This document shows positions 1 to 64,000 of a stretch of DNA of 64,000 nt, piece by piece. Positions within the stretch are counted from its first letter, which is position 1. Each line of letters opens with the position of its first letter. The notes below the pieces were generated by a model that was not told where the DNA came from, searched no databases, and was given only the letters and a program-made list of their open reading frames with translations. Source of the stretch: Agromyces lapidis (lineage in GTDB: Bacteria > Actinomycetota > Actinomycetes > Actinomycetales > Microbacteriaceae); assembly GCF_009749405.1 (NCBI RefSeq), contig NZ_WBIQ01000002.1, positions 372,001-436,000 on the forward strand, in the 5' to 3' direction. The position numbers and the translations under genes are program-made.

Positions 1-472
1 AGGCCTCGATCGCCTTCTGGATGAGGGCCTCGGCCTCGGCGGCGTTCGCCCAGCCCTCGGTCTTGACCCACTTGCCGGGCTCGAGGTCCTTGTAGTGCTC
101 GAAGAAGTGCTCGATCTCCTTGCGGGTGTACTCGGGGATCGAGTCGACGTCCTGGATGTGGTTCCAGCGCGGGTCGCCCGCGGGCACCGCGATGACCTTG
201 GCGTCGCCGCCGCCGTCGTCGGTCATGTGGAAGACGCCGACCGGGCGGACCTTCACGCCGACGCCCGGGAAGAGCGGGTACTCGAGGAGCACGAGCACGT
301 CGAGCGGGTCGCCGTCGTCGCCGAGGGTGTTCTCGAAGAAGCCGTAGTCGGTCGGGTAGACGAAGCCGGTGTAGAGCACGCGGTCGAGGAACACCCGGCC
401 GGTCTCGTGGTCGACCTCGTACTTGTTGCGGCTCCCCTTGGGGATCTCGATGACGGCGTTGTACTCGCCCAT
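1..472 (-). CDS. ppa: Inorganic pyrophosphatase, C-terminus cut by window edge
   Basis: Family I soluble pyrophosphatase: hydrolyses pyrophosphate to phosphate in the cytoplasm and so drives nucleic-acid, protein and lipid synthesis forward. Read leftwards from ATG at 472 it opens [13 protein letters not shown] and has the metal-binding signature DGDPLDVLV from about residue 53, plus the later acidic and lysine-rich segment around VKVRPVGVF. About 157 codons are inside the window. Actinobacterial members are usually 160-175 residues, so only a few residues are missing. It diverges from tilS across a 67-bp gap that should hold both promoters. The identification is secure. Confidence 0.96.
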
Positions 473-539
473 GCGTTGGGTTCTCCTGTTCTGGAAGTCT
501 CGCCGGGCGCTCGGCACGCGGCGGAATAAGGTTACCCCG

Positions 540-1613
540 ATGCCTTCTGACCAGCACATGGATGCCGCGGGCCCCCGCCGCCCGCGATTGACCCCGCCGA
601 TCGCCGACGTGCGCCGCGCGGTGCGCGAGGCCGTCGGTCGAGTAGCGACGAAGGAGCGTATCGAGACCACGACCCCGCCGCCGCTCGTGCTCGTCGCCCT
701 CTCGGGCGGCGCCGACTCGCTCGCGCTCGCCGCGGCCGCCGCCTTCGAGGCGCCGCGCGCCGGGCTCCGCGCCGGTGCGGTGATCGTCGACCACGGCCTC
801 CAGCCGGGCTCAGCGGATGCCGCGTCCGCAGCAGCGGCGCAGGCTCGCGAACTCGGACTCGACCCGGTGCTCGTGCGGCGGGTCGAGGTGGGCGACGAGG
901 GCGGGCCCGAGGCATCCGCCCGCGCCGCCCGGTACGCCGCGCTCGACGAGGCCGCCCGCGAGACGGGCGCCGCGCTCGTGCTGCTCGGGCACACCCTCGA
1001 CGACCAGGCCGAGACCGTGCTGCTCGGGCTCGCCCGCGGTTCGGGTGCTGCGAGCCTCTCGGGCATGGCGCCCGTCACCGGGCGATACGCGCGGCCCCTT
1101 CTCGGCATCCGGCGCACGACGACCCGGCAGGCGTGCCTCGATGCGGGCCTCGAGCCGTGGGACGACCCGCACAACCTCGACCCGGCCTACGCGCGGGTGC
1201 GGGTGCGCGAGCGCGTGCTGCCCGTGCTCGAGGCCGAGCTCGGCCCCGGCATCGCCGAGGCGCTCGCACGCACCGCCGAGCAGCTGCGCGAAGACGACGC
1301 GGCGTTCGCCGAGCAGATCGAGGAGTTCATCGAGGAGATCTGCGAACCCGCCGAGGCCGGCATCGCGATCTCGGTCGCCGCGCTCGCCGCGAACCCGGCC
1401 GCACTCCGGCAGCGGGTCATCCGGCACGTCGTCGCGAGCGAGTTCGGGGTGTCGCTGAGCCGCACGCAGACGCTCGAGGTGGCGAGGCTCGTCACCGAGT
1501 GGCACGGACAGGGGCCGATCGACCTGCCCGGCGGAGCGCTCGTCACCCGCGCCGGTGCGCACCTCGTGTTCTCGACGACCGGGTCGACCGAGGTGCTCGA
1601 GCACGACCACTGA
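540..1613 (+). CDS. tilS: tRNA(Ile)-lysidine synthase
   Basis: Ligates lysine to C34 of the CAU-anticodon tRNA-Ile, using ATP, so that it reads AUA. The N-terminal PP-loop ATPase is clear: [10 protein letters not shown] ends at residue 60, followed by VDHGLQPGS and [18 protein letters not shown]. The C-terminal part has the usual weakly conserved TilS tail. I chose ATG 540; ATG 558 would also work, while the frame further upstream runs into the ppa promoter region. At 357 residues it is a normal length for actinobacteria. It lies just upstream of hpt, the standard tilS-hpt-ftsH order. Confidence 0.93.
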
Positions 1614-1662
1614 GCGGCTGCCGCTCGTGTGGGGCTCAGGAACGCTCGTCTAGGATTTACGC

Positions 1663-2214
1663 ATGGATGCGCGCGAGATTCAGGCCGACCTCACCGAGAC
1701 CCTCGTCACCGAAGCTGAGATCCACGCGAAACTCGCCGAGCTCGCCCGACGGATCGAAGCCGACTACGACGGCAAGGACCTGCTGCTCGTCGGCGTGCTG
1801 AAGGGCGCCGTCATGGTCATGGCCGACCTCGCCCGCGAGCTCAAGAGCCACGTCAACATGGACTGGATGGCCGTCTCCTCCTACGGCGCAGGCACGCAGT
1901 CGAGCGGTGTCGTCCGCATCCTGAAGGACCTCGACGCCGACCTCACCGGCCGCCATGTGCTCATCGTCGAGGACATCATCGACTCGGGCCTCACGCTCAG
2001 CTGGCTGCTCGGCAACCTCGAGTCGCGCGGCGCCGAGTCGGTCGAGATCTGCGCCCTGTTCCGCAAGCCCGAAGCGGCCAAGGTCGAGGTCGGCGTGAAG
2101 TACCTCGGCTTCGACATCCCGAACCAGTTCGTCGTCGGCTACGGCCTCGACTACGCCGAGCGCTACCGCAACCTGCGCGACGTCGCGATCCTCGCACCGC
2201 ACGTCTACAGCTGA
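1663..2214 (+). CDS. hpt: Hypoxanthine phosphoribosyltransferase
   Basis: Purine salvage enzyme joining hypoxanthine or guanine to PRPP to give IMP or GMP. The 183-residue protein has the PRPP-binding motif VEDIIDSG at about 102-109, the N-terminal LLVGVLKGA substrate loop and the C-terminal FVVGYGLDYAERYRNL segment typical of bacterial Hpt. ATG 1663 follows a short intergenic stretch. It is the second gene of the tilS-hpt-ftsH neighbourhood, but here two extra genes (2295-4749) separate it from ftsH. Confidence 0.95.
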   Translation: MDAREIQADLTETLVTEAEIHAKLAELARRIEADYDGKDLLLVGVLKGAVMVMADLARELKSHVNMDWMAVSSYGAGTQSSGVVRILKDLDADLTGRHVLIVEDIIDSGLTLSWLLGNLESRGAESVEICALFRKPEAAKVEVGVKYLGFDIPNQFVVGYGLDYAERYRNLRDVAILAPHVYS

Positions 2215-2294
2215 GCCGGGCGGCGCCGAGGCCACCCGGACTGGGGTGGACCCCAGCCCCTGCGGCACGGCGACCGACGCCCTAGAGTCGTGCC

Positions 2295-3998
2295 ATGGGC
2301 GAGGGCATGCGCCGGAGCAGACTGCGTGACGCTGCCGCCGCCTTCGCGAGCAACGCGCAGAACCCGAACCTCCGGCGCGCCCAGCTGAGCTTCCTCGGCG
2401 CCTGGACGGCCGAATGGGCGTTCACCGTCGCGCTCGGCATCGTCGCCTACCGCGACGGCGGCGCCGCGGCGCTCGGGCTCGTGGGCCTGCTCAGAATGCT
2501 CCCGTCGGCGATCCTGGCTCCGCTGCTCTCGCCGATCGCCGACCGCGGCCGACGCGAGCGCGTGCTCATCCTCGTCTCGGTCGTGCGCGGCATCGCGACC
2601 GCGGCCGCGGCGGTGGTCGTCGCCGTGGCCGGACCTCCGGCGGTCGTCTACGCACTCGCCGTGCTGTCGACGATCGCGGCGACGCTCTACCGGCCGGCGC
2701 ACTCCGCGCTCCTGCCCTCGCTCTGCCGCACCGGCCACGAACTCGCGAGCGCCAACATGGTGCGCGGGCTCCTCGACTCCGCCGCGACCCTCGTCGGCCC
2801 GCTGCTCGCCGCGGTGCTGCTGCAGTTCGCCGGCGTCGACCTCGTGTTCGCGGTCGCGGCGGCCGCCTCCTTCTGGGCGGCGGCGCTCCTCGTCCGGCTC
2901 CGCTACGAGGCGCCGCCGCGCCCGGCCGCTCCGGCACGCCGCAACCTCGCCGTCGAAGCGCTCGACGGCCTCCGGGCGGTCGCCCGGAGCCGCGGCCTGC
3001 TGCTCATCCTCGGGCTCGCCTCGGCGCAGGCGCTCACGCGCGGCGCGCTGACCGTGCTCTCCGTCGTGGTCGCGATCGAGCTGCTCGGCACCGGCGAACC
3101 CGGGGTCGGCGCCCTCATGACCGCGGTCGGCGTCGGCGCCGTGCTCGGCTCGCTCGCCGCCTCCCTGCTCGTCGGCACCGGACGCCTGGGCGCCTGGTTC
3201 GCGGTCGGCGTCGGCCTCTGGGGCCTCCCGCTGACGCTGGTCGGCCTCGCCCCGCACGGATCGACCGCACTCGGGCTGCTCGCCTTCATCGGCGTCGGCA
3301 ACGCGCTGATCGACGTCGCAGGGTTCACCCTGATCGGCCGCATGGCGCCCGACGACGTGCTCGCGCGCGTCTTCGGCGTGCTCGAGAGCCTCGTCGCCGT
3401 CTTCATCGGCATCGGCGCCGTCGTCGCGTCGACGATGGTCGACCTGTTCGGCGTGCAGACCGCGCTCATCGCCATCGGACTCGTGTGCCCGGTGCTCGCA
3501 GTGCTGACGTGGCATCCGCTGCACCGCCTCGACCGCTCGGTGGGCGTGCTCGACGAAGAGGTGCGCCTGCTGCGGGAGGTCGCGATGTTCCGCCCCCTGC
3601 CGCTTCCCGCCGTCGAGCAGCTCGCCCGCGGCCTCGAACCCGTCACGGTCGCGAGCGGCGGCACGGTGTTCAGGCAGGGCGAGCTGGGCGATCGCTACTA
3701 CCTGATCGAGTCCGGCCGGGCCGAAGTGGTGGGCGACGGGCGGGTGGTGGCGACACTCGGGCCGGGGGAGGGCTTCGGCGAGATCGCGCTGCTGCGTCGC
3801 TCGCGCCGCACGGCGACCGTCACGGCCGGCACCGAGCTCCGGCTGCGGGCGCTCGCCTCCGATCGCTTCCTCCCGGTCGTGCTCGGCTACACGCCGAGCG
3901 CGCAGCAGGCCGCCGCCGAGATCGACGACCGCCTCGAACGCTACGAACCCAGCGAGCAGCCGGACGAACCGCCGGCCACCCCCGATTCGCGGGGTTGA
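2295..3998 (+). CDS. MFS transporter fused to a C-terminal cyclic-nucleotide-binding domain
   Basis: A 567-residue protein. Residues 1 to about 410 form a major-facilitator membrane domain with some 10-12 hydrophobic helices and a loop SPIADRGRRERV resembling the MFS signature between helices 2 and 3. After a linker, residues about 433-530 form a cNMP-binding domain: FRQGELGDRYYLIESG, then FGEIALLRRSRRTATV, whose phosphate-cassette Glu and Arg are kept. Such fusions plausibly gate transport by cAMP or cGMP; the substrate cannot be read from sequence. The next gene is a cyclase-like DUF2652 protein, 31 bp downstream. Start ATG 2295; the gene sits between hpt and ftsH, which are usually adjacent. 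Confidence 0.85.
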   Translation: MGEGMRRSRLRDAAAAFASNAQNPNLRRAQLSFLGAWTAEWAFTVALGIVAYRDGGAAALGLVGLLRMLPSAILAPLLSPIADRGRRERVLILVSVVRGIATAAAAVVVAVAGPPAVVYALAVLSTIAATLYRPAHSALLPSLCRTGHELASANMVRGLLDSAATLVGPLLAAVLLQFAGVDLVFAVAAAASFWAAALLVRLRYEAPPRPAAPARRNLAVEALDGLRAVARSRGLLLILGLASAQALTRGALTVLSVVVAIELLGTGEPGVGALMTAVGVGAVLGSLAASLLVGTGRLGAWFAVGVGLWGLPLTLVGLAPHGSTALGLLAFIGVGNALIDVAGFTLIGRMAPDDVLARVFGVLESLVAVFIGIGAVVASTMVDLFGVQTALIAIGLVCPVLAVLTWHPLHRLDRSVGVLDEEVRLLREVAMFRPLPLPAVEQLARGLEPVTVASGGTVFRQGELGDRYYLIESGRAEVVGDGRVVATLGPGEGFGEIALLRRSRRTATVTAGTELRLRALASDRFLPVVLGYTPSAQQAAAEIDDRLERYEPSEQPDEPPATPDSRG

Positions 3999-4029
3999 GG
4001 CCCTCCGGGATCGGTGACACGCTGAGCCA

Positions 4030-4749
4030 ATGGAGTCAGGCCGAGCGGTACTGCTGATCGCCGACATCGGCGGCTACACCGACTACATGAGCTCCCACCG
4101 GTTCAGCCTCGCGCACGCCGAGGTCAACACCGCGCGCATGCTCGACAAGATGATCGACGCCGCGCCCGACTACGACCTCATCGAGATCGAGGGCGATGCG
4201 GCCTTCCTCTCGCGACAGGCGGCCGACGGGCACGATTCGGATGCCGCGGTCACCGAGATCCTGCGGACCGCCGCCGCGATGCATCGGGCGTTCCACCTCG
4301 AGCGCCAGAACGTCGCCGCGAACCTCTGCCCCTGCGCGGGGTGCAAGGAGGCCGCCGAGCTCAAGCTCAAGTTCGTCGCGCACGTCGGCGACGTGGCCAC
4401 CCAGACGATCCGCGAACGTATCAAGCTCGTCGGCATCGACGTCATCCACGTGCATCGCATGCTCAAGAATCCCGTCTCGATCCCCGAGTACGTGCTGCTC
4501 TCCGACGAACTCCACCGCAGCGGTGCAGGCGCTCTGCCCGCCGAGGTGCACGAGATCTCTCAGGACCTCGAGGGCATCGGCACCGTGCGCGCGTACTTCG
4601 TCGACGTCGGAGACCTCGACGGCGACCTCCCGCCGCTGCCCGGGCCATCCGTTCGCGGGCGCCTGGGGCGCACCTTCGCCGCGGCCGGACTCGGCATGCC
4701 GTATCTGCTGGGACTGCGCCGGAGCCGTCGCGAGGCTGCGGCGAGCTGA
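4030..4749 (+). CDS. DUF2652 family protein resembling a class III nucleotide cyclase
   Basis: A 239-residue protein without a signal peptide. The N-terminus VLLIADIGGYTDYM and the later IEIEGDAAFL look like the two metal-binding strands of class III adenylate/guanylate cyclases, with both Asp residues kept. The position three before GD, often Lys in adenylate cyclases, is Glu. In the region matching the VN..AR helix (GIDVIHVHRML) the transition-state Asn seems replaced by Ile while Arg is kept. It also has a Cys pair (CPCAGC, about residues 100-105). It may be an active or degenerate cyclase, or a nucleotide-binding sensor. Its neighbour with a cNMP-binding domain suggests a linked function (inference). 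The DUF2652 name is from memory. Confidence 0.75.
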   Translation: MESGRAVLLIADIGGYTDYMSSHRFSLAHAEVNTARMLDKMIDAAPDYDLIEIEGDAAFLSRQAADGHDSDAAVTEILRTAAAMHRAFHLERQNVAANLCPCAGCKEAAELKLKFVAHVGDVATQTIRERIKLVGIDVIHVHRMLKNPVSIPEYVLLSDELHRSGAGALPAEVHEISQDLEGIGTVRAYFVDVGDLDGDLPPLPGPSVRGRLGRTFAAAGLGMPYLLGLRRSRREAAAS

Positions 4750-4811
4750 GCGCTGCGCGCTTTCAGCGGCGGCGCCGGTCGGTCCGCTTCACGCGCTGCG
4801 CGCTTTCAGCG
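4750..4811 (+). repeat. Two 19-bp direct repeats, each able to fold, ahead of ftsH
   Basis: GCGCTGCGCGCTTTCAGCG occurs at 4750-4768 and again identically at 4793-4811. Each copy contains CGCTG...CAGCG, so each can form a small hairpin. They fill the 108-bp gap between the DUF2652 gene and ftsH and could be a terminator pair, or a protein or RNA site in the ftsH leader. Confidence 0.7.
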
Positions 4812-4857
4812 AACAGGCAGCCGCCGTCCAGTACCGCCGATGTAGCCTTGCAGGATC

Positions 4858-6873
<2,016 letters not shown>

Positions 6874-6896
6874 CCGTCGCCGCCTGAAGGGCTGAC

Positions 6897-7490
6897 ATGG
6901 CCGGAGTGGATGCCGAACGCATCGAGCGGGCCGTGCTCGAGATCCTCCTCGCGATCGGGGAGGATCCCGCGCGTCCCGGGCTCGAGCGCACCCCGCAGCG
7001 GGTCGCCGAGGCGTACGCCGACTTCTTCGGCGGGCTCGACGTCGACCCGCTGAGCCACCTCGCCGACACCGTGCCCCTCGGCTCGACCGAAGCCGGGGTG
7101 CCCGCGACGTCCGACGCGGTGATCCTGCGCGACCTCGCGTTCCGCTCGGTCTGCGAGCACCACCTGCTGCCGTTCGTGGGCACGGCCCACGTGGCCTACC
7201 TGCCCGGCGACCGGGTCGTCGGCCTCGGCCGCATCCCCGCCGTCGTCGACACGCTGGCCCGCCGGCCGCAGCTGCAGGAGCGCCTCGCCGAGGAGATCGC
7301 CGATGCGCTCGTGACCGGCCTCGAGCCGAAGGGCGTGCTCGTGGTGCTCGACGCGCAGCACCGCTGCGTCACGACCCGCGGCTCCCGGCAGGAGCGCAGC
7401 TCGACCGTGACCATCGCGAGCCGCGGCGCGCTCGCCGAACCGGCCGGCCGCGCCGAGATCATCGCCCTCATCGGAGTGCGCGATGCCTGA
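6897..7490 (+). CDS. folE: GTP cyclohydrolase I
   Basis: First step of folate synthesis: GTP to 7,8-dihydroneopterin triphosphate. The 197-residue protein has the zinc ligands Cys86 and His89 in SVCEHHLLPF, the later Cys157 in AQHRCVTTRG, and the substrate-binding VVGLGRIPAVVD segment. It opens a run of overlapping genes, folE-folP-folB-folK, and overlaps folP by 8 bp (ATGCCTGA), indicating coupled translation. Confidence 0.96.
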   Translation: MAGVDAERIERAVLEILLAIGEDPARPGLERTPQRVAEAYADFFGGLDVDPLSHLADTVPLGSTEAGVPATSDAVILRDLAFRSVCEHHLLPFVGTAHVAYLPGDRVVGLGRIPAVVDTLARRPQLQERLAEEIADALVTGLEPKGVLVVLDAQHRCVTTRGSRQERSSTVTIASRGALAEPAGRAEIIALIGVRDA

Positions 7491-8301
7491 GGCGCCGTCG
7501 ACGCTCGTCATGGGCGTCGTCAACGTCACCCCCGACTCCTTCAGCGACGGCGGCCGATGGTTCGACGCAGAGGCGGCCATCGCCCACGGGGTCGAACTCG
7601 TCGCGCAGGGCGCCGACCTCGTCGATGTCGGCGGGGAGTCGACGCGGCCGGGTGCCGCCCGCGTCGAACCCGAGGAGGAGCTGCGCCGCGTGGTCCCGGT
7701 GATCCGCGAGCTCGTCGGCCGGGGCATCCGGGTCAGCGTCGACACGATGCGCGCGGCGACCGCGCGCGCCGCGGTCGAGGCCGGCGCCGAGATCATCAAC
7801 GACGTCTCCGCCGGACTCGCCGACGCCGAGATGGCGCGGGTCGCGGCCGAGACGGGCGCGCACTACGTCGCGATGCACTGGCGGGGCCACTCCGACCGCA
7901 TGGACCAGCTCGCCGAGTACGACGACGTGGCGACCGAGGTGCGCGACGAGCTCGCCGCACGGGTCGAGGCGCTGCTGGGCGCCGGCATCGCCGCCGACCG
8001 GCTCATCCTCGACCCCGGCCTCGGGTTCTCCAAGCGCGGCGAGCAGAACTGGCAGCTGCTCGGCCGGCTCGACGTGCTCGGCGGGCTCGGGCTGCCGATC
8101 CTCGTCGGCGCGTCGCGCAAGCGGTTCCTCGGCGCGCTGCTGCCCGACGGGGCATCCATCGCCGAACGCGACCTGCCGACCGCCGTCGTGAGCGTGCTCT
8201 CGGCGCAGGCCGGTGCGTGGGGGGTGCGCGTGCACGACGTCGTCGGCACCCGGCGCGCCCTCGACGTCCTCGGGGCGTGGCAGAGTGGACGACGTGGCTG
8301 A
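7483..8301 (+). CDS. folP: Dihydropteroate synthase
   Basis: Condenses hydroxymethyl-dihydropterin diphosphate with p-aminobenzoate to dihydropteroate; the sulfonamide target. The 272-residue TIM-barrel has the signatures GVVNVTPDSFSDGG near the start, DVGGESTRPGA, DVSAG and DPGLGFSKRGEQN, then GASRKRFLG. Start ATG 7483 lies inside the folE stop region. It overlaps folB at its own end. Confidence 0.96.
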   Translation: MPEAPSTLVMGVVNVTPDSFSDGGRWFDAEAAIAHGVELVAQGADLVDVGGESTRPGAARVEPEEELRRVVPVIRELVGRGIRVSVDTMRAATARAAVEAGAEIINDVSAGLADAEMARVAAETGAHYVAMHWRGHSDRMDQLAEYDDVATEVRDELAARVEALLGAGIAADRLILDPGLGFSKRGEQNWQLLGRLDVLGGLGLPILVGASRKRFLGALLPDGASIAERDLPTAVVSVLSAQAGAWGVRVHDVVGTRRALDVLGAWQSGRRG

Positions 8302-8680
8302 GCAGCGGGAACTTCGGCGGGGCGACCGCATCACCCTGACCGGGCTGCGCGTGCGCGCCCACCACGGCGTGTTCGACTTCGAACGCGCCGAGGGGCAGGA
8401 GTTCGTGATCGACGTCGTCGTCGCCGTCGACCTCGCCGCCGCAGCCTCGGGCGACGACCTCGCCCGCACCGTGCACTACGGTGAACTCGCCGAACAGGTC
8501 GTGGCCGCGGTCGAGCGCGACCCCGTCGACCTCATCGAGACCGTCGCCGAGCGGGTCGCCGCCGTGGCGCTCTCGTTCGACGCGGCCGACGAGGTCGAGG
8601 TCACGGTGCACAAGCCGCAGGCGCCCATCACCGTGCCCTTCGCGGATGTCTCGGTCACGATCGTCAGGCGCCGGGCATGA
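8294..8680 (+). CDS. folB: Dihydroneopterin aldolase
   Basis: Cleaves 7,8-dihydroneopterin to 6-hydroxymethyl-dihydropterin and glycolaldehyde. The body reads ITLTGLRVRAHHGVFDFER, with the family's Glu and the later VHKPQAPI. The most likely start is GTG 8294, overlapping the folP stop by 8 bp; GTG 8285 in the same frame is an alternative and would add three residues. The length, about 128 residues, is normal. It overlaps folK by four bases (ATGA). Confidence 0.92.
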   Translation: MAEQRELRRGDRITLTGLRVRAHHGVFDFERAEGQEFVIDVVVAVDLAAAASGDDLARTVHYGELAEQVVAAVERDPVDLIETVAERVAAVALSFDAADEVEVTVHKPQAPITVPFADVSVTIVRRRA

Positions 8681-9162
8681 GCCGGGCCGTCATCGCCTTC
8701 GGCGCGAACCTCGGCGACCGCGAGCAGACGATCGCCGCCGCCGCACGAGCACTGGCCGACGCCGACGGCGTCGAGCTCCTCGCCGTCTCGCCGCTCTACG
8801 AGACGCCGGCGCTGAAGACGACCGGGGTCGATCACGACGCTCCCGGATACCTCAACGGGGTGCTCATCGTCGAGACCGCGCTCGAGCCGCACGCGCTGCT
8901 CGACGTGCTGCAGGGCATCGAGACGGCGCAGGGCCGGGTGCGCGCCGAGCGCTGGGGCGATCGCACCCTCGACCTCGACCTCATCGACGTCGACGGGCGC
9001 GAGCTCGCCGACGCGCGACTCGAGCTGCCCCACCCTCGGGCATGGCAGCGCGCCTTCGTGCTCGCGCCCTGGCTCGACCTCGAACCCGATGCCGTGCTGC
9101 CCGGGCGGGGCCCGGTGGCGGCGCTCCGCGCCGAGGCATCCGACGAGGTGGTCAGGCGATGA
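8677..9162 (+). CDS. folK: 6-hydroxymethyl-7,8-dihydropterin pyrophosphokinase
   Basis: Transfers pyrophosphate from ATP to hydroxymethyl-dihydropterin, the step between FolB and FolP. The 161-residue protein has the family motifs IAFGANLGDRE near the start, SPLYETPAL, RWGDRTLDLDLIDVDG with the two metal-binding Asp, and LPHPRAWQRAFVLAPW. It is coupled to folB and to the next gene through ATGA overlaps. Confidence 0.96.
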   Translation: MSRAVIAFGANLGDREQTIAAAARALADADGVELLAVSPLYETPALKTTGVDHDAPGYLNGVLIVETALEPHALLDVLQGIETAQGRVRAERWGDRTLDLDLIDVDGRELADARLELPHPRAWQRAFVLAPWLDLEPDAVLPGRGPVAALRAEASDEVVRR

Positions 9163-9632
9163 AGCGCACGCACTTCTCGACGCTGCTCGCCTTCGTGCTC
9201 GGCGGGCTCGTCATCGGCTACCTCGGCGACCTCGCGATCGTGAACACCGGCGCGAAGGCGCTGGTGCCGCCGCTCTCGCTGCCGATCACCCTCGTGGGCG
9301 TGGCGGCGATCGTCGTGCTGCTCGCCTGGCCCATCCGGCGTGCGGTGAAGGGCAAGGCCACGAAGCACCTCGATCCCTTCCGCGCGATGCGGGTCGCGGT
9401 GCTCGCGAAGGCCTGCAGCCTCAGCGGGGCGCTCGTGCTCGGCGTGGGTCTCGGCATCGGGCTGTTCCTGCTGACCCGCAGCGTCATGCCGCCCGCCGGA
9501 ACGGTGTGGCTGGCGTTCGCGACCGCCATCGGCGCGGCGCTGCTGCTCGTCGGCGGGCTCGTCGCCGAGTGGTGCTGCACGCTGCCGCCCGACGACCCCG
9601 AGAACGAGAAGGAAGAGCACGCACATGCCTGA
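9159..9632 (+). CDS. DUF3180 membrane protein
   Basis: A 157-residue protein with about four hydrophobic helices (GGLVIGYLGDLAIV, LVGVAAIVVLLAWPI, LVLGVGLGIGLFLL, AFATAIGAALLLVGGLVAEW) and an acidic C-terminal tail with a His pair. The DUF3180 family is habitually found right after folK in actinobacteria; its role is unknown. Start ATG 9159 overlaps the folK stop (ATGA), and its end overlaps the next gene by 8 bp. Confidence 0.85.
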   Translation: MKRTHFSTLLAFVLGGLVIGYLGDLAIVNTGAKALVPPLSLPITLVGVAAIVVLLAWPIRRAVKGKATKHLDPFRAMRVAVLAKACSLSGALVLGVGLGIGLFLLTRSVMPPAGTVWLAFATAIGAALLLVGGLVAEWCCTLPPDDPENEKEEHAHA

Positions 9633-10167
9633 GCACGACGCGGCCGAGCACGCCGCCCCGACCGAGCACGACGGCATCGCCGCCGGGCCGGCCGAGACGG
9701 GCCGCTCCGACGAGTGGCGACGGGTCTCCCCGAAGTACATCGTGGTCGAAGTGGTCGGCTCGCTCATCGGCATGGTGGTCTTCGTCGGTGCCGCGCTCGT
9801 GGTGCACTTCCTCTGGCACCAGCAGTGGGCGCTGTGGGCGGCCGTCGCGATCGGCGTGCTCTCGCTCATCGGCATCGCGTTCGAGCCGCGTCGGGTGCGC
9901 TCGATCCAGTACCGGCTTCGCGCCGACGATCTCGTCTTCCGCCGCGGGATCATGTTCCAGCGACAGGTGGCCGTGCCCTACGGCCGCATGCAGCTCGTCG
10001 ACATCACTCGCGGCCCCGTCGCGCGCGCGCTCGGCCTCGCCGACCTCAAGTTCGTCACGGCGGCGGCGGCGACCGCGGTCACCGTGCCCGGGCTGCCGAT
10101 GGAGGAGGCCGACCGGCTCCGCGACGAGCTCGTCGCCCTGGCCGAGACCCGTCGGGCGGGGCTGTGA
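9625..10167 (+). CDS. Small bacterial PH-domain (YdbS-like) membrane protein
   Basis: 180 residues: a polar N-terminus, two hydrophobic helices (about 35-55 and 60-80), then a bacterial pleckstrin-homology-type domain with RVRSIQYRLRADDLVFRRG and QVAVPYGRMQLVDITRGPVAR. It pairs with the larger multi-PH protein that follows, overlapping it by four bases (GTGA), like the ydbS-ydbT pair of Bacillus. The function is probably at the membrane; no substrate is known. Confidence 0.85.
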   Translation: MPEHDAAEHAAPTEHDGIAAGPAETGRSDEWRRVSPKYIVVEVVGSLIGMVVFVGAALVVHFLWHQQWALWAAVAIGVLSLIGIAFEPRRVRSIQYRLRADDLVFRRGIMFQRQVAVPYGRMQLVDITRGPVARALGLADLKFVTAAAATAVTVPGLPMEEADRLRDELVALAETRRAGL

Positions 10168-11966
10168 GCGCACCGGTCCGTCCGGCACCGGTGCAGTCGC
10201 TCGCCGACGGCGAGTGGCATCGACTGCACCCGGCGAGCCCCTTGCTGCGAGGCGGGCTCGTGTTCATCGCGGTGCTCGGCTTCGTGATCGCGAACCTGCG
10301 CGAGCGGGTGGTCGACTTCTTCCTCACGGTGTTCGCGCCGTCCACCCGCGACGCCTTCGGCGATCGATACGGTTCCGGCCAGGACGACTGGGCGAACGAC
10401 CCGATCGGCGGCATCGTGAACCACGGCCTCGTCGGGTGGGCGCTGCTCGGCGTCGTTGCGGTGCTCATCGTGGTCATCGCGGCGTTCTGGCTGTCGTGGC
10501 GCATGCACACCTTCCGGGTGACGCCCGAGGCGGTCGAGGTGCGCAGCGGCATCCTCTTCCGCTCGCACCGCAGCGCCCGCCTCGACCGCATCCAGGGCAT
10601 CAACGTCAACCGACCCCTCTTCGCCCGCCTCTTCGGCACCGCGAAGCTCGAGGTCTCGGTCGCCGGACAGTCGGCGAACGTGCAGTTGGCGTACCTCGGT
10701 TCCGCCCTCGCCGACCGGCTGCGCGCCGACGTGCTCCGGCTCGCCTCGGGCGCGCGCGCCGAGCGGGCGGCGGCACGCGGTGAGACGGCGGCGACGAACG
10801 GCGTGCCGGTGGCCGCCGGCACTGAAGCGTCGCTCAGCAACGGTGCGCCGCTTCCCGCGGCAGTCGACGCAGCAGACGTCGCGACGGCCCCGTCGGCGAG
10901 CGAGACCGCGCCGGCCCGCGTTGCGGCGGCCGCGCGCGCCGGGGCCCTCGTCGGTCAGCGCGTCGACGAGTTCCTCGCCCCAGAGCTCGACCCCGATCTC
11001 GCCCCGCCCGAGTCGGTCGTGCACCTGCCGTTCGGCCGGGTGATCGGGTCGACCCTGCTCGGCGGTTCGACGATCTGGGCGATCATCCTGGTCGCGATCA
11101 TCGTGATCGGCGTCACCACCGGTCAGGCCTGGGTGCTGTTCAGCTTCGTGCCCGCGGCGATCGGTCTGGTGAGCTACATGTGGTCGCGCATCACGAAGTC
11201 GCTGCGCTACTCGATCGCGGGCACGCCCGACGGGGTCCGCATCGGCCACGGGCTGCTCTCGACCGGCAACCAGACCATTCCGCCGGGCCGCATCCACGCG
11301 GTCGAGGCGACGCAGTGGATCTTCTGGCGGCCCTTCGGCTGGTGGTCGATCCGCATCAACGTCGCCGGCCACTCGGTGAGCGCCTCGAACGAGGCGGCGC
11401 AGCGCACCACGGTGCTGCCCGTCGGCACGGCGGCTGACGTGCAGCGGGTGCTCGCACTGCTGATCCCCGATGCCGCAGCCGACCTCGAGCCGCTCGCCGC
11501 AGCCGGTCTCACGGGCCGCGGCGGTGCGGGCGGCTTCTCGCTCACGCCGCGCCGCGGCGCCTGGCTGCGCCCGTTCTCGTGGCGCCGCATCGGCTGGGCG
11601 GCGACGTCCGGGGTCGCACTCATCCGACGGGGCGCGCTGGTGCGCAGCCTCACCCTCGTGCCGCTCGCGCGGATGCAGTCGGTGGCGATCTCGGTCGGCC
11701 CGATCGACCGATGGCTCCGGCTCGCCGGCATCCGGCTGCACACCGTCACCGGCCCCGTGAGCGCGGTGCTGCCGGTCGTCGACCGCGACGAGGCCGAGCG
11801 GCTGTTCGAGCGCCTCGCCGAAGAGGCGGTCGACCGTGCCGCGATCGACACCACGCACCACTGGGGCGCCGTCGAACCCGTGCGCCCCGAGGCATCCCCG
11901 ACGCCCGAGCCCGCTGCCGCCCCGACGGCGGCGCCCGACGAGACGGGCGCCGATCATGCCCGCTGA
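10164..11966 (+). CDS. Large PH-domain (YdbT-like) membrane protein
   Basis: About 600 residues starting at GTG 10164. It has two pairs of membrane helices and up to three YdbT-type PH domains; the first is marked by VEVRSGILFRSHRSARLDRI, the second by VRIGHGLLSTGNQTIPPGRI and the third by RGALVRSLTLVPLARMQSV. An Ala/Ser/Glu-rich linker sits near residues 190-280. It is coupled to the small PH protein upstream and overlaps the DUF2520 gene by 11 bp. Members of this pair have been linked to resistance to Bacillus peptides, but no such role can be read here. Confidence 0.85.
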   Translation: MSAPVRPAPVQSLADGEWHRLHPASPLLRGGLVFIAVLGFVIANLRERVVDFFLTVFAPSTRDAFGDRYGSGQDDWANDPIGGIVNHGLVGWALLGVVAVLIVVIAAFWLSWRMHTFRVTPEAVEVRSGILFRSHRSARLDRIQGINVNRPLFARLFGTAKLEVSVAGQSANVQLAYLGSALADRLRADVLRLASGARAERAAARGETAATNGVPVAAGTEASLSNGAPLPAAVDAADVATAPSASETAPARVAAAARAGALVGQRVDEFLAPELDPDLAPPESVVHLPFGRVIGSTLLGGSTIWAIILVAIIVIGVTTGQAWVLFSFVPAAIGLVSYMWSRITKSLRYSIAGTPDGVRIGHGLLSTGNQTIPPGRIHAVEATQWIFWRPFGWWSIRINVAGHSVSASNEAAQRTTVLPVGTAADVQRVLALLIPDAAADLEPLAAAGLTGRGGAGGFSLTPRRGAWLRPFSWRRIGWAATSGVALIRRGALVRSLTLVPLARMQSVAISVGPIDRWLRLAGIRLHTVTGPVSAVLPVVDRDEAERLFERLAEEAVDRAAIDTTHHWGAVEPVRPEASPTPEPAAAPTAAPDETGADHAR

Positions 11967-12714
11967 GCGCGCAGGCCGACTCGGCGTCGGCACGATCGGC
12001 GCGGGCCGGGTGGGCGCCGTGCTCGCCGCCGCCCTCGGCGGTGCGGGCCACGCCCTCACCGGGGTCGCCGCCGTCTCGGAGTCGAGCCGCGAACGCGCCT
12101 CGGTCATGCTGCCGGGCGTGCCGGTGCTCGCGGTGCCCGAGATCGTCGAGCGCAGCGAGCTCGTGCTGCTGGCCGTGCCCGACGACGAGCTCGAGGCGCT
12201 CGTCTCGGGGCTCGCCGATGCCGGGGTCTGGCAGCCGGGGCAGCTCGTGCTGCACACCTCTGCGAAGTTCGGCACGGGCGTGCTCGACCCCGCCCGACGA
12301 TCGGGCGTGATCCCGCTCGCCGTACACCCGGCGATGACCTTCACCGGCACGAGCCTCGACCTCGCGCGACTTCCCGGCACGTGGTTCGCCGTGAGCGCGC
12401 CTGCGCCCGTCCTGCCGATCGGCCAGGCGCTCGTCGTCGAGATGGGCGGCGAGCCGTTCATCGTGGCCGAGGGCGACCGGGCCGCCTACGGCGAGGCCGT
12501 CGACACCGTCGTCTCCTTCTCGAGCGCGATCGTCGATCAGGCGAGCGCCCAGCTCGCCGGTCTCGGCGTCCCGCGCCCCGGTGCGGTGCTCGCCTCGCTC
12601 GCGCGCAGCGCCGTCGAGAACGCGCTCGCCCGGCACGACACCGGGCCGTTGCCCGAGGGGGCCGGTACGATCGACGAGGCCGGATTCGACCGGCCGCTGG
12701 GAGGTGGCTCGTGA
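11956..12714 (+). CDS. Rossmann-fold and DUF2520 domain protein
   Basis: 252 residues. The N-terminus [21 protein letters not shown] is a dinucleotide-binding glycine motif, followed by [10 protein letters not shown] and [13 protein letters not shown]. The helical C-terminal domain is DUF2520, resembling 6-phosphogluconate or ketopantoate reductase partners. It is almost always next to panC in actinobacteria, and here overlaps it by four bases (GTGA). This makes a role in pantothenate supply, possibly as a ketopantoate-reductase-like enzyme, plausible but unproven. Confidence 0.85.
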
Positions 12715-13589
12715 GCGGGATCGTGGTCGAGCCGACCGCCGGCACCCGGGTCGTGACGACGATCGCCGAACTCCGGGGGCTCCTCGCGGGGCGGCGGGCG
12801 GCCGGGGCGTCCATCGCGCTCGTGCCGACCATGGGGGCGCTGCACGACGGCCACTTCGCCCTCGTGCGCCGCGCGCGCGAGCTCGCCGACGTCGTCGTCG
12901 TGTCGATCTTCGTGAACCCGCTGCAGTTCGGGCCCGCCGAAGACCTCGATCGCTACCCGCGCACGCTCGACGCCGACGTCGACGCCCTCGCCACGCTGGG
13001 CGTCGAGCTCGTGTTCGCTCCGTCGGCCGCCGAGATGTATCCCGACGGCCCGAGCTCGACGCGCGTCGTCGCGGGCGCCGTCGGCGGGCTCTACGAGGGC
13101 GCGTCGCGGCCGGGCCACTTCGACGGCATGCTCACGGTCGTGGCGAAGCTCTTCAACATCGTCGCTCCCGAGTTCGCGGTGTTCGGCCAGAAGGACGCGC
13201 AGCAGGTCTTCCTCGTGCGCCGCATGGTGCGCGACCTCGACCTGCCGCTCGCGATCGAGGTGGTGCCGACCGTGCGCGAGCACGACGGGCTCGCGCTCTC
13301 GAGCCGAAACCGGTTCCTCGGCGATGCCGAGCGCACGACGGCGCTGGCGCTCTCCGAAGCGCTCGGCGCCGCGGCCGAGTCGGCCGACGAGGGGCCCGCC
13401 GAGGCGCTCGCCGAGGCGGCGGCGGCGTTCGGCGACCACGACGGCGCCGAGCTCGACTACTTCGTGATCGTCGACCCCGAGACCCTGCTGCCGGTCGCGG
13501 GCGATGCGACAGGTCCCGCGCTCGCGCTCGTCGCGGCGCGCATCGGTGCGACCCGGCTCATCGACAACCGGGTGATCGAGCTCGGGTAG
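12711..13589 (+). CDS. panC: Pantothenate synthetase
   Basis: ATP-dependent condensation of pantoate and beta-alanine to pantothenate. It has the class I nucleotidyl-transferase HDGH at 45-48 within [14 protein letters not shown], then [31 protein letters not shown] and the KMSKS-like LSSRN. The start GTG 12711 overlaps the upstream DUF2520 gene. Its 292 residues are typical. The gene is followed by five 8-bp repeats and a small hairpin. Confidence 0.96.
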
Positions 13590-13598
13590 CGGCGCGCC

Positions 13599-13638
13599 GG
13601 TGCTGCGGTGCTGCGGTGCTGCGGTGCTGCGGTGCTGC
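13599..13638 (+). repeat. Five tandem copies of GGTGCTGC
   Basis: Perfect 8-bp tandem array immediately after the panC stop. The last copy begins a hairpin GGTGCT-GCGG-AGCACC (13631-13646), so the array merges into a possible weak terminator. The copy number is likely to vary between strains. Confidence 0.85.
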
Positions 13639-13759
13639 GGAGCACCACGCCGCCTGCGGTCCGACGCTGTGGTGACCGCCGAAGTTCTGGCGCGGCGGCC
13701 GCGCAAGTAGGCTGGTGCACGCACGATTCCGCCCGCCAGGGCGCCGACGAGAGAGAACC

Positions 13760-15277
<1,518 letters not shown>

Positions 15278-15301
15278 CGACCAGAGACGGATGTCACGGC
15301 G

Positions 15302-15451
15302 ATGAACGACTACCTCCCGAAGGACCAGCTCGAACCCGAGCAGGATCCGAAGCGACCGTCGAACACGCGGCTCGCGATCTGGATCGTGGTCGGGGCGATC
15401 GGGCTCTACCTCGTCGGCTCGGGCGTCTGGGGTCTGCTCACCCGGGGGTGA
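15302..15451 (+). CDS. Small single-helix membrane protein (49 residues)
   Basis: An open frame from ATG 15302 to TGA 15451. The N-terminal half is polar and acidic (MNDYLPKDQLEPEQDPKRP) and the C-terminal half is one transmembrane helix (LAIWIVVGAIGLYLVGSGVW). It lies 24 bp after lysS and before a strong hairpin, so it probably shares the lysS transcript. I do not recognise a family. Confidence 0.6.
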   Translation: MNDYLPKDQLEPEQDPKRPSNTRLAIWIVVGAIGLYLVGSGVWGLLTRG

Positions 15452-15479
15452 CGAACCGCCGTGCGCATCCGTCGTGCAC

Positions 15480-15506
15480 CGGCGCCGGGCAGGGAGCCCG
15501 GCGCCG
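15480..15506. terminator. Convergent-gene terminator hairpin
   Basis: Perfect 11-bp stem: CGGCGCCGGGC at 15480-15490, loop AGGGA, and the complementary arm to 15506. It lies between the lysS unit and the left-facing peptidase gene and can serve both. There is no T-tract, as is common at this GC content. Confidence 0.7.
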
Positions 15507-15521
15507 CCGCACGGCCGGCGG

Positions 15522-16640
15522 TCAGCGGCGCCCGACGAAGACGACGCCGCGGTAGCCGGCTTCGCCCCACGCCACCATGCGGTCGAGGTCGGCATGGGCG
15601 ACCGGCAGCTCGTGCGAGTCGACCCAGGTCTCGCCCTCGTCCGAGCTGATCCACGGGTCTTCGATCACGATGACGCCCTCACCCGCCGCATGCGCGAGCA
15701 CCCAGTGCGGGCCCGTCTCGCCGTGCATCGGCGCTTCGTCGACGAGCAGCAGGGCGAGCTCGCCGCCGGCGATGCGCCGCGCGATCTCGTCGATCGAGAT
15801 CCGGCTGCGGCGCACCGGCAGCCCGGCCGCCTCGGCCTGGCGCAGCGACTCCGCCTGCAGCTCCGCCCGGAAGTCGCGCTCGAACCCGGTGTACGCCTCG
15901 ATCAGCACGGGCCCGTCGTGGTCGAGGAACACCTCGACGCTGACCTCGCCGGGCAGCGTCTCGCGCATGACCACACCGAGGCCGACGGGTTCGATGGCCG
16001 GGTAGTTGCTCGCCCGCCGCCAGAACGCGAGCTCGAGGTCGCGGTCGGCGAGGGACGGCGTGGGGAGGCCGTCGACCGAGGCGTCGGATGACTCGCCCGA
16101 CGCGACATCCGACGTATCGCCGAAGCCGGCCGCGCCGATCGCCTCGGTCGCGAGCAGTCCGCTCACCGCGCCGCAGGTGTAGAGCGTGGTCTGCGCATAG
16201 TAGGGCGCTTCGTCATGGGGCACGTCGCGCAACCAGCGCACGTACCCGCGCGATCCGAGCGTGCCGGGTGCCGAGGGGTGCGGCGCGGCAAGGGGCACGA
16301 AGCCCTGTTCGACGGCGAACGCCGGCAGCTCCTGGCCGAACGGCACCTCCCACTTCACGGCGGCGTCACCTGCCGCCACCGCGCGAGCGAGGATCTCGTC
16401 GACGAGGGTCGCGGCGGCCACGGAATCCGCCTCCGTGCGCCACCAGACATCGACGATCTTGACCGCGGCGGTCGCACTCCGTCGAGAGGTGAGGGCCGCC
16501 GCCGCGGGACCGTCGTCGCGATGGACGACGTCGACCCGCGGCGAGTACGGCGTTCGCGGCGAGCCCCATCGTTCGGCGCGGATCTCGCCGAGCGCCGCTC
16601 GCAGCTCATCGTCGAGCAGGGGATCGGTGATGGTCGTCAT
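15522..16640 (-). CDS. C39-like cysteine peptidase with a GNAT-like N-terminal region
   Basis: 372 residues from ATG 16640. The C-terminal half is a papain-like C39-type domain: Gln150 and Cys156 in YYAQTTLYTCGAVS, His312 in GPHWVLAHA and Asp328 in IEDPW form a likely catalytic set. The N-terminal part (about 50-140, with AVKWEVPFGQ and a RGYVRWL strand) resembles the end of an acetyltransferase fold but lacks a clear CoA loop. There is no signal peptide or double-glycine transporter, so it probably acts in the cytoplasm. It is the last gene of the peptide-type ABC operon, overlapping the ATPase by four bases, which suggests it cleaves what the transporter imports (inference). Confidence 0.75.
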   Translation of the reverse strand: MTTITDPLLDDELRAALGEIRAERWGSPRTPYSPRVDVVHRDDGPAAAALTSRRSATAAVKIVDVWWRTEADSVAAATLVDEILARAVAAGDAAVKWEVPFGQELPAFAVEQGFVPLAAPHPSAPGTLGSRGYVRWLRDVPHDEAPYYAQTTLYTCGAVSGLLATEAIGAAGFGDTSDVASGESSDASVDGLPTPSLADRDLELAFWRRASNYPAIEPVGLGVVMRETLPGEVSVEVFLDHDGPVLIEAYTGFERDFRAELQAESLRQAEAAGLPVRRSRISIDEIARRIAGGELALLLVDEAPMHGETGPHWVLAHAAGEGVIVIEDPWISSDEGETWVDSHELPVAHADLDRMVAWGEAGYRGVVFVGRR

Positions 16641-18256
16641 GCGACGGTGGTCCTTCCTGTGCTGTCGCGGCGCGCTGCCGCGACCAAGAGTTTCGTGTAG
16701 TCCTCGGACGGCTCGTCGAGCACCTGTGCGCACGTGCCGTGCTCGACGACGCGCCCCTGCCAGACGACCGTCACCGTGTCGGCGATGCGGCGCACGACGG
16801 CGAGGTCGTGCGAGATGAACAGGATCGCGATGTCGAGCTCGTCGCGCAGCCTCCCGAGCAGGTCGAGGATCTGCGCCTGCACCTGCACGTCGAGGGCCGA
16901 GACCGACTCATCGCAGATCAGCAGGCGCGGTCGCGGCGCGAGCGCGCGGGCGATCGCCACGCGCTGGCGCTGCCCGCCCGACAGCTGAGCCGGTCGCTTG
17001 GCCGCTGCGTCCGCGGGCAGGCCGACGAGCTCGAGCAGGGCGGGCACCTCCTCGGGCCGGCGACCGCCGACCGCGAGCGCCTCCCGCAGGATCGCCCCGA
17101 TCGTCATCATCGGGTTGAGCGACGAGTACGGATCCTGGAACACGATCTGCATCTGTTCGGGCGTGCGCGAGCGACGGCCCGGCGCGAGCGGCCGACCGTC
17201 GAAGACGATCGACCCGCCGTCCTCGCGTTCGAGGCCGGCGATGCAGCGGGCCAGCGTCGACTTGCCCGAACCCGATTCGCCGACGACGCCGACGACCTGT
17301 CCGGGGGCGATCGAGAGGTCCACCCCGTCGAGCACCGTGCGCAGGCCGAAGCGCTTCACGACGCCGGTGGCCGAGATGAGCGGTATGCGGCCGGAGACCC
17401 CGATGTCCGCACCGTGCCCGAGCGCATCGCCGGGCCGATCGGGCCGATCGGGCCGATCGGGCCGGTCGTGCCGGTCGGCCTCGATGGCGAGCACCGGGTC
17501 GGCGGCGATGAGCGCGCGGGTGTACGCGTGCTCCGGCGACGAGAGCACCGTCGCTGTGGCGCCGCGTTCGACGACCTCGCCGTGCCGCATGACGAGCACG
17601 TCGTCCGTCCGACCGCGGACGAGGCCGAGATCGTGCGAGATCAGGAGCATGGCCATGCCGCGCTCGATCTGCAGCGCGCGGAGGAGGTCGAGGATTTCGG
17701 CCTGGTTGGACGCGTCGAGCGCGGTCGTCGGCTCGTCGGCGATGAGCAGCCGGGGGTCGCTCGCGAGCGCGGCGGCGATCGCGACCCGCTGCCGCATGCC
17801 GCCCGACAGCTCGTGCGGATACGCTCGGGCCACCCGCGCCGGCAGGTTGACCTCGGCGAGGCGCTTCGCGACGGCGAGGTCGAGCTCGCGCTTCGGAAGC
17901 CGTCGGCCCGCCTGCGCCTCCAGCGTCCACGCGATCTGGGGCCCGCACCGGTGCACCGGCGAGAGGCTCGTGAACGGGTCCTGCAGCAGGAGCGAGACCT
18001 CGCGGCCGCGCACGCGGCGCCACGAGGCATCCGTCGCGTCGAGGGGGTGCGCGCGGCCGTCGACGCGCAGCACGCCCCGAGCGACGAAGCCGTTCGGAAG
18101 CAGGCCCACGAGGCTCTTGGCCGTGAGCGTCTTGCCCGAGCCCGACTCGCCGATGAGCGCGAGCGAGGCGCCCGGCTCGATGCCGAAGGCGACCGCCGCG
18201 ACCATCGGCCCGGTGGGGCCGTCGATGCCGTCGATCGCAACGTCGATGCCGGTCAT
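16637..18256 (-). CDS. Double ATP-binding protein of a peptide/nickel-type ABC importer (DppD-DppF fusion)
   Basis: 539 residues from ATG 18256 with two complete ABC ATPase domains. Domain 1 has Walker A GESGSGKT near residue 37, signature LSGGMRQR and Walker B LLIADEP. Domain 2 has GESGSGKSTLAR, LSGGQRQR and LLICDES. The two are joined by a repetitive Arg-Pro-Asp linker encoded by 9-bp repeats. Energises import through the two permeases encoded just upstream; ATGA overlaps on both sides show translational coupling. Confidence 0.92.
   Translation of the reverse strand: MTGIDVAIDGIDGPTGPMVAAVAFGIEPGASLALIGESGSGKTLTAKSLVGLLPNGFVARGVLRVDGRAHPLDATDASWRRVRGREVSLLLQDPFTSLSPVHRCGPQIAWTLEAQAGRRLPKRELDLAVAKRLAEVNLPARVARAYPHELSGGMRQRVAIAAALASDPRLLIADEPTTALDASNQAEILDLLRALQIERGMAMLLISHDLGLVRGRTDDVLVMRHGEVVERGATATVLSSPEHAYTRALIAADPVLAIEADRHDRPDRPDRPDRPGDALGHGADIGVSGRIPLISATGVVKRFGLRTVLDGVDLSIAPGQVVGVVGESGSGKSTLARCIAGLEREDGGSIVFDGRPLAPGRRSRTPEQMQIVFQDPYSSLNPMMTIGAILREALAVGGRRPEEVPALLELVGLPADAAAKRPAQLSGGQRQRVAIARALAPRPRLLICDESVSALDVQVQAQILDLLGRLRDELDIAILFISHDLAVVRRIADTVTVVWQGRVVEHGTCAQVLDEPSEDYTKLLVAAARRDSTGRTTVA
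17432..17476 (-). repeat. 9-bp tandem repeat in the ABC ATPase linker
   Basis: About five in-frame copies of GGGCCGATC (the last two diverged to GGGCCGGTC and GTGCCGGTC). In the protein they give an RPD repeat in the linker between the two ATPase domains. The nine-base period keeps the frame, so the linker can change length without breaking the gene. Confidence 0.85.
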
Positions 18257-19110
18257 GCGAGACCTCCCGAGCGGGTCAGGCGCTGGCCGAGCCAGTCGCC
18301 GACCAGGTTGACGCAGCACGCCACCGCGATGATGAGCACCGCCGGCACGATCACCGCAGCCGGGTTGTCGAACATGATCGCCCGGTTGTCGGTGAGCTGG
18401 CGGCCCCAGTCGGCCGTGCCCGGCGGCACGCCGACGCCGAGGAACGACAGCGACGAGAACGCGACGAGCGCGAACGCGACGTTGAGCATCGCATTCGTGA
18501 TGACGAGCGAGGAGACGTTCGGCAGGATGTGCCGGAACATCACCCGCCAGCGCGAGAGCGAGAGCATCTGCGCGGCCTCGATGTACGGTCGCGCCGCCTG
18601 CTCGAGCACGCCGGCGCGCACGATGCGGATGTCGGACGGCGAGAAGAGCAGGATGAGCAGCGCGACCGTGGTCCAGTAGCCGCCGCCGAAGACGCCCGAG
18701 ACGACGATGGCGGCGAGCAGCACAGGGAGCGCGAGCAGCAGGTCGGTCCACCGGCTGATCGCGAAGTCGAGCGGGCCGCGCTCGTACCCCGCGAGCGTGC
18801 CGAGCAGGATCCCGAGGAGCATCGAGCCGACCGCGACGCAGACCGGGCCGACGAGCGCCGACGCGGCCCCGGCGACGGTGAGGGCGAGGATGTCCCGGCC
18901 GAGCTCGTCGGTTCCGAGGGGATGCCCGGGGGAGCCCGCGGGCATGAGACTCGAGAGGATGTCCTGCTCGGTCGCGTCGGGGAAGAGCAGCGGTCCGAGG
19001 AGCACGGCGAGCAGCGCGACGGCGAGCACCGCGAGGCAGACGACGATGGTCACCGGGATGCGTCGGCGGGAGCGGAAGCCGACGCCGACGGGGCCGAGCG
19101 CGGCGGTCAT
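18253..19110 (-). CDS. ABC transporter permease, DppC type
   Basis: 285 residues from ATG 19110. The N-terminal helix (VTIVVCLAVLAVALLAVLLG) is followed by the DppC-type LGTDELGRDILA motif, then the binding-protein-dependent permease domain with ARPYIEAAQMLSLSRWRVMFRHILPN (the EAA loop contacting the ATPase). Together with the DppB-type protein it forms the membrane channel of a peptide- or nickel-type importer. It overlaps its neighbours by four bases on both sides. Confidence 0.92.
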   Translation of the reverse strand: MTAALGPVGVGFRSRRRIPVTIVVCLAVLAVALLAVLLGPLLFPDATEQDILSSLMPAGSPGHPLGTDELGRDILALTVAGAASALVGPVCVAVGSMLLGILLGTLAGYERGPLDFAISRWTDLLLALPVLLAAIVVSGVFGGGYWTTVALLILLFSPSDIRIVRAGVLEQAARPYIEAAQMLSLSRWRVMFRHILPNVSSLVITNAMLNVAFALVAFSSLSFLGVGVPPGTADWGRQLTDNRAIMFDNPAAVIVPAVLIIAVACCVNLVGDWLGQRLTRSGGLA

Positions 19111-20099
19111 GCGGCACCTCCCTGAGCGCGGACGCGCGGATCGAGCATCAGGTAGGCGAGGTCGGCGAGCAGCGCGATCATGGCGATGACGAGGGCGACG
19201 AGCAGCGTGAGCGCCTGCACGACGGCGAGGTCCTTGAACAGCACCGAGTCCTGCAGCAGGGTGCCGAGGCCGGGGAGCGCGTAGGTCGTCTCGGCGAGCA
19301 CGGTGCCGCCGACGAGGAAGGTGAGCAGCAGGCTCGCGCCGGTGACGATCGGGATGGCGGCGTTGCGGAGCGCGAGCCGGCGGGTGCGCGACTCGGGGAT
19401 ACCGCGGGCGCGGGCCGAGGTGACGTAGTCGGCGTCGAGCTCGCGCAACATCGCCGTGCGGGTGAGCTTCAGCACGATGGCGCCGAGGCCCGCCGCGAGG
19501 GTGACGGCCGGGAGAACCAGGTGGTAGAGCGTGTCGAGCGGGCCGCGTCCACCTCCGTATACCGGGAAGATCGGCAGGTAGTAGGCGAAGACGTAGAGCA
19601 GCAGCAGCCCGACCGCGAAGGTGGGTGCGCTGAGCCCGATGACCCCGAGGGTCGTGCCGGCGCGGTCGAGCACGCCGCCGGCTCGAACGGCGCTCTGCAC
19701 GCCGAGCGGAACACCGACGGCGAGTGCGATCGCGAAGGCGAGCCCGCACAGGGCGAGCGTCAGTCCGAGTCGCGCGGCGATCGCGTCGGAGACGGAGGTC
19801 TGCAGACGGATGGACTCGCCGAGGTCACCGCTCAGCACGCCGCCGAGCCAGCGCAGGTACTGCACCGGCAGCGGGTCGTCGAGGTGGTACTGCTCTCGGA
19901 TGGCGGCGACGGCCTCGGGCGAGGCGGGACGTGTGCCGAGGAGCGTCTTGACGAGATCGCCGGGCGCGAGGTGCAGCATCGAGAAGACGATGATCGAGAG
20001 CACGAACAGGATCGCCGCCGTGCCCAGCACGCGCACCGCGAGCATCCGGCCGATCGGCCGGAGTCGCGGTGCGCGTGCCGTAGGAGTGGACTCGGTCAC
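19107..20099 (-). CDS. ABC transporter permease, DppB type
   Basis: 330 residues from GTG 20099, overlapping the binding-protein stop (GTGA). The first membrane helix ILFVLSIIVFSMLHLAPGD is the DppB hallmark, followed by PLPVQYLRWLGGVLSGDLGES and the permease core with the EAA-like loop DADYVTSARARGIPESRTR. It pairs with the DppC-type permease encoded next. Confidence 0.92.
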   Translation of the reverse strand: MTESTPTARAPRLRPIGRMLAVRVLGTAAILFVLSIIVFSMLHLAPGDLVKTLLGTRPASPEAVAAIREQYHLDDPLPVQYLRWLGGVLSGDLGESIRLQTSVSDAIAARLGLTLALCGLAFAIALAVGVPLGVQSAVRAGGVLDRAGTTLGVIGLSAPTFAVGLLLLYVFAYYLPIFPVYGGGRGPLDTLYHLVLPAVTLAAGLGAIVLKLTRTAMLRELDADYVTSARARGIPESRTRRLALRNAAIPIVTGASLLLTFLVGGTVLAETTYALPGLGTLLQDSVLFKDLAVVQALTLLVALVIAMIALLADLAYLMLDPRVRAQGGAA

Positions 20100-21697
20100 G
20101 GCGCGGTGCGGTAGATCTGGGTCGGCCACGACGAGATGAAGGCGAACGAGCTGTAGTCGTCGAAGCCGAGATCGTTGCCGAACGCAGTGGCCGACTGGCC
20201 CCACCAGAGCGGCACGTTCACGACGTCCTCGGCCTGCAGCGTCTCGGCCTGCACGAGCAGCTCGACGCGCGCTGCCGGGTCGGACTCGGTTCCGGCCTGC
20301 GCGAGCAGTTCATCGATCTCGGGGTTCGAGTACGCCGAGGGGTTGCCGGCGCCGAGCAGGTAGCTCGGCACCTCGGCGGGGTCGCCGAGCGTCGAGAAGT
20401 ACCACATCATCCCGGCGCCATAGCTCGACGAGGCGTCGAGGCTCGCGAGCCACTCCTCGATGGGAACCTCGCGCACGTTCAGCGTGATGCCGATCGACGA
20501 GAGGTTCTCGGCGAGCGACTGCGCGGCCGTGCCGAGCTGCGGGCCGGTCGAGGGCGTCAGCAGCTCCGCCTCGAAGCCGTCGGGGTGCTCGGAGGCGGCG
20601 AGCGCCTCCTTCGCCGCGCTCAGGTCGAAGTCGTACTGCGGGATGCCGGCGAGCACCTCGCGTGCCTCGTCGGCGTCGTACGCCTTGCCGAGCGACTCGG
20701 GCGTCATGATGGCGGTCGCAGCCTCGCCGTGCCCACGCAGCAGCTTCTCGACGACGGCGTCTCGGTCGACGGCGTGCGCGAAGGCCTCGCGGACCTTGGG
20801 GTCGTCGAACGGCGCGAGCGAGGTGTTGAAGTAGAGCCCGACGTACGACAGGTCGTTCACGTACTCGACGCGCATGGTCTGCAGCTGCTCCCACTGCGTC
20901 GACTGGGCGAGCGGCACGTTGAAGGCGATGTCGACGTCGCCCGCCTGCGCGGCGAGCAGCCGGGTCGACTCGTCGGGGATGAACTCGACGGTGATCGACT
21001 TCACCTTGGGCAGCTCGCCCCACCAGGTGTCGACCCGCTCGAACTGCACGTGCGAATCGGGCACGAACTCGGTCACCTGGTACGGCCCGGTGCCGAGCAG
21101 CATCGCATCGGCCGTGCCGACCTTGCCGCCGTGCTCCTCCCAGAATGCCTGCGAGGTGATGAAGGCGGCGCCGCCCGAGCTCATGTTGGCGGCGAAGGCG
21201 GCGTCGGGCGCGGTGAGCGTGATCGTCACCTCGTTCTCGTCGGTCTTCTCGATCGTGTCGACGCCGGCCAGGTAGTACGCGAGGCCAGGGGAGGCGGTCT
21301 CGTCGCGCGCCTGCTCGAGACTGAACACCACGTCATCGGCGGTGACGGGCGTGCCGTCCTGGAACTCGGCGTCGTCGCGGAGTTCGTAGACGTAGGTGAC
21401 GTCGTCGGTCTGCTCCCACGATTCGGCGAGGCCCGGCTGCACCCGACCCTGGGCATCGACCGAGACGAGGCCCTCCTGGGTGATCGAGGCGATGTAGTAG
21501 TTCAGGATGCCGGCCTCCTGGCCGACGTAGAGATTCGACAGCGAGCCCGGCAGGGCGACGCTGATGTGGTCGATCTCCTCACCGGTATCGGTGCCGGTGC
21601 TCGACTCTGCAGCCCCGCTCGTGCAGGCGGCCAGCAGCAGCACTCCGGCTGCGGCGGCGCCCGCGCGCGCGATGCGGGAACGGGATGTTGCGGACAT
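20096..21697 (-). CDS. Solute-binding lipoprotein of the peptide-type ABC importer
   Basis: Family 5 extracellular binding protein, 533 residues from ATG 21697. The signal peptide ends in the lipobox LLAAC with Cys25 as the lipidated residue. Then come family 5 features such as YVYELRDDAEFQDGTPVTADDV (split over the lobe 1 motif) and EAFAHAVDRDAVVEKLL. The start is fixed by a strong AGGAGG eight bases upstream. The same frame is open far upstream through the LysR gene with no stop between them. The ligand is unknown; the family takes peptides, nickel or opines. Confidence 0.92.
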   Translation of the reverse strand: MSATSRSRIARAGAAAAGVLLLAACTSGAAESSTGTDTGEEIDHISVALPGSLSNLYVGQEAGILNYYIASITQEGLVSVDAQGRVQPGLAESWEQTDDVTYVYELRDDAEFQDGTPVTADDVVFSLEQARDETASPGLAYYLAGVDTIEKTDENEVTITLTAPDAAFAANMSSGGAAFITSQAFWEEHGGKVGTADAMLLGTGPYQVTEFVPDSHVQFERVDTWWGELPKVKSITVEFIPDESTRLLAAQAGDVDIAFNVPLAQSTQWEQLQTMRVEYVNDLSYVGLYFNTSLAPFDDPKVREAFAHAVDRDAVVEKLLRGHGEAATAIMTPESLGKAYDADEAREVLAGIPQYDFDLSAAKEALAASEHPDGFEAELLTPSTGPQLGTAAQSLAENLSSIGITLNVREVPIEEWLASLDASSSYGAGMMWYFSTLGDPAEVPSYLLGAGNPSAYSNPEIDELLAQAGTESDPAARVELLVQAETLQAEDVVNVPLWWGQSATAFGNDLGFDDYSSFAFISSWPTQIYRTAP

Positions 21698-22762
21698 GAG
21701 GGGGTCCTCCTCTTGCAATCGGGGGAGTGTTGCGAGGGCGATCGGACGCGCGAAGCGCGCGCGGTGACCGTTCGAGCGACGACGGGCGTCGGCGAGTGCC
21801 TCCACCTCGTAGCCGCTCGGACGGCGCGCGGCGAGCATGCGCAGGCTCGCCGCGACGGCGGGGATCTCGCTCGCCTCGGCGAGCGTGACGGCGACGGTGC
21901 GAAGGCTCAGCGCCGGGCTGAGCCCGAGGACTCGCACTCCGGCCGGCGGAGCCGCCGCGAAGGCGCTCTCGGGCAGGAAGGCGACGCCGACGCCTCCCGC
22001 GACGAGCGCGAGCGCCGCGTCGGGGCGGCTGACCGCGAGGTCGGCCGGGCCGCCCGTACGGCCGACGGCCTCGGCGACGACCGCCGAGCGGGTGCCGTCG
22101 CCGAAGATCCAGGGCAGGTGGGCGAGCGCGGATGCCTCGACGCGCACCCCGGGCTGGGGCATCTCGTCGAACGGGAGCACGGCGATGAGCTCCTCGCCGT
22201 AGAGGAACGTCGATCGGAGGCCCTCGCGACGCAGACGCTGCCCGCGCTCGCCAGGAGCGCCTGCGGCCCCGGTGGTCACGGCGACGTCGACCCGGCCGGA
22301 GCGCACGAGCTCGAGTGCCTCGTCGGTCTCCGCCTCGACGAAGCGCACCTCGATGCCGGGGATGTCGGCCGCGATGCGCGCGAGCGCCGGGGCGATCGTG
22401 CCGACGACGGCTTCGGCGGGGGCGGCGATGCGAACGGTGCCGACGCGATGTCCGAGGGCCCTGGCGAGCTCGGTCGCGGCGGCCGTCAGGCTCGCGTCGA
22501 TGCGGGGCGCATGGGCGGCGAGGAGCTGCCCGATCGCGGTGAGGCTGGCGGAGCGTGCGGTGCGGGCGACGAGCGGGGTGCCGAGGCGCGACTCGAGGCG
22601 CTGCACGTGCTGGGTGATGGTGGGCTGGCTGAAGCCGAGCGAGCGCGCGGCCGCGCTGATGGACCCGGTCCGGTCGATCGCGACCAGGATCCGGAGCGAG
22701 TGGACGTCGAGCACACGGGTGAGGGCATCGATCTCGATGAGTCCTGCGTTCTCCAGCTCCAT
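21698..22762 (-). CDS. LysR-type transcriptional regulator lacking an in-frame stop before the next gene
   Basis: From ATG 22762 (GTG 22768 is an alternative). The N-terminal winged helix is clear at about residues 18-75: LRILVAIDRTGSISAAARS and FSQPTITQHVQRLESRLG. The effector domain runs to about residue 305 and ends near LAARRPSGYEVEALADARRRS. No stop codon follows: the frame stays open through a 30-40 residue Arg-rich stretch into the downstream lipoprotein's ATG and beyond, making one 889-codon frame to 20096. It probably controls the ABC/peptidase operon. Whether the regulator ends by another route is unknown. Confidence 0.8.
21706..21711 (-). promoter_or_regulatory. Strong ribosome-binding site that fixes the lipoprotein start
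   Basis: AGGAGG on the minus strand, eight bases before ATG 21697. It argues that the binding protein starts internally rather than only as the tail of a LysR fusion. Confidence 0.85.
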
Positions 22763-22813
22763 AGGCACAGGCTATATATCCGAAGGTTTCGATGGTGTAA
22801 CAATATGTACACG

Positions 22814-22829
22814 GACGTCATGTGACGTC
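22814..22829. promoter_or_regulatory. Inverted repeat GACGTCA-TG-TGACGTC in a divergent promoter region
   Basis: Perfect 7-bp arms with a two-base spacer between the left-facing LysR gene (start 22762) and the right-facing DUF1684 gene (start 22855). The 92-bp gap is locally AT-rich (TATATAT at about 22773-22779). A candidate operator, possibly for the adjacent LysR protein, though the spacing is not the usual T-N11-A. Confidence 0.55.
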
Positions 22830-22854
22830 GAAGCCGGAGGACGACGGGAACCGT

Positions 22855-23562
22855 ATGGAACTGCGAGCGGCGCACGAAGACTGGATGGACGAGCGGGAGA
22901 CGCGCGTATGGGGCGAGTGGGGACTCGCGACGCTCGCCGCGACGCACTGGCTCACGGCCGACGCCACCGAGCTCGAGGGGCTGCCCGGCCGCTGGCGTGC
23001 GAGCGACGGCGAGGTGCGAGGCGAGGTGCACGGCGAGGACGTGCGGCTCGCACCGGGGCAGCAGCTCGAGGCGGCGGGCGTGCTGCTGCGCGGGTTCGAG
23101 CGCGACGGCTCGCTCGCGCTGCGGGTGCTCGATCCCGCGGCGCCCGCGGCCCGCGGCATCTCGTCGATCGAGCGATTCGAGTTCTCGGAGGCCGCCCGGC
23201 TCCACGGCCGGGTGCGAGGTGAGGCGGCCACGGCGGAGACGCGATCGGTCGACGACCACGCCGCCACGCTGTCTTTCGACGCGATCGTCGAGCTCGAGTG
23301 GGAGGGCGAGCCCTTCTCGTTGACCGTGCAGGAGGACGACGGCTGGTACTTCGCGGCCTTCGCCGATGCGACGGCCGGGCGGGAGAGCCACGCCTTCCGG
23401 TTCATCCGATTCCCGGTGCCGGTCGACGGCGAGGCCGTCGTGGACTTCAACCGCGCCTACCTGCCTCCGTGCGCGTTCTCGGACCACTACGTCTGCGTGA
23501 TGCCGGTGCCGGGCAACCGGTGGTCGGTGCCGATCCGGGCGGGCGAGCGCCTCGTGCGGTGA
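22855..23562 (+). CDS. DUF1684 family protein
   Basis: 235 residues from ATG 22855; an in-frame GTG at 22822 could add 11 residues but lies in the inverted repeat. It has the family's opening W..R..RVWGEWGLATLA and a C-terminal block with DFNRAYLPPCAFSDHYVCVMP and a conserved NRWSVPIRAGE. No signal peptide. The biochemical function of DUF1684 is unknown. A second, diverged member is encoded at 51141-51770. It diverges from the LysR gene. Confidence 0.85.
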   Translation: MELRAAHEDWMDERETRVWGEWGLATLAATHWLTADATELEGLPGRWRASDGEVRGEVHGEDVRLAPGQQLEAAGVLLRGFERDGSLALRVLDPAAPAARGISSIERFEFSEAARLHGRVRGEAATAETRSVDDHAATLSFDAIVELEWEGEPFSLTVQEDDGWYFAAFADATAGRESHAFRFIRFPVPVDGEAVVDFNRAYLPPCAFSDHYVCVMPVPGNRWSVPIRAGERLVR

Positions 23563-23617
23563 CCACGGCCCGCACGCCGGTGGAACTCGCAGGGAAGCCG
23601 TATATCCTGAGTCCACT

Positions 23618-23794
23618 ATGGACGATTACTGGGCGAACGCGATCTGGTCGCTTGCGCCGACCGTGCTCATCGGACTCATCTTCTGGTTCGTGATGCGCTC
23701 GATCATCCGCGCCGACCGCACCGAGCGCAAGGCGTATTCGCGCATCGAAGCCGAGGAGCGCGCGAAGCTCGGTCGCGAACGGCCGACGGCCTAG
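23618..23794 (+). CDS. Small single-helix membrane protein (58 residues)
   Basis: Open frame from ATG 23618 to TAG 23794: a short N-terminus (MDDYWANAIWS), one membrane helix (LAPTVLIGLIFWFVMRSII), then a charged Arg/Glu-rich cytoplasmic tail (RADRTERKAYSRIEAEER). It lies six bases before the cardiolipin synthase gene, so they are likely co-transcribed. The helix-plus-charged-tail design looks like a conserved small protein; no function is known. Confidence 0.7.
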   Translation: MDDYWANAIWSLAPTVLIGLIFWFVMRSIIRADRTERKAYSRIEAEERAKLGRERPTA

Positions 23795-23800
23795 CCCGGC

Positions 23801-25273
23801 ATGGAGCCGGGGCTCTCGCAGACGACGCTCGTCGTCGGCGCGCTCGTCCTCGTCCTCGACCTCATCGTCCGCGTGATCGCGGTGATCGTGGTGCCGCGCA
23901 ACCGCCGCCCGACGGCGGGCATGGCGTGGCTCCTCGCGATCTTCTTCATCCCGTTCCTCGGGGTGCTGTTCTTCGTGCTCATCGGCAATCCGAAGCTGCC
24001 GAAGCATCGCCGCGAGAAGCAGGCCGAGGTCGACCGCTACATCCGCGAGTCCACGCACGGCGTCGAACGCGTGAGCGACTCGAGCGCGTGGCCGAGCTGG
24101 TTCGAGGGCGTGGTGCGCCTGAACCGCAACCTCGGGTCGATGCCGCTCATCGGCCAGAACAGTGCGAGCCTCATCGGCGACTACGAGGGCTCGCTCGCGG
24201 CGATGACCGACGCGATAGGCGATGCGAAGCGCTACGTGCACGTCGAGTTCTACATCTTCGCGCTCGACGCCACGACGGAGCCCTTCTTCGAGGCGCTCGG
24301 CGATGCGGTCGCCCGCGGCGTCGAGGTGCGGGTGCTGCTCGACCACGTCGCGTCGCGCCGTGCGGCCGGATACCGCAAGACCCTGAAGCGGCTCGACGCG
24401 ATGCGGGTGCCCTGGCAGCTGATGCTCCCGGTGCAGCCGCTCAAGGGCAAGTACCAGCGGCCCGACCTGCGCAACCACCGCAAGATCCTCGTCGTCGACG
24501 GCGAGGTGGGGTTCATGGGGTCGCAGAACGTCATCGACCGCAGCTACAACAAGCGCAGCAATCAGCGGCGCGGGCTGAAGTGGAAGGAGCTCGTCGCCCG
24601 GGTCGAGGGCCCGATCGTCGCCGGACTCGATGCGATCTTCGCCACCGACTGGTACCTCGAGACGGGCGAGGAGCCCACGCGCGATCTCGCCGCGTCGCTC
24701 ACCCAGCCCGGCGAGGCGCAGGATCTCGACTGCCAGGTCGTGCCGAGCGGTCCGGGGTTCCGCAGCGAGAACAACCTCAAGCTCTTCCTCGCGCTGCTCT
24801 ATGCGGCGCGGGAGCGGATCATCATCACGAGCCCGTACTTCGTGCCCGACGAGGCGATGCTGTACGCGATCAGCGGGGCGACCCAGCGGGGCATCCATGT
24901 CGAACTCTTCGTCTCGGAGATCGGCGACCAGGCGCTCGTCTACCACGCGCAGCGCTCGTACTACGAGGCGCTGCTGCGGGCGGGCGTCAAGATCTACATG
25001 TACAAGGCGCCGTACATCCTGCACGCGAAGCACTTCACGATCGACGACGACGTCGCGGTGATCGGGTCGAGCAACATGGACATCCGCTCGTTCGAGCTCA
25101 ACATGGAGGTGTCGCTGCTCGTGCGCGGCCGCTCGTTCGTGCGCGAGATGCGCGCCGTCGAAGACGGTTACCGGCGCGACAGCCGCGAGCTCACCCTCGA
25201 CGAGTGGCTGAAGCAGCCGCTCGGCGCGACGGTGCTCGACAACCTCGCGCGGTTGACCTCGGCCTTGCAGTAG
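23801..25273 (+). CDS. cls: Cardiolipin synthase
   Basis: Phospholipase-D-type enzyme that makes cardiolipin from phosphatidylglycerol. 490 residues: two N-terminal membrane helices (VVGALVLVLDLIVRVIAVIV and MAWLLAIFFIPFLGVLFFVL), then two HKD motifs, NHRKILVVDGEVGFMGSQN near residue 225 and LHAKHFTIDDDVAVIGSSN near residue 407. Start ATG 23801 follows the small membrane-protein gene directly. Confidence 0.94.
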   Translation: MEPGLSQTTLVVGALVLVLDLIVRVIAVIVVPRNRRPTAGMAWLLAIFFIPFLGVLFFVLIGNPKLPKHRREKQAEVDRYIRESTHGVERVSDSSAWPSWFEGVVRLNRNLGSMPLIGQNSASLIGDYEGSLAAMTDAIGDAKRYVHVEFYIFALDATTEPFFEALGDAVARGVEVRVLLDHVASRRAAGYRKTLKRLDAMRVPWQLMLPVQPLKGKYQRPDLRNHRKILVVDGEVGFMGSQNVIDRSYNKRSNQRRGLKWKELVARVEGPIVAGLDAIFATDWYLETGEEPTRDLAASLTQPGEAQDLDCQVVPSGPGFRSENNLKLFLALLYAARERIIITSPYFVPDEAMLYAISGATQRGIHVELFVSEIGDQALVYHAQRSYYEALLRAGVKIYMYKAPYILHAKHFTIDDDVAVIGSSNMDIRSFELNMEVSLLVRGRSFVREMRAVEDGYRRDSRELTLDEWLKQPLGATVLDNLARLTSALQ

Positions 25274-25301
25274 GCGAGGGCCGGATGCCTCGGGGCCGGT
25301 C

Positions 25302-26351
25302 TCAGCCGCGGGGCTTCAGCCGGACGGTCGGCAGCTCGGGGGCGGGCAGCGGCTCACCCTCGTAGTCGACGCGACCGAAGCGGCCGTCGGGATTGTCGCG
25401 GCCGATGACCTCGGACTGCCACTGCCTGCGGGACTCGGCGATCTCGTCGTGGTCGCGGCCGATGAAGTTCCACCACATGACGATCTCTTCGCCGAAGGGA
25501 ACGCCGCCGAGCAGGATCACCCGCACCGGGCCGTCGTTCGCGGTCAGGCGCACGCCGTCGTGACCGGTCGGCAGGTACCCGAGCTCGCTCCATCCGAGCG
25601 TCGCCGCGTGGCCCGCGACGGTGAGCCCGTCGGCGTCGGCGGGGGAGTCGTCGACCTCGTCGTCGGTCGCGGCGATCGTGACCCTGACGGGCCCCGCATC
25701 GACGAGCACGCCGTGCTCGAAGGCGGGGTCGAGGTCGATCCAGGCCTCGCCGCCCGCGGGCAGGTCGATCTGGGCGCCGACGAGGGGGCTGAAGAGCGTG
25801 ACGGATGCCTCGTCGCCGACGCCGGGCAAGGAGCCCGCGAACACGTGGACGACGGCGTCGTCGACCGTCTCGGGGGCGATCTCGTCGTGCTCGAAGAAGG
25901 GGGCGACGTCGCGGGAGGCGTCGGGGAGGGCGACCCAGAGCTGGACGCCGTGCAGACGGGTCGTGGCGGGAGTGGAGACCTCGGAGTGCGAGATGCCCCG
26001 ACCGGCGGTCATGAGGTTCACCTGCCCGGGGCGCACGAGCTCGCGGCTGCCGGTGGAGTCGCGGTGCTCGATCTCGCCCTCGAAGAGCCAGCTGACGGTC
26101 TGCAGCCCGGTGTGCGGATGAGGCGGCACGACCATGCCGCCCGATTCGGCGACGTCGTCGGGCCCGTAGTGGTCGGCGAAGCACCAGGCGCCGATCGTGG
26201 TGCGCCCGCGCTGCGGGAGGGTGCGCCGCACGTTCATCGCGCGCGGCCCCCCGAGCGGCACCTCGCGCGGCGCGAGCACCTGCACGGCCGGGCCCTGCCG
26301 CCCTTCGGGCGGGCAGAGCAGCTCGAGCGGGTCCTTCTCGAGATTGCTCAT
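25302..26351 (-). CDS. Pirin family protein
   Basis: 349 residues from ATG 26351. Bicupin with the metal-site segment PPHPHTGLQTVSWLFEGEIE, then the second cupin and the C-terminal PVRVILLGGVPFGEEIVMWW typical of pirins. Bacterial pirins bind iron and some are quercetin dioxygenases or regulators of metabolism. The cellular role here is unknown. It faces cls tail to tail and diverges from a lipoprotein gene at its other end. Confidence 0.92.
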   Translation of the reverse strand: MSNLEKDPLELLCPPEGRQGPAVQVLAPREVPLGGPRAMNVRRTLPQRGRTTIGAWCFADHYGPDDVAESGGMVVPPHPHTGLQTVSWLFEGEIEHRDSTGSRELVRPGQVNLMTAGRGISHSEVSTPATTRLHGVQLWVALPDASRDVAPFFEHDEIAPETVDDAVVHVFAGSLPGVGDEASVTLFSPLVGAQIDLPAGGEAWIDLDPAFEHGVLVDAGPVRVTIAATDDEVDDSPADADGLTVAGHAATLGWSELGYLPTGHDGVRLTANDGPVRVILLGGVPFGEEIVMWWNFIGRDHDEIAESRRQWQSEVIGRDNPDGRFGRVDYEGEPLPAPELPTVRLKPRG

Positions 26352-26429
26352 GATGCAAGCGTAATCCGGGCGTCCGACGACGCCGGTGAAAGGCGGTGGC
26401 GGGTGCGCCCGAACCGATACCATTACGGC

Positions 26430-26879
26430 ATGGCTACCTCCGTGCGTCTCCGTCGTGCCGGCCTCGCTGCCGCGGCCCTCGCTTCCGTGTTCCTCCTCGC
26501 CGCGTGCGCACCGCCCACGCGAGCGGCCGAGAACTTCCCGGGCGAGCCGGTCGTCGAGCACGGTGAAGAGGGCGGTCACGAGGAGGAGAACGTCGACGGC
26601 GCGCCGCAGGCGGCGTGGGTCGGCCAGGGCGGCCAGATCGCGGTGACGATCTGGGGCAGCTCGACGTGCCCGGTCGTCGGCGACGACATCCGCGTGCTCG
26701 AGCCGGCCGGCGAGGGCAACCGGGTCGCGATCGACCTGGTCGAGCGCCCCGCCGACGAGATGTGCACGATGGACCTCGTGCCGCACACCACCGTCTTCTG
26801 GACGCCGATGAACGTCACCACGACCGAGCCGCTGGCGGTCGAGGTGCAGGACACCGAGGTCACGGTCCCGATCAAGTAA
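26430..26879 (+). CDS. Small secreted lipoprotein of unknown function
   Basis: 149 residues from ATG 26430. The signal peptide VRLRRAGLAAAALASVFLLAAC ends in a lipobox with Cys about residue 24. The mature part has a Glu/His-rich stretch (VVEHGEEGGHEEE) that could bind metal, then a compact domain with two Cys (STCPVVG and EMCTMDL). It diverges from the pirin gene. No family recognised. Confidence 0.8.
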   Translation: MATSVRLRRAGLAAAALASVFLLAACAPPTRAAENFPGEPVVEHGEEGGHEEENVDGAPQAAWVGQGGQIAVTIWGSSTCPVVGDDIRVLEPAGEGNRVAIDLVERPADEMCTMDLVPHTTVFWTPMNVTTTEPLAVEVQDTEVTVPIK

Positions 26880-26880
26880 G

Positions 26881-26895
26881 GGGCGATTCGCCCCC
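26881..26895 (+). terminator. Short hairpin after the lipoprotein gene
   Basis: GGGGCG-ATT-CGCCCC directly after the TAA at 26879. A 6-bp GC stem without a T-tract; plausible but weak. Confidence 0.45.
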
Positions 26896-27049
26896 CGACG
26901 CCGATTCGGGTGTCCCCCAGCGCGAAAATGGCCCCTGAACTGGGGTCGAGACGCATGGCACCTCACGGGTTCGTGAGGAATCCTGTTCGATTAGCGTTGC
27001 CCGCACGTGAGCCGTCCACCCGGGACGGCAATCCGACACGTGAGGACGC

Positions 27050-30000
27050 TTGCCCGTGCCCCGACGCAGACTGCCCGCTGCCACCGTCGCCATCACCACG
27101 ATGGTCGGCGCGCTCCTGACCCCCTTGCTCATCGCCTCGCCGGCGGTCGCCGTGACGCTTCCGAGTGGACTCGCGACCGGGTTCGAGATCGACGGTGATC
27201 GAACCGGCGGCACGCCGCCGGACACGTACGACTGGAACAGCTTCCTGACGCCGCTCGCCGATGACGGGACGTACACCTTCACGCCGACCGGCCCGTACAC
27301 GACGAGCCAGGGCTTCGATTCCACCGGAATCGTCGACGGCAAGGAGGGCTGGGACAACGGTTCCCTCGCGACGTCCTGCGACGTGCTCGACGCGACCGGC
27401 TCTCCCGGCAGCCAGACCCAGGCCACGAATCCCTGGATGCCCGGCCCGCAGAACGTCAACGCCAAGGGCGACGTGTGCAGTGGCGGTGCTGCGTACGAGA
27501 TCATCACCGACGACCAGGGTGTCGAGCACGTCGTGTTCTACCTGTACTGGACGCGGTTCGAGGGCAACGGCGACATGAGCACCTTCACGACGCTCGAGGG
27601 TCCCGACGCCGGTCGCTGCGACGACTACGCGATCGAGTTCAACTACGACTCGGCCGGCGATGTCACGACCGCCAGCGTCCTGCGGTGGTTCCCCTTCGGG
27701 GGTGACGACTGCGCCGACCCCGACGGGCCGGGCGTGTGGGTCGAGACCGACATCGAGCTCGACTTCGCCGCGGAGGTCGGCCAGCGAACCGAGGGGCCGG
27801 GCACACTGCCCGGCGACCCCGAGACCTTCGGCGAGCTCGCCGTCGACCTGACGGCCGCGGGGCTGTTCGAGCCCGACTCCTGCGAGGGATTCGCGACCGG
27901 CACCTCGTTCTCGCGCACCGGCAACGCGCCGACGGCCCAGATCCAGGACTTCTTCGAGCCGCAGGACGCGCTCGTCATCAGCAACTGCGGCGGTCTGAGC
28001 ATCCAGAAGCTCTCCGATCCGCCGGCGATCGCGAGCACCGACGACTTCGACTACGAGGTCGTGCGCACGAGTGGGGGCCCGATCTTCCAGGGCGGTGCCA
28101 CGGCCATCAACGACACCCTCCGCATCGGCGAGACCGACGTCTGGCCCGAGGTGCTGGCCGGCGACGACTACACGCTCGACGAGACGATCGCAGCAGGGTT
28201 GCCGTGGGAGGAGGTCTCCATCACGTGCGAGGTCGGCGGGGAGACCTTCGAGATCACCTCGCCGACGACGGAGTTCCCGGTCGTCACGGGCGAGGTGACC
28301 GAATGCAAGATCGTCAACACGACCTCATGGGTCACGGTCGAGAAGCAGACGCTGCCCGACGGCTCCGACGAGACGTTCACCTTCGACGTCGACGGCACGG
28401 AGGTGCAGCTGACCGACGGACAGACGAGTGCCCCGATCTACTACCTGCCCGGCACCGAGGTGCCGGTGACCGAGACGGTTCCCGAGGGCTGGAGCCTCAC
28501 CGACGTGACCTGCACCCCTGCGGGTACGGCGATCGAGGACGGCGAGACCGTGACCACGGTCGCGGGTGAGGGCGTGAACTGCGTCTTCACGAACACGCAG
28601 AACGGCCAGGTCCAGGTGCACAAGATCGTCGACGGCCCCGAGGGCGCCGTCTTCGAGTACACGGGCAGCTGGCTGGAGGACCCGTCGACCTTCACGATCG
28701 ACGCGAGCGACGGTTCGGGCGACAGCGAGGTCTTCTCGGTCGAGCCCGGCAGCTACGACCTGGCCGAGACCCCGCTCGAGGGCTACGACACGACCGACCT
28801 CATCTGCATCGATCCCGATGACGGCACGCTCGTCGACGGGGAGGCGCTGACGGCAGTGCTCGACGTCGACCCCGGTGAGTTCGTGGAGTGCACGTACACC
28901 AACACCCAGCGCGGCGAGATCCGCGTCGACAAGGAGACCATCCCCGACGAGTGGGACCAGGCGTTCGACTTCTCGCTCGCCGGCATGGACACCGACGAGC
29001 AGTTCTCGCTCAACGACTCGACCGACGACGAGGCGAACCCGTGGAGCACGGGGCTCGTCGTCCCCGGCGACTACACCGTGACCGAGACGGTGCCCGCGCA
29101 CTGGGAGCTCGACTCGATCAGCTGCGGCACCCCCGAGGGCGCGTCGACCGCGATCGTGCTCGAGCCCGGCGCCGTGATCACCTGCGTGTTCACGAACCGC
29201 GCGCTGCCCGGCTCGGTCGTCGTCGAGAAGAGCGTGGAAGGTGTCGCCGAGGGCTTCGAATGGGCGTTCGACCTCACGATCTCCCCGGTTCCCGGCGAGC
29301 AGGCGGGCACCCAGACGGTGAGCGGTGCCGGCGAGGCATCCGACTCGGCGACCTGGACCGACCTCGTACCCGGCGAGAGCTACACGATCACCGAGTCGGC
29401 GGTCGACGGTTGGGAGATGGGTGAGATCACCTGCAGCTTCGGCGAGGGCACGCTCGAGGACCTGAACGGTGACGAGCCCGGCTTCGAGTTCATCGCCGAG
29501 ATCGACGCGCAGATCGACTGCAGCCTCACCAACACGGCCGAGCCGGGCATGATCGAGGTGACGAAGACGGCCGTCGGCGGTGACGGAACCTTCGACTTCG
29601 AGCTCACCCCGCTCGACGCCGAGGGCGCTCCCGCGGGCGAGCCGATCGTCTCGAGCGTCACGACCGAGGGCGGCGCGGGCACCGCGGTGTTCGACGACGT
29701 GCTGCCCGGCGGGCGCTTCTCCCTCGCCGAGGCCGACCCGGGCGAGGCCTGGGTGCCGGGCGAGCTCGAGTGCACCGTCGACCCGGTCGGCGAGGCCGGG
29801 CCGTCGCCGATCGACGCGAGCGACTTCACCGTTCAGCCGGGCGATCTCATCGCCTGCGAGATCGTGAACACCGCCAGGGGTCCGCTCGACATCGTCAAGA
29901 CGGTCGACGGTCCGGCCGTCGACAACGGCGACGGCACCTGGGATGTCTCGTACACGATCACGGTGACCAGCAGCTCCGCCACGGACGAGGCCTACGACCT

Positions 30001-30436
30001 CACCGACGAGTTGAAGTTCGGCGCCGGAATCACGCCGACCTCCGCCGTGATCACCGGCCCCGAGGGCGTGGTCGTCAACCCCGACTGGAACGGGATCGAC
30101 GTCGTCGACGTGACGACCGCGCTACTGCCGGCGGGCGGTGAGCATGTCTACGCGGTCGAGGTGACCGCCGAGGTCGCCGCGGACGTCGCCGCCGATCAGG
30201 CCGATTGCACCGTCGGCATGGGTGAGGACGGCAGCGGCCTCCTCAACACCGCGACGATCGAATTCTGGAGCGGTTCGGCCTCGAGCGAGGACTGCGCGCC
30301 GGTCACGCCCGAGCAGCCGTCGCTGCCGGCGACCGGTGCGAGCCTCACGGCCGGCTGGATCGGCCTCTCGGTGCTCGCAGTCGGCGCCGTGCTGCTGCTC
30401 CTCCGTCGCCGTCGGCAGACGGTGAAGGCCGAGTAG
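27050..30436 (+). CDS. Large LPXTG surface protein with prealbumin-like (SpaA/DUF5979-type) repeats
   Basis: 1,128 residues. TTG 27050 has AGGA four bases upstream; GTG 27056 is an equally possible start. The N-terminal signal peptide ends at SPAVAV. A roughly 280-residue N-terminal globular domain follows, then about six repeats of 90-110 residues, each starting with a V.K pattern (VTVEKQTLPDG, VQVHKIVDG, IRVDKETIPDEW, VVVEKSVEG, IEVTKTAVGG, LDIVKTVDGP) and most ending in a C.F.NT motif. The C-terminus is a sorting signal: LPATG near residue 1094, a helix and an RRRRQ tail. Anchored to the cell wall by sortase; probably adhesive or structural. No sortase gene lies in the window. Confidence 0.9.
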   Translation: MPVPRRRLPAATVAITTMVGALLTPLLIASPAVAVTLPSGLATGFEIDGDRTGGTPPDTYDWNSFLTPLADDGTYTFTPTGPYTTSQGFDSTGIVDGKEGWDNGSLATSCDVLDATGSPGSQTQATNPWMPGPQNVNAKGDVCSGGAAYEIITDDQGVEHVVFYLYWTRFEGNGDMSTFTTLEGPDAGRCDDYAIEFNYDSAGDVTTASVLRWFPFGGDDCADPDGPGVWVETDIELDFAAEVGQRTEGPGTLPGDPETFGELAVDLTAAGLFEPDSCEGFATGTSFSRTGNAPTAQIQDFFEPQDALVISNCGGLSIQKLSDPPAIASTDDFDYEVVRTSGGPIFQGGATAINDTLRIGETDVWPEVLAGDDYTLDETIAAGLPWEEVSITCEVGGETFEITSPTTEFPVVTGEVTECKIVNTTSWVTVEKQTLPDGSDETFTFDVDGTEVQLTDGQTSAPIYYLPGTEVPVTETVPEGWSLTDVTCTPAGTAIEDGETVTTVAGEGVNCVFTNTQNGQVQVHKIVDGPEGAVFEYTGSWLEDPSTFTIDASDGSGDSEVFSVEPGSYDLAETPLEGYDTTDLICIDPDDGTLVDGEALTAVLDVDPGEFVECTYTNTQRGEIRVDKETIPDEWDQAFDFSLAGMDTDEQFSLNDSTDDEANPWSTGLVVPGDYTVTETVPAHWELDSISCGTPEGASTAIVLEPGAVITCVFTNRALPGSVVVEKSVEGVAEGFEWAFDLTISPVPGEQAGTQTVSGAGEASDSATWTDLVPGESYTITESAVDGWEMGEITCSFGEGTLEDLNGDEPGFEFIAEIDAQIDCSLTNTAEPGMIEVTKTAVGGDGTFDFELTPLDAEGAPAGEPIVSSVTTEGGAGTAVFDDVLPGGRFSLAEADPGEAWVPGELECTVDPVGEAGPSPIDASDFTVQPGDLIACEIVNTARGPLDIVKTVDGPAVDNGDGTWDVSYTITVTSSSATDEAYDLTDELKFGAGITPTSAVITGPEGVVVNPDWNGIDVVDVTTALLPAGGEHVYAVEVTAEVAADVAADQADCTVGMGEDGSGLLNTATIEFWSGSASSEDCAPVTPEQPSLPATGASLTAGWIGLSVLAVGAVLLLLRRRRQTVKAE

Positions 30437-30450
30437 CCGCGCAACGATCG

Positions 30451-30482
30451 ACGGGCCGTCGGGGGAGACCCCGGCGGCCCGT
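30451..30482. terminator. Convergent terminator between the surface protein and the HTH gene
   Basis: 14-bp stem (arms 30451-30464 and 30469-30482) with one G-U pair and loop GAGA. It serves the surface-protein gene on the plus strand and the HTH/DUF2975 unit on the minus strand. Confidence 0.7.
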
Positions 30483-30488
30483 GGTGGT

Positions 30489-30722
30489 TCACCGCGGACG
30501 GACGACGAGCAGTTCGCCGACCTCGCACCCGAGCGTCTGGCAGATCGCCTGCAGGGTCGAGAACCGGATGGCACGGGCCCGATCGTTCTTCAGCACGCTG
30601 AGATTCACGAGCGAGACCCCGACGAGTTCTGCCAGGCGAGTGAGGGTCATGCCCCGCTCTTCGAGCAGCTCGTCGAGCCGGCAGTGGATGTCGGTCGCCT
30701 CGTCGGGTTCGGCGGGCGGCAT
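30489..30722 (-). CDS. Small XRE-type DNA-binding protein (YozG-like)
   Basis: 77 residues from ATG 30722. Almost the whole protein is a helix-turn-helix domain: LLEERGMTLTRLAELVGVS (residues about 19-37) followed by the recognition stretch LVNLSVLKNDRARAI and FSTLQAICQTLGCEVGELL. It is the second gene of a pair with a DUF2975 membrane protein, whose stop TGA overlaps its ATG by one base. The pair is likely autoregulated through the palindromes at 31358-31383. Confidence 0.88.
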   Translation of the reverse strand: MPPAEPDEATDIHCRLDELLEERGMTLTRLAELVGVSLVNLSVLKNDRARAIRFSTLQAICQTLGCEVGELLVVRPR

Positions 30723-31342
30723 CAGACGAGGCCCTCGGCGTCGCGCTGGAGGCGCTCGCCGACGGCGAAGACCGTGCCGAGCAGCGCCGCCACGAACGCG
30801 GCGAGGATGAGCGGGAACGGTTCGACCGAGAGGATCACGTTGTCGAAGGTGCGTTCGCTGAGCACGGCGAACGCACCGTTCGCGGCCATGTTGCCGAGGA
30901 ACGGCACCGCGAAGTAGCCGACGAGTCCGGTGAGGCCGGCGGTGGTGACGAGAACGGTGTTGGTTCGGCTGAACACGATGCTGCGGCTGACGTTGCGGGC
31001 GAGCCAGACGAGGCAGACGACCACGCCGACCACCGCGACGACCACGACGAGCTGCTGCAGGACGAGCGCCCAGAGCGACGCGACGGGCAGCGATGGGGCG
31101 GTGATGAACGCGCGATCGAGTTCGACGGGGATCGGGGCGCCGTCGACTCCGATCGGCGCCTCGGCGGTCGTGCCGGCGAACTCGGCGAGCACCGGCACGT
31201 CGCGATTCGGCAGCACTTCGATGATGCGGGCGACGGCCGACCAGGCGGCCCAGACGGCGATGCCGATGCCGGCAACCATGAAGAGCCACAGGGCGACGGC
31301 GTCGCCCCGAGAGACGGCGGGAGCGTTGAGAGTGGTGGCCAT
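30722..31342 (-). CDS. DUF2975 membrane protein
   Basis: 206 residues from ATG 31342, with about four membrane helices (near residues 17-38, 88-110, 128-150 and 173-192). The DUF2975 family is usually encoded with a small YozG-like HTH protein, as here. The function is unknown, and the pairing suggests a membrane component controlled with, or by, the regulator. It diverges from clpC across a 190-bp gap. Confidence 0.85.
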   Translation of the reverse strand: MATTLNAPAVSRGDAVALWLFMVAGIGIAVWAAWSAVARIIEVLPNRDVPVLAEFAGTTAEAPIGVDGAPIPVELDRAFITAPSLPVASLWALVLQQLVVVVAVVGVVVCLVWLARNVSRSIVFSRTNTVLVTTAGLTGLVGYFAVPFLGNMAANGAFAVLSERTFDNVILSVEPFPLILAAFVAALLGTVFAVGERLQRDAEGLV

Positions 31343-31357
31343 CGGTCGATCCTAACG

Positions 31358-31383
31358 ATTATCGATAATAACGAATATCGATA
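31358..31383. promoter_or_regulatory. Paired TATCGATA palindromes, candidate operator of the DUF2975/HTH unit
   Basis: The perfect 12-bp palindrome ATTATCGATAAT (31358-31369) is followed by a second TATCGATA (31376-31383). The two cores lie 16 bp apart centre to centre, 16-41 bases upstream of the DUF2975 start. The stretch is strikingly AT-rich for this genome and may also contain the promoter. Confidence 0.65.
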
Positions 31384-31532
31384 ACTTAGACACCTGGTCG
31401 GCCCGGCGTCAACCCCTGGCCCGAGCCTGAACCGCGATGCGCCCACGGCGAACAGGGCCCCACGGGGCATCCGGCTTGTTTACGCTCGTTGTAACGACGT
31501 CCCCTGCCCAGTGGGGCCGTGAGGAGTAGAGC

Positions 31533-34061
31533 ATGTTCGAGAGATTCACCGACCGAGCCCGTCGTGTCGTCGTCCTGGCCCAAGAAGAGGCCAAGATGCT
31601 CAACCACAACTACATCGGCACCGAGCACATCCTGCTCGGGCTCATCCACGAGGGTGAGGGCGTCGCCGCCAAGGCGCTCGAGTCGCTCGGAATCTCGCTC
31701 GACGCGGTGCGCGAGCAGGTCCAGGACATCATCGGCCAGGGCCAGCAGCAGCCGACGGGGCACATCCCGTTCACGCCGCGCGCCAAGAAGGTGCTCGAGC
31801 TCTCGCTCCGCGAGGCGCTGCAGCTGGGCCACAACTACATCGGCACCGAGCACATCCTCCTCGGCCTCATCCGCGAGGGCGAGGGCGTCGCCGCGCAGGT
31901 GCTCGTCAAGCTCGGCGCCGACCTCAACCGGGTGCGCCAGCAGGTCATCCAGCTGCTCTCGGGCTACCAGGGCAAAGAGCAGGTGCAGGTCGGCGCGAAC
32001 GAGCAGCAGACCCCGCAGGGCGGCTCGCAGATCCTCGACCAGTTCGGCCGCAACCTCACGCAGGCCGCCCGTGAGTCGAAGCTCGACCCGGTGATCGGCC
32101 GTGAGAAGGAGATCGAGCGGGTCATGCAGATCCTCTCGCGCCGCTCGAAGAACAACCCCGTGCTCATCGGCGAGCCCGGCGTCGGCAAGACCGCCGTCGT
32201 CGAGGGCCTCGCCCAGGCCATCGTCAAGGGCGAGGTGCCCGAGACGTTGAAGGACAAGCAGCTCTACTCGCTCGACCTCGGTTCGCTCATCGCCGGCTCC
32301 CGCTACCGCGGCGACTTCGAAGAGCGCCTGAAGAAGGTCACGAAAGAGATCCGCACGCGCGGCGACATCATCGTCTTCATCGACGAGATCCACACCCTCG
32401 TCGGTGCGGGTGCCGCCGAGGGTGCGATCGACGCCGCCTCGATCTTGAAGCCGCTCCTCGCGCGCGGCGAGCTGCAGACCATCGGTGCGACCACGCTCGA
32501 CGAGTACCGCAAGCACTTCGAGAAGGACGCCGCGCTCGAGCGCCGCTTCCAGCCGATCCAGGTCGCCGAGCCCTCGCTGCCCCACGCGATCAACATCCTC
32601 AAGGGCCTCCGCGACCGTTACGAGGCGCACCACAAGGTGTCGATCACCGACGGCGCGATCGTCGCCGCGGCGAACCTCGCCGACCGCTACATCTCCGACC
32701 GCTTCCTGCCCGACAAGGCCATCGACCTGATCGACGAGGCCGGCGCCCGCCTCCGCCTCTCGATCCTCTCGTCGCCGCCCGAGCTGCGCGAGTTCGACGA
32801 GAAGATCGCCGTCGTCCGCGCCGCGAAGGAGACCGCGATCGAGGAGCAGGACTTCGAGAAGGCCGCGTCGCTGCGCGACGAGGAGAAGAACCTCCTCGGC
32901 GAGCGTCTGCGTCTCGAGAAGCAGTGGAAGTCGGGCGACGTCAAGACCACCGCGGTCGTCGACGAGGGCCTGATCGCCGAGGTGCTCGCACAGGCCACGG
33001 GCATCCCCGTCTTCAAGCTCACCGAAGAGGAGTCGTCGCGACTCGTCTTCATGGAGAAGGCGCTGCACGAGCGCGTCATCGGCCAGGAGGAGGCGATCTC
33101 CGCCCTGTCGAAGACGATTCGCCGCACCCGCGCCGGCCTCAAGGACCCGAAGCGTCCCTCGGGCTCGTTCATCTTCGCCGGCCCCACCGGCGTCGGCAAG
33201 ACCGAGCTCGCCAAGGCGCTCGCCGAGTTCCTCTTCGACGACGAGGCCGCGATGATCTCGCTCGACATGTCGGAGTACGGCGAGAAGCACACCGTCTCGC
33301 GGCTGTTCGGCGCCCCTCCCGGGTTCGTCGGCTTCGAGGAGGGCGGCCAGCTCACCGAGAAGGTGCGTCGCAAGCCGTTCAGCGTGGTGCTCTTCGACGA
33401 GATCGAGAAGGCCCACCCCGACATCTTCAACTCGCTTCTGCAGATCCTCGAAGAGGGCCGCCTGACCGACGGGCAGGGCCGTGTCGTCGACTTCAAGAAC
33501 ACCGTCATCATCATGACGACGAACCTCGGCACGAAGGACATCTCGAGCGGCCCCGTCGGCTTCGCGCTCGAGGGCGACACCCGCACGGGGTACGACCTCA
33601 TGCGCGGCAAGGTGAACGAAGAGCTGAAGAAGCACTTCAAGCCCGAGTTCCTGAACCGCGTCGACGAGATCATCGTGTTCCCGCAGCTCTCGAAGCCCGA
33701 ACTGCTGCAGATCGTCGACCTGTTCCTGAAGCGGCTCAGCGAGCGCATGCTCGACCGCGACATGACCGTCGAGCTCACCGTGCCGGCGAAGGAGCGCCTC
33801 ATCGAGGTCGGCTTCGACCCGGCCCTCGGCGCCCGCCCGCTGCGCCGCGCGGTGCAGCACGAGGTCGAAGACCGCCTCTCCGAGAAGATCCTGCACGGCG
33901 AGCTCAACTCGGGCGACCACGTGCACGTCGACTTCAAGGACGGCGAGTTCGTCTTCACGACCACCCAGCGCGAGCTGCCGGCGAGCGTGGGCGTGAACAC
34001 CAACGCCGCGATCGGCACGGGGCCGGCGACGCCCGACCTCGCCGCGGCATCCGGCGACTAG
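31533..34061 (+). CDS. clpC: ClpC-type AAA+ chaperone ATPase
   Basis: Unfolds substrates for the ClpP protease. 842 residues: a duplicated Clp N-domain (two copies of [19 protein letters not shown] sequence), Walker A1 GEPGVGKT near residue 212 with DEIHTL, a UVR-type middle segment near 425-460, then Walker A2 GPTGVGKT near residue 549 with the DEIEKAHPD region and a C-terminal D2-small domain. Start ATG 31533 has GAGGAG upstream. In actinobacteria clpC is essential and often under ClgR control; I found no clear ClgR site. Confidence 0.96.
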
Positions 34062-34072
34062 ACGCGAACGAC

Positions 34073-34108
34073 ACGAAGGGGCGGATGCTTGCGCATCCGC
34101 CCCTTCGT
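34073..34108 (+). terminator. clpC terminator, 16-bp perfect stem
   Basis: Arms 34073-34088 and 34093-34108 pair perfectly around loop TTGC. The core of the stem is GCGGATGC/GCATCCGC, the same octamer seen in the terminator at 43147. Confidence 0.85.
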
Positions 34109-34122
34109 CGTACAGCGACGAT

Positions 34123-34154
34123 TTGACCCTGCACCATGGTGCAGGGTCGACGAT
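34123..34154 (+). promoter_or_regulatory. MerR-type promoter: perfect 24-bp palindrome inside an over-long spacer
   Basis: A 24-bp perfect palindrome (34125-34148, half-site GACCCTGCACC) overlaps a -35 box TTGACC at 34123-34128. A weak -10 GACGAT at 34149-34154 gives a spacer of 20 bp, the stretched geometry typical of MerR-activated promoters. It lies just upstream of ATG 34161, in the unit that includes a MerR gene. Confidence 0.7.
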
Positions 34155-34160
34155 GACGGT

Positions 34161-34658
34161 ATGACCACCTCCACCGCCTCGGGCGGCACCGCAGACCCCA
34201 TCGCCCTCACCACGCCGACCCCCGCTGCGTTCCCGGCACACACCGCGACCGCGGACTTCGCACGACCCCGATGGGGCCGAGCCGGCGCGATCTACGACCT
34301 CATCGTGACGATCGGTTTCGCGACCCCGTTCACGGCCGCAGCGCTGTTCGAGCTCTCCCGATGGGCGCACGACGCGCTCGGCCTTCCGGGAGCGCAGGTG
34401 CCCGCGTTCGACGCGGCGGCCCTGATGTTCACGAGCATGTTCGGCACGGCGGTGACCATGTGGGCGATCGCCCGGATCCTGCGCCCCGAGCCGCGCTTCA
34501 TCGCGATAGACACGTTCGTCGGACGTGTGCTGTTCTCGTTCTGGATGATCTGGGCACTGTTGAATGGGCAGAGCGCGACGATCGTCGTGTTCCTGATCGG
34601 GGAGGTCGCATGGTTCACCCTGCAGCTCAGCGGGCTGATGCGGCTGCGCCGACGCTGA
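34161..34658 (+). CDS. Four-helix membrane protein in a MerR-regulated unit
   Basis: 165 residues from ATG 34161. A polar Thr/Ala-rich N-terminus is followed by about four helices (YDLIVTIGFATPFTAAALF, FTSMFGTAVTMWAIARI, FSFWMIWALL, VVFLIGEVAWFTLQLSGL). No family recognised. It overlaps the MerR gene by 49 bp and has a MerR-type promoter directly upstream, so it is probably the regulated target. Confidence 0.75.
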   Translation: MTTSTASGGTADPIALTTPTPAAFPAHTATADFARPRWGRAGAIYDLIVTIGFATPFTAAALFELSRWAHDALGLPGAQVPAFDAAALMFTSMFGTAVTMWAIARILRPEPRFIAIDTFVGRVLFSFWMIWALLNGQSATIVVFLIGEVAWFTLQLSGLMRLRRR

Positions 34659-35035
34659 CGATCGGCGCGCTCGCCGCCGCCGCCGGCGTCGCGATCAGCA
34701 CGGTTCGCTTCTACGAGCGCGAAGGCCTCGTGCAGCCGATCGAGCGCTCCCGGGCGGGATATCGGCACTTCTCCTCGGAGGAGCTCCGGCGCGTCCGGTT
34801 CATCCGGCGGGCCCAGGAACTCGGATTCACGCTGCGCGAAGTGCGCGACGTGCTCCGGCTCTCCGACGAACCCGAGCTCATCACCTTCTCGGACGTCGCG
34901 CAGCAGGTCGAGGAGAAGCTCGCCGAACTCGAGCAGCGGATCATCGACCTGGGCCGGGTCCGCGACGCGCTCGCCCTCCTCGTCGAGACCGGTCCGACCC
35001 ATCCGCGATGCCCGGTCGTTGAGGCCGTCGTCTGA
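34610..35035 (+). CDS. MerR family transcriptional regulator
   Basis: 141 residues from ATG 34610, which has GGGGAGG four to five bases upstream. It has a winged HTH (LTIGALAAAAGVAISTVRFYEREGLVQPIERSR, interrupted by the turn) with the FYEREGL hallmark, then RFIRRAQELGFTLREVRDVL and a long dimerisation helix. The C-terminus has one Cys (HPRCPVV) and no obvious metal-binding pair, so the inducer is unclear. It probably binds the palindrome at 34125-34148 and controls its own unit. Confidence 0.88.
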   Translation: MVHPAAQRADAAAPTLTIGALAAAAGVAISTVRFYEREGLVQPIERSRAGYRHFSSEELRRVRFIRRAQELGFTLREVRDVLRLSDEPELITFSDVAQQVEEKLAELEQRIIDLGRVRDALALLVETGPTHPRCPVVEAVV

Positions 35036-35046
35036 GCGGCGGAGCA

Positions 35047-35097
35047 GCACGTGCACGTGCGCGTGCGCGTGGGTGTGCACGTGCACGTGCACGCGCG
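35047..35097. repeat. Alternating purine-pyrimidine tract (two 25-nt blocks)
   Basis: 35047-35071 and 35073-35097 alternate purine and pyrimidine strictly, built from GTGCAC and GCGTGC units, with a GGG interruption. Self-complementary CACGTG cores allow hairpins, and such DNA readily becomes left-handed. It fills the gap between the MerR gene and the acetyltransferase gene. Confidence 0.8.
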
Positions 35098-35145
35098 GGC
35101 GCAGCGTGGGCCGGGCGGTCGCGCGCCGAGGAATACGATGGGCGG

Positions 35146-35652
35146 ATGACGACCCAGTTCCAGGTGCGCCGGGCGCGCACGAGCGATGTGCCGAAGATCA
35201 TCGACGTCGTGGAGCCGCTCGTCAGCCGACGGATCCTGCTCGGCAAGGAGCGGGTCGACCTGTACGGCGCGATCCAGGAGTTCCGCGTCGCCGAGGACGC
35301 CGACGGGCGAGTGATCGGGGCCGGCGCGCTGCACGTGATGTGGGAGGACCTCGGCGAGGTGCGCACGCTCGCCGTCGACGACGACTGGCTCGGCCGGGGC
35401 GTCGGGCACGCGCTGCTGAGCGCACTCGAGCAGGAGGCCCGCGAACTGGGGCTCAGCCGGCTGTTCTGCCTCACGTTCGAGACCTCGTTCTTCGGACGGC
35501 ACGGCTTCGAGGACATGGGCGCCGAGACCGTCGACCCCGAGGTCTACGCCGAGCTCGTGCGTTCGCACGACGAGGGTGTCGCCGAGTTCCTCGACCTCGC
35601 GCGAGTGAAGCAGAACACCCTCGGCAACACGCGCATGCTGAAGCGCCTCTGA
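35146..35652 (+). CDS. Amino-acid N-acetyltransferase (ArgA-like GNAT)
   Basis: 168 residues from ATG 35146. It opens VRRARTSDVPKIIDVVEPL and has the CoA-binding strand-loop LAVDDDWLGRGVGHALLSAL, then FCLTFETSFFGRHGF, which matches the short N-acetylglutamate synthases of actinobacteria (Rv2747 type). The probable reaction is acetylation of glutamate or another amino acid for arginine synthesis. It stands alone, with no arginine genes nearby. Confidence 0.8.
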   Translation: MTTQFQVRRARTSDVPKIIDVVEPLVSRRILLGKERVDLYGAIQEFRVAEDADGRVIGAGALHVMWEDLGEVRTLAVDDDWLGRGVGHALLSALEQEARELGLSRLFCLTFETSFFGRHGFEDMGAETVDPEVYAELVRSHDEGVAEFLDLARVKQNTLGNTRMLKRL

Positions 35653-35658
35653 ACACAC

Positions 35659-35672
35659 CCCGGCGCGCCGGG
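35659..35672. terminator. Short GC palindrome after the acetyltransferase gene
   Basis: CCCGGCGCGCCGGG, a perfect 14-bp palindrome seven bases after the stop. As RNA it would form a 5-bp stem with a four-base loop; a weak terminator at best. Confidence 0.35.
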
Positions 35673-35715
35673 CGGATGCCTCGGGGGCGGGCTCCTGCGG
35701 CCGTACCCTGTGAGC

Positions 35716-36345
35716 ATGTCGACGAATTCCGCACCGTCCGGGCGCCAGACGCCGCAGGTGTACCGTCGGCGCCGGTTGCTGGTGCTGCTCGGAATCGTCG
35801 CCGTGCTCGTCGCGATCGTCCTGATCATCGTGCGGCCGGGGGCGAGCGAGGGCGGCGAGGTCACGCCGACGTCGCCGGCCGAAACCGAGTCGGCCTCGCC
35901 GCAGACCGCCATTCCGACCGAGCCCACCGCGGCCGACGGCGACCCGTGCGGTCCCGAGCAGGTCACGGTCGAGGCGATCACCGACACGAGCTCGTATGCG
36001 GCCGGTGAACAGCCGCAGCTCTCCGTCACGATCACGAACACCGGCAAGAACGTCTGCGTGCTCAACGCGGGCACGAAGGCGCAGGTCTTCACCATCACGA
36101 GCGGCGACGAGGTCTACTGGACCTCGACGGACTGCCAGAGCGACGCGATCGACGCGGAGGTCTCGCTCACCCCAGGGACGCCGGTCAGTTCGAGCGCGCC
36201 GATCGTCTGGGATCGGACCCGTTCGACCCCTGAGACCTGCGACGGCCCCCGCGAGGCGGTGCCGGCGGACGGTGCGTCGTACCACCTCGCCGTGTCGGTC
36301 GACGGCTTCGAGTCGGCCGAGCAGAAGCAGTTCCTGCTGTACTGA
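35716..36345 (+). CDS. Membrane-anchored extracytoplasmic protein, DUF4232-like
   Basis: 209 residues from ATG 35716 (an in-frame GTG at 35710 is also possible). A basic N-terminus and one helix (LLVLLGIVAVLVAIVLIIV) precede a Thr/Pro/Ser-rich linker and a beta-rich domain with VEAITDTSSYAAGEQPQLSVTI and a NTGKNVCVLNAG motif. Three to four Cys could form disulfides. It resembles small secreted immunoglobulin-like DUF4232-type domains; the assignment is tentative. Confidence 0.7.
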   Translation: MSTNSAPSGRQTPQVYRRRRLLVLLGIVAVLVAIVLIIVRPGASEGGEVTPTSPAETESASPQTAIPTEPTAADGDPCGPEQVTVEAITDTSSYAAGEQPQLSVTITNTGKNVCVLNAGTKAQVFTITSGDEVYWTSTDCQSDAIDAEVSLTPGTPVSSSAPIVWDRTRSTPETCDGPREAVPADGASYHLAVSVDGFESAEQKQFLLY

Positions 36346-36387
36346 GCGGGCGGACGCCGCCGCGCGCGTCCGTGTGCCGGGGCGTGT

Positions 36388-36457
36388 TGCTTCTGCAGGA
36401 GATTCGGCCCTATGCCCGGCTGAGGGCTGGGTTCAGTGCAGATCTCCTGCGGAAGCA
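36388..36457. repeat. Structured intergenic element: 16-bp inverted repeat with a 38-base loop
   Basis: The arm TGCTTCTGCAGGAGAT (36388-36403) pairs with ATCTCCTGCGGAAGCA (36442-36457) with one G-U. The 38-base loop can form a smaller hairpin GCCCT...AGGGC. It sits alone in the 163-bp gap between two rightward genes. It could be a small RNA, a terminator-attenuator or a repeat-element copy. Confidence 0.65.
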
Positions 36458-36508
36458 GCACACATGGTCGCTGCGGTACTCGGGACGAACGCTGGGTAGC
36501 CTTGAAGC

Positions 36509-36919
36509 ATGGCAGGCAAGTCACGCAAGAAGCCCACGGGCGAACCGCTCGAGTTCCGTTCCCAGGCGCTCGCCGAGGCGCTCGAGCGGCAGGACATGGC
36601 GGCCGTCGCGCTCGCGCTGCGCAACGGCAACACGATCGTGCCGCTCATCAAGCCGGGCCCGCGTGACAAGCCGCTCGACGGCGGCGAGGTGTGGACCTTC
36701 CGCGACCCGAAGACGGGGGAGGTCGCGCTGCTGCTCTTCAGCGATGCCGCGAACAAGCCCGCGAACCTGCCGCCGGCCGTCGGCCTGCAGAGCCCGGCCT
36801 GGCTGCGCACGTTCTTGAGGCGGTACGAGTCGACGATCACCACGGTGTTCCTCGACATCGCCGGCCCCCACCCGATGCAGGCGCCGCCCGGAGAACTGCT
36901 GCGGGCGCTCGAGGCCTGA
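36509..36919 (+). CDS. SseB-like protein
   Basis: 136 residues from ATG 36509. A basic N-terminus (MAGKSRKKPTG) is followed by a small alpha-beta domain with LALRNGNTIVPLI, GEVALLLFSDAANKPANLP and TVFLDIAGPHPMQAP, matching the pattern of the SseB N-terminal domain. The function is unknown. It is convergent with radA, with a terminator between them. Confidence 0.65.
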   Translation: MAGKSRKKPTGEPLEFRSQALAEALERQDMAAVALALRNGNTIVPLIKPGPRDKPLDGGEVWTFRDPKTGEVALLLFSDAANKPANLPPAVGLQSPAWLRTFLRRYESTITTVFLDIAGPHPMQAPPGELLRALEA

Positions 36920-36920
36920 A

Positions 36921-36945
36921 CCGGCACCGGGAACCCCGGAGCCGG
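36921..36945. terminator. Convergent terminator between the SseB-like gene and radA
   Basis: CCGGCACCGGG-AAC-CCCGGAGCCGG: a stem of ten pairs with one A-A mismatch. It lies exactly in the 33-bp gap of a convergent pair. Confidence 0.6.
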
Positions 36946-36952
36946 ACCGGGC

Positions 36953-38317
36953 CTAGAACGCGGCGTCGAGCTCTCGCGTGCGGGCGTCGTTCGCGACGAG
37001 CATCGCCTGCGTGACGGCCGCCCGAACGCTGCCCGCCTCGACGTCGAGGATCGTCGTGTAGCCGAGCCGCCGGGCCTCGGCGGCCCGCTGCTTGGCGGCC
37101 GTGACTGGGCGCACCTCGCCGGCGAGGCTGATCTCGCCGAAGGCGGCGAGCTCGTGCGGCACGGCGGAGTCGCGCATGGCCGAGGCGATGGCGACGGCGA
37201 TCGCGAGGTCGGCGCCCGGCTCGCTCAGCCGCACCCCGCCCACGGTCGAGACGTAGACATCGTGCTCGCCGAGCGCCTTGAGGCCGGCGCGACGCTCGAG
37301 CACGGCGATGATCATCGCGACGCGGGCGGGGTCGACCCCGTTGACCACGCGGCGGGGCTGCGGCGCCTTCGTCGACACGACGAGTGCCTGCACCTCGACG
37401 GGGAGCGCACGGCGGCCCTCGAGCGCGACGGTGACGCAGGTGCCGCTGACGAGGCTGCGGCCGCTCGAGAGGAAGAGCCCCGAGGGGTCGGGTACCTCGG
37501 CGATGCCGTCGCCCGTCATCTCGAAGCAGCCGACCTCGTCGGTCGGACCGAAGCGGTTCTTGAGCGCCCGCACGAAGCGCAACGCCGTCTGGCGGTCGCC
37601 CTCGAACTGGCAGACGACGTCGACGAGGTGCTCGAGTAGGCGCGGGCCCGCGATGGAGCCGTCTTTCGTGACGTGCCCGACGAGCAGCACGGGCAGGTGC
37701 CGCTCTTTCGCGACGCGGATCAGGGTCGACGCGACCTCGCGCACCTGGCTCGGCTGCCCGGGCAGCCCGTCGGAGAGCGAGGACGACACCGTCTGCACGG
37801 AGTCGACGATGAGCAGATCGGGTCGGGTGGCGTCGACCTGCCCGAGGATCGTCGCGAGGTCGGTCTCGGCGGCGAGGTACAGCTCGCCGTGCAGGGCGCC
37901 GGTGCGACCGGCGCGCAGCCGCACCTGGGCCACCGACTCTTCTGCCGTGACGTAGAGCACGCGGCGACCGGTCGCGGCGACCCGCGCGGCGACCTCGAGC
38001 AGCAGGGTCGACTTGCCGACGCCGGGTTCGCCCGAGAGCAGGATCGCGGCACCCGCGACGATGCCGCCGCCCAGCACGCGGTCGAACTCGCCGATACCGC
38101 TCGGCCGGTGGGCGGCGTCGGCCGTCTCGACGTCGACGATCGGCCGCGCGGTGCGCGCCTCGCCGAGCTGCACGGCCTGCACCGCACGCACGATGCCGGT
38201 CTTCTCGGCCGCCTCGACGACGGTGCCCCATTGCTGGCATTCGACGCAGCGGCCGACCCACTTGACGGTCGACCAACCGCACTCGGTGCAACGGAACGCG
38301 GAGGTGGGTCGGGCCAT
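36953..38317 (-). CDS. radA: DNA repair protein RadA
   Basis: RecA-like helicase that promotes branch migration in recombinational repair. 454 residues from ATG 38317: an N-terminal C4 zinc finger (Cys10, Cys13, Cys24, Cys27), Walker A GEPGVGKS at 96-103, the RadA-specific KNRFG motif and a C-terminal Lon-protease-like domain ending LVANDARTRELDAAF. Left-facing, 9 bp from the SGNH hydrolase gene upstream, so possibly co-transcribed. Confidence 0.96.
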   Translation of the reverse strand: MARPTSAFRCTECGWSTVKWVGRCVECQQWGTVVEAAEKTGIVRAVQAVQLGEARTARPIVDVETADAAHRPSGIGEFDRVLGGGIVAGAAILLSGEPGVGKSTLLLEVAARVAATGRRVLYVTAEESVAQVRLRAGRTGALHGELYLAAETDLATILGQVDATRPDLLIVDSVQTVSSSLSDGLPGQPSQVREVASTLIRVAKERHLPVLLVGHVTKDGSIAGPRLLEHLVDVVCQFEGDRQTALRFVRALKNRFGPTDEVGCFEMTGDGIAEVPDPSGLFLSSGRSLVSGTCVTVALEGRRALPVEVQALVVSTKAPQPRRVVNGVDPARVAMIIAVLERRAGLKALGEHDVYVSTVGGVRLSEPGADLAIAVAIASAMRDSAVPHELAAFGEISLAGEVRPVTAAKQRAAEARRLGYTTILDVEAGSVRAAVTQAMLVANDARTRELDAAF

Positions 38318-38326
38318 GCCCCGAGA

Positions 38327-39157
38327 CTACCGGCGGCCTCCGACAACGGCGGAGGCGGCGAGGGCGGCCGGCTCAGGGCCGAGCGCGTCGAGCCGGGCCG
38401 CGACGAGCGGCCGGAAGGCCTCCGCCCAGACGGCATACCCGCTGTCGTTCGGGTGGAACATGTCGCGCGCGAACTGCGTCAGGATGCCCGGCAGTCCCTG
38501 GCGGCGGGTCGCCTGGTGCAGGGGCGCCACCGCGAGTCCGCGCGAGCGGGCGGCGGCACGGAGCATCCGATTCGCCTCGGCGACCCTGCGCTCGTTGCGC
38601 GGGAAGTGGAAGCACGGCAGCTCGCCGACGATCGCATGCCCCGGCAGCTCGTCGAGGATGGTCCGCAGATTGCGGTCGAAGGCGGAGGCGTCCCATTCCG
38701 CGATGTCGTTGGCGCCGATCGCGACCGTGACGACGTCGGGCGAGAGGGTTCGGAGGCGCGGCAGCTGGTCGCGCACGGCGAGCCCGGTGGTCGCGCCCGA
38801 GACGCTGAGGTTCACGGTGCGGATGCTCCGCGCCGAGGCCGCGCGCATCCCCTCCGCGAGCACGCCGACGTAGCTGCGATCGGGCCGGGACGCGCCGATG
38901 CCCTGGGCGGCCGAGTCGCCGAGGGCGACGTAGAGCAGCTCGCCGTCGGCCGCACCGTGCTCGCGCCACCACTTCGAGTGCACGGGCAGGGTGTCGTTGA
39001 GCGCACCGCGGCGGAGCTCCATCCGCTCGCGGAAGGGGCGAACTCCCGCCGTGCCGAGCACCGTCGACATCGCGAGCGAGGTGCCCGCGGCGAGTGCGCG
39101 TGCCGAGTTGCGCGGCCGGGGCGGCGCGAAGGCGGTGGCGAGGGGAGCGGTGGTCAT
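38327..39157 (-). CDS. SGNH/GDSL-type hydrolase
   Basis: 276 residues from ATG 39157. Block I has YVALGDSAAQG with the nucleophile near Ser82, then GANDIAEW (block III) and MFHPNDSGY with the catalytic Asp/His pair (block V). The Ala-rich N-terminus with a weak hydrophobic stretch could be a signal anchor, but no clear cleavage site is seen. Likely an esterase or lipase of unknown substrate. It is just upstream of radA on the same strand. Confidence 0.88.
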   Translation of the reverse strand: MTTAPLATAFAPPRPRNSARALAAGTSLAMSTVLGTAGVRPFRERMELRRGALNDTLPVHSKWWREHGAADGELLYVALGDSAAQGIGASRPDRSYVGVLAEGMRAASARSIRTVNLSVSGATTGLAVRDQLPRLRTLSPDVVTVAIGANDIAEWDASAFDRNLRTILDELPGHAIVGELPCFHFPRNERRVAEANRMLRAAARSRGLAVAPLHQATRRQGLPGILTQFARDMFHPNDSGYAVWAEAFRPLVAARLDALGPEPAALAASAVVGGRR

Positions 39158-39359
39158 GCCGTGACGGTATCCGCGCCCGCTTCGAGGTCGCTGGGCGGCG
39201 GCTGGGCGCCGGCTGGGCTTTCGATGACGAAACGATCACGGCGAGGATGCCACGTGGCCGACGAGCGCGCGAACTCGCTGAACTCGCCGCTGATCAGGGG
39301 AGAAGTGCCCGAAGCGGCGATGCCCGAACCGAACCGAGGCCCCGGGGCGTCCACTCGTT

Positions 39360-39388
39360 TTGGCAGTCTTGCTCTCGTCGCCTACTAT
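39360..39388 (+). promoter_or_regulatory. Housekeeping promoter of the tRNA-Ser gene
   Basis: -35 TTGGCA (39360-39365), 17-bp spacer, -10 TACTAT (39383-39388). The tRNA begins eight bases after the -10 box. The best sigma-70-type promoter in the window. Confidence 0.75.
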
Positions 39389-39395
39389 TGATCCC

Positions 39396-39485
39396 GGTAC
39401 CGTGTCCGAGCGGCCGAAGGTGCAACTCTCGAAAAGTTGTGTGCGTGAAAGCGCACCGTGGGTTCAAATCCCACCGGTACCGCCA
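39396..39485 (+). tRNA. tRNA-Ser (anticodon CGA)
   Basis: Acceptor stem GGTACCG (39396-39402) pairs with CGGTACC (39475-39481), then G discriminator and encoded CCA (39483-39485). The anticodon loop CTCGAAA gives CGA at 39430-39432, reading UCG, a favoured serine codon at high GC. A long variable arm (GTGCG...CGCAC) and GGTTCAAATCC T-loop confirm a class II serine tRNA. Confidence 0.97.
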
Positions 39486-39486
39486 C

Positions 39487-39519
39487 AGAACCCCGCGATC
39501 GTCATGATCGCGGGGTTCT
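39487..39519 (+). terminator. tRNA-Ser terminator
   Basis: 14-bp stem: AGAACCCCGCGATC (39487-39500), loop GTCAT, complementary arm 39506-39519, followed by TCTGTAT. Directly after the tRNA. Its right half is repeated at 40872-40893. Confidence 0.88.
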
Positions 39520-39546
39520 TCTGTATCCGGGCAGGAGTTCGAGATC

Positions 39547-40032
39547 TCACTGCACGGGCTGTCGAAGCTCGGTCGTCGCGGCACCGGCAGGAACGGCGGC
39601 GGAACGGGGCCAGGTCCAGGCGGAGCGCAGGACGAAGGCCAGGAGCAGCAACTCGAGCCCGATGGAGATGCCGTAGAAGCCGGCCCACTCCCAGGTCGTC
39701 CCTGCCGCGTTGAAGACCGTGTAGGGGATGAGGAGCGATGCGACGACGAGGTTCGCGGCGCGGTTCACCCGGGCGGGCAGCGTCATGGAGAGCGCGACCA
39801 TCATCGCCGGGATCGAGACGGACACGAGGACGACGGTCAGCAGCGTCGAGCTGACGTCGAACCGCCACATGAGCCCGTTCAGGATGCCGTCGACGACACC
39901 CGGCTTGTAGAAGTTGAGGACGTCGACGTAGACGTAGAGGAACATGAAGCTGGCCCATGCGGCGGCGAGCTTGGCCTGCACCGGGAGAGGCCGGTCGTCG
40001 AGCGGGCGCGGGGTGTTCGTTCGGATGGTCAT
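39547..40032 (-). CDS. DUF6326 family membrane protein
   Basis: 161 residues from ATG 40032. Four helices; opens with the family-like KLAAAWASFMFLYVYVDVLN, then VDGILNGLMW, VSVSIPAMMVALSMTLPARVNR and IPYTVFNAAGTTWEW. The function is unknown. It diverges from a TetR gene, and three repeated operator sites lie between them, so it is very probably the TetR target. Confidence 0.8.
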   Translation of the reverse strand: MTIRTNTPRPLDDRPLPVQAKLAAAWASFMFLYVYVDVLNFYKPGVVDGILNGLMWRFDVSSTLLTVVLVSVSIPAMMVALSMTLPARVNRAANLVVASLLIPYTVFNAAGTTWEWAGFYGISIGLELLLLAFVLRSAWTWPRSAAVPAGAATTELRQPVQ

Positions 40033-40093
40033 CGGTTCTTCCTTCGAGGCGAGCGGTCCGTCCGCCGGATGCCAGGAGGTCTGGGCGGCCGAC

Positions 40094-40150
40094 GCGTACG
40101 CCGTACGCGTACACTGTACTCTCGCGCGTACGGTGTACGCTTGTCAAGCA
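40094..40150. promoter_or_regulatory. Three TetR-type operators GCGTAC-N3-GTACGC
   Basis: Perfect copies at 40094-40108 (spacer GCC) and 40136-40150 (spacer GGT). A third at 40107-40121 has one changed base in its right arm (GTACTC). The two perfect sites are 42 bp apart centre to centre, about four helical turns. They lie between the divergent DUF6326 and TetR genes. Confidence 0.8.
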
Positions 40151-40172
40151 GATCGAGAGGGTGAGGAGACCC

Positions 40173-40850
40173 GTGACTGCGATGGAGCAACGCCAGATCG
40201 CGTCGGACGCGGGGCTGAGCAGGCAGCGGGTGGTCGACGAGGCGATCCGGCTCGCCGACCGCGAGGGGGCCGACGGGCTGAGCATGCGCCGGCTGGCCGG
40301 CGCGCTCGGCGCGGGTGCGATGTCCCTCTACCGCTACGTGGCGAGCAAGGAGGAGCTGCTGGACTCCATGATCGACCTCGTCTTCGACGAGATCGAACTC
40401 CCGTCCACGGCGACCGACTGGCAGTCGGCGATGCGACGGCGCGCGGTCTCCGCCCGACAGGTGCTCGCTCGCCACCCGTGGGCGATCCCGCTGATGGAGT
40501 CGCGGACATCGCCGGGGCCCGCGAACCTCCGCCACCGCGAAGCGGTCACCGCCTGTCTGCGGAGGGCCGGCTTCACGGTGGTGATGGCGACGCACGCCAA
40601 CTGGTTGCTCGACAGCTACGTCTACGGATTCGCCCTGCAGGAGGCGAGCCTGCCGTACGACACCGCCGAGGTGCTCGCGGACCTGGCCGAGAACGTCTTC
40701 CTGCCCCAGCTCCCTCCCGACGAATACCCCTACCTCAACGAGTCCGCCGCGGCCCTCGTCGCTGCCGGCTACGACCCCGCGGAGGAGTTCGTCTTCGGCC
40801 TCGACCTCCTCCTCGCCGGCCTCGAGCCGCTGCGAGCCTCTGCAGGGTGA
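40173..40850 (+). CDS. TetR/AcrR family regulator
   Basis: 225 residues from GTG 40173, chosen because GAGGAG lies five bases upstream; ATG 40182 is an alternative. The N-terminal HTH reads LSRQRVVDEAIRLADREG, LSMRRLAGALGAGAMSLYRYVASKEELLD; the C-terminal part matches the TetR-type (tetracyclin-repressor C) ligand domain. It diverges from the DUF6326 gene, and the three sites at 40094-40150 are likely its operators. Confidence 0.9.
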   Translation: MTAMEQRQIASDAGLSRQRVVDEAIRLADREGADGLSMRRLAGALGAGAMSLYRYVASKEELLDSMIDLVFDEIELPSTATDWQSAMRRRAVSARQVLARHPWAIPLMESRTSPGPANLRHREAVTACLRRAGFTVVMATHANWLLDSYVYGFALQEASLPYDTAEVLADLAENVFLPQLPPDEYPYLNESAAALVAAGYDPAEEFVFGLDLLLAGLEPLRASAG

Positions 40851-40913
40851 TGCTCACTGAGCGTCGCGCTCCGATCGTATGATCGCGGGGTTCGTTGTTT
40901 CTCGGGAGGCGCC

Positions 40914-41453
40914 ATGTTCGACGCGGTGGAACTCGACGACGGGGTCGTCATGCGGCTGCTCGCTGCCGGCGACGGTCCGGCGCTCGCCGCGGCCTACTCG
41001 CGCAATCGCGAGCACCTCGCCCCCTGGGAGCCGCTGCGCACACCCGAGTTCTTCACCCCGGCCTGGCACCACCGCGACGTCGCCGGGGCGATCGCTCGCA
41101 TCCATGCCGGCACCTCGGTGCCGTTCGTGCTCGCCCAGGGCGAGCAGATCGTCGGGCGCGTGAACCTCTCCGATCTCGTGCGCGGCGTGTTCGAGAGCGC
41201 CCACCTCGGCTACTGGGTCGATGAGCGCTTCGTCGGGCGGGGGCTCGCCACGACGGCGGTCGGCGTCGCCCTGCACCACGCCCGCGCCGCCGGACTGCAT
41301 CGGGTGCAGGCCGGCACGCTCGTGCACAACACGGGATCGCAGCGGGTGCTCGAGCGCAACGGCTTCGAACGGTTCGGGCTCGCCCGCCGCTACCTGCGCA
41401 TCGCGGGGGAGTGGCAGGACCACGTGATGTACGAGCGGCTGCTCGACGAATGA
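40914..41453 (+). CDS. GNAT acetyltransferase, RimJ/RimL type
   Basis: 179 residues from ATG 40914 with GGGAGG upstream. It opens like RimJ-type enzymes (RLLAAGDGPALAAAYSRNREHLAPWEP), and the CoA loop is VDERFVGRGLATTAVG, followed by TLVHNTGSQRVLERNGFERFG. Probably acetylates the N-terminus of a ribosomal or other protein; the substrate is unknown. Confidence 0.9.
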   Translation: MFDAVELDDGVVMRLLAAGDGPALAAAYSRNREHLAPWEPLRTPEFFTPAWHHRDVAGAIARIHAGTSVPFVLAQGEQIVGRVNLSDLVRGVFESAHLGYWVDERFVGRGLATTAVGVALHHARAAGLHRVQAGTLVHNTGSQRVLERNGFERFGLARRYLRIAGEWQDHVMYERLLDE

Positions 41454-41519
41454 GCCGACACCTGGGGGCGTGCGATCACGGGCGCCGGTGGTAGCGTGAC
41501 ACCGTCGGGAGGAGGCGTC

Positions 41520-41813
41520 GTGATCGAGTTCATCGGCGCGCTGCTGCGCTCGCTGCAGGCTTCGCTCGAGCTCTCGCTCGCCTCGAACGGCCTGCTCGCG
41601 GTGCTCCTCATGGGCGTCGTCGGCGCCGCGGCCGTCGCGGTCGTGGTCATCGCGTGCCGTGCACTGCCCGTGCTCGTCGCGGCCGACGCCAGCGGCGCCG
41701 CGCGCCGGCTCCGGCAGACCGCCGACCCCGGGCTCCTGCTCTCCCAGAGCGACCCCGATGCGCCGGGGCGTGCCCGGCCGAGGGCACCGGGTCGCGGCCT
41801 CGCGGCCGCGTAG
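41520..41813 (+). CDS. DUF6412-like small membrane protein
   Basis: 97 residues from GTG 41520, which has AGGAGG upstream. One long hydrophobic stretch (GLLAVLLMGVVGAAAVAVVVIACRALPVLVAA) follows an amphipathic N-terminus. The C-terminal tail LLLSQSDPDAPGRARPRAPG is typical of proteins encoded ahead of the YidC paralogue in Microbacteriaceae, as here. The function is unknown. Confidence 0.7.
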   Translation: MIEFIGALLRSLQASLELSLASNGLLAVLLMGVVGAAAVAVVVIACRALPVLVAADASGAARRLRQTADPGLLLSQSDPDAPGRARPRAPGRGLAAA

Positions 41814-41942
41814 CGCCCGTCCCGCCTCCGCCGACCCGCATCGTCGTCTCATGACGTGCGCCGCCGGCGACTCCTCGGCGATGTTCGGCGACCCTTCGCG
41901 GCCAGACGGAATCCCGTTTCGCCGACCGCAAAGGACTCACCC

Positions 41943-42758
41943 ATGGATCTCTACGCCTTCCCGCCCATCGCCGCACTCCTCGACGGAGCGCACGCCCTCC
42001 TCATGGGCCTCGCCGACCTCCTCGCGCCGTTCACCGGGGCCGCGAGTGCCGCAGCAGCCATCGTGCTCGTCACGCTCCTCGTCCGTACCGCGCTCATCCC
42101 CGTCGGCGTTTCGCAGGCGAAGGCCGAGCAGGGGCGAGCCCGGCTCGCACCGAGGCTCGCCGAACTGCAGCGCAAGCACGCCAAGCACCCCGAACGCCTG
42201 CAACGGGAGATGATGGCGCTCTACCGCGACGAGGGCACGAGCCCGTTCGCGGGCTGCCTGCCGATGCTCGCCCAGGCGCCCGTCGTCGGCGTCATCTACG
42301 CCCTCTTCATCCTGCCCACGATCGCCGGCCACGAGAACGCGCTGCTCCAGGAGACGCTCGCGGGCGTTCCGCTCGGCTCGAGCCTCGCGGGTTCGGTCTT
42401 CGACGGCACGCTCACGGCCGGGGGCTTCGCGGAGTTCGCCACGATCATCCTCTCGATCGCGCTCGTCGGCGAGGTGACGAGGCGGGTGTTCCGGGCGCAG
42501 GCGCCGGCGGTGCCCGCGGCCTCCTCGGCACCCGCACGGCGGCCGGCGGGCGGCGCGCGGGACGCGGCATCCCTCTCGCCCCTCTCGACCGCCGGCGCCC
42601 AACGGATGCTCGGCCTCCTGCAGTTCGTCACCGCGGTCATCGCGGTGTTCGTGCCGCTCGCCGCGGGCCTCTACCTGCTCGTCACGGTCGCGTGGACGCT
42701 CGCGCAGCGCATGCTGCTCCGTCGGGTCTACCCGCTGCCACAGCCGAATCCGGCCTGA
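41943..42758 (+). CDS. YidC/Oxa1-family membrane insertase (second paralogue type)
   Basis: 271 residues from ATG 41943 with AAAGGA upstream. About five helices; has the YidC core TLLVRTALIPVGVSQAKA, a charged cytoplasmic loop LAPRLAELQRKHAKHPERLQREMMALYRDEG and FAGCLPMLAQAPV. It lacks the large periplasmic domain and the long basic tail of the main YidC. It sits with DUF6412 rather than at the rpmH-rnpA locus, so it is probably a specialised paralogue. Confidence 0.88.
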   Translation: MDLYAFPPIAALLDGAHALLMGLADLLAPFTGAASAAAAIVLVTLLVRTALIPVGVSQAKAEQGRARLAPRLAELQRKHAKHPERLQREMMALYRDEGTSPFAGCLPMLAQAPVVGVIYALFILPTIAGHENALLQETLAGVPLGSSLAGSVFDGTLTAGGFAEFATIILSIALVGEVTRRVFRAQAPAVPAASSAPARRPAGGARDAASLSPLSTAGAQRMLGLLQFVTAVIAVFVPLAAGLYLLVTVAWTLAQRMLLRRVYPLPQPNPA

Positions 42759-42863
42759 TCCGGGTGTTCCGCCCAGCCGTCGCGTGCGGACGACACGCGC
42801 GGCAAGGGCTTGCCCCGCAGACGCCGCGGTGCCAACGTTGGACCATCGAACGAAGGAGCAACC

Positions 42864-43136
42864 ATGAGTTTCCTCGCGTTTCTGATCCTCGGCCTGATCG
42901 CCGGGGCCATCGCCAAGCTGATCCTGCCCGGCAAGCAGGCGGGCGGCTGGTTCATCACCCTGCTGCTCGGCGTCGTCGGGGCCCTCCTCGGCGGCTGGCT
43001 GGGCAGCCTCATCCTCAATCGCCCCCTGACGGAGTTCTGGGACCTCGGTACCTGGCTCCTCGCGATCGGCGGCTCGATCATCGTGCTGCTCATCTGGGGA
43101 CTCGCCACGCGCGGAAGCCGCAACAGCGCGGCCTAG
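42864..43136 (+). CDS. GlsB/YeaQ/YmgE family membrane protein
   Basis: 90 residues from ATG 42864 with AAGGAG upstream. Three helices with the Gly-rich family pattern GLIAGAIAKLILPGKQAGGW and GVVGALLGGWLGSLI. These are called transglycosylase-associated or stress-response envelope proteins, though no enzymatic activity is established. A bidirectional terminator follows. Confidence 0.9.
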   Translation: MSFLAFLILGLIAGAIAKLILPGKQAGGWFITLLLGVVGALLGGWLGSLILNRPLTEFWDLGTWLLAIGGSIIVLLIWGLATRGSRNSAA

Positions 43137-43146
43137 TCGCCGTGGG

Positions 43147-43177
43147 GGAAGCGGATGCTCCGTGGGCATCCGCTTCC
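43147..43177. terminator. Convergent terminator with GCGGATGC core
   Basis: Perfect 12-bp stem GGAAGCGGATGC (43147-43158) with its complement at 43166-43177 and loop TCCGTGG. It separates the GlsB-like gene from the left-facing amidotransferase gene. Confidence 0.8.
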
Positions 43178-43192
43178 TCTCGGCGCGCCGGC

Positions 43193-43942
43193 TCAGCGCC
43201 AGTCGCCGTCGGCGAGCTCGACGAAGCGGGCGAGCAGTCGCTGCGGTTCGGTGACGCTCGCGGAGTCGAGCCGCGCGCTCACCTCGCGCAGCTCGCTCGC
43301 CGGGAAGTAGCCGTGGTGGCGGTAGACCTGCGCCCGGGCGATGAAGTCGGCCGTGGTCACCTCGGGATGGAACTGCGTCGCGTAGAGACGGGCGCCGGCC
43401 CGATAGATCTGCACGGGGCATCCGGCCGAACTCGCGAGGAGCACGGCGCCGTCGGGCAGCTCCTCGACCGACTCCTTGTGGCCGACGAGCGCATCGAACC
43501 GGCGCGGCAGCGCCCCGACGAGCGGGTCGGCGGCGCCCTCCTCGGTCAGGGTGATCTCGACCGCCGCGGCGTTCTCGCCGTGCAGGGTGCCGACGGCACC
43601 GCCGAGCACCCGGGTGAGCACGCCGATGCCGTAGCAGGTGAAGAGCAGCGGGAACCCCGACTCGAGCGCCCACTCGGCCAGCTCGGAGAGCTCCGCCTCG
43701 ACCCTGCGCTGCACCGCGTGCTTGTTCGCCTCGGGCGTCGTCACGTTGTACGGGCTGCCGCCGACGACGATGCCGGCGTACGCGGCGAGCGGCAGCTGCC
43801 TGAGCGACTCGACGTCGAGACGGTGGTGCTCGAGCCGGCTCGCATCGAGCCCGGTCGCCCGCCGCACCGACTCGTACTCGGGGCCGACCGCCTCGATCTC
43901 GGGGCGCGCCGAGATGAACAGGAACGGCGCGGGCGCGGTCAT
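43193..43942 (-). CDS. Class I glutamine amidotransferase-like protein
   Basis: 249 residues from ATG 43942. Triad: Cys near residue 103 in LLFTCYGIGVL, and His and Glu in YATQFHPEVTT. It resembles free-standing GMP-synthase-type amidotransferase domains that act on glutamine or gamma-glutamyl compounds. No synthetase partner is adjacent. It overlaps the start side of the LysR-effector gene's end by four bases (ATGA), so the two are co-transcribed. Confidence 0.9.
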   Translation of the reverse strand: MTAPAPFLFISARPEIEAVGPEYESVRRATGLDASRLEHHRLDVESLRQLPLAAYAGIVVGGSPYNVTTPEANKHAVQRRVEAELSELAEWALESGFPLLFTCYGIGVLTRVLGGAVGTLHGENAAAVEITLTEEGAADPLVGALPRRFDALVGHKESVEELPDGAVLLASSAGCPVQIYRAGARLYATQFHPEVTTADFIARAQVYRHHGYFPASELREVSARLDSASVTEPQRLLARFVELADGDWR

Positions 43943-44679
43943 CGACCCTTCCTCCGGCCGCGCTGCGAGGCGGCCCGGGCGGATGCGCTCTTGCTTGACC
44001 GCCCGGACGCGCTCTTGCCGGTGCTCTTGCCCGAGCCCTTGCCGGTCTTCCCGGTGCCCTTGCCGCCGCCGCGGGCCGCCTCGGCCGCACGGCGTTCGGC
44101 GGCCGCCTTCTTCGCCGCCTTCGCAGGCGAGAGCTCCGGCGTCTCGTCGGCGCGCGAGCTGCGGGCGGTGCGGCCCCGCACCACGCCGACGAACTCCTGG
44201 ATGTCGTCGTCGTCGCGCTCCGTGCGCCAGACGAGGGCGATCCGCGTCGACGGCGCGTCGACGAGCGGGATCGCGACGACGTCGCGCCGCTGGTGGAGCC
44301 GTGCGATCGAGTGCGGCACGATCGCGTAGCCGGTACCGGCCGCGACGAGCTCGAGCGTCATCGCCGGGTCGGGCTGCACGGGGGCGAGCGCCTCTCCGGC
44401 GAGATCGGCCAGGGCGAGCTCGGCCTCGTCGGCGAAGGGATGCTCCTTCGGCAGCGCGACGACGGCGAGCTCCTCCCAGAGCCGGATGAGGTGGAGCCCG
44501 TCGGTCTCGACCGGCAGCCGCACGAAGGCGAGGTCGACCTCGCCCTGCCGCAGGCGCTCGAGCTGCACGTGCTCATCGACCCTGGCGGCCTCGAGCGGCA
44601 GGTCGGGGCGACGCTCGCCCCATGCGCGCAGCCACTTCGCCGGCGAGACGCCTGCAACGTAATCGAGCCGCAATGCCAT
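43939..44679 (-). CDS. LysR-type effector-binding domain without a DNA-binding domain
   Basis: 246 residues from ATG 44679. Residues 1-175 match the LysR substrate-binding domain (LRLDYVAGVSPAKWLRAWGER, RQGEVDLAFVRLP, ELVAAGTGYAIVPHSIA). No winged helix precedes it, and upstream sequence belongs to the divergent gene. The C-terminal 60 residues are a basic, low-complexity Gly/Lys/Ser tail (GKGTGKTGKGSGKSTGKSAS) that could bind nucleic acid. The divergent DUF5997 gene may supply the DNA-binding part (inference). Confidence 0.82.
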   Translation of the reverse strand: MALRLDYVAGVSPAKWLRAWGERRPDLPLEAARVDEHVQLERLRQGEVDLAFVRLPVETDGLHLIRLWEELAVVALPKEHPFADEAELALADLAGEALAPVQPDPAMTLELVAAGTGYAIVPHSIARLHQRRDVVAIPLVDAPSTRIALVWRTERDDDDIQEFVGVVRGRTARSSRADETPELSPAKAAKKAAAERRAAEAARGGGKGTGKTGKGSGKSTGKSASGRSSKSASARAASQRGRRKGR

Positions 44680-44742
44680 TCGGCTCCCCCTTGTTCCCTG
44701 CGTGCGGATGCCTCTCAGGCTACCGTCGGCTACGGTTGCAGG

Positions 44743-45174
44743 GTGAGCGAGAAGCAGCCGAAGGCCATGAAGCCGCAGTCCATGAAAGCGGAGACCGCGG
44801 CGAAGAAGCTCGGCATCCTCCTCGACGCCGCGCCCGAGGAGTTCCGGGCCGCCGTGATCACGCGCGACGAGCTCGCCGCGCTGCAGGCCGATCCGCCCGA
44901 GTGGCTCGAGACCCTGCGCCGCGAAGGGCCGCACCCCCGCAACGTGGTCGCCGCGAAACTCGGCGTCTCGAACTCGGGTCTCGCCCGCGGCGGCGTCACC
45001 GAGCCGATCACCACGGCCGAGATCAAGGCCCTCCTCGAGGCGCCGCCCGCGTGGCTCGTGCAGGAGCGTGCCACGCAGGCCGCTGTTCGCGCCGAGAAGA
45101 TCCGCGTCGCCGATCGCGACAAGGAGCGCGCCGCGCGTCGTGCCGCCGGCGGTGGAGGCGGCAGCGGGGTCTGA
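44743..45174 (+). CDS. DUF5997 family protein with a helix-turn-helix-like segment
   Basis: 143 residues from GTG 44743; ATG 44767 (MKPQSMKAETAAKKLG) is an equally good start. The compact domain includes AAKKLGILL, VITRDELAAL and a segment RNVVAAKLGVSNSGLARGGV that reads like a helix-turn-helix, then ITTAEIKALLEAPP and a basic Arg/Ala-rich tail. DUF5997 genes are found divergent from the LysR-effector gene in this family of bacteria. The two starts are 63 bp apart, which must hold both promoters. Confidence 0.75.
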   Translation: MSEKQPKAMKPQSMKAETAAKKLGILLDAAPEEFRAAVITRDELAALQADPPEWLETLRREGPHPRNVVAAKLGVSNSGLARGGVTEPITTAEIKALLEAPPAWLVQERATQAAVRAEKIRVADRDKERAARRAAGGGGGSGV

Positions 45175-45188
45175 CCCGTGCGGCGGGC

Positions 45189-45839
45189 CTACGCGCGCAG
45201 GTCGGCGTAGCGCTCGCGCAGGAAGCCCGCGACGTCGGCGAGCTCGCGCTCGGACACCGAGTGCCCGAGCCCCTCGTAGATGCGAGCGTCGAGCGTCGAG
45301 TGCTCGGGCAGCCACGCCAGCGTTCGCGAGACGGATGCCTCGGGGATCACCTCGTCGTCGGTGCCGCGACCCCAGAACACGTGCGGCGCGAGCCGTGACA
45401 TCCGTTCGTCGCCCTCGCGATCGCCCGGCAGGGCGAAGCCGGCGAGGCTGACCGCGAACGAGAACCGATCGGGCGCCCTTCGCAGCAGTTCGAGCGCCAT
45501 CGCACCGCCTTGGGAGAAGCCGAGGAGGCCGACCGGCTCGGAGCCGGGCACGGCGCGGTCGAGCCAGGCGAGCAGGGCGTCGACGGCTGCGTCGGCACCC
45601 TCCACCGAGAGCTCGGCGCCCTCGGCGAGGAGCGGGAACCACGCGTAGCCGTACCCCGCGAACAGCGGCGCCCGCAGCGAGGCGACGGCGGGCTCGAGCG
45701 GCAGGTACGGCGTGAGCCCGAAGAGGTCGCCCTCGTTCGAGTTGTAGCCGTGCAGCAGCACGAGGAGCGGACGCCCCTCGCGGTCGGCCTGGGAGGCCGA
45801 CCAGAGCACCGCTTCGTCGTCGATCAGCACACTCGTCAT
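45189..45839 (-). CDS. Alpha/beta hydrolase (phospholipase/carboxylesterase type)
   Basis: 216 residues from ATG 45839. Classic motifs: oxyanion region LLVLLHGYNSNEGD, nucleophile elbow GFSQGG (Ser near 109), Asp in GRGTDDEVIP and His in YEGLGHSVSE. The size and motifs match the phospholipase/carboxylesterase family. No signal peptide. It is convergent with DUF5997 and divergent from a NUDIX gene. Confidence 0.9.
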   Translation of the reverse strand: MTSVLIDDEAVLWSASQADREGRPLLVLLHGYNSNEGDLFGLTPYLPLEPAVASLRAPLFAGYGYAWFPLLAEGAELSVEGADAAVDALLAWLDRAVPGSEPVGLLGFSQGGAMALELLRRAPDRFSFAVSLAGFALPGDREGDERMSRLAPHVFWGRGTDDEVIPEASVSRTLAWLPEHSTLDARIYEGLGHSVSERELADVAGFLRERYADLRA

Positions 45840-45875
45840 GCGACAACGCTAGCGGCGTGGGGCAGAATCGAGGGC

Positions 45876-46457
45876 ATGAGCGTGCGCACCCCAGATCCCG
45901 ACTGGAATCCCGGCGACGAGCCCGTCGTGCGTCCACCGGCGAACCCGGGCTGGCTGAGCGACCTCGAGCTCGCCGAGGTGCGCGGCCGGCTGCCGCTGCT
46001 CTACGTCGAAGCCGTGCCGGTGCGCGTCGACGGCCTCGGGCAGGTCACCGAGGTCGGGGTGCTGCTGCGCGCGAACGCCGTCGGCGAGATGACCCGCACG
46101 CTCGTGTCGGGGCGGGTGATGTACGGGGAGACGATCCGCGATGCCCTGTTCCGGCACCTCGAGAAGGATCTCGGGCCGATGGCGTTCCCGCTGCTGCCGG
46201 CGAGCCCGGTGCCGTTCACCGTCGCGGAGTACTTCCCGCTGCCGGGCATCACGCCGTTCACCGACGAACGACAGCACGCGGTGTCGCTCGCCTTCGTCGT
46301 GCCCGTCACCGGCACCTGCGAGCCGCGCCAGGACGCGCTCGAGGTGACCTGGATGACGCCGGCGGAGGCGGTCGGCGAGACGGTCACGAGCGAGATGGAG
46401 GGCGGGCGCGGGCTCCTCGTCAAGCAGGGCCTCGCCTCGGTCGGCGCGCTGCGCTGA
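45876..46457 (+). CDS. NUDIX-fold DUF4916 protein
   Basis: 193 residues from ATG 45876. The fold resembles NUDIX proteins (LPLLYVEAVPVRVDGLGQVTEVGVLLR, GRVMYGETIRDALFRHLEKDLG), but the Nudix box is not canonical: the expected REx2Ex2GU pattern is replaced by RDALFRHLEKDLG. It may bind nucleotides without hydrolysing them. It diverges from the hydrolase gene. Confidence 0.75.
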   Translation: MSVRTPDPDWNPGDEPVVRPPANPGWLSDLELAEVRGRLPLLYVEAVPVRVDGLGQVTEVGVLLRANAVGEMTRTLVSGRVMYGETIRDALFRHLEKDLGPMAFPLLPASPVPFTVAEYFPLPGITPFTDERQHAVSLAFVVPVTGTCEPRQDALEVTWMTPAEAVGETVTSEMEGGRGLLVKQGLASVGALR

Positions 46458-46484
46458 TCGATCGAGGCGGCCCCGCCGCCGGCC

Positions 46485-46988
46485 TCAGCGGACCAGCCGC
46501 ACCTCGTGGATCTCTTCGCCGAGGAACGGCACGTGCTGGTCGGCGCCGTCGGCGGTGAAGCCGTTGCGCGTGTAGAAGCGGTGCGCGCGGGGATTGTCGG
46601 AGGCGACCCAGAGGTAGACCGGGTCGGTGCCGACGGCCGCGTCGAAGAGCTTCTGGCCGATGCCGGTGCCGTGGTAGGCGTCGAGCAGGTAGATGAAGTA
46701 CAGCTCGCGCTCACGGGGGGCGTTCTCGTCGCGGGCGGGGCCCGAGCCGACGAAACCGACGATCTCGCCGTCGACGAGGGCGGCGAACTGCGCGTACTCC
46801 TCGCCGCGCTCGGCGTAGTGGTTCCAGAGCTCGGCCATGCGGCGCGGCGAGAGCTTCTCGAACGCGGCGGAGCTGATCAGGTGGTCGTACGTCTCGTGCC
46901 AGCAGGTCGCGTGAACCCGGCCCAGCGCTTCGACGTCGGAATCGCGGATGGGACGGACGACGACTTCGGCAACGACTTCGGTGCTCAT
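46485..46988 (-). CDS. GNAT acetyltransferase
   Basis: 167 residues from ATG 46988. Motifs VVVRPIRDSDVEALGRVHATCW at the start, LVDGEIVGFVGSG, then the CoA loop LLDAYHGTGIGQKLFDAAV and VASDNPRAHRFYTRNGF. A standalone enzyme of unknown substrate. It diverges from the sigma-factor gene; the shared 148-bp gap holds promoter site A. Confidence 0.9.
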   Translation of the reverse strand: MSTEVVAEVVVRPIRDSDVEALGRVHATCWHETYDHLISSAAFEKLSPRRMAELWNHYAERGEEYAQFAALVDGEIVGFVGSGPARDENAPRERELYFIYLLDAYHGTGIGQKLFDAAVGTDPVYLWVASDNPRAHRFYTRNGFTADGADQHVPFLGEEIHEVRLVR

Positions 46989-47046
46989 GTTCCCGAGACT
47001 AAGCCAGTCCGTCGCCGCCGCGAAATCGAGGACCCCCGACGGATCG

Positions 47047-47073
47047 GGAACCTCGATGGGGCATCCGGACATA
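47047..47073 (+). promoter_or_regulatory. ECF-type promoter A, upstream of the sigma-factor gene
   Basis: GGAAC at 47047-47051, 13 bases, CCGGACATA at 47065-47073. It points towards the sigma factor at 47137 and leaves a leader of about 55-60 bases. The same two boxes at the same spacing recur at 48956-48982 and 48991-49017, which supports autoregulation. Confidence 0.8.
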
Positions 47074-47136
47074 ACACTGCATGGCCACTCTCACGAATCC
47101 GCGATCGGCGGGTCGCCCGGTTAGGCTGGGCCGACC

Positions 47137-47772
47137 ATGGGCGAAGACGGGCGGACCGATGCAGCGCTCTGGCTCGAGGCGACCTCGGGCACAGAGGCGT
47201 CGTTCGGCGTGGTCTTCGACCGCTACCGCGCGCGCATCTTCCGTCGCGCCTACGCGCAGGTGCGCCACGTCCCCGACGCGGAGGACATCGTGGCTGTGGT
47301 GTTCCTCGAGGCCTGGCGACGTCGCAAAGACGTGCGCTTCGTCGACGGCTCGCTGCTGCCGTGGCTGCTCATCGTGACCACCAACGTGACCCTCAACACC
47401 CAGCGCGCCGCGCGGCGGCACAAGCGGCTCCTCGCGGCCATCCCCGCCGCCCCGCACGCCGTCGATCCCGGGCACGAGATCGAGGAGCGCCTCGACGGAG
47501 GTCTCCTCACGGGCCGCCTGCAGGAGGCGCTGCAACGGCTGAACCCGGCCGAGCGCCGCGTGGTCGAGCTGTGCTTCATCGAAGAGCTGCCGCTCGCCGA
47601 CGCGGCGGCCGCGCTCGACGTGCCGCTCGGCTCGGTCAAGTCGCGGCTGTCCCGCGCCCGCCGCAAGCTGCAGGCCGAACTCGGCGACTCGGCGTGGCCC
47701 GGAGAACGGCAGACGAGCGAGGCGCCGGAGCGAAGCGGGCGCGCCCCCGACGGCCTGGAGGTGATCGGATGA
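47137..47772 (+). CDS. ECF-type RNA polymerase sigma factor
   Basis: 211 residues from ATG 47137. Region 2 at about 20-85 (FDRYRARIFRRAYAQVRHVPDAEDIVAVVFLEAWRR with the DAED motif) and region 4 at about 125-185 (LQRLNPAERRVVELCFIEELPLADAAAALDVPLGSVKSRLSRARRKL). A Ser/Gly/Glu tail of about 25 residues follows. It overlaps the next gene by four bases (ATGA), the usual arrangement for an anti-sigma partner. It is preceded by a promoter of the type it probably recognises. Confidence 0.92.
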   Translation: MGEDGRTDAALWLEATSGTEASFGVVFDRYRARIFRRAYAQVRHVPDAEDIVAVVFLEAWRRRKDVRFVDGSLLPWLLIVTTNVTLNTQRAARRHKRLLAAIPAAPHAVDPGHEIEERLDGGLLTGRLQEALQRLNPAERRVVELCFIEELPLADAAAALDVPLGSVKSRLSRARRKLQAELGDSAWPGERQTSEAPERSGRAPDGLEVIG

Positions 47773-48266
47773 CCGGCCCCGAGATGCGCCCCGAGCGCGC
47801 CGACGCGATCCGGGCGATGCTCGTCGAGCATGCACGCACCGAGCCGGCCGTGCGCGTGCGACGACGTCGCAACCGCGTCATCGGCTGGGGCGGCCTCGGC
47901 GTGCTCGCGGTCGGCGTTGCGGCGACCGCTGGCACGATGCTGCTCGCCCCCGGTCCCGTGACCGAGAACGGGTTCGTGCAGTGCCTGAGCGAACCGAGTC
48001 GCAATCCCGACGGCACCTACCCGGGTTCGGGTGCGGCGGTCGCCGAGGGCAGTGGCCTGCCGACCGATCCGATCGAGCTGTGCACGCTGATGTGGGAGCA
48101 GGGCCTCTTCGAGCCCGACTTCGACCCCCTCGCCATGACCAACCCGCCGGGCCGGGTGCCCGACGAGCTGCAGCTCTGCGTCATGGCCGACGGCGCGGCC
48201 GCGGTGGTGCCGTCGCCCAACGAGTCGATCTGCGCCGCGCTGGGCATGGCGCCAGCGACGGACTGA
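47769..48266 (+). CDS. Single-pass membrane protein, putative anti-sigma partner
   Basis: 165 residues from ATG 47769, coupled to the sigma gene. A short cytoplasmic N-terminus (about 35 residues, rich in Arg and acidic residues), one helix (GWGGLGVLAVGVAATAGTMLLA) and an outer domain with four Cys (VQCLSE, ELCTLMW, LQLCVMA, SICAALG) likely in two disulfides. There is no zinc-type anti-sigma motif. The role is inferred only from position and topology. Confidence 0.65.
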   Translation: MTGPEMRPERADAIRAMLVEHARTEPAVRVRRRRNRVIGWGGLGVLAVGVAATAGTMLLAPGPVTENGFVQCLSEPSRNPDGTYPGSGAAVAEGSGLPTDPIELCTLMWEQGLFEPDFDPLAMTNPPGRVPDELQLCVMADGAAAVVPSPNESICAALGMAPATD

Positions 48267-48293
48267 GCGCGGCCGGGCCGACGCCCGCCGGCG

Positions 48294-48902
48294 TTACCCG
48301 ACCGAGCCGGTCGGCCGGAAGACGAGCGACCTGACCCGGTCGTTGAGGCCGCCGAGGCTGCTGCAGTACGGCATGCAGTTCACGCGTGCACCGCTGTAGC
48401 TCGTGGCGGCGTAGGCGGTCGCCCAGCACCCGCTGAGGCCCGTGAGCGAGCTCACCGAGGTGCTCCAGCTCGAGGAGAGCGACGGGAAGCCGAAGCTTGC
48501 GCCCGCGCAGCCGCTCGACCCCCAGAACGTCAGGCTCGAGCCGCCCTTGTCGGCGTCCTTGTAGATGCGCCCGACCGCGATCGAGGCCGTCGCGGCCAAC
48601 CGCGAGTCGGCCGCGGCGACCGAGCGGCGCTCGAGGTATCGCTCGACCTCCTCGATGGACGAGAAGCAGATGGGCTCGGGCGCCTCGAGGCCGAGCTCCT
48701 CGGCCGAGGCCGCGACGCCGATGTCGAGCGCGCAGTGCTCCTCGGCCGCGGCCGGGGCGAGAACCGACCGCTCGATCGAGGCGGAGCCCGTGGCCCGGAC
48801 CTCGGCCGGGGTCTCGGCGCTCGCGGGTATCGCCGGAGCGAGCGCTCCGGTGCTCAGGGCGAGTGCGGCGGCGGCGGTCATGACGGCACGGCGGATCGGC
48901 AT
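48294..48902 (-). CDS. Secreted beta/gamma-crystallin-like protein (peptidase-inhibitor I36 type)
   Basis: 202 residues from ATG 48902. The signal peptide ends near IPASA. After an acidic spacer, the C-terminal 90 residues (IYKDADKGGSSLTFWG, CAGASFGFPSLSSSWSTSVSS, YSGARVNCMPYCSSLGGLNDRVRSL) look like the Greek-key crystallin or metalloproteinase-inhibitor fold, with about four Cys. Its promoter C (48956-48982) matches that of the ECF sigma gene. It could protect the envelope or inhibit proteases; this is inference. Confidence 0.75.
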   Translation of the reverse strand: MPIRRAVMTAAAALALSTGALAPAIPASAETPAEVRATGSASIERSVLAPAAAEEHCALDIGVAASAEELGLEAPEPICFSSIEEVERYLERRSVAAADSRLAATASIAVGRIYKDADKGGSSLTFWGSSGCAGASFGFPSLSSSWSTSVSSLTGLSGCWATAYAATSYSGARVNCMPYCSSLGGLNDRVRSLVFRPTGSVG

Positions 48903-48955
48903 GGAAGGCTCCCTCGGGTCGGATGTGCGCCGTCTCGGAAGACGGGTCGAACAGA

Positions 48956-48982
48956 TATGTCCGGATGCCAGAAGAAAGTTCC
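48956..48982 (-). promoter_or_regulatory. ECF-type promoter C, facing the crystallin-like gene
   Basis: On the minus strand: GGAAC (48982-48978), 13 bases, CCGGACATA (48964-48956). It leaves a leader of about 45-50 bases to ATG 48902. Same boxes and spacing as sites A and B. Confidence 0.8.
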
Positions 48983-48990
48983 GCGAATCG

Positions 48991-49017
48991 GGAACCTTTT
49001 CCGCGCACCCGGACATA
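48991..49017 (+). promoter_or_regulatory. ECF-type promoter B, facing the 38-residue peptide gene
   Basis: GGAAC at 48991-48995, 13 bases, CCGGACATA at 49009-49017. Back to back with site C, eight bases apart. Leader of about 20 bases to ATG 49044, including a purine-rich ribosome-binding site. Confidence 0.8.
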
Positions 49018-49043
49018 CCTGTGATGAGGGAAGGGGAGTGGCG

Positions 49044-49160
49044 ATGCGACGCACGAAGGCGACGGCCACCGCGCTGCTGGCGTTCGCCGCCGCGGCGATG
49101 GTCGCATTGGCGACGGTCGTCGGCGGAGAGATCGGCCGCGCGGTCATGCTGAGCGGCTGA
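49044..49160 (+). CDS. 38-residue hydrophobic peptide
   Basis: Open frame ATG 49044 to TGA 49160: MRRTKATATALLAFAAAAM followed by VALATVVGGEIGRAVMLSG. A basic start and one hydrophobic stretch make it a membrane peptide or a bare signal-like peptide. Ribosome-binding site GGAAGGGGAG lies just upstream, and promoter B directs transcription to it. No family recognised. Confidence 0.55.
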   Translation: MRRTKATATALLAFAAAAMVALATVVGGEIGRAVMLSG

Positions 49161-49257
49161 CGCGGCGCATCGCGACCGACCCGGGCCGAGGGGACGCGGC
49201 CCGATCCCGTCGGGGGACGGGAACGCGGTACGGCGATCGGGGGAACGCCGAACCGCA

Positions 49258-49298
49258 GCAACGGGGCCCGTGGAGTCGAACTCCACGGGCCCCGTTGC
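49258..49298. terminator. 19-bp perfect terminator stem
   Basis: Arms 49258-49276 and 49280-49298 pair perfectly around loop CGA. It lies downstream of the 38-residue peptide gene on the plus strand and of the DEAD-box helicase on the minus strand; the longest perfect stem in the window. Confidence 0.85.
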
Positions 49299-49312
49299 AT
49301 GCTCGGAAGGGC

Positions 49313-50920
49313 TCAGCCCTGCGCGCGCCGATTGCTGCGCGTGTTGCGCGACGGCGAGACGAGGCTGCCCACCCGGATCGGCTGCTTGGCGCCGCCGCGC
49401 GAGCTGCTGCTGCGCTGGGCGCCGGTGGTCTGGCTGCCCCGGCTCTGCCCCGAGCCCTGCTTGGGCGCGTTCGACTTGGTCTCGGCGGGTCGGCCCGAGC
49501 GGTCGCGGCGCGGGGCGCCCGCCGAGACATCCGACTGGCCGGAGCGGCCGCGCCCGCGGCCGCCCTGCGACTGGCCCTGGCGTTCGCTGCCCTGACCCTC
49601 GCGGGCCGCGCGCTTGCCCTGCGACTGGCCCTGGCGTTCGCTGCCCTGACCCTCGCGGGCCGCGCGCTTGCGCTGGGCGTTCGCGCCCTGCGAGCGGCCG
49701 CCGCCCTGCTGCGGCGCAGCCGCGCGGGGAGCGGGCTTCACGTACGGTGCGACGTCGCCGACGAGCTTCACGACCTCGGGGGTGGTGGGCACGGCGGGCG
49801 ACGGGGTCACGGTGATGGCCGCCTTGCGGAGCAGCTGCTTGAGGTCCTGGAGCTGGCCGGGCATCGCGATCGTCACGACGTCGCCCTCGCTGCCGGCGCG
49901 GGCCGTGCGGCCCGAGCGGTGCAGGTACGCCTTGTGCTCCATGGGCGGGTCCACGTGCACCACGAGCTCGATGTCGTCGACGTGGACGCCGCGGGCTGCG
50001 ACATCCGTCGCGACCATGACCTTGGCCGAGCCGTCGGCGAACGCCGCGAGGTTGCGGTCGCGCTGCGGCTGCGAGAGGTTGCCGTGCAGGTCGACGGCGG
50101 GGATGCCCTGCTCGGTGAGCTTCTTCGCGAGCTTCTTCGCGTGGTGCTTCGTGCGCATGAAGAGGATGCGGCGGCCCATGCCGCTCGCGAGCGTCTTCAC
50201 GAGCTCGAACTTCGTGTCGGCGTCCTCGGTGAGGAAGACGTGGTGGGTCATCGCGGCGACGGGCGAGTTGGCCTCGTCGACCGAGTGCAGCACCTCGTTC
50301 TCGAGGTAGCGCTTCACGAGCTTGTCGACCCCGTTGTCGAGGGTCGCCGAGAACAGCAGGCGCTGCCCGCCGCGCGGGGTCTTGTCGAGGATGCGGGTGA
50401 CCACGGGGAGGAATCCGAGGTCGGCCATGTGGTCGGCTTCGTCGAGCACGGTGATCTCGACGGCGTCGAGGTGCACGAAGCCCTGCTTCATGAGGTCCTC
50501 GAGGCGGCCGGGCGCCGCGACGACGATGTCGACGCCGGCTCGCAGCGCCTCGACCTGGCGCTTCTGGTTGATGCCGCCGAAGATCGTGGTGACCTTGAGG
50601 CCGTACGCCTCGGCGAGCGGCTCGATGGTGCGGGCGATCTGGGTGACGAGCTCGCGGGTCGGGGCGAGCACGAGGCCGAGCGGCCGGCCGGCGCGGCGCT
50701 GGCCGCCAGCGAGGGTGGTGCCGAGGCGCGCGACCATGGGCAGCGCGAAGGCGATGGTCTTGCCCGAGCCGGTCTTGCCGCGGCCGAGCACGTCGCGTCC
50801 GGCGAGGGTGTCGGGCAGGGAGTCGGCCTGGATGGGGGTGGGGACGGTCTTGCCGTCGGCCGTCAGGACCGCCACGAGGGGGGCGGGCACGCCGAGCGTT
50901 GCGAAGGTGATGTCGGTCAC
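49313..50920 (-). CDS. DEAD-box RNA helicase with an RGG-like tail
   Basis: 535 residues from ATG 50920. Q motif and Walker A GRGKTGSGKT, motif Ia PTRELV, DEAD motif VLDEADHMADLG, motif III SAT, and the second RecA domain with VATDVAARGVHVD and HRSGRTARAG. The C-terminal 130 residues are low-complexity and rich in Arg/Gly/Gln/Ser (RGRGRSGQS), including a perfect 18-residue duplication (KRAAREGQGSERQGQSQG). Such tails bind RNA and favour condensates. A likely cold- or stress-related RNA helicase. Confidence 0.93.
   Translation of the reverse strand: MTDITFATLGVPAPLVAVLTADGKTVPTPIQADSLPDTLAGRDVLGRGKTGSGKTIAFALPMVARLGTTLAGGQRRAGRPLGLVLAPTRELVTQIARTIEPLAEAYGLKVTTIFGGINQKRQVEALRAGVDIVVAAPGRLEDLMKQGFVHLDAVEITVLDEADHMADLGFLPVVTRILDKTPRGGQRLLFSATLDNGVDKLVKRYLENEVLHSVDEANSPVAAMTHHVFLTEDADTKFELVKTLASGMGRRILFMRTKHHAKKLAKKLTEQGIPAVDLHGNLSQPQRDRNLAAFADGSAKVMVATDVAARGVHVDDIELVVHVDPPMEHKAYLHRSGRTARAGSEGDVVTIAMPGQLQDLKQLLRKAAITVTPSPAVPTTPEVVKLVGDVAPYVKPAPRAAAPQQGGGRSQGANAQRKRAAREGQGSERQGQSQGKRAAREGQGSERQGQSQGGRGRGRSGQSDVSAGAPRRDRSGRPAETKSNAPKQGSGQSRGSQTTGAQRSSSSRGGAKQPIRVGSLVSPSRNTRSNRRAQG
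49563..49670 (-). repeat. Perfect 54-bp tandem duplication in the helicase tail
   Basis: 49563-49616 and 49617-49670 are identical. 54 bp is 18 codons, so the frame is kept and the RNA-binding tail is lengthened. The absence of a single difference suggests a recent event. Confidence 0.9.
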
Positions 50921-51140
50921 TGGTGCCTTTCAGGGCATGGTTCACCGCGCGCCGATGCGATCGGCATCGGACCCGGCGGTGGGAGTGTGGCGAAGGCGCC
51001 GGTCGGCGCATCCGTTCGCCGTATGAGAGTCATCGGGCGGCTCGGTGAGGAGCCCGCCCGGAAGCGTTTCTACGACGCAGGCGGCGCGATCGTCGCGCTC
51101 GCCGTCCGCCAGCATAGCGGATGCCCCTGTGCAGACGCCG

Positions 51141-51770
51141 TCAGCGGGGCATCCGCTCGCCGACCGGAACTTCGACGCGAAGCGTGCTGCCCTCCTGCGC
51201 GAGCGGGCACGACCACGACGGGTCGTAGGCGCACGAGGGGTTGTAGGCGAAGTTGAAGTCGACGACGAGGGTGTCGGTGTCGGCACCCGGTCCGAGGTCG
51301 GCGCCCTTGACCGTGTCGAGCAGGTAGCGGCCGCCGCCGTAGGTGCCGCCCGGTGCGCCCGCGAGCGCGTCCTTCACGGGCAGGAACAGGCCGCCGCCGT
51401 ACCCGGTGAGACGCCAGACGTCGAGCGTGCCGAGGTAGGGCAGCCGCACGGTGCCGACGAGCGCGAACGGGATGACGCCGTCGGTCGCGCTGTCGACGGT
51501 CATCCGCTGCGGCTCCTCGGCGCGGCGCACCTCGAGCTCGAATCGCCAGTCGGGGTCGTAGCGGGCGACGGTGAGGCCGGTGAATCGGGCGCGGTCGTCG
51601 GGCAGCAACGGCGATTGCGGATGCCCCGCGAACAGCTCGTCGCGGCCCGAGATCCAGAGCGCGTGGCCGGCCGCGGGGTCGTGCACGCTGAGCTGGCGCA
51701 CGCCGGCATAGAGGCCGAACACGCGTCGGCGCCAGTCGGCGAGCTGGAGCGCCCCGATGGTGGCGGTCAC
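51141..51770 (-). CDS. DUF1684 family protein (second copy)
   Basis: 209 residues from GTG 51770, overlapping the SRPBCC gene stop (GTGA). It opens with LADWRRRVFGLYAGVRQ and ends with VDFNFAYNPSCAYDPSWSCPLAQEGSTLRVEVPVGE, the conserved DFN.AY.P.CA block shared with the protein at 22855. Function unknown. Left-facing, second of a two-gene unit. Confidence 0.85.
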   Translation of the reverse strand: MTATIGALQLADWRRRVFGLYAGVRQLSVHDPAAGHALWISGRDELFAGHPQSPLLPDDRARFTGLTVARYDPDWRFELEVRRAEEPQRMTVDSATDGVIPFALVGTVRLPYLGTLDVWRLTGYGGGLFLPVKDALAGAPGGTYGGGRYLLDTVKGADLGPGADTDTLVVDFNFAYNPSCAYDPSWSCPLAQEGSTLRVEVPVGERMPR

Positions 51771-52282
51771 GCCGCCCCCGCCGCGGCGGCATCGGCGGTG
51801 CCCGGCGGATCGTACGACCAACCGGGCGCGAGTTCGCGGAGCCGTCTTCCTCGCCACTGCCAGAACAGCCAGGTCGGGTACCAGGCGGCCGGCTCCCAGG
51901 GGCCCGCGCTCGCGAGCAGCCGGTCGCGGTAGAGCGTCCGTCCGTCGGGGAGGGCGGAGACCGCCATCCGGTGATCCCATCGGCGGAACACCGCGAGCGG
52001 CCCGGTGATCGCACCGCCGCCGTCGCGGAGCATCCGCACTCCCTCGGGCAGCCCGCCCGGGTAGTCGATGTCGACGAACTCGTCGCCGGCGGGGTAGCGC
52101 CGGAAGGCGAGGGCGCGTACCCGGTGCCGGCCCTCCGGCCAGACCGGCGGGAGCCCGCCCGGTTCGAGGGACTCGAAGTCGAGCCAGGGCGCGACCACCT
52201 CGCGCAGCACGGCGGGGCTCCGGATGGCACGCCACGCGGCATCCGGCGTGCAGTCGAGCGTGAGTCTCAGGAGCACCCGCAT
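51767..52282 (-). CDS. SRPBCC/START-like protein
   Basis: 171 residues from ATG 52282. Opens MRVLLRLTLDCTPDAAWRAI, typical of the polyketide cyclase/START-like fold, then DIDYPGGLPEGVRM and DGRTLYRDRLLASAGPWEPAAW. Probably a ligand-binding protein; the ligand is unknown. Translationally coupled to the DUF1684 gene. Confidence 0.75.
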   Translation of the reverse strand: MRVLLRLTLDCTPDAAWRAIRSPAVLREVVAPWLDFESLEPGGLPPVWPEGRHRVRALAFRRYPAGDEFVDIDYPGGLPEGVRMLRDGGGAITGPLAVFRRWDHRMAVSALPDGRTLYRDRLLASAGPWEPAAWYPTWLFWQWRGRRLRELAPGWSYDPPGTADAAAAGAA

Positions 52283-52372
52283 GTGCCGAGAGTAGGCCGG
52301 AGCACTCGTCACTGCCAAGGGATCCGGGGCGATTCCCGGCTCACGCGCGGGGCCACCGCCTAGACTCGCGCC

Positions 52373-53632
52373 ATGCCCGATGCCCTCTCGTGGTTGCCCG
52401 CGCTCGTCGTCTTCGGGGCGGCCGCGCTCGCCCTCGCCGGCGCCGTGGTGGGCCTGCGCCGGCTCGGCGACCGACGCGAGCGCGCCGAGCTCGCGGCCGG
52501 GCGCGACGCCGAGGTGCGTGCGAAGCAGCTCATCGTGCAGGCCGACGAGGCGGTGCGCGACGCCGAGCGCGAGATCGCCTTCGCCGAGGCGCAGTTCGGC
52601 GCGGCAGCGGCGCGCGACACCCGCGCAGCCGTCGAACGCGCCAGGGCGTGGCTGCGCGAGGCGTTCCTGCTCCAGCAGCGACTCGACGACGCCGAATCCG
52701 ACACCGCCGCGGAGCGCCGGACCTGGAGCGCACGCATCGACGACCTCTGCCGCTCCGCCCTCGTCGCGATCGACGACGTCACCGTCGAGCTCGGCCGTCG
52801 ACGGCGGCAGGAGCGCGGCGCGGGCGTCGAGCTGCCGGCGCTGCGCGACGACGTGGCCGGGCTCGCACGACGCCTGGACGCAGCAGAGCCGCTCCTCGCC
52901 GACCTCGCCTCGCGCTTCGCGGCCGCCGCGCTCGCCGGGGCGCAGGCCGCCCGTTCGCGTGCCGCGGCGAGCCTCGCCCGCGTCGATGCGGCGCTCGCCG
53001 AGGGCGAGGCGCTCGTCGCGCGAGCGCAGCCCACCGCTCCGCTGCTGGCCGAGGCGGCCGACGGGCTCGAGCGGGCCGGGCGCGATCTCGACGAGGTCGA
53101 GTCGATCGAGGGCGAGCTCGAGGCCGCACGCACCGCTGCCGACGAGGACGCGGCGCGGCTCGGCGAGGAGCTCGCAGCCGCGCGCTCAGAACGCGACCGT
53201 CATGCCGTCGCCGACTCGGCGGCGGCGCTCGCCGCAGCGGTGGGCGAGGCGTCCGAGGTGCTCGCCGCACGCACCGCGCACCGCGGCGACCCGGTGCTCG
53301 ATCGAGACCGGCTGCGCGCCGCCCGAGACCGGCTCGAGGTCGCCCGGGCGACCGCGCGAACCGCGCAGAGCCGGATCGACGGCGCCCGGGGCGCGCTCGG
53401 CGGAGCGATCTCGATCGCCGAGAGCCAGCTGCGCGTCGCCGAGGCGGCGATCGCCCGCGGCCGCAGCGGCGTGGGGGCCACCGCGCGCACGCGGCTCGCC
53501 GAGGCGGAGCGGCAGCTCCTGATCGCGCGGCAGGAGTCGGATCCCGTGCTCGCGCTCGACGCAGCGCGGCGGGCGAGCGCCCGGGCGAGCGACGCCGAGG
53601 CACTCGCGCTCTACGATGCGCTCGGCCGGTAG
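52373..53632 (+). CDS. Membrane-anchored coiled-coil protein
   Basis: 419 residues from ATG 52373. One N-terminal helix (LPALVVFGAAALALAGAVVGLRRL), then a nearly continuous Ala/Glu/Arg-rich coiled coil (about 35-400) with repeated short helices such as AARTAADEDAARLGEELAAARSERDRH. Similar proteins occur in actinobacteria without a known role, perhaps as membrane scaffolds. A 9-bp gap leads to the next gene. Confidence 0.75.
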   Translation: MPDALSWLPALVVFGAAALALAGAVVGLRRLGDRRERAELAAGRDAEVRAKQLIVQADEAVRDAEREIAFAEAQFGAAAARDTRAAVERARAWLREAFLLQQRLDDAESDTAAERRTWSARIDDLCRSALVAIDDVTVELGRRRRQERGAGVELPALRDDVAGLARRLDAAEPLLADLASRFAAAALAGAQAARSRAAASLARVDAALAEGEALVARAQPTAPLLAEAADGLERAGRDLDEVESIEGELEAARTAADEDAARLGEELAAARSERDRHAVADSAAALAAAVGEASEVLAARTAHRGDPVLDRDRLRAARDRLEVARATARTAQSRIDGARGALGGAISIAESQLRVAEAAIARGRSGVGATARTRLAEAERQLLIARQESDPVLALDAARRASARASDAEALALYDALGR

Positions 53633-53641
53633 CCTGTCGCG

Positions 53642-54427
53642 ATGACCGATTCGACGTCGCCCTTCGGCCAGGGCAAGTACCAGGTCCGGTTCGACTGGGG
53701 GCTCGACGGCGCGGAGCGCATCCTGCCCGGAGCGCACGCGGTCGTCGTCGTCGACGCGCTCTCGTTCACGACCACCGCGGTCGTCGCGGCCGAGCACGGG
53801 GTCGCCGTCGCGCCGTGGCCCGCCGGGCCCGATGCGCGTGCGAGTGCCGAGGTCTTCGCCGCAGAGCGCGGCGGGCTCGTCGCCGGCCGCCGCAACGAGC
53901 CCGGGGGCCCGACGCTGTCGCCCGAGAGCTGGACGGGGGTCGGGGCATCGCCGGTCGTCGTCCCCTCGCCGAACGGCGGCGCGCTCGCGCACGCCCTCGG
54001 CGACCGCGGGGTCGTCGTGATCGCCGCGGCGATGCGCAACCGGAGCGCGGTCGCCGAGCATCTGCTCGCCCTTCAGGGCGAGCGCGGCGAACGGCTGATG
54101 ATCGCGATCGTCGCCGCGGGAGAACTGGGGCGCGAGGCGGACGGGCCCGGCGGCGGCCTGCGATTCGGCATCGAGGACCTGCTGGTCGCCGGAGCCGTCG
54201 TCGACGCGCTCGTCGCGCGCGGCATCGACCACACCTCGCCGGAGGCGGCCGTCGCCTGCGCGGCGTTCGAGGCCCTCTCACGGGCGACCGGGCACCTCAT
54301 CAGCGCCTCGGGCAGCGGCGTCGAACTCCGCGAGCTCGGCTTCGCGGGCGACGTGCGCGCCGCCGCCGCGCGCGACGTCACCGACGTCGTGCCCGTGCTG
54401 CGCGACGGGGTCTTCGTCGCCGAATAG
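53642..54427 (+). CDS. 2-phosphosulfolactate phosphatase family (ComB) protein
   Basis: 261 residues from ATG 53642. Matches the ComB fold: VVVVDALSFTTTAVVAAEHG with the metal-binding Asp, GRRNEPGGPTL, VVVPSPNGGALAHAL and GGGLRFGIEDLLVAGAVV. In archaea ComB makes sulfolactate for coenzyme M, which actinobacteria do not use, so the substrate here is another phosphate ester. Nine bp before the next gene, so probably one transcript. Confidence 0.88.
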   Translation: MTDSTSPFGQGKYQVRFDWGLDGAERILPGAHAVVVVDALSFTTTAVVAAEHGVAVAPWPAGPDARASAEVFAAERGGLVAGRRNEPGGPTLSPESWTGVGASPVVVPSPNGGALAHALGDRGVVVIAAAMRNRSAVAEHLLALQGERGERLMIAIVAAGELGREADGPGGGLRFGIEDLLVAGAVVDALVARGIDHTSPEAAVACAAFEALSRATGHLISASGSGVELRELGFAGDVRAAAARDVTDVVPVLRDGVFVAE

Positions 54428-54436
54428 GATCTGCTC

Positions 54437-57400
54437 ATGACGACGGCGACCAGGCGAGGGTTCTTCGCCGTCGTCACCGCCCTCGTGCTCGTCGCCCTCG
54501 GTCTCGGCGTCGCCTTCGCAGTGGGCGACGCGCTCGGCATCCGCACCGAGCCGAGCGAGCAGATGCAGCCGGCCGCAGCGGTCGTGCCCGAGGTCGCACC
54601 GCCGGCGACGCCGCCCGAGTTCACCTTCGACGTGCCCGAGACGGCGCGGTTCGGCGTCGCGGTCGATGAACTGCTCGACGCCGTCGCCGACGCGCCGGCG
54701 CGCGACGGCGAGGCCCGGGTCACGGTCGAGCTGATTCCGGGCCAGGAGGCCGATTCGGGGCCCGGGGACGACGGGTACGAACTGCGCGGGGAGGCCTCGG
54801 CGCTGCACATCTTCGCGTTCACCGAGGTCGGCGCGGTGCGCGCGATCTACGACCTCGCGGCGCAGGTGCGCGCCGCCGCGCCGATCACCGACCTCCTCGG
54901 CGTGCACGAGCGTTCCCGGCTTCCGCTGCGCATGACCGACCTCGGCGCGGTGGGCGTCGAGCCCGACCCGGCCGAGTGGGAGTCGGGCGACGACTACTCG
55001 CACGCGTCGAAGGCCTTCGCCGCCGTCGTGCAGCCCGAGGCGCCGTACATCGACGAGACCGCGCTCGGCGCGGCCTACGACGACTTCGAGGTGTTCCTGC
55101 GGCACTCGCTCGCGAACGGCTCCAACGCCGTCGCGTTCCCGGGGTTCGTCGAGTTCGTGACCTTCGACGACGCGCCGGGGGGCCCGGTCTACGCCGACGG
55201 CGACGAGCACCGCGATCGTGCACTCGCGCTGCGCGCGGCGTTCGCCCCGTTCTGGGAGCGTGCCGACGAGCTCGGCGTGCAGGTGTTCCTGCGCACCGAC
55301 ATGCTCGCCCTCACCGGACCGCTCGAGCGGGCTCTCACCGACCGCTTCGGCTCCCTCGACACCGAGGACCCCGAGTTCTGGCAGGTCTACACCGCTGGTC
55401 TCGGCGAGCTCTACGAGGCGGTGCCCGCGCTCGACGGCGTGCTCATCCGCATCGGCGAGGCCGGGGCGATCTACGACGTCGGCGGCTGGGACTATTACTC
55501 GGCGCTGAAGGTGACGACGGTCGACGCCGTCCGGGCGATGCTCGGGGCGTTCACCGGGCAGGCCGAGGCGTCCGGCCGCGAGGTCGTCTTCCGCACGTGG
55601 AGCGTCGGGGTCGGCGCCGTCGGCGACATGCACACGAACGACGCGTCGTACGAGGCGGTGCTCGGCGGCATCGACTCGCCCGCGCTCATCGTGTCGACGA
55701 AGTACACGCTCGGCGACTTCTACAGCTGGCTCCCGCTCAACCACACGCTCGAGCAGGGGTCCCAGCGTCGCATCGTCGAGTTTCAGAGCCGGCGCGAGTT
55801 CGAGAACTTCGGTGCCTTTCCCAACGACCTCGGTCCGCAGTACCAGTGGGCGCTGCAGCAGCTGCTGGCGGCGAACGACCGCATCGAGGGCGTCTGGGTG
55901 TGGACGCAGGACGGCGGCCCGTGGCGGGCGGGCCCGATGTCGCTCACCCTCAAATCGGGGTTCTGGCAGTTGTACGAGCTCAACACCCAGCTCGCGGTCG
56001 AGCTCGCGCGCGATCCCGACGCCGACGTCGCCGCGATCACCGCGGCCTGGGCGCGCGAGTGGTTCTCCGACGACCCAGACACGGTCGAGGCGATCGCCCA
56101 GGCGATGACCCGCTCGCGCGAGGCCATCGAGCAGGGCATGTACGTCGAGCAGTTCGCGCAACAGCGGGTGTTCGCCATCGGCCTCGAGCCGCCGCCCATG
56201 ATGTGGATCTTCGAGTGGGACATCCTCACCGGCGACTCGGCGGTGCTCGACGTCATGTACTCGATCGTGCGCGACTCGGGCGGCGGCGGCGTCGACGCCG
56301 CGATCGCGAGCGGCGCCGAGGCGGTGGGCGCGGTCGAGCAGATGCGCGAGATCGTCTCGGCGACGGATGCCTCGAGCTGGCGCTCTCCGGAGATGCGGGA
56401 ATCGTTCATCTCGACGCTCGACTACGAGCTCGACACCCTGCGACTCCTCGAGGCGTATCGCGCGATGATCCTGCACCAGGGGCAGTGGCACGACACGCGC
56501 TCGCCTGCGGCCCGCGAGGAGTGGGAGGCCGACCGCGCCCGCTTCGACGAGCTGGCGGCCGGGCACCTCGCCCGGTACGAGGGCGACCTCGACCATCCCG
56601 CGTTCAACCTCACGGCCGCGCAGCTCGGCGTCGATCGCGCCGAGCGCGACCCCGCCATGGCCTGGGCGGCACGAGTACTGCTCGTGCTCGCGCTCGCCTG
56701 GGTGGTGATCGGCGTGCTCTCCGCGCGCACGCGACTCGTCGCGAAGCCCGGTGCCGCGGCGGCGTGCGCGACCTGGGTCGCGTCGATGCGGCCGTGGCGG
56801 GCCCGCGAGACGACGCTCGGCCTGTACGACCTCGACCGCTGGCTGCTCATGCTCGTCCCGGTGGCGCTGCTCGTCGGCACCCGTGCCGTGCAGACCTCGT
56901 TCCTGTCGTGGACTCACCTCGCGGCCGTGCTCGGCGCGTGGACGGTGTTCGCGCTCGTCCTGCGGTGGTGCGTGGGGCGGCGTTCGCCCTGGCCGGTGAT
57001 CGCCGCGGTCGGCGGGGTCGTCGTGCTCCGCTGCATCGTGACGCTCGTCGCCCTGTCGTTCACCGGGCCTGGCGGGTACTGGTTCGCATTCTGGACCGAC
57101 CCGGTGCTGCGCACCGCCTACGTCGCGCTCGCCTTCACGCTCTTCGTCTGGGTGTTCGTCGCCGCCGGATGGGCGCTCGCGACGCAGGTCGGGGCGCGGC
57201 GGGCCGCCGGCTTCGTGCTCGCCGCAGTCGGCGCGGGGCTGCTCGTGCCGTCGCTCGTCGTCGGTGCGATCGGCCTCGAGCGGGCGCTGACGCTCTGGAA
57301 CGACGAGATGGGCCTGCTTCCGTGGGGACTCGCGAGGATCCTCGGCATCACGACCTACCTCGAGATCCCGGGCGAGACGGCATGGTACGCGGCCGGTGTC

Positions 57401-57472
57401 GCCGCGGTGCTGCTCGGCGCCGGGGTGCTGCTGGCGCTGCCGGCCCGCCGCGGCGCGGACTCGCGCGGCTGA
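54437..57472 (+). CDS. Large membrane protein: glycosidase-like (GH67/GH20-N type) domain fused to a polytopic membrane domain
   Basis: 1,011 residues from ATG 54437. A signal-anchor helix (residues 8-30), then an outer domain of about 700 residues. Its first part (YELRGEASALHIFAFTEVGAVRAIYDLAAQVR region) resembles the N-terminal domain of GH67 and GH20 enzymes, followed by RLPLRMTDLGAVG, VLIRIGEAGAIYD and WVWTQDGGPWR, as in a TIM barrel of the alpha-glucuronidase type. Residues about 745-1005 contain seven or eight membrane helices. Catalytic residues are not assigned. It probably cleaves an exopolysaccharide near the membrane; the family call is moderate. Confidence 0.6.
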   Translation: MTTATRRGFFAVVTALVLVALGLGVAFAVGDALGIRTEPSEQMQPAAAVVPEVAPPATPPEFTFDVPETARFGVAVDELLDAVADAPARDGEARVTVELIPGQEADSGPGDDGYELRGEASALHIFAFTEVGAVRAIYDLAAQVRAAAPITDLLGVHERSRLPLRMTDLGAVGVEPDPAEWESGDDYSHASKAFAAVVQPEAPYIDETALGAAYDDFEVFLRHSLANGSNAVAFPGFVEFVTFDDAPGGPVYADGDEHRDRALALRAAFAPFWERADELGVQVFLRTDMLALTGPLERALTDRFGSLDTEDPEFWQVYTAGLGELYEAVPALDGVLIRIGEAGAIYDVGGWDYYSALKVTTVDAVRAMLGAFTGQAEASGREVVFRTWSVGVGAVGDMHTNDASYEAVLGGIDSPALIVSTKYTLGDFYSWLPLNHTLEQGSQRRIVEFQSRREFENFGAFPNDLGPQYQWALQQLLAANDRIEGVWVWTQDGGPWRAGPMSLTLKSGFWQLYELNTQLAVELARDPDADVAAITAAWAREWFSDDPDTVEAIAQAMTRSREAIEQGMYVEQFAQQRVFAIGLEPPPMMWIFEWDILTGDSAVLDVMYSIVRDSGGGGVDAAIASGAEAVGAVEQMREIVSATDASSWRSPEMRESFISTLDYELDTLRLLEAYRAMILHQGQWHDTRSPAAREEWEADRARFDELAAGHLARYEGDLDHPAFNLTAAQLGVDRAERDPAMAWAARVLLVLALAWVVIGVLSARTRLVAKPGAAAACATWVASMRPWRARETTLGLYDLDRWLLMLVPVALLVGTRAVQTSFLSWTHLAAVLGAWTVFALVLRWCVGRRSPWPVIAAVGGVVVLRCIVTLVALSFTGPGGYWFAFWTDPVLRTAYVALAFTLFVWVFVAAGWALATQVGARRAAGFVLAAVGAGLLVPSLVVGAIGLERALTLWNDEMGLLPWGLARILGITTYLEIPGETAWYAAGVAAVLLGAGVLLALPARRGADSRG

Positions 57473-57489
57473 GGCGCGCCGCCCACGCT

Positions 57490-57531
57490 CGTCGCGGGCC
57501 GGGTGGCGCGGTTGGGCCGTCGCCCGCGACG
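57490..57531. terminator. Convergent inverted repeat
   Basis: CGTCGCGGGC (57490-57499) pairs with GCCCGCGACG (57522-57531) around a 22-base loop, in the 112-bp gap between the large membrane-protein gene and the CGNR gene. Confidence 0.45.
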
Positions 57532-57584
57532 CCGGGGCTGCGGACCCGCTCGACCCGGGCGCGCTCGACCCGGACGCGAGACCG

Positions 57585-58289
57585 TCAGGCCGCGCGTTCG
57601 GGTTCTGCGGGTGCGGGTGCCGGCTCTGCGAGGAGGGGCTCGTCGAAGAGCGGTTCGGCGGGGTCGGCCGAGGCGGGCGAGCGCCGGCTCTTGCGGGCTC
57701 GGTGCGCCCGCACCTTGGCGCGGTTGCCGCAGCGCTGCATCGAGCACCAGCGGCGGGTCGCGGCGCGCGAGGTGTCGAGGTACACGATGTCGCAGTCGTC
57801 GCCCGAGCATTCGCGGATGCGCTCGAGGTTCGCCGGTCCGAACAGGTCGACCGCGTCGCGCGCGATCGTCGACAGCGCCTGCGGCACGGTGTGCACCGAG
57901 CGGCCCGCCTGGCGCGAGCCGCCGGTGAGCGACGGCGGCACGTCGGGCGTCGCCGCATAGAGGTTCACGAGGTCGATGTCGCCCGATCGCGGCGCCTCGC
58001 GCCGACTGGCGGCGAAGGCCATGCGCGCGATCGCGTCGCGGAGCGCGACGGCGTCGAACAGGTCGCGGGAACGCGCGGCGCCGACGGGGACCGGGAACCG
58101 TTCGCGCAGCCAGGCGGTGAGGTCGTCGGGGGAGTGGAGACGTTCGACGCCGGCTCCGGCCGCGGTGCCCCCGATCGACCCGGTCGTCGCGAAATCGAGC
58201 GCGAACGAACCTGAGTCGAACCACCAGCGGACGCCCTCGGCGGGAATGAGCCACTGCCCGATGGGGATCGAGACGGTGGAGACGGGCAT
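57585..58289 (-). CDS. CGNR zinc-finger protein
   Basis: 234 residues from ATG 58289. The N-terminal ABATE-type region (residues about 20-130) includes FDSGSFALDFATTG. The C-terminal zinc finger has Cys pairs in ECSGDDCDIVYLD and WCSMQRCGNRAKVRAHR, with the CGNR signature. A Pro/Ala/Glu-rich tail ends it. Probably a stress-linked transcription regulator. The gene lies 26 bp downstream of the left-facing SprT-like gene. Confidence 0.9.
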   Translation of the reverse strand: MPVSTVSIPIGQWLIPAEGVRWWFDSGSFALDFATTGSIGGTAAGAGVERLHSPDDLTAWLRERFPVPVGAARSRDLFDAVALRDAIARMAFAASRREAPRSGDIDLVNLYAATPDVPPSLTGGSRQAGRSVHTVPQALSTIARDAVDLFGPANLERIRECSGDDCDIVYLDTSRAATRRWCSMQRCGNRAKVRAHRARKSRRSPASADPAEPLFDEPLLAEPAPAPAEPERAA

Positions 58290-58315
58290 CCGTCCAGCGT
58301 AGTGGTATCGGCAGG

Positions 58316-58813
58316 TCAGCCGACGGCCGCGCTCGCAGCCCTGCGGCGCACCGCCGGCGTGATCTCGCGGTGGCGCCAGACGATGAGATTCGCCCGATCG
58401 AAGCCCCGCCGGCAGAGCCCGCAACTGAGGGGCCTGGTCGGCTGCCGGTACCGGAAGTGCTCGTGGCCGGCCGGGCACGAGCCGACCCAGGGTGCGAGTT
58501 CGTGAGCGACCTCGCCGTCGTGCGTGCGCCGTCCGACATAGCCGAGCTCGGCGCCGACGGCGGCCCATTTCGGCCCGTGCGCCGCACGGGGGCCCGCGAT
58601 CGCGTGCGCGACCTCGTGCAGCAGGATCTGGTGGATCTCGTCGTCGTCGTAGCGGGCGGCGAGGTACCGGGACACCGAGATGCGCTTGGCCGTGTAGTTG
58701 CAGAGGCCGGCGCGCTTCTTGGCGTTGTCGAACTCGAAGGTCCACACCGCGGGGTCGAGATGCAGCACGATGAGCGCCTCGGCCCAGCGCCGCACTCGAT
58801 CGAGATCCGCCAT
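58316..58813 (-). CDS. SprT-like zinc metalloprotease-type protein
   Basis: 165 residues from ATG 58813. It has the zinc-binding HEVAH in IHQILLHEVAHAIAG near residues 66-70, then a C-terminal zinc ribbon (CPAGHEHFRYRQ, LSCGLCRRGF). SprT-like proteins are related to SPRTN, which cuts DNA-protein crosslinks; the bacterial role is unproven. Confidence 0.88.
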   Translation of the reverse strand: MADLDRVRRWAEALIVLHLDPAVWTFEFDNAKKRAGLCNYTAKRISVSRYLAARYDDDEIHQILLHEVAHAIAGPRAAHGPKWAAVGAELGYVGRRTHDGEVAHELAPWVGSCPAGHEHFRYRQPTRPLSCGLCRRGFDRANLIVWRHREITPAVRRRAASAAVG

Positions 58814-58967
58814 GGGATGAGAATAACCCCGGCCGCCCCCGCCGGGGAGGGCCGCGGCACCCCCGAACGGGGCAGAGCCTCCCCGCATCGGCGTTCGCCA
58901 CGATGTCGGGCGGTGCAGGGGGGAACGGTCCGATCCTCTGCAGATCTCCGATGGCGCGGCGGCGCGA

Positions 58968-60203
58968 TCAGCCCGAGGGAGCCAGCCCGACGGCGAACAG
59001 CCGGTCGTCGCCGTCGCGCGGCGAACCCCGCCCGTCGGTGTTGTTGCCGATGAACCAGAGCCCGCCGTCGGGCGCCGCGGCGACATCGCGGATCCGTCCG
59101 AACTCGCCCGCGAACCACGGCGTCGCGACGAGTGCGGTCGCCCCGTCGGCGCCGGAGCCGGCCGCCGGTGCGACCGCCCAGACCCGCTCGCCGCGGAGCG
59201 CGGCGAGGAAGAGCGTGTCGCCGACCACCGCGAGTCCGCTGGGGCTCGCCTCGCCGGTCGACCACTGCTGCACGGGGTCGGTGAAGCGCGGGTCGCCCGC
59301 CGCGCCCTCGACGACGGGCCAGCCGTAGTTCGCCCCGCGGCCGATGCGGTTGAGCTCGTCCCACGTGTCCTGGCCGAACTCCGCGGCCCACATGCCGCCC
59401 GAGGCATCCCACGCGAGGCCCTGGGGATTGCGATGCCCGAGCGACCAGGTGCGGTTGCCGAACGGATTGCCGGGGGCGGGGTCGCCCTCGGGGGTCATCC
59501 GCAGGATCTTGCCCGAGAGCGAGTCGGGATCCTGCGCGGCGTCGCGGTTCCCGGCGTCGCCCGCGGTCGCGTAGAGCATGCCGTCGGGTCCGAACGCGAG
59601 CCGCCCGCCGTTGTGGTTGCCGGCCTTGGGGATGCCGGTGAGCACCTCCTCGGGCGCCCCCAGCGAGAGCGTTCCCCGCGCGCCGCCGAGCGGCATCCGC
59701 ACGATCCGGTTGTCGTTCGCGGCGGTGAAGTACGCGTACACGTACGGCGTGCGGTCGGCGTCGCCGGGCAGCAGCGCGAGTCCGAGCAGCCCGCCCTCGC
59801 CGCCGGCGACGACCCCCGGCACGGCGGTCACGACGCGGAGGCCGCCGCTCGGCAGCACCTCGACGATGTCGCCCCGATCGCGCTGCGAGACGAGGGTGCC
59901 GCCGCCCGGCAGCACGAGGATCGACCACGGCGCGTCGAGTCCTTCGGCGACGACCGACACCGCGCCCGTCGGCTGCAGCACCTCGGGTGCGGGCGTCGCG
60001 GTCGGCGTCGCGCTCGCCGACGGCGCGGGCGTCGCCGTACGGGTGGGGGTGGGCACCGGCGGCGCCGTCGTGCAGCCGAGGAGCGCCGCGGCGACGAACG
60101 CTGAGTACACGGTGACGACGAGTGCGCCGCCCCGGATCGGGCGGTGGGCGGGCCCGTGGGGCCGGCGCGAGGCATCCGCCCTGTCGCCGCCCGTGCGTCT
60201 CAT
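58968..60203 (-). CDS. Secreted PQQ-dependent aldose dehydrogenase-like lipoprotein
   Basis: 411 residues from ATG 60203. The signal peptide ends in the lipobox ALLGC (Cys near residue 44), followed by a Thr/Pro/Ala spacer. The beta-propeller has the soluble aldose dehydrogenase hallmarks GNHNGGRLAFGPDG, GKILRMTPEGDPAPGNPFG and SLGHRNPQGLAWD. Oxidises sugars outside the cell, perhaps with PQQ; no PQQ synthesis genes are near. Divergent from pxpA. Confidence 0.88.
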   Translation of the reverse strand: MRRTGGDRADASRRPHGPAHRPIRGGALVVTVYSAFVAAALLGCTTAPPVPTPTRTATPAPSASATPTATPAPEVLQPTGAVSVVAEGLDAPWSILVLPGGGTLVSQRDRGDIVEVLPSGGLRVVTAVPGVVAGGEGGLLGLALLPGDADRTPYVYAYFTAANDNRIVRMPLGGARGTLSLGAPEEVLTGIPKAGNHNGGRLAFGPDGMLYATAGDAGNRDAAQDPDSLSGKILRMTPEGDPAPGNPFGNRTWSLGHRNPQGLAWDASGGMWAAEFGQDTWDELNRIGRGANYGWPVVEGAAGDPRFTDPVQQWSTGEASPSGLAVVGDTLFLAALRGERVWAVAPAAGSGADGATALVATPWFAGEFGRIRDVAAAPDGGLWFIGNNTDGRGSPRDGDDRLFAVGLAPSG

Positions 60204-60250
60204 GCCGCCTCCCACCCCCAGTCTGCGCGTCGCGGCGGCAGAATGGGAGC

Positions 60251-61012
60251 ATGCGGCCCGCGATCGACCTCAACAGCGACCTCGGCGAGTCGTTCGGCGC
60301 CTGGCGCGTCGGCGACGACGAGACGATGTTCGGCCTCGTGTCGAGTGCGAACGTCGCCTGCGGGTTCCACGCCGGCGACCCGATCACGATGCTCGAGAGC
60401 GCCCGGCGTGCGGTGCAGCACGGGGTCGCGCTCGGCGCGCACCCCGGCTATCGCGATCTCGTGGGCTTCGGCCGGCGGGCGCTCGACGTGGCCCCCGGCG
60501 AGATCGCCGCCGAGGTCGTGGCGCAGCTCGGGGCGCTCGACGCGCTCGCCCGTCTCGCGGGCACGCGGGTGCGCTACGTCAAGGCGCACGGGGCGCTCTA
60601 CCACCGCCTCGTCGCCGACCGGGCCGCGGCGTACGCCGTCGTCGAGGCGATCGCTGCCGCCGACCCGACGCTCGCGGTGCTCGGCCCGCGCGCGAGCGAG
60701 ATCGAGGCCGCCGCGGTGGCCACCGGTCTCGTCTTCGCCCGCGAGGCGTTCGTCGATCGCGGCTACACGGCCGACGGCTCGCTCAGCCCGCGCGGCGAGC
60801 CGGGCGCGATCGTCGACGACCCGGCCGCGGCCGCCGACCGGGCGCTCGAGCTCGTCGAGACGGGCGGCATCACCGCCGACGACGGCAGCCGGCTCGAGCT
60901 CGCCCCCGACTCGCTCTGCGTGCACGGCGACACTCCGGGTGCCGTGGCGATCGCTCGTGCCGTGCGCGTCGCGCTCGAGGGCTCGGGGCTTCGCATCGAG
61001 GCCTTCGCGTGA
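60251..61012 (+). CDS. pxpA: 5-oxoprolinase subunit A
   Basis: LamB/YcsF protein of the three-subunit 5-oxoprolinase that hydrolyses pyroglutamate with ATP. 253 residues from ATG 60251, opening IDLNSDLGESFGAW and with NVACGFHAGDP, YVKAHGALYHRL and LCVHGDTPGAV, all diagnostic. It overlaps pxpB by four bases (GTGA). Confidence 0.96.
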   Translation: MRPAIDLNSDLGESFGAWRVGDDETMFGLVSSANVACGFHAGDPITMLESARRAVQHGVALGAHPGYRDLVGFGRRALDVAPGEIAAEVVAQLGALDALARLAGTRVRYVKAHGALYHRLVADRAAAYAVVEAIAAADPTLAVLGPRASEIEAAAVATGLVFAREAFVDRGYTADGSLSPRGEPGAIVDDPAAAADRALELVETGGITADDGSRLELAPDSLCVHGDTPGAVAIARAVRVALEGSGLRIEAFA

Positions 61013-61638
61013 CCAGGCGCCTCCTGCCGAGCGGCGAGTCCGCGCTCCTCGTCGAGTGCGACGGCCTCGACGAGGTGCTGGCGCTCCACGACGCGCTCGC
61101 CGCCGAGCGTCGGCCCGGCGTGGTCGAACTCGTGCCGGCCGCTCGCACGGTGCTCGTCGCCGTCGATCCGGCGGTGCTGCCCCTCGAGTCGCTCGCGACG
61201 TGGCTGCGGCGCATCCGGGTGGAGGAGGCGCCGGCCGCGACGGCCTCCGCGCTCGGCGAGGCGGTGATCCGCGTGGTCTACGACGGCGACGACCTCGACG
61301 AGACCGCGGCGCTGCTCGGCATCTCGCCCGAGGCGCTCGTCGCGCGTCATCTGGCCGCGTCGTGGCGGGTCGCATTCGGCGGATTCGCCCCCGGTTTCGG
61401 CTATCTCGTGAGCGACGACTGGGTGTTCGACGTGCCGCGCCTCGGCGCACCTCGGGCCCGCGTGCCCGCGGGATCCGTCGCGCTCGCCGGGGCCTTCGCG
61501 GGCGTCTATCCGCGCCAGAGCCCCGGTGGCTGGCGGCTCATCGGCCGCACCGATGCGGTGCTCTGGGATGCCGGACGGCCCGAGCCCGCCCTGCTCGCGC
61601 CCGGCCGACGGGTGCGTTTCGAACGGGCGAGCGGATGA
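61009..61638 (+). CDS. pxpB: 5-oxoprolinase subunit B
   Basis: 209 residues from GTG 61009. The family motif FGGFAPGFGYL and the PAGSVALAGAFAGVYPRQSPGGWRLIG stretch are clear. Forms an ATP-hydrolysing complex with PxpC. It ends RFERASG at TGA 61636-61638, at the first unit of the 36-bp array, where the ATG of the array frame (61635) overlaps its stop. Confidence 0.95.
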   Translation: MTRRLLPSGESALLVECDGLDEVLALHDALAAERRPGVVELVPAARTVLVAVDPAVLPLESLATWLRRIRVEEAPAATASALGEAVIRVVYDGDDLDETAALLGISPEALVARHLAASWRVAFGGFAPGFGYLVSDDWVFDVPRLGAPRARVPAGSVALAGAFAGVYPRQSPGGWRLIGRTDAVLWDAGRPEPALLAPGRRVRFERASG

Positions 61639-61771
61639 CCCGCGCCCTCGTCGTCGAGACGGGTGAGCGGATGACCCGCGCCCTCGTCGTCGAGACGGGT
61701 GAGCGGATGCCCCGCGCCCTCGTCGTCGAGACGGGTGAGCGGATGCCCCGCGCCCTCGTCGTCGAACGGGC
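61629..61771 (+). repeat. Four-copy 36-bp tandem array between pxpB and pxpC
   Basis: Units start at 61629, 61665, 61701 and 61737; the last is 35 bp. A partial fifth copy from 61772 is the true start of pxpC. Each unit contains GAGCGGATG then the first codons of pxpC. Units 1-2 have ATGACC, units 3-4 ATGCCC. Confidence 0.95.
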
Positions 61772-61781
61772 GAGCGGATGA
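61635..61781 (+). CDS. 48-residue frame made of the pxpB-pxpC array
   Basis: From ATG 61635 (overlapping the pxpB stop) the units read in frame as four repeats of M(T/P)RALVVETGER and end in RASG at TGA 61779-61781. That stop overlaps pxpC's ATG 61778. It thus keeps coupling on both sides. Probably a by-product of repeat expansion, with no independent function known. Confidence 0.5.
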   Translation: MTRALVVETGERMTRALVVETGERMPRALVVETGERMPRALVVERASG

Positions 61782-62644
61782 CCCGCGCCCTCGTCGTCGA
61801 GACGCCAGGCCCGCTCGCGCTCGTCGAGGACCTCGGCCGGCCGGGATTCGCCCACCTCGGGGTGACGGGCTCGGGCGCCCTCGACCGCGGCGCCGCCCGG
61901 CTCGCGAACCGGCTCGTGGGCAACCCCGACGGCGCAGCGATCGTCGAGGTGCTCGTCGGCGGGTTCCGTGCGCGGTTCACCGGCGGTGCCTGCTGGTTCG
62001 CGGTCACGGGCGCCTGGGGCGCGGTCGCGCTCGACGGGCGGGACGTGGCGCCCTACACGGCCGTGCGCGCCCCCGACGGCGGGGTGCTCGAACTCGGGCC
62101 TGCGGTTCGCGGACTCCGGTACTCGCTGGCCGTGCGCGGAGGGGTCGACGAGCCGCCGGTGCTCGGCTCGCGCTCTCGCGACACGCTCGCCGGCCTCGGC
62201 CCCGAGCCGCTCGGGCCGGGGAGGGTGCTCGCGATCGGCGCCGAGCCCGGGGCATCCGTGCCGCTCATCGACCAGGAGGCCGCGTTCGCGCCGCCCGACG
62301 GCGCGGTGACGGTGGCCCTGCGTCCGGGGCCGCGCACCGACTGGTTCACCGACGCGGCGCAGGCGACGCTCTTCGAGGCACCCTGGCGGCTCTCGGAGCA
62401 GGCCGACCGCATCGGCGCCCGGCTCGTCGGCCCGGCGCTCGCTCGGCGCGAGGCAGGAGAGCTCGCGAGCGAGGCGACGGTGCCCGGCTCGGTGCAGGTC
62501 GCGGGCGACGGGCGGCCGACGATCCTGCTCGCCGACCGGCCGGTGACCGGCGGGTACCCCGTGATCGCGATCGTCGCCGACTCGTCGCTCGACGCGGTGG
62601 CGCAATCGCGGCCTGGGCAGGAGCTGCGGTTCCGGCACGCCTGA
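61778..62644 (+). CDS. pxpC: 5-oxoprolinase subunit C
   Basis: 288 residues from ATG 61778. Has the biotin-dependent-carboxyltransferase-like motifs PLALVEDLGRPGFAHLGV, SGALDRGAARLANRLVGN and RPGPRTDWF, then RPTILLADRPVTGGYPVIA. Completes the PxpABC complex. The translation start is coupled to the array frame rather than directly to pxpB. Confidence 0.95.
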   Translation: MTRALVVETPGPLALVEDLGRPGFAHLGVTGSGALDRGAARLANRLVGNPDGAAIVEVLVGGFRARFTGGACWFAVTGAWGAVALDGRDVAPYTAVRAPDGGVLELGPAVRGLRYSLAVRGGVDEPPVLGSRSRDTLAGLGPEPLGPGRVLAIGAEPGASVPLIDQEAAFAPPDGAVTVALRPGPRTDWFTDAAQATLFEAPWRLSEQADRIGARLVGPALARREAGELASEATVPGSVQVAGDGRPTILLADRPVTGGYPVIAIVADSSLDAVAQSRPGQELRFRHA

Positions 62645-62681
62645 CCGTCCGGAAATTACTCTTCACAACTTCGAGCAGGTA

Positions 62682-62696
62682 TGGAAGTATCTTCCA
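62682..62696. promoter_or_regulatory. Palindrome TGGAAG-TAT-CTTCCA, RpiR/MurR-like operator candidate
   Basis: Perfect 6-bp arms with a three-base spacer in the 78-bp gap between pxpC and the GHL10 gene, in a locally AT-rich stretch; a degenerate copy (GGAAATTACTCTTC) lies at 62651-62664. Sites of this GGAA...TTCC shape are used by RpiR-type sugar-phosphate regulators (general knowledge). Confidence 0.5.
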
Positions 62697-62722
62697 AAAC
62701 CCTACGACTCGGAGGTCCGAAG

Positions 62723-64000
62723 ATGCCCCTCGACGACACGCGCGACGACCACGCGACCCACCGCGGAGGCGCCGAGCCTCCCGCCATCGCCCGTGACGGC
62801 CTGCACCGGCGCGGGTTCCTCACCCTGGCCGTCGCGGGGGTCGCGGCCTCGGCGCTCACCGTGACCGTGGGCAGCCTCGCGCCGACCCCGGCGTTCGCCG
62901 CGGGCGCTGCAGTCGGCGCGGCGAGCGCCGGCGCCGCGAGCGCGGGCCCGCGCAAGCGCGAGCTGCGCGCCATGTGGATCTCCTCGGTCGTCAACATCGA
63001 CTGGCCGAGCCGCACCGGCCTCACGGCCGACGAGCAGCGCGCCGAGTTCCTGCACTGGCTCGACGTCGCCGAGCAGTTCAACCTCAACGCGGTCTTCGTG
63101 CAGGTGCGGCCCACGGCCGACGCGTTCTGGCCGAGCCCGCTCGAGCCCTGGTCGCAGTACCTCACGGGCGTGCAGGGGCAGGACCCGGGCTACGACCCCC
63201 TCGCCTTCATCGTCGAAGAGGCGCACGCCCGCAACCTCGAACTCCACGCCTGGTACAACCCGTACCGCGTCTCGATGCAGGCCGACCCGGCGAAGCTCGT
63301 GCCCGAGCATCCGGCGCGCGTGCACCCCGAGTGGGTGTGGGCGTACGGCGGCAAGCTCTACTTCGACCCCGGCCTGCCCGAGGTGCAGGAGCACATCCAG
63401 CGGGCCATCCTGCACTCGGTCGAGCACTACGACCTCGACGGTGTGCACTTCGACGACTACTTCTACCCCTACCCGGTCGCCGGGCAGACGATCCCCGACG
63501 CGGCGACCTTCGCCGCGCACGGCGCCGGCTTCGGCGACATCGCCGACTGGCGGCGCCACAACGTCGACACCTTCGTGAGCTCGATCTCCGAGCGCATCAA
63601 GGCGCTGAAGCCCTGGGTGAAGTTCGGCATCAGCCCGTTCGGCATCTGGCGAAACCGCTCGACCGACCCGCTCGGCTCCGAGACCGGCGGGTCGCAGTCG
63701 TACGACCTGCAGTTCGCCGACACCCGCAAGTGGGTGCTCGAGGGCTGGCTCGACTACATCAACCCGCAGATCTACTGGCAGATCGGCCTCGCCGTCGCCG
63801 ACTACGCGAAGCTCGCACCCTGGTGGGCCGACGTCGCCGCCACCTCGGGCACGCATCTCTACATCGGCGAGGCGCTCTACAAGGTGACCTCGGGCGCCTT
63901 CACCGACCCTGCCGAGCTCTCGAACCACCTCACGATGGACCGCGGGATCGACGCGGCGGGAACGCCCGTGCACGGCAACGTGTACTTCTCGGCGAAGCAC
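62723..64000 (+). CDS. GHL10 family glycoside hydrolase, Tat-exported, C-terminus cut by window edge
   Basis: 426 codons from ATG 62723 (GGAGG seven bases upstream) and still open at the edge. A twin-arginine signal (HRRGFLTLAVAGV, residues 29-41) ends near PAFA. The hydrolase-like 10 domain begins RELRAMWISSVVNIDWPS and has AVFVQVRPTADAFWPS, LHAWYNPYRVS, DGVHFDDYFYPYP and YINPQIYWQ. Acts outside the cell on glycans, possibly peptidoglycan-derived. It follows pxpC but has its own operator-like site. Confidence 0.9.
   Translation, partial: MPLDDTRDDHATHRGGAEPPAIARDGLHRRGFLTLAVAGVAASALTVTVGSLAPTPAFAAGAAVGAASAGAASAGPRKRELRAMWISSVVNIDWPSRTGLTADEQRAEFLHWLDVAEQFNLNAVFVQVRPTADAFWPSPLEPWSQYLTGVQGQDPGYDPLAFIVEEAHARNLELHAWYNPYRVSMQADPAKLVPEHPARVHPEWVWAYGGKLYFDPGLPEVQEHIQRAILHSVEHYDLDGVHFDDYFYPYPVAGQTIPDAATFAAHGAGFGDIADWRRHNVDTFVSSISERIKALKPWVKFGISPFGIWRNRSTDPLGSETGGSQSYDLQFADTRKWVLEGWLDYINPQIYWQIGLAVADYAKLAPWWADVAATSGTHLYIGEALYKVTSGAFTDPAELSNHLTMDRGIDAAGTPVHGNVYFSAKH

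Follow-up and report, generated by a model that had tools for sequence, protein, structure and literature searches.

A probable autoregulated ECF sigma factor module with a conserved two-box promoter in Agromyces

We describe a gene module of Agromyces that is very probably an autoregulated ECF sigma module, in which the sigma factor would read three sites in the analysed DNA (a 64-kb stretch, here termed the window) and a membrane protein, asf, would restrain the sigma factor. The three sites are conserved, directional and composed of two boxes, and in the genus sample they are found only with this sigma factor or a relative of it. Judged from the sequence, they appear to be real ECF promoters with the window's sigma factor as their likeliest reader, because the copies of the motif are few, intergenic and gene-directed, because the motif is rare in the phylum, and because it co-occurs with the sigma gene. 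The layout of sigma factor, partner and autoregulation is the textbook ECF plan. The regulon is larger than the three genes of the original prediction and is ordinary in plan but new in membership.

A pattern scan of the whole window returned exactly three matches to GGAAC-N13-CCGGACATA, and 100 dinucleotide shuffles of the window returned none. The positions, strands and 13-bp spacing of the sites are those originally predicted, as are the back-to-back layout of the second and third sites and the downstream genes, namely an ECF sigma gene at 47137, a gene for a secreted protein and a 38-codon ORF. Promoter 1 (47047..47073, plus strand) lies ahead of the sigma gene (47137..47772, plus strand, 211 aa), with the end of its -10 box 63 nt before the ATG. 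The gene for asf (47769..48266, plus strand, 165 aa) has an ATGA overlap with the sigma gene. Promoter 2 (48956..48982, minus strand) is situated ahead of sec (48294..48902, minus strand), which encodes a secreted protein of 202 aa with a small N-terminal domain and a betagamma-crystallin domain. Promoter 3 (48991..49017, plus strand) precedes pep (49044..49160, plus strand), a gene for a 38-aa peptide that would be 40 aa long if translated from an alternative GTG at 49038. Between pep and a convergent helicase gene, a perfect 19-bp inverted repeat with a 3-base loop was read in the sequence (49258..49298, no strand assigned) and is likely to be a two-way terminator. The tail of the DEAD-box helicase gene contains a near-identical direct repeat, with KRAAREGQGSERQGQSQ occurring twice (window 49560-49680).

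The sigma factor has sigma2 (residues 27-94; Pfam Sigma70_r2, 8.5e-8) and sigma4 (residues 127-178; Sigma70_r4_2, 5.4e-16) as its only domains within 211 aa, as is expected of ECF (group 4) proteins. It scores 67.4 bits against TIGR02937 (cut-off 42.9) and, at 79.9 bits, lies below the curated cut-off of 141.55 for SigE-fam_strep (TIGR02983). A -35 element containing AAC, another ECF characteristic, is present as GGAAC at the three window sites and at the corresponding sites of relatives. The -10 element of the three window sites, CGGACAT, is not of the CGT type, a feature that the relevant passage of PMC8103513 assigns to an early definition of ECF factors and treats as no longer defining.

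Inspected by eye, asf comprises an arginine-rich cytoplasmic segment of ~38 aa, one transmembrane segment (about 40-60) and an ectodomain, in which four cysteines (C72, C105, C137 and C155) are invariant in an alignment of 19 homologues. We consider asf a probable anti-sigma factor. The original prediction that the membrane protein is the regulator is favored by its overlapping operon partnership, its one hydrophobic segment and an orphan copy that persisted after loss of a sigma gene (see below), and it is weakened by low family scores. NCBIfam antisigma matches were obtained for 5/19 asf homologues (best 5e-4) and a Pfam CnrY match for one of the 19 (E=0.03), while structure searches with asf gave no fold match and its predicted structure contains one low-confidence helix (8-42). 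Class I anti-sigma factors have a cytoplasmic domain of more than 50 residues, with a zinc motif in many members. The window asf has no Pfam match, and its cytoplasmic part, at ~38 residues by eye and devoid of cysteine, falls short of a class I domain. It is rather unlikely, in our estimation, that asf is instead a co-expressed envelope protein or sensor, with the sigma factor governed by its amount only; the shortness of the cytoplasmic part and the lack of an anti-sigma domain above threshold in asf would suit such a role, but the ATGA overlap, the position of asf beside the sigma gene in 19 of the 20 Agromyces regions taken around sigma matches, and a sigma-type site ahead of asf alone in several genera, as with rshA in Corynebacterium, all argue against it.

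A whole-genome scan of the window's own Agromyces genome (3.80 Mb), in which the window occupies C6:372001-436000, found five exact copies of the motif and one copy with a single mismatch, against a composition-based expectation of 0.02 exact copies per genome at 70% GC. All six copies are intergenic and aimed at a gene start, according to gene calls made in this analysis, and the motif is not scattered inside genes across the genome, an outcome that the original prediction had named as evidence against itself. One of the exact sites outside the window (C8:28793) is ahead of a LuxR-type response-regulator gene (GerE, 2.7e-14), and the other (C11:281849) is ahead of a 32-codon ORF and a lipoprotein gene (lipoprotein label by eye). 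The one-mismatch site (C9:231002) precedes a gene for a beta-lactamase-fold lipoprotein (2.9e-38; lipoprotein by eye). Because two exact sites sit elsewhere in the genome, the regulon cannot be called self-contained, as had been proposed. Among 296 Actinomycetota genomes drawn across the phylum, the window's own included, the exact motif was present in only one of the 295 others, as one copy.

The 32-codon ORF, with the conserved end PID[FL][ST]AYLPDPADEP, is found behind the motif in three genomes (L005 1600-1698, L013 and L018); it has no signal peptide by eye, and a lipoprotein gene comes after it in two of the three. In G049 (locus L031), the exact motif stands before a gene (MOSC domain by eye) whose orthologue sits just upstream of the response-regulator site in the window's genome (L004), such that the site seems to have shifted past a single gene.

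The exact motif occurs in 12 of 60 genomes of the genus Agromyces, and a reversed-pattern control occurs in none of them. With sigma matches defined by E<1e-50, a cut-off chosen afterwards, the motif is carried by 12/17 sigma-positive genomes vs 0/43 others (Fisher p=4.4e-9; this and the next two p values are uncorrected for relatedness among genomes). At the search's own cut-off of E<=1e-20, the figures are 12/33 sigma-positive genomes and 0/27 others (p=3e-4). One motif genome (G017, locus L014) has the most distant sigma factor, an exact motif without a clear gene behind it, and a sigma region without a recognizable partner or sec; when it is dropped, the E<1e-50 comparison gives p=1.6e-8. 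The exact motif is absent from five of the 17 sigma-positive genomes. In G019 all three places carry one-base variants, in G053 such a variant is seen at sec alone, and the forms in G044, G046 and G047 are diverged. Comparative genomics supports the originally predicted control of all three genes by the sigma factor, through the tracking of motif and sigma gene over 60 genomes and the recurrence of all three promoters beside the same genes.

It is very unlikely that the sites are ECF promoters read by another ECF sigma factor, for instance one divergent from the C11 site. The genome did give 30 loose first-look sigma candidates, and the C11 site has a distant sigma relative next to it (26% identity, 5e-11), but this second gene did not turn up in the 3-kb loci that hold the same peptide site in G016 and G049, and the motif tracks the window's sigma factor in 12/12 motif genomes.

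The module around the sigma factor is preserved in close relatives. Sigma gene, asf and promoters are all kept in 12 loci (L065-L076), with a site ahead of the sigma gene in all 12 (exact or a one-base variant; one with N14) and a site at the place of the pep promoter in all 12, though one of them (L072) has no pep behind it. That locus alone lacks both sec and pep, and one former site is left there. The DEAD-box helicase gene adjoins the module in 12/12 of these loci, and a GNAT gene lies within the region in 11/12. Between corresponding N13 sites, the -35 boxes are 96-100% and the -10 boxes 90-98% identical, whereas the spacers are 35-55% and the flanks 38-51% identical (11/12 sigma, 10/11 sec and 12/12 pep sites compared, N13 only); the box identity is partly a product of construction because most sites were located by a motif scan allowing up to two mismatches. 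A fairer test of box conservation comes from the sec genes, where a GGACAT box with AAC 14-15 nt ahead was present before 22/22 genes with readable upstream sequence, whatever their clade (L095 and L096, at contig ends, and the L082 fragment left out). The fixed N13 spacer of the original prediction holds at most sites and is too narrow as a rule, since orthologous sites also have spacers of 14 (sigma site of L069) and 12 (sec site of L073). The last base of the motif is A, T or C among orthologous sites.

Outside Agromyces, the trio of sigma gene, asf and sec is present in all eight loci found: three in two Microbacterium genomes and the others in Cryobacterium, Rathayibacter, Frigoribacterium, Pseudoclavibacter and one unclassified member of the Microbacteriaceae. 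These eight were found through asf and hence do not count towards the adjacency of sigma gene and asf. Overall, asf was detected in 14/299 Microbacteriaceae genomes, belonging to 10/85 genera. In one Agromyces locus (L079 of G046), four GGAACC sites with a 12-bp spacer and (C/T)CGGACAT occur within 4 kb around the module (3149, 6155, 6503 and 7145), and the ORFs downstream of them look secreted or membrane-bound by eye.

Least likely of the alternatives, and highly improbable, is that the motif is an ordinary transcription factor site of which the neighboring sigma gene is merely one target: a conserved 27-bp site before co-regulated genes would look alike for a transcription factor, but this site is asymmetric and gene-directed, begins with a GGAAC box, has a spacer of 12-14 bp that is free to change, was found in the genus sample only with this sigma factor or a relative, and is matched in a sister sigma clade by that clade's own -35 variant.

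The loci of Agromyces clade 1 have the site upstream of the sigma gene; it is there in 12/12 close loci, and the sigma factor may be positively autoregulated. Six of the eight non-Agromyces loci (two of the six being copies in one genome) have a GAACC-N14-GGACATA site within the final codons of the sigma gene and upstream of asf. All six internal sites use the Ile codon ATA, which makes up 37/394 Ile codons in the long frames of five such loci; coding constraint may also explain the internal site because the protein is itself conserved there (R-T...D-I). In 6/27 loci (L077, L082, L098, L099, L103 and L104), a site adjoins the sigma gene but points away from it.

Shine-Dalgarno medians over 18 loci are -5.0 kcal/mol (weak) for the sigma gene vs -12.9 kcal/mol (strong) for asf, the latter figure covering 18 of the 19 homologues, with L079 left out. 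Given this difference, promoter 1 should make proportionally more partner than sigma factor. A TANNNT box, TAGGCT (47122..47127, plus strand), is located 9 nt before the sigma start codon and is a putative housekeeping -10 element; no -35 element was identified for it. A TANNNT box within 5-10 nt of the start, at 6-9 nt before it, is present in 18/20 sigma genes, against a background of 109/8500 (1.3%) ATG/GTG positions in the same loci. We infer leaderless or near-leaderless basal synthesis of the sigma factor from TAGGCT, together with partner-biased induced synthesis.

In the mechanism that we propose, a low basal amount of sigma factor would be made from the housekeeping promoter TAGGCT on a leaderless message, and asf, with its one transmembrane segment, would hold the sigma factor by the short cytoplasmic segment and sense an outside cue through an ectodomain presumably stabilized by disulfides. 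RNA polymerase with the released sigma factor would read GGAAC as the -35 and CGGACAT as the -10 element, turning on the sigma factor's own operon, sec and pep along with a handful of envelope and regulatory genes elsewhere in the genome. The proportionally larger supply of partner from promoter 1 would then shut the response down. Covering or protecting the cell surface would be the probable task of the secreted products.

The sec protein has a signal peptide by eye, and its family profile matches Protein S (E=1.8e-4) and clostrillin (E=9.5e-4). A clostrillin mutant is its best Foldseek match (E=2.7e-4, TM 0.74 by target), and the sec model has pLDDT >80 in 7/11 ten-residue blocks from residue 101 on. 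These profile and structure matches place sec in the betagamma-crystallin fold and bear out its earlier description as crystallin-like. The calcium-binding N/D-N/D pairs of crystallins are partly lost in sec (by eye). Two cysteines are invariant in the small N-terminal domain. The Pfam Inhibitor_I36 model matches 13/16 sec homologues at E<=0.1 (best 2.7e-6), with the window sec below its gathering score (14.5 vs 21.1 bits). The peptide encoded by pep has one hydrophobic segment (by eye). Homologues of pep were found in 12 of the 20 regions searched; its Shine-Dalgarno sequence is strong (median -10.3 kcal/mol, 11 homologues), and its dN/dS of 0.3-1.2 is weakly below 1.

A sister clade of four sigma factors (support 99/96) comes with TGCAACC-N14-GGACAT, which occurs in 6/60 Agromyces genomes, all four sister-sigma genomes included (p=3e-5); a reversed TGCAACC control occurs in 0/60. 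The two genomes with TGCAACC sites and no sister sigma are G057 and G026, the latter having a relic locus in which a broken sec and two TGCAACC promoters are found beside transposase-like ORFs (by eye) at the place expected for sigma gene and asf. Both sigma genes are present in G024, G045 and G019. Outside Agromyces, 5/6 readable sec promoters are of the TGAACC form and one (L103) is GGAACC; TGAACC sites are also seen within Agromyces, in L077 and L078. The -35 forms TGAACC, TGCAACC and GGAACC accompany a constant GGACAT, and therefore the -10 is fixed and the -35 varies. The emphasis is opposite in a review passage on ECF sigma factors (PMC4598750), where the -10 is said to be the more diverged element. 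A recurrent secreted family (motif like GVDQATQD...GE.W.SF, by eye) is found behind sister-clade or TGAACC promoters (L110, L112, L113/L126 and L098), and no Pfam or NCBIfam match was obtained in the three copies scanned (L110, L112 and L098).

An R to K change in the recognition helix is found in the TGCAACC clade and also in Frigoribacterium (L103), where the sites are GGAACC; the change alone thus does not explain the -35 switch. The window's genome has lost the sister sigma factor: asf2 stands alone at C11:162996-163490 (L125), with the last codons of that sigma gene ahead of it, and no TGCAACC site is present in that genome. This sigma remnant lies in a stretch whose beginning, in addition, resembles a sec signal peptide (by eye).

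We put forward only tentatively, as a reading that may well not hold, that the module was duplicated, lost and rewired within one family, with sister copies insulated by the -35 only, the -10 frozen and the feedback site mobile. With this site at times heading the operon (sigma gene plus partner) and at times embedded in the sigma gene (partner only), the same parts would then switch between self-amplifying and purely self-limiting wiring. If true, separation by the -35 only would be the reverse of the usual view of ECF specificity as resting mainly on the -10. The genomes with both sigma genes (G019, G024 and G045) would hold candidate insulated sigma-promoter pairs differing mainly at the -35, of use in following the divergence of ECF specificity in duplicated sigma factors and in building orthogonal switches for Gram-positive hosts.

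The sharply defined promoter, with five exact sites in 3.8 Mb, makes for a testable regulon, and the module offers a conserved, uncharacterized partner protein and a secreted crystallin-fold target that could give access to the physiology of bacterial betagamma-crystallins. The matches listed from the open-licence literature included no ECF regulon of Agromyces or Microbacteriaceae, which is no proof of absence, and a literature search on the two boxes gave, by title, none on this promoter among the matches listed.

Autoregulated operons of an ECF sigma factor and a membrane anti-sigma factor in general (RpoE/RseA and SigW/RsiW type) share with the module a sigma factor of sigma2 and sigma4, an AAC-type -35 element, an overlapping gene for a membrane partner and a promoter before their own operon. 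The module differs from them in its -10 element, CGGACAT instead of the CGT type covered in the pertinent section of PMC8103513. It differs also in asf, which has no recognizable class I domain. RshA is a soluble zinc anti-sigma factor. In the C. glutamicum SigH/RshA system, as related in the corresponding part of PMC3489674, the sigma factor is made from housekeeping promoters and the anti-sigma gene alone is under a sigma-dependent promoter. Partner-only feedback of this kind, for which SigH/RshA is an experimental precedent, is likewise suggested by the internal sites of Microbacterium, Rathayibacter and Cryobacterium. In contrast to SigH/RshA, asf is membrane-bound and the promoter of Agromyces clade 1 sits before the sigma gene; in the window, too, promoter 1 lies upstream of the sigma gene and does not serve the partner alone.

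Class II (CnrY-like) anti-sigma factors wrap the sigma factor with a short two-helix cytoplasmic segment. CnrY itself is described, in the passages of PMC7406223 and PMC4598750 concerned with it, as having a very short cytoplasmic segment followed by one transmembrane segment. This resembles the short cytoplasmic segment and single transmembrane segment of asf, but the asf ectodomain is unrelated to that of CnrY by the searches run, and the single Pfam CnrY match among the 19 homologues sets asf further apart. Finally, sec has the fold and family signal of clostrillin, Protein S and Inhibitor_I36 and is distinguished from them by its extra N-terminal domain with two invariant cysteines.
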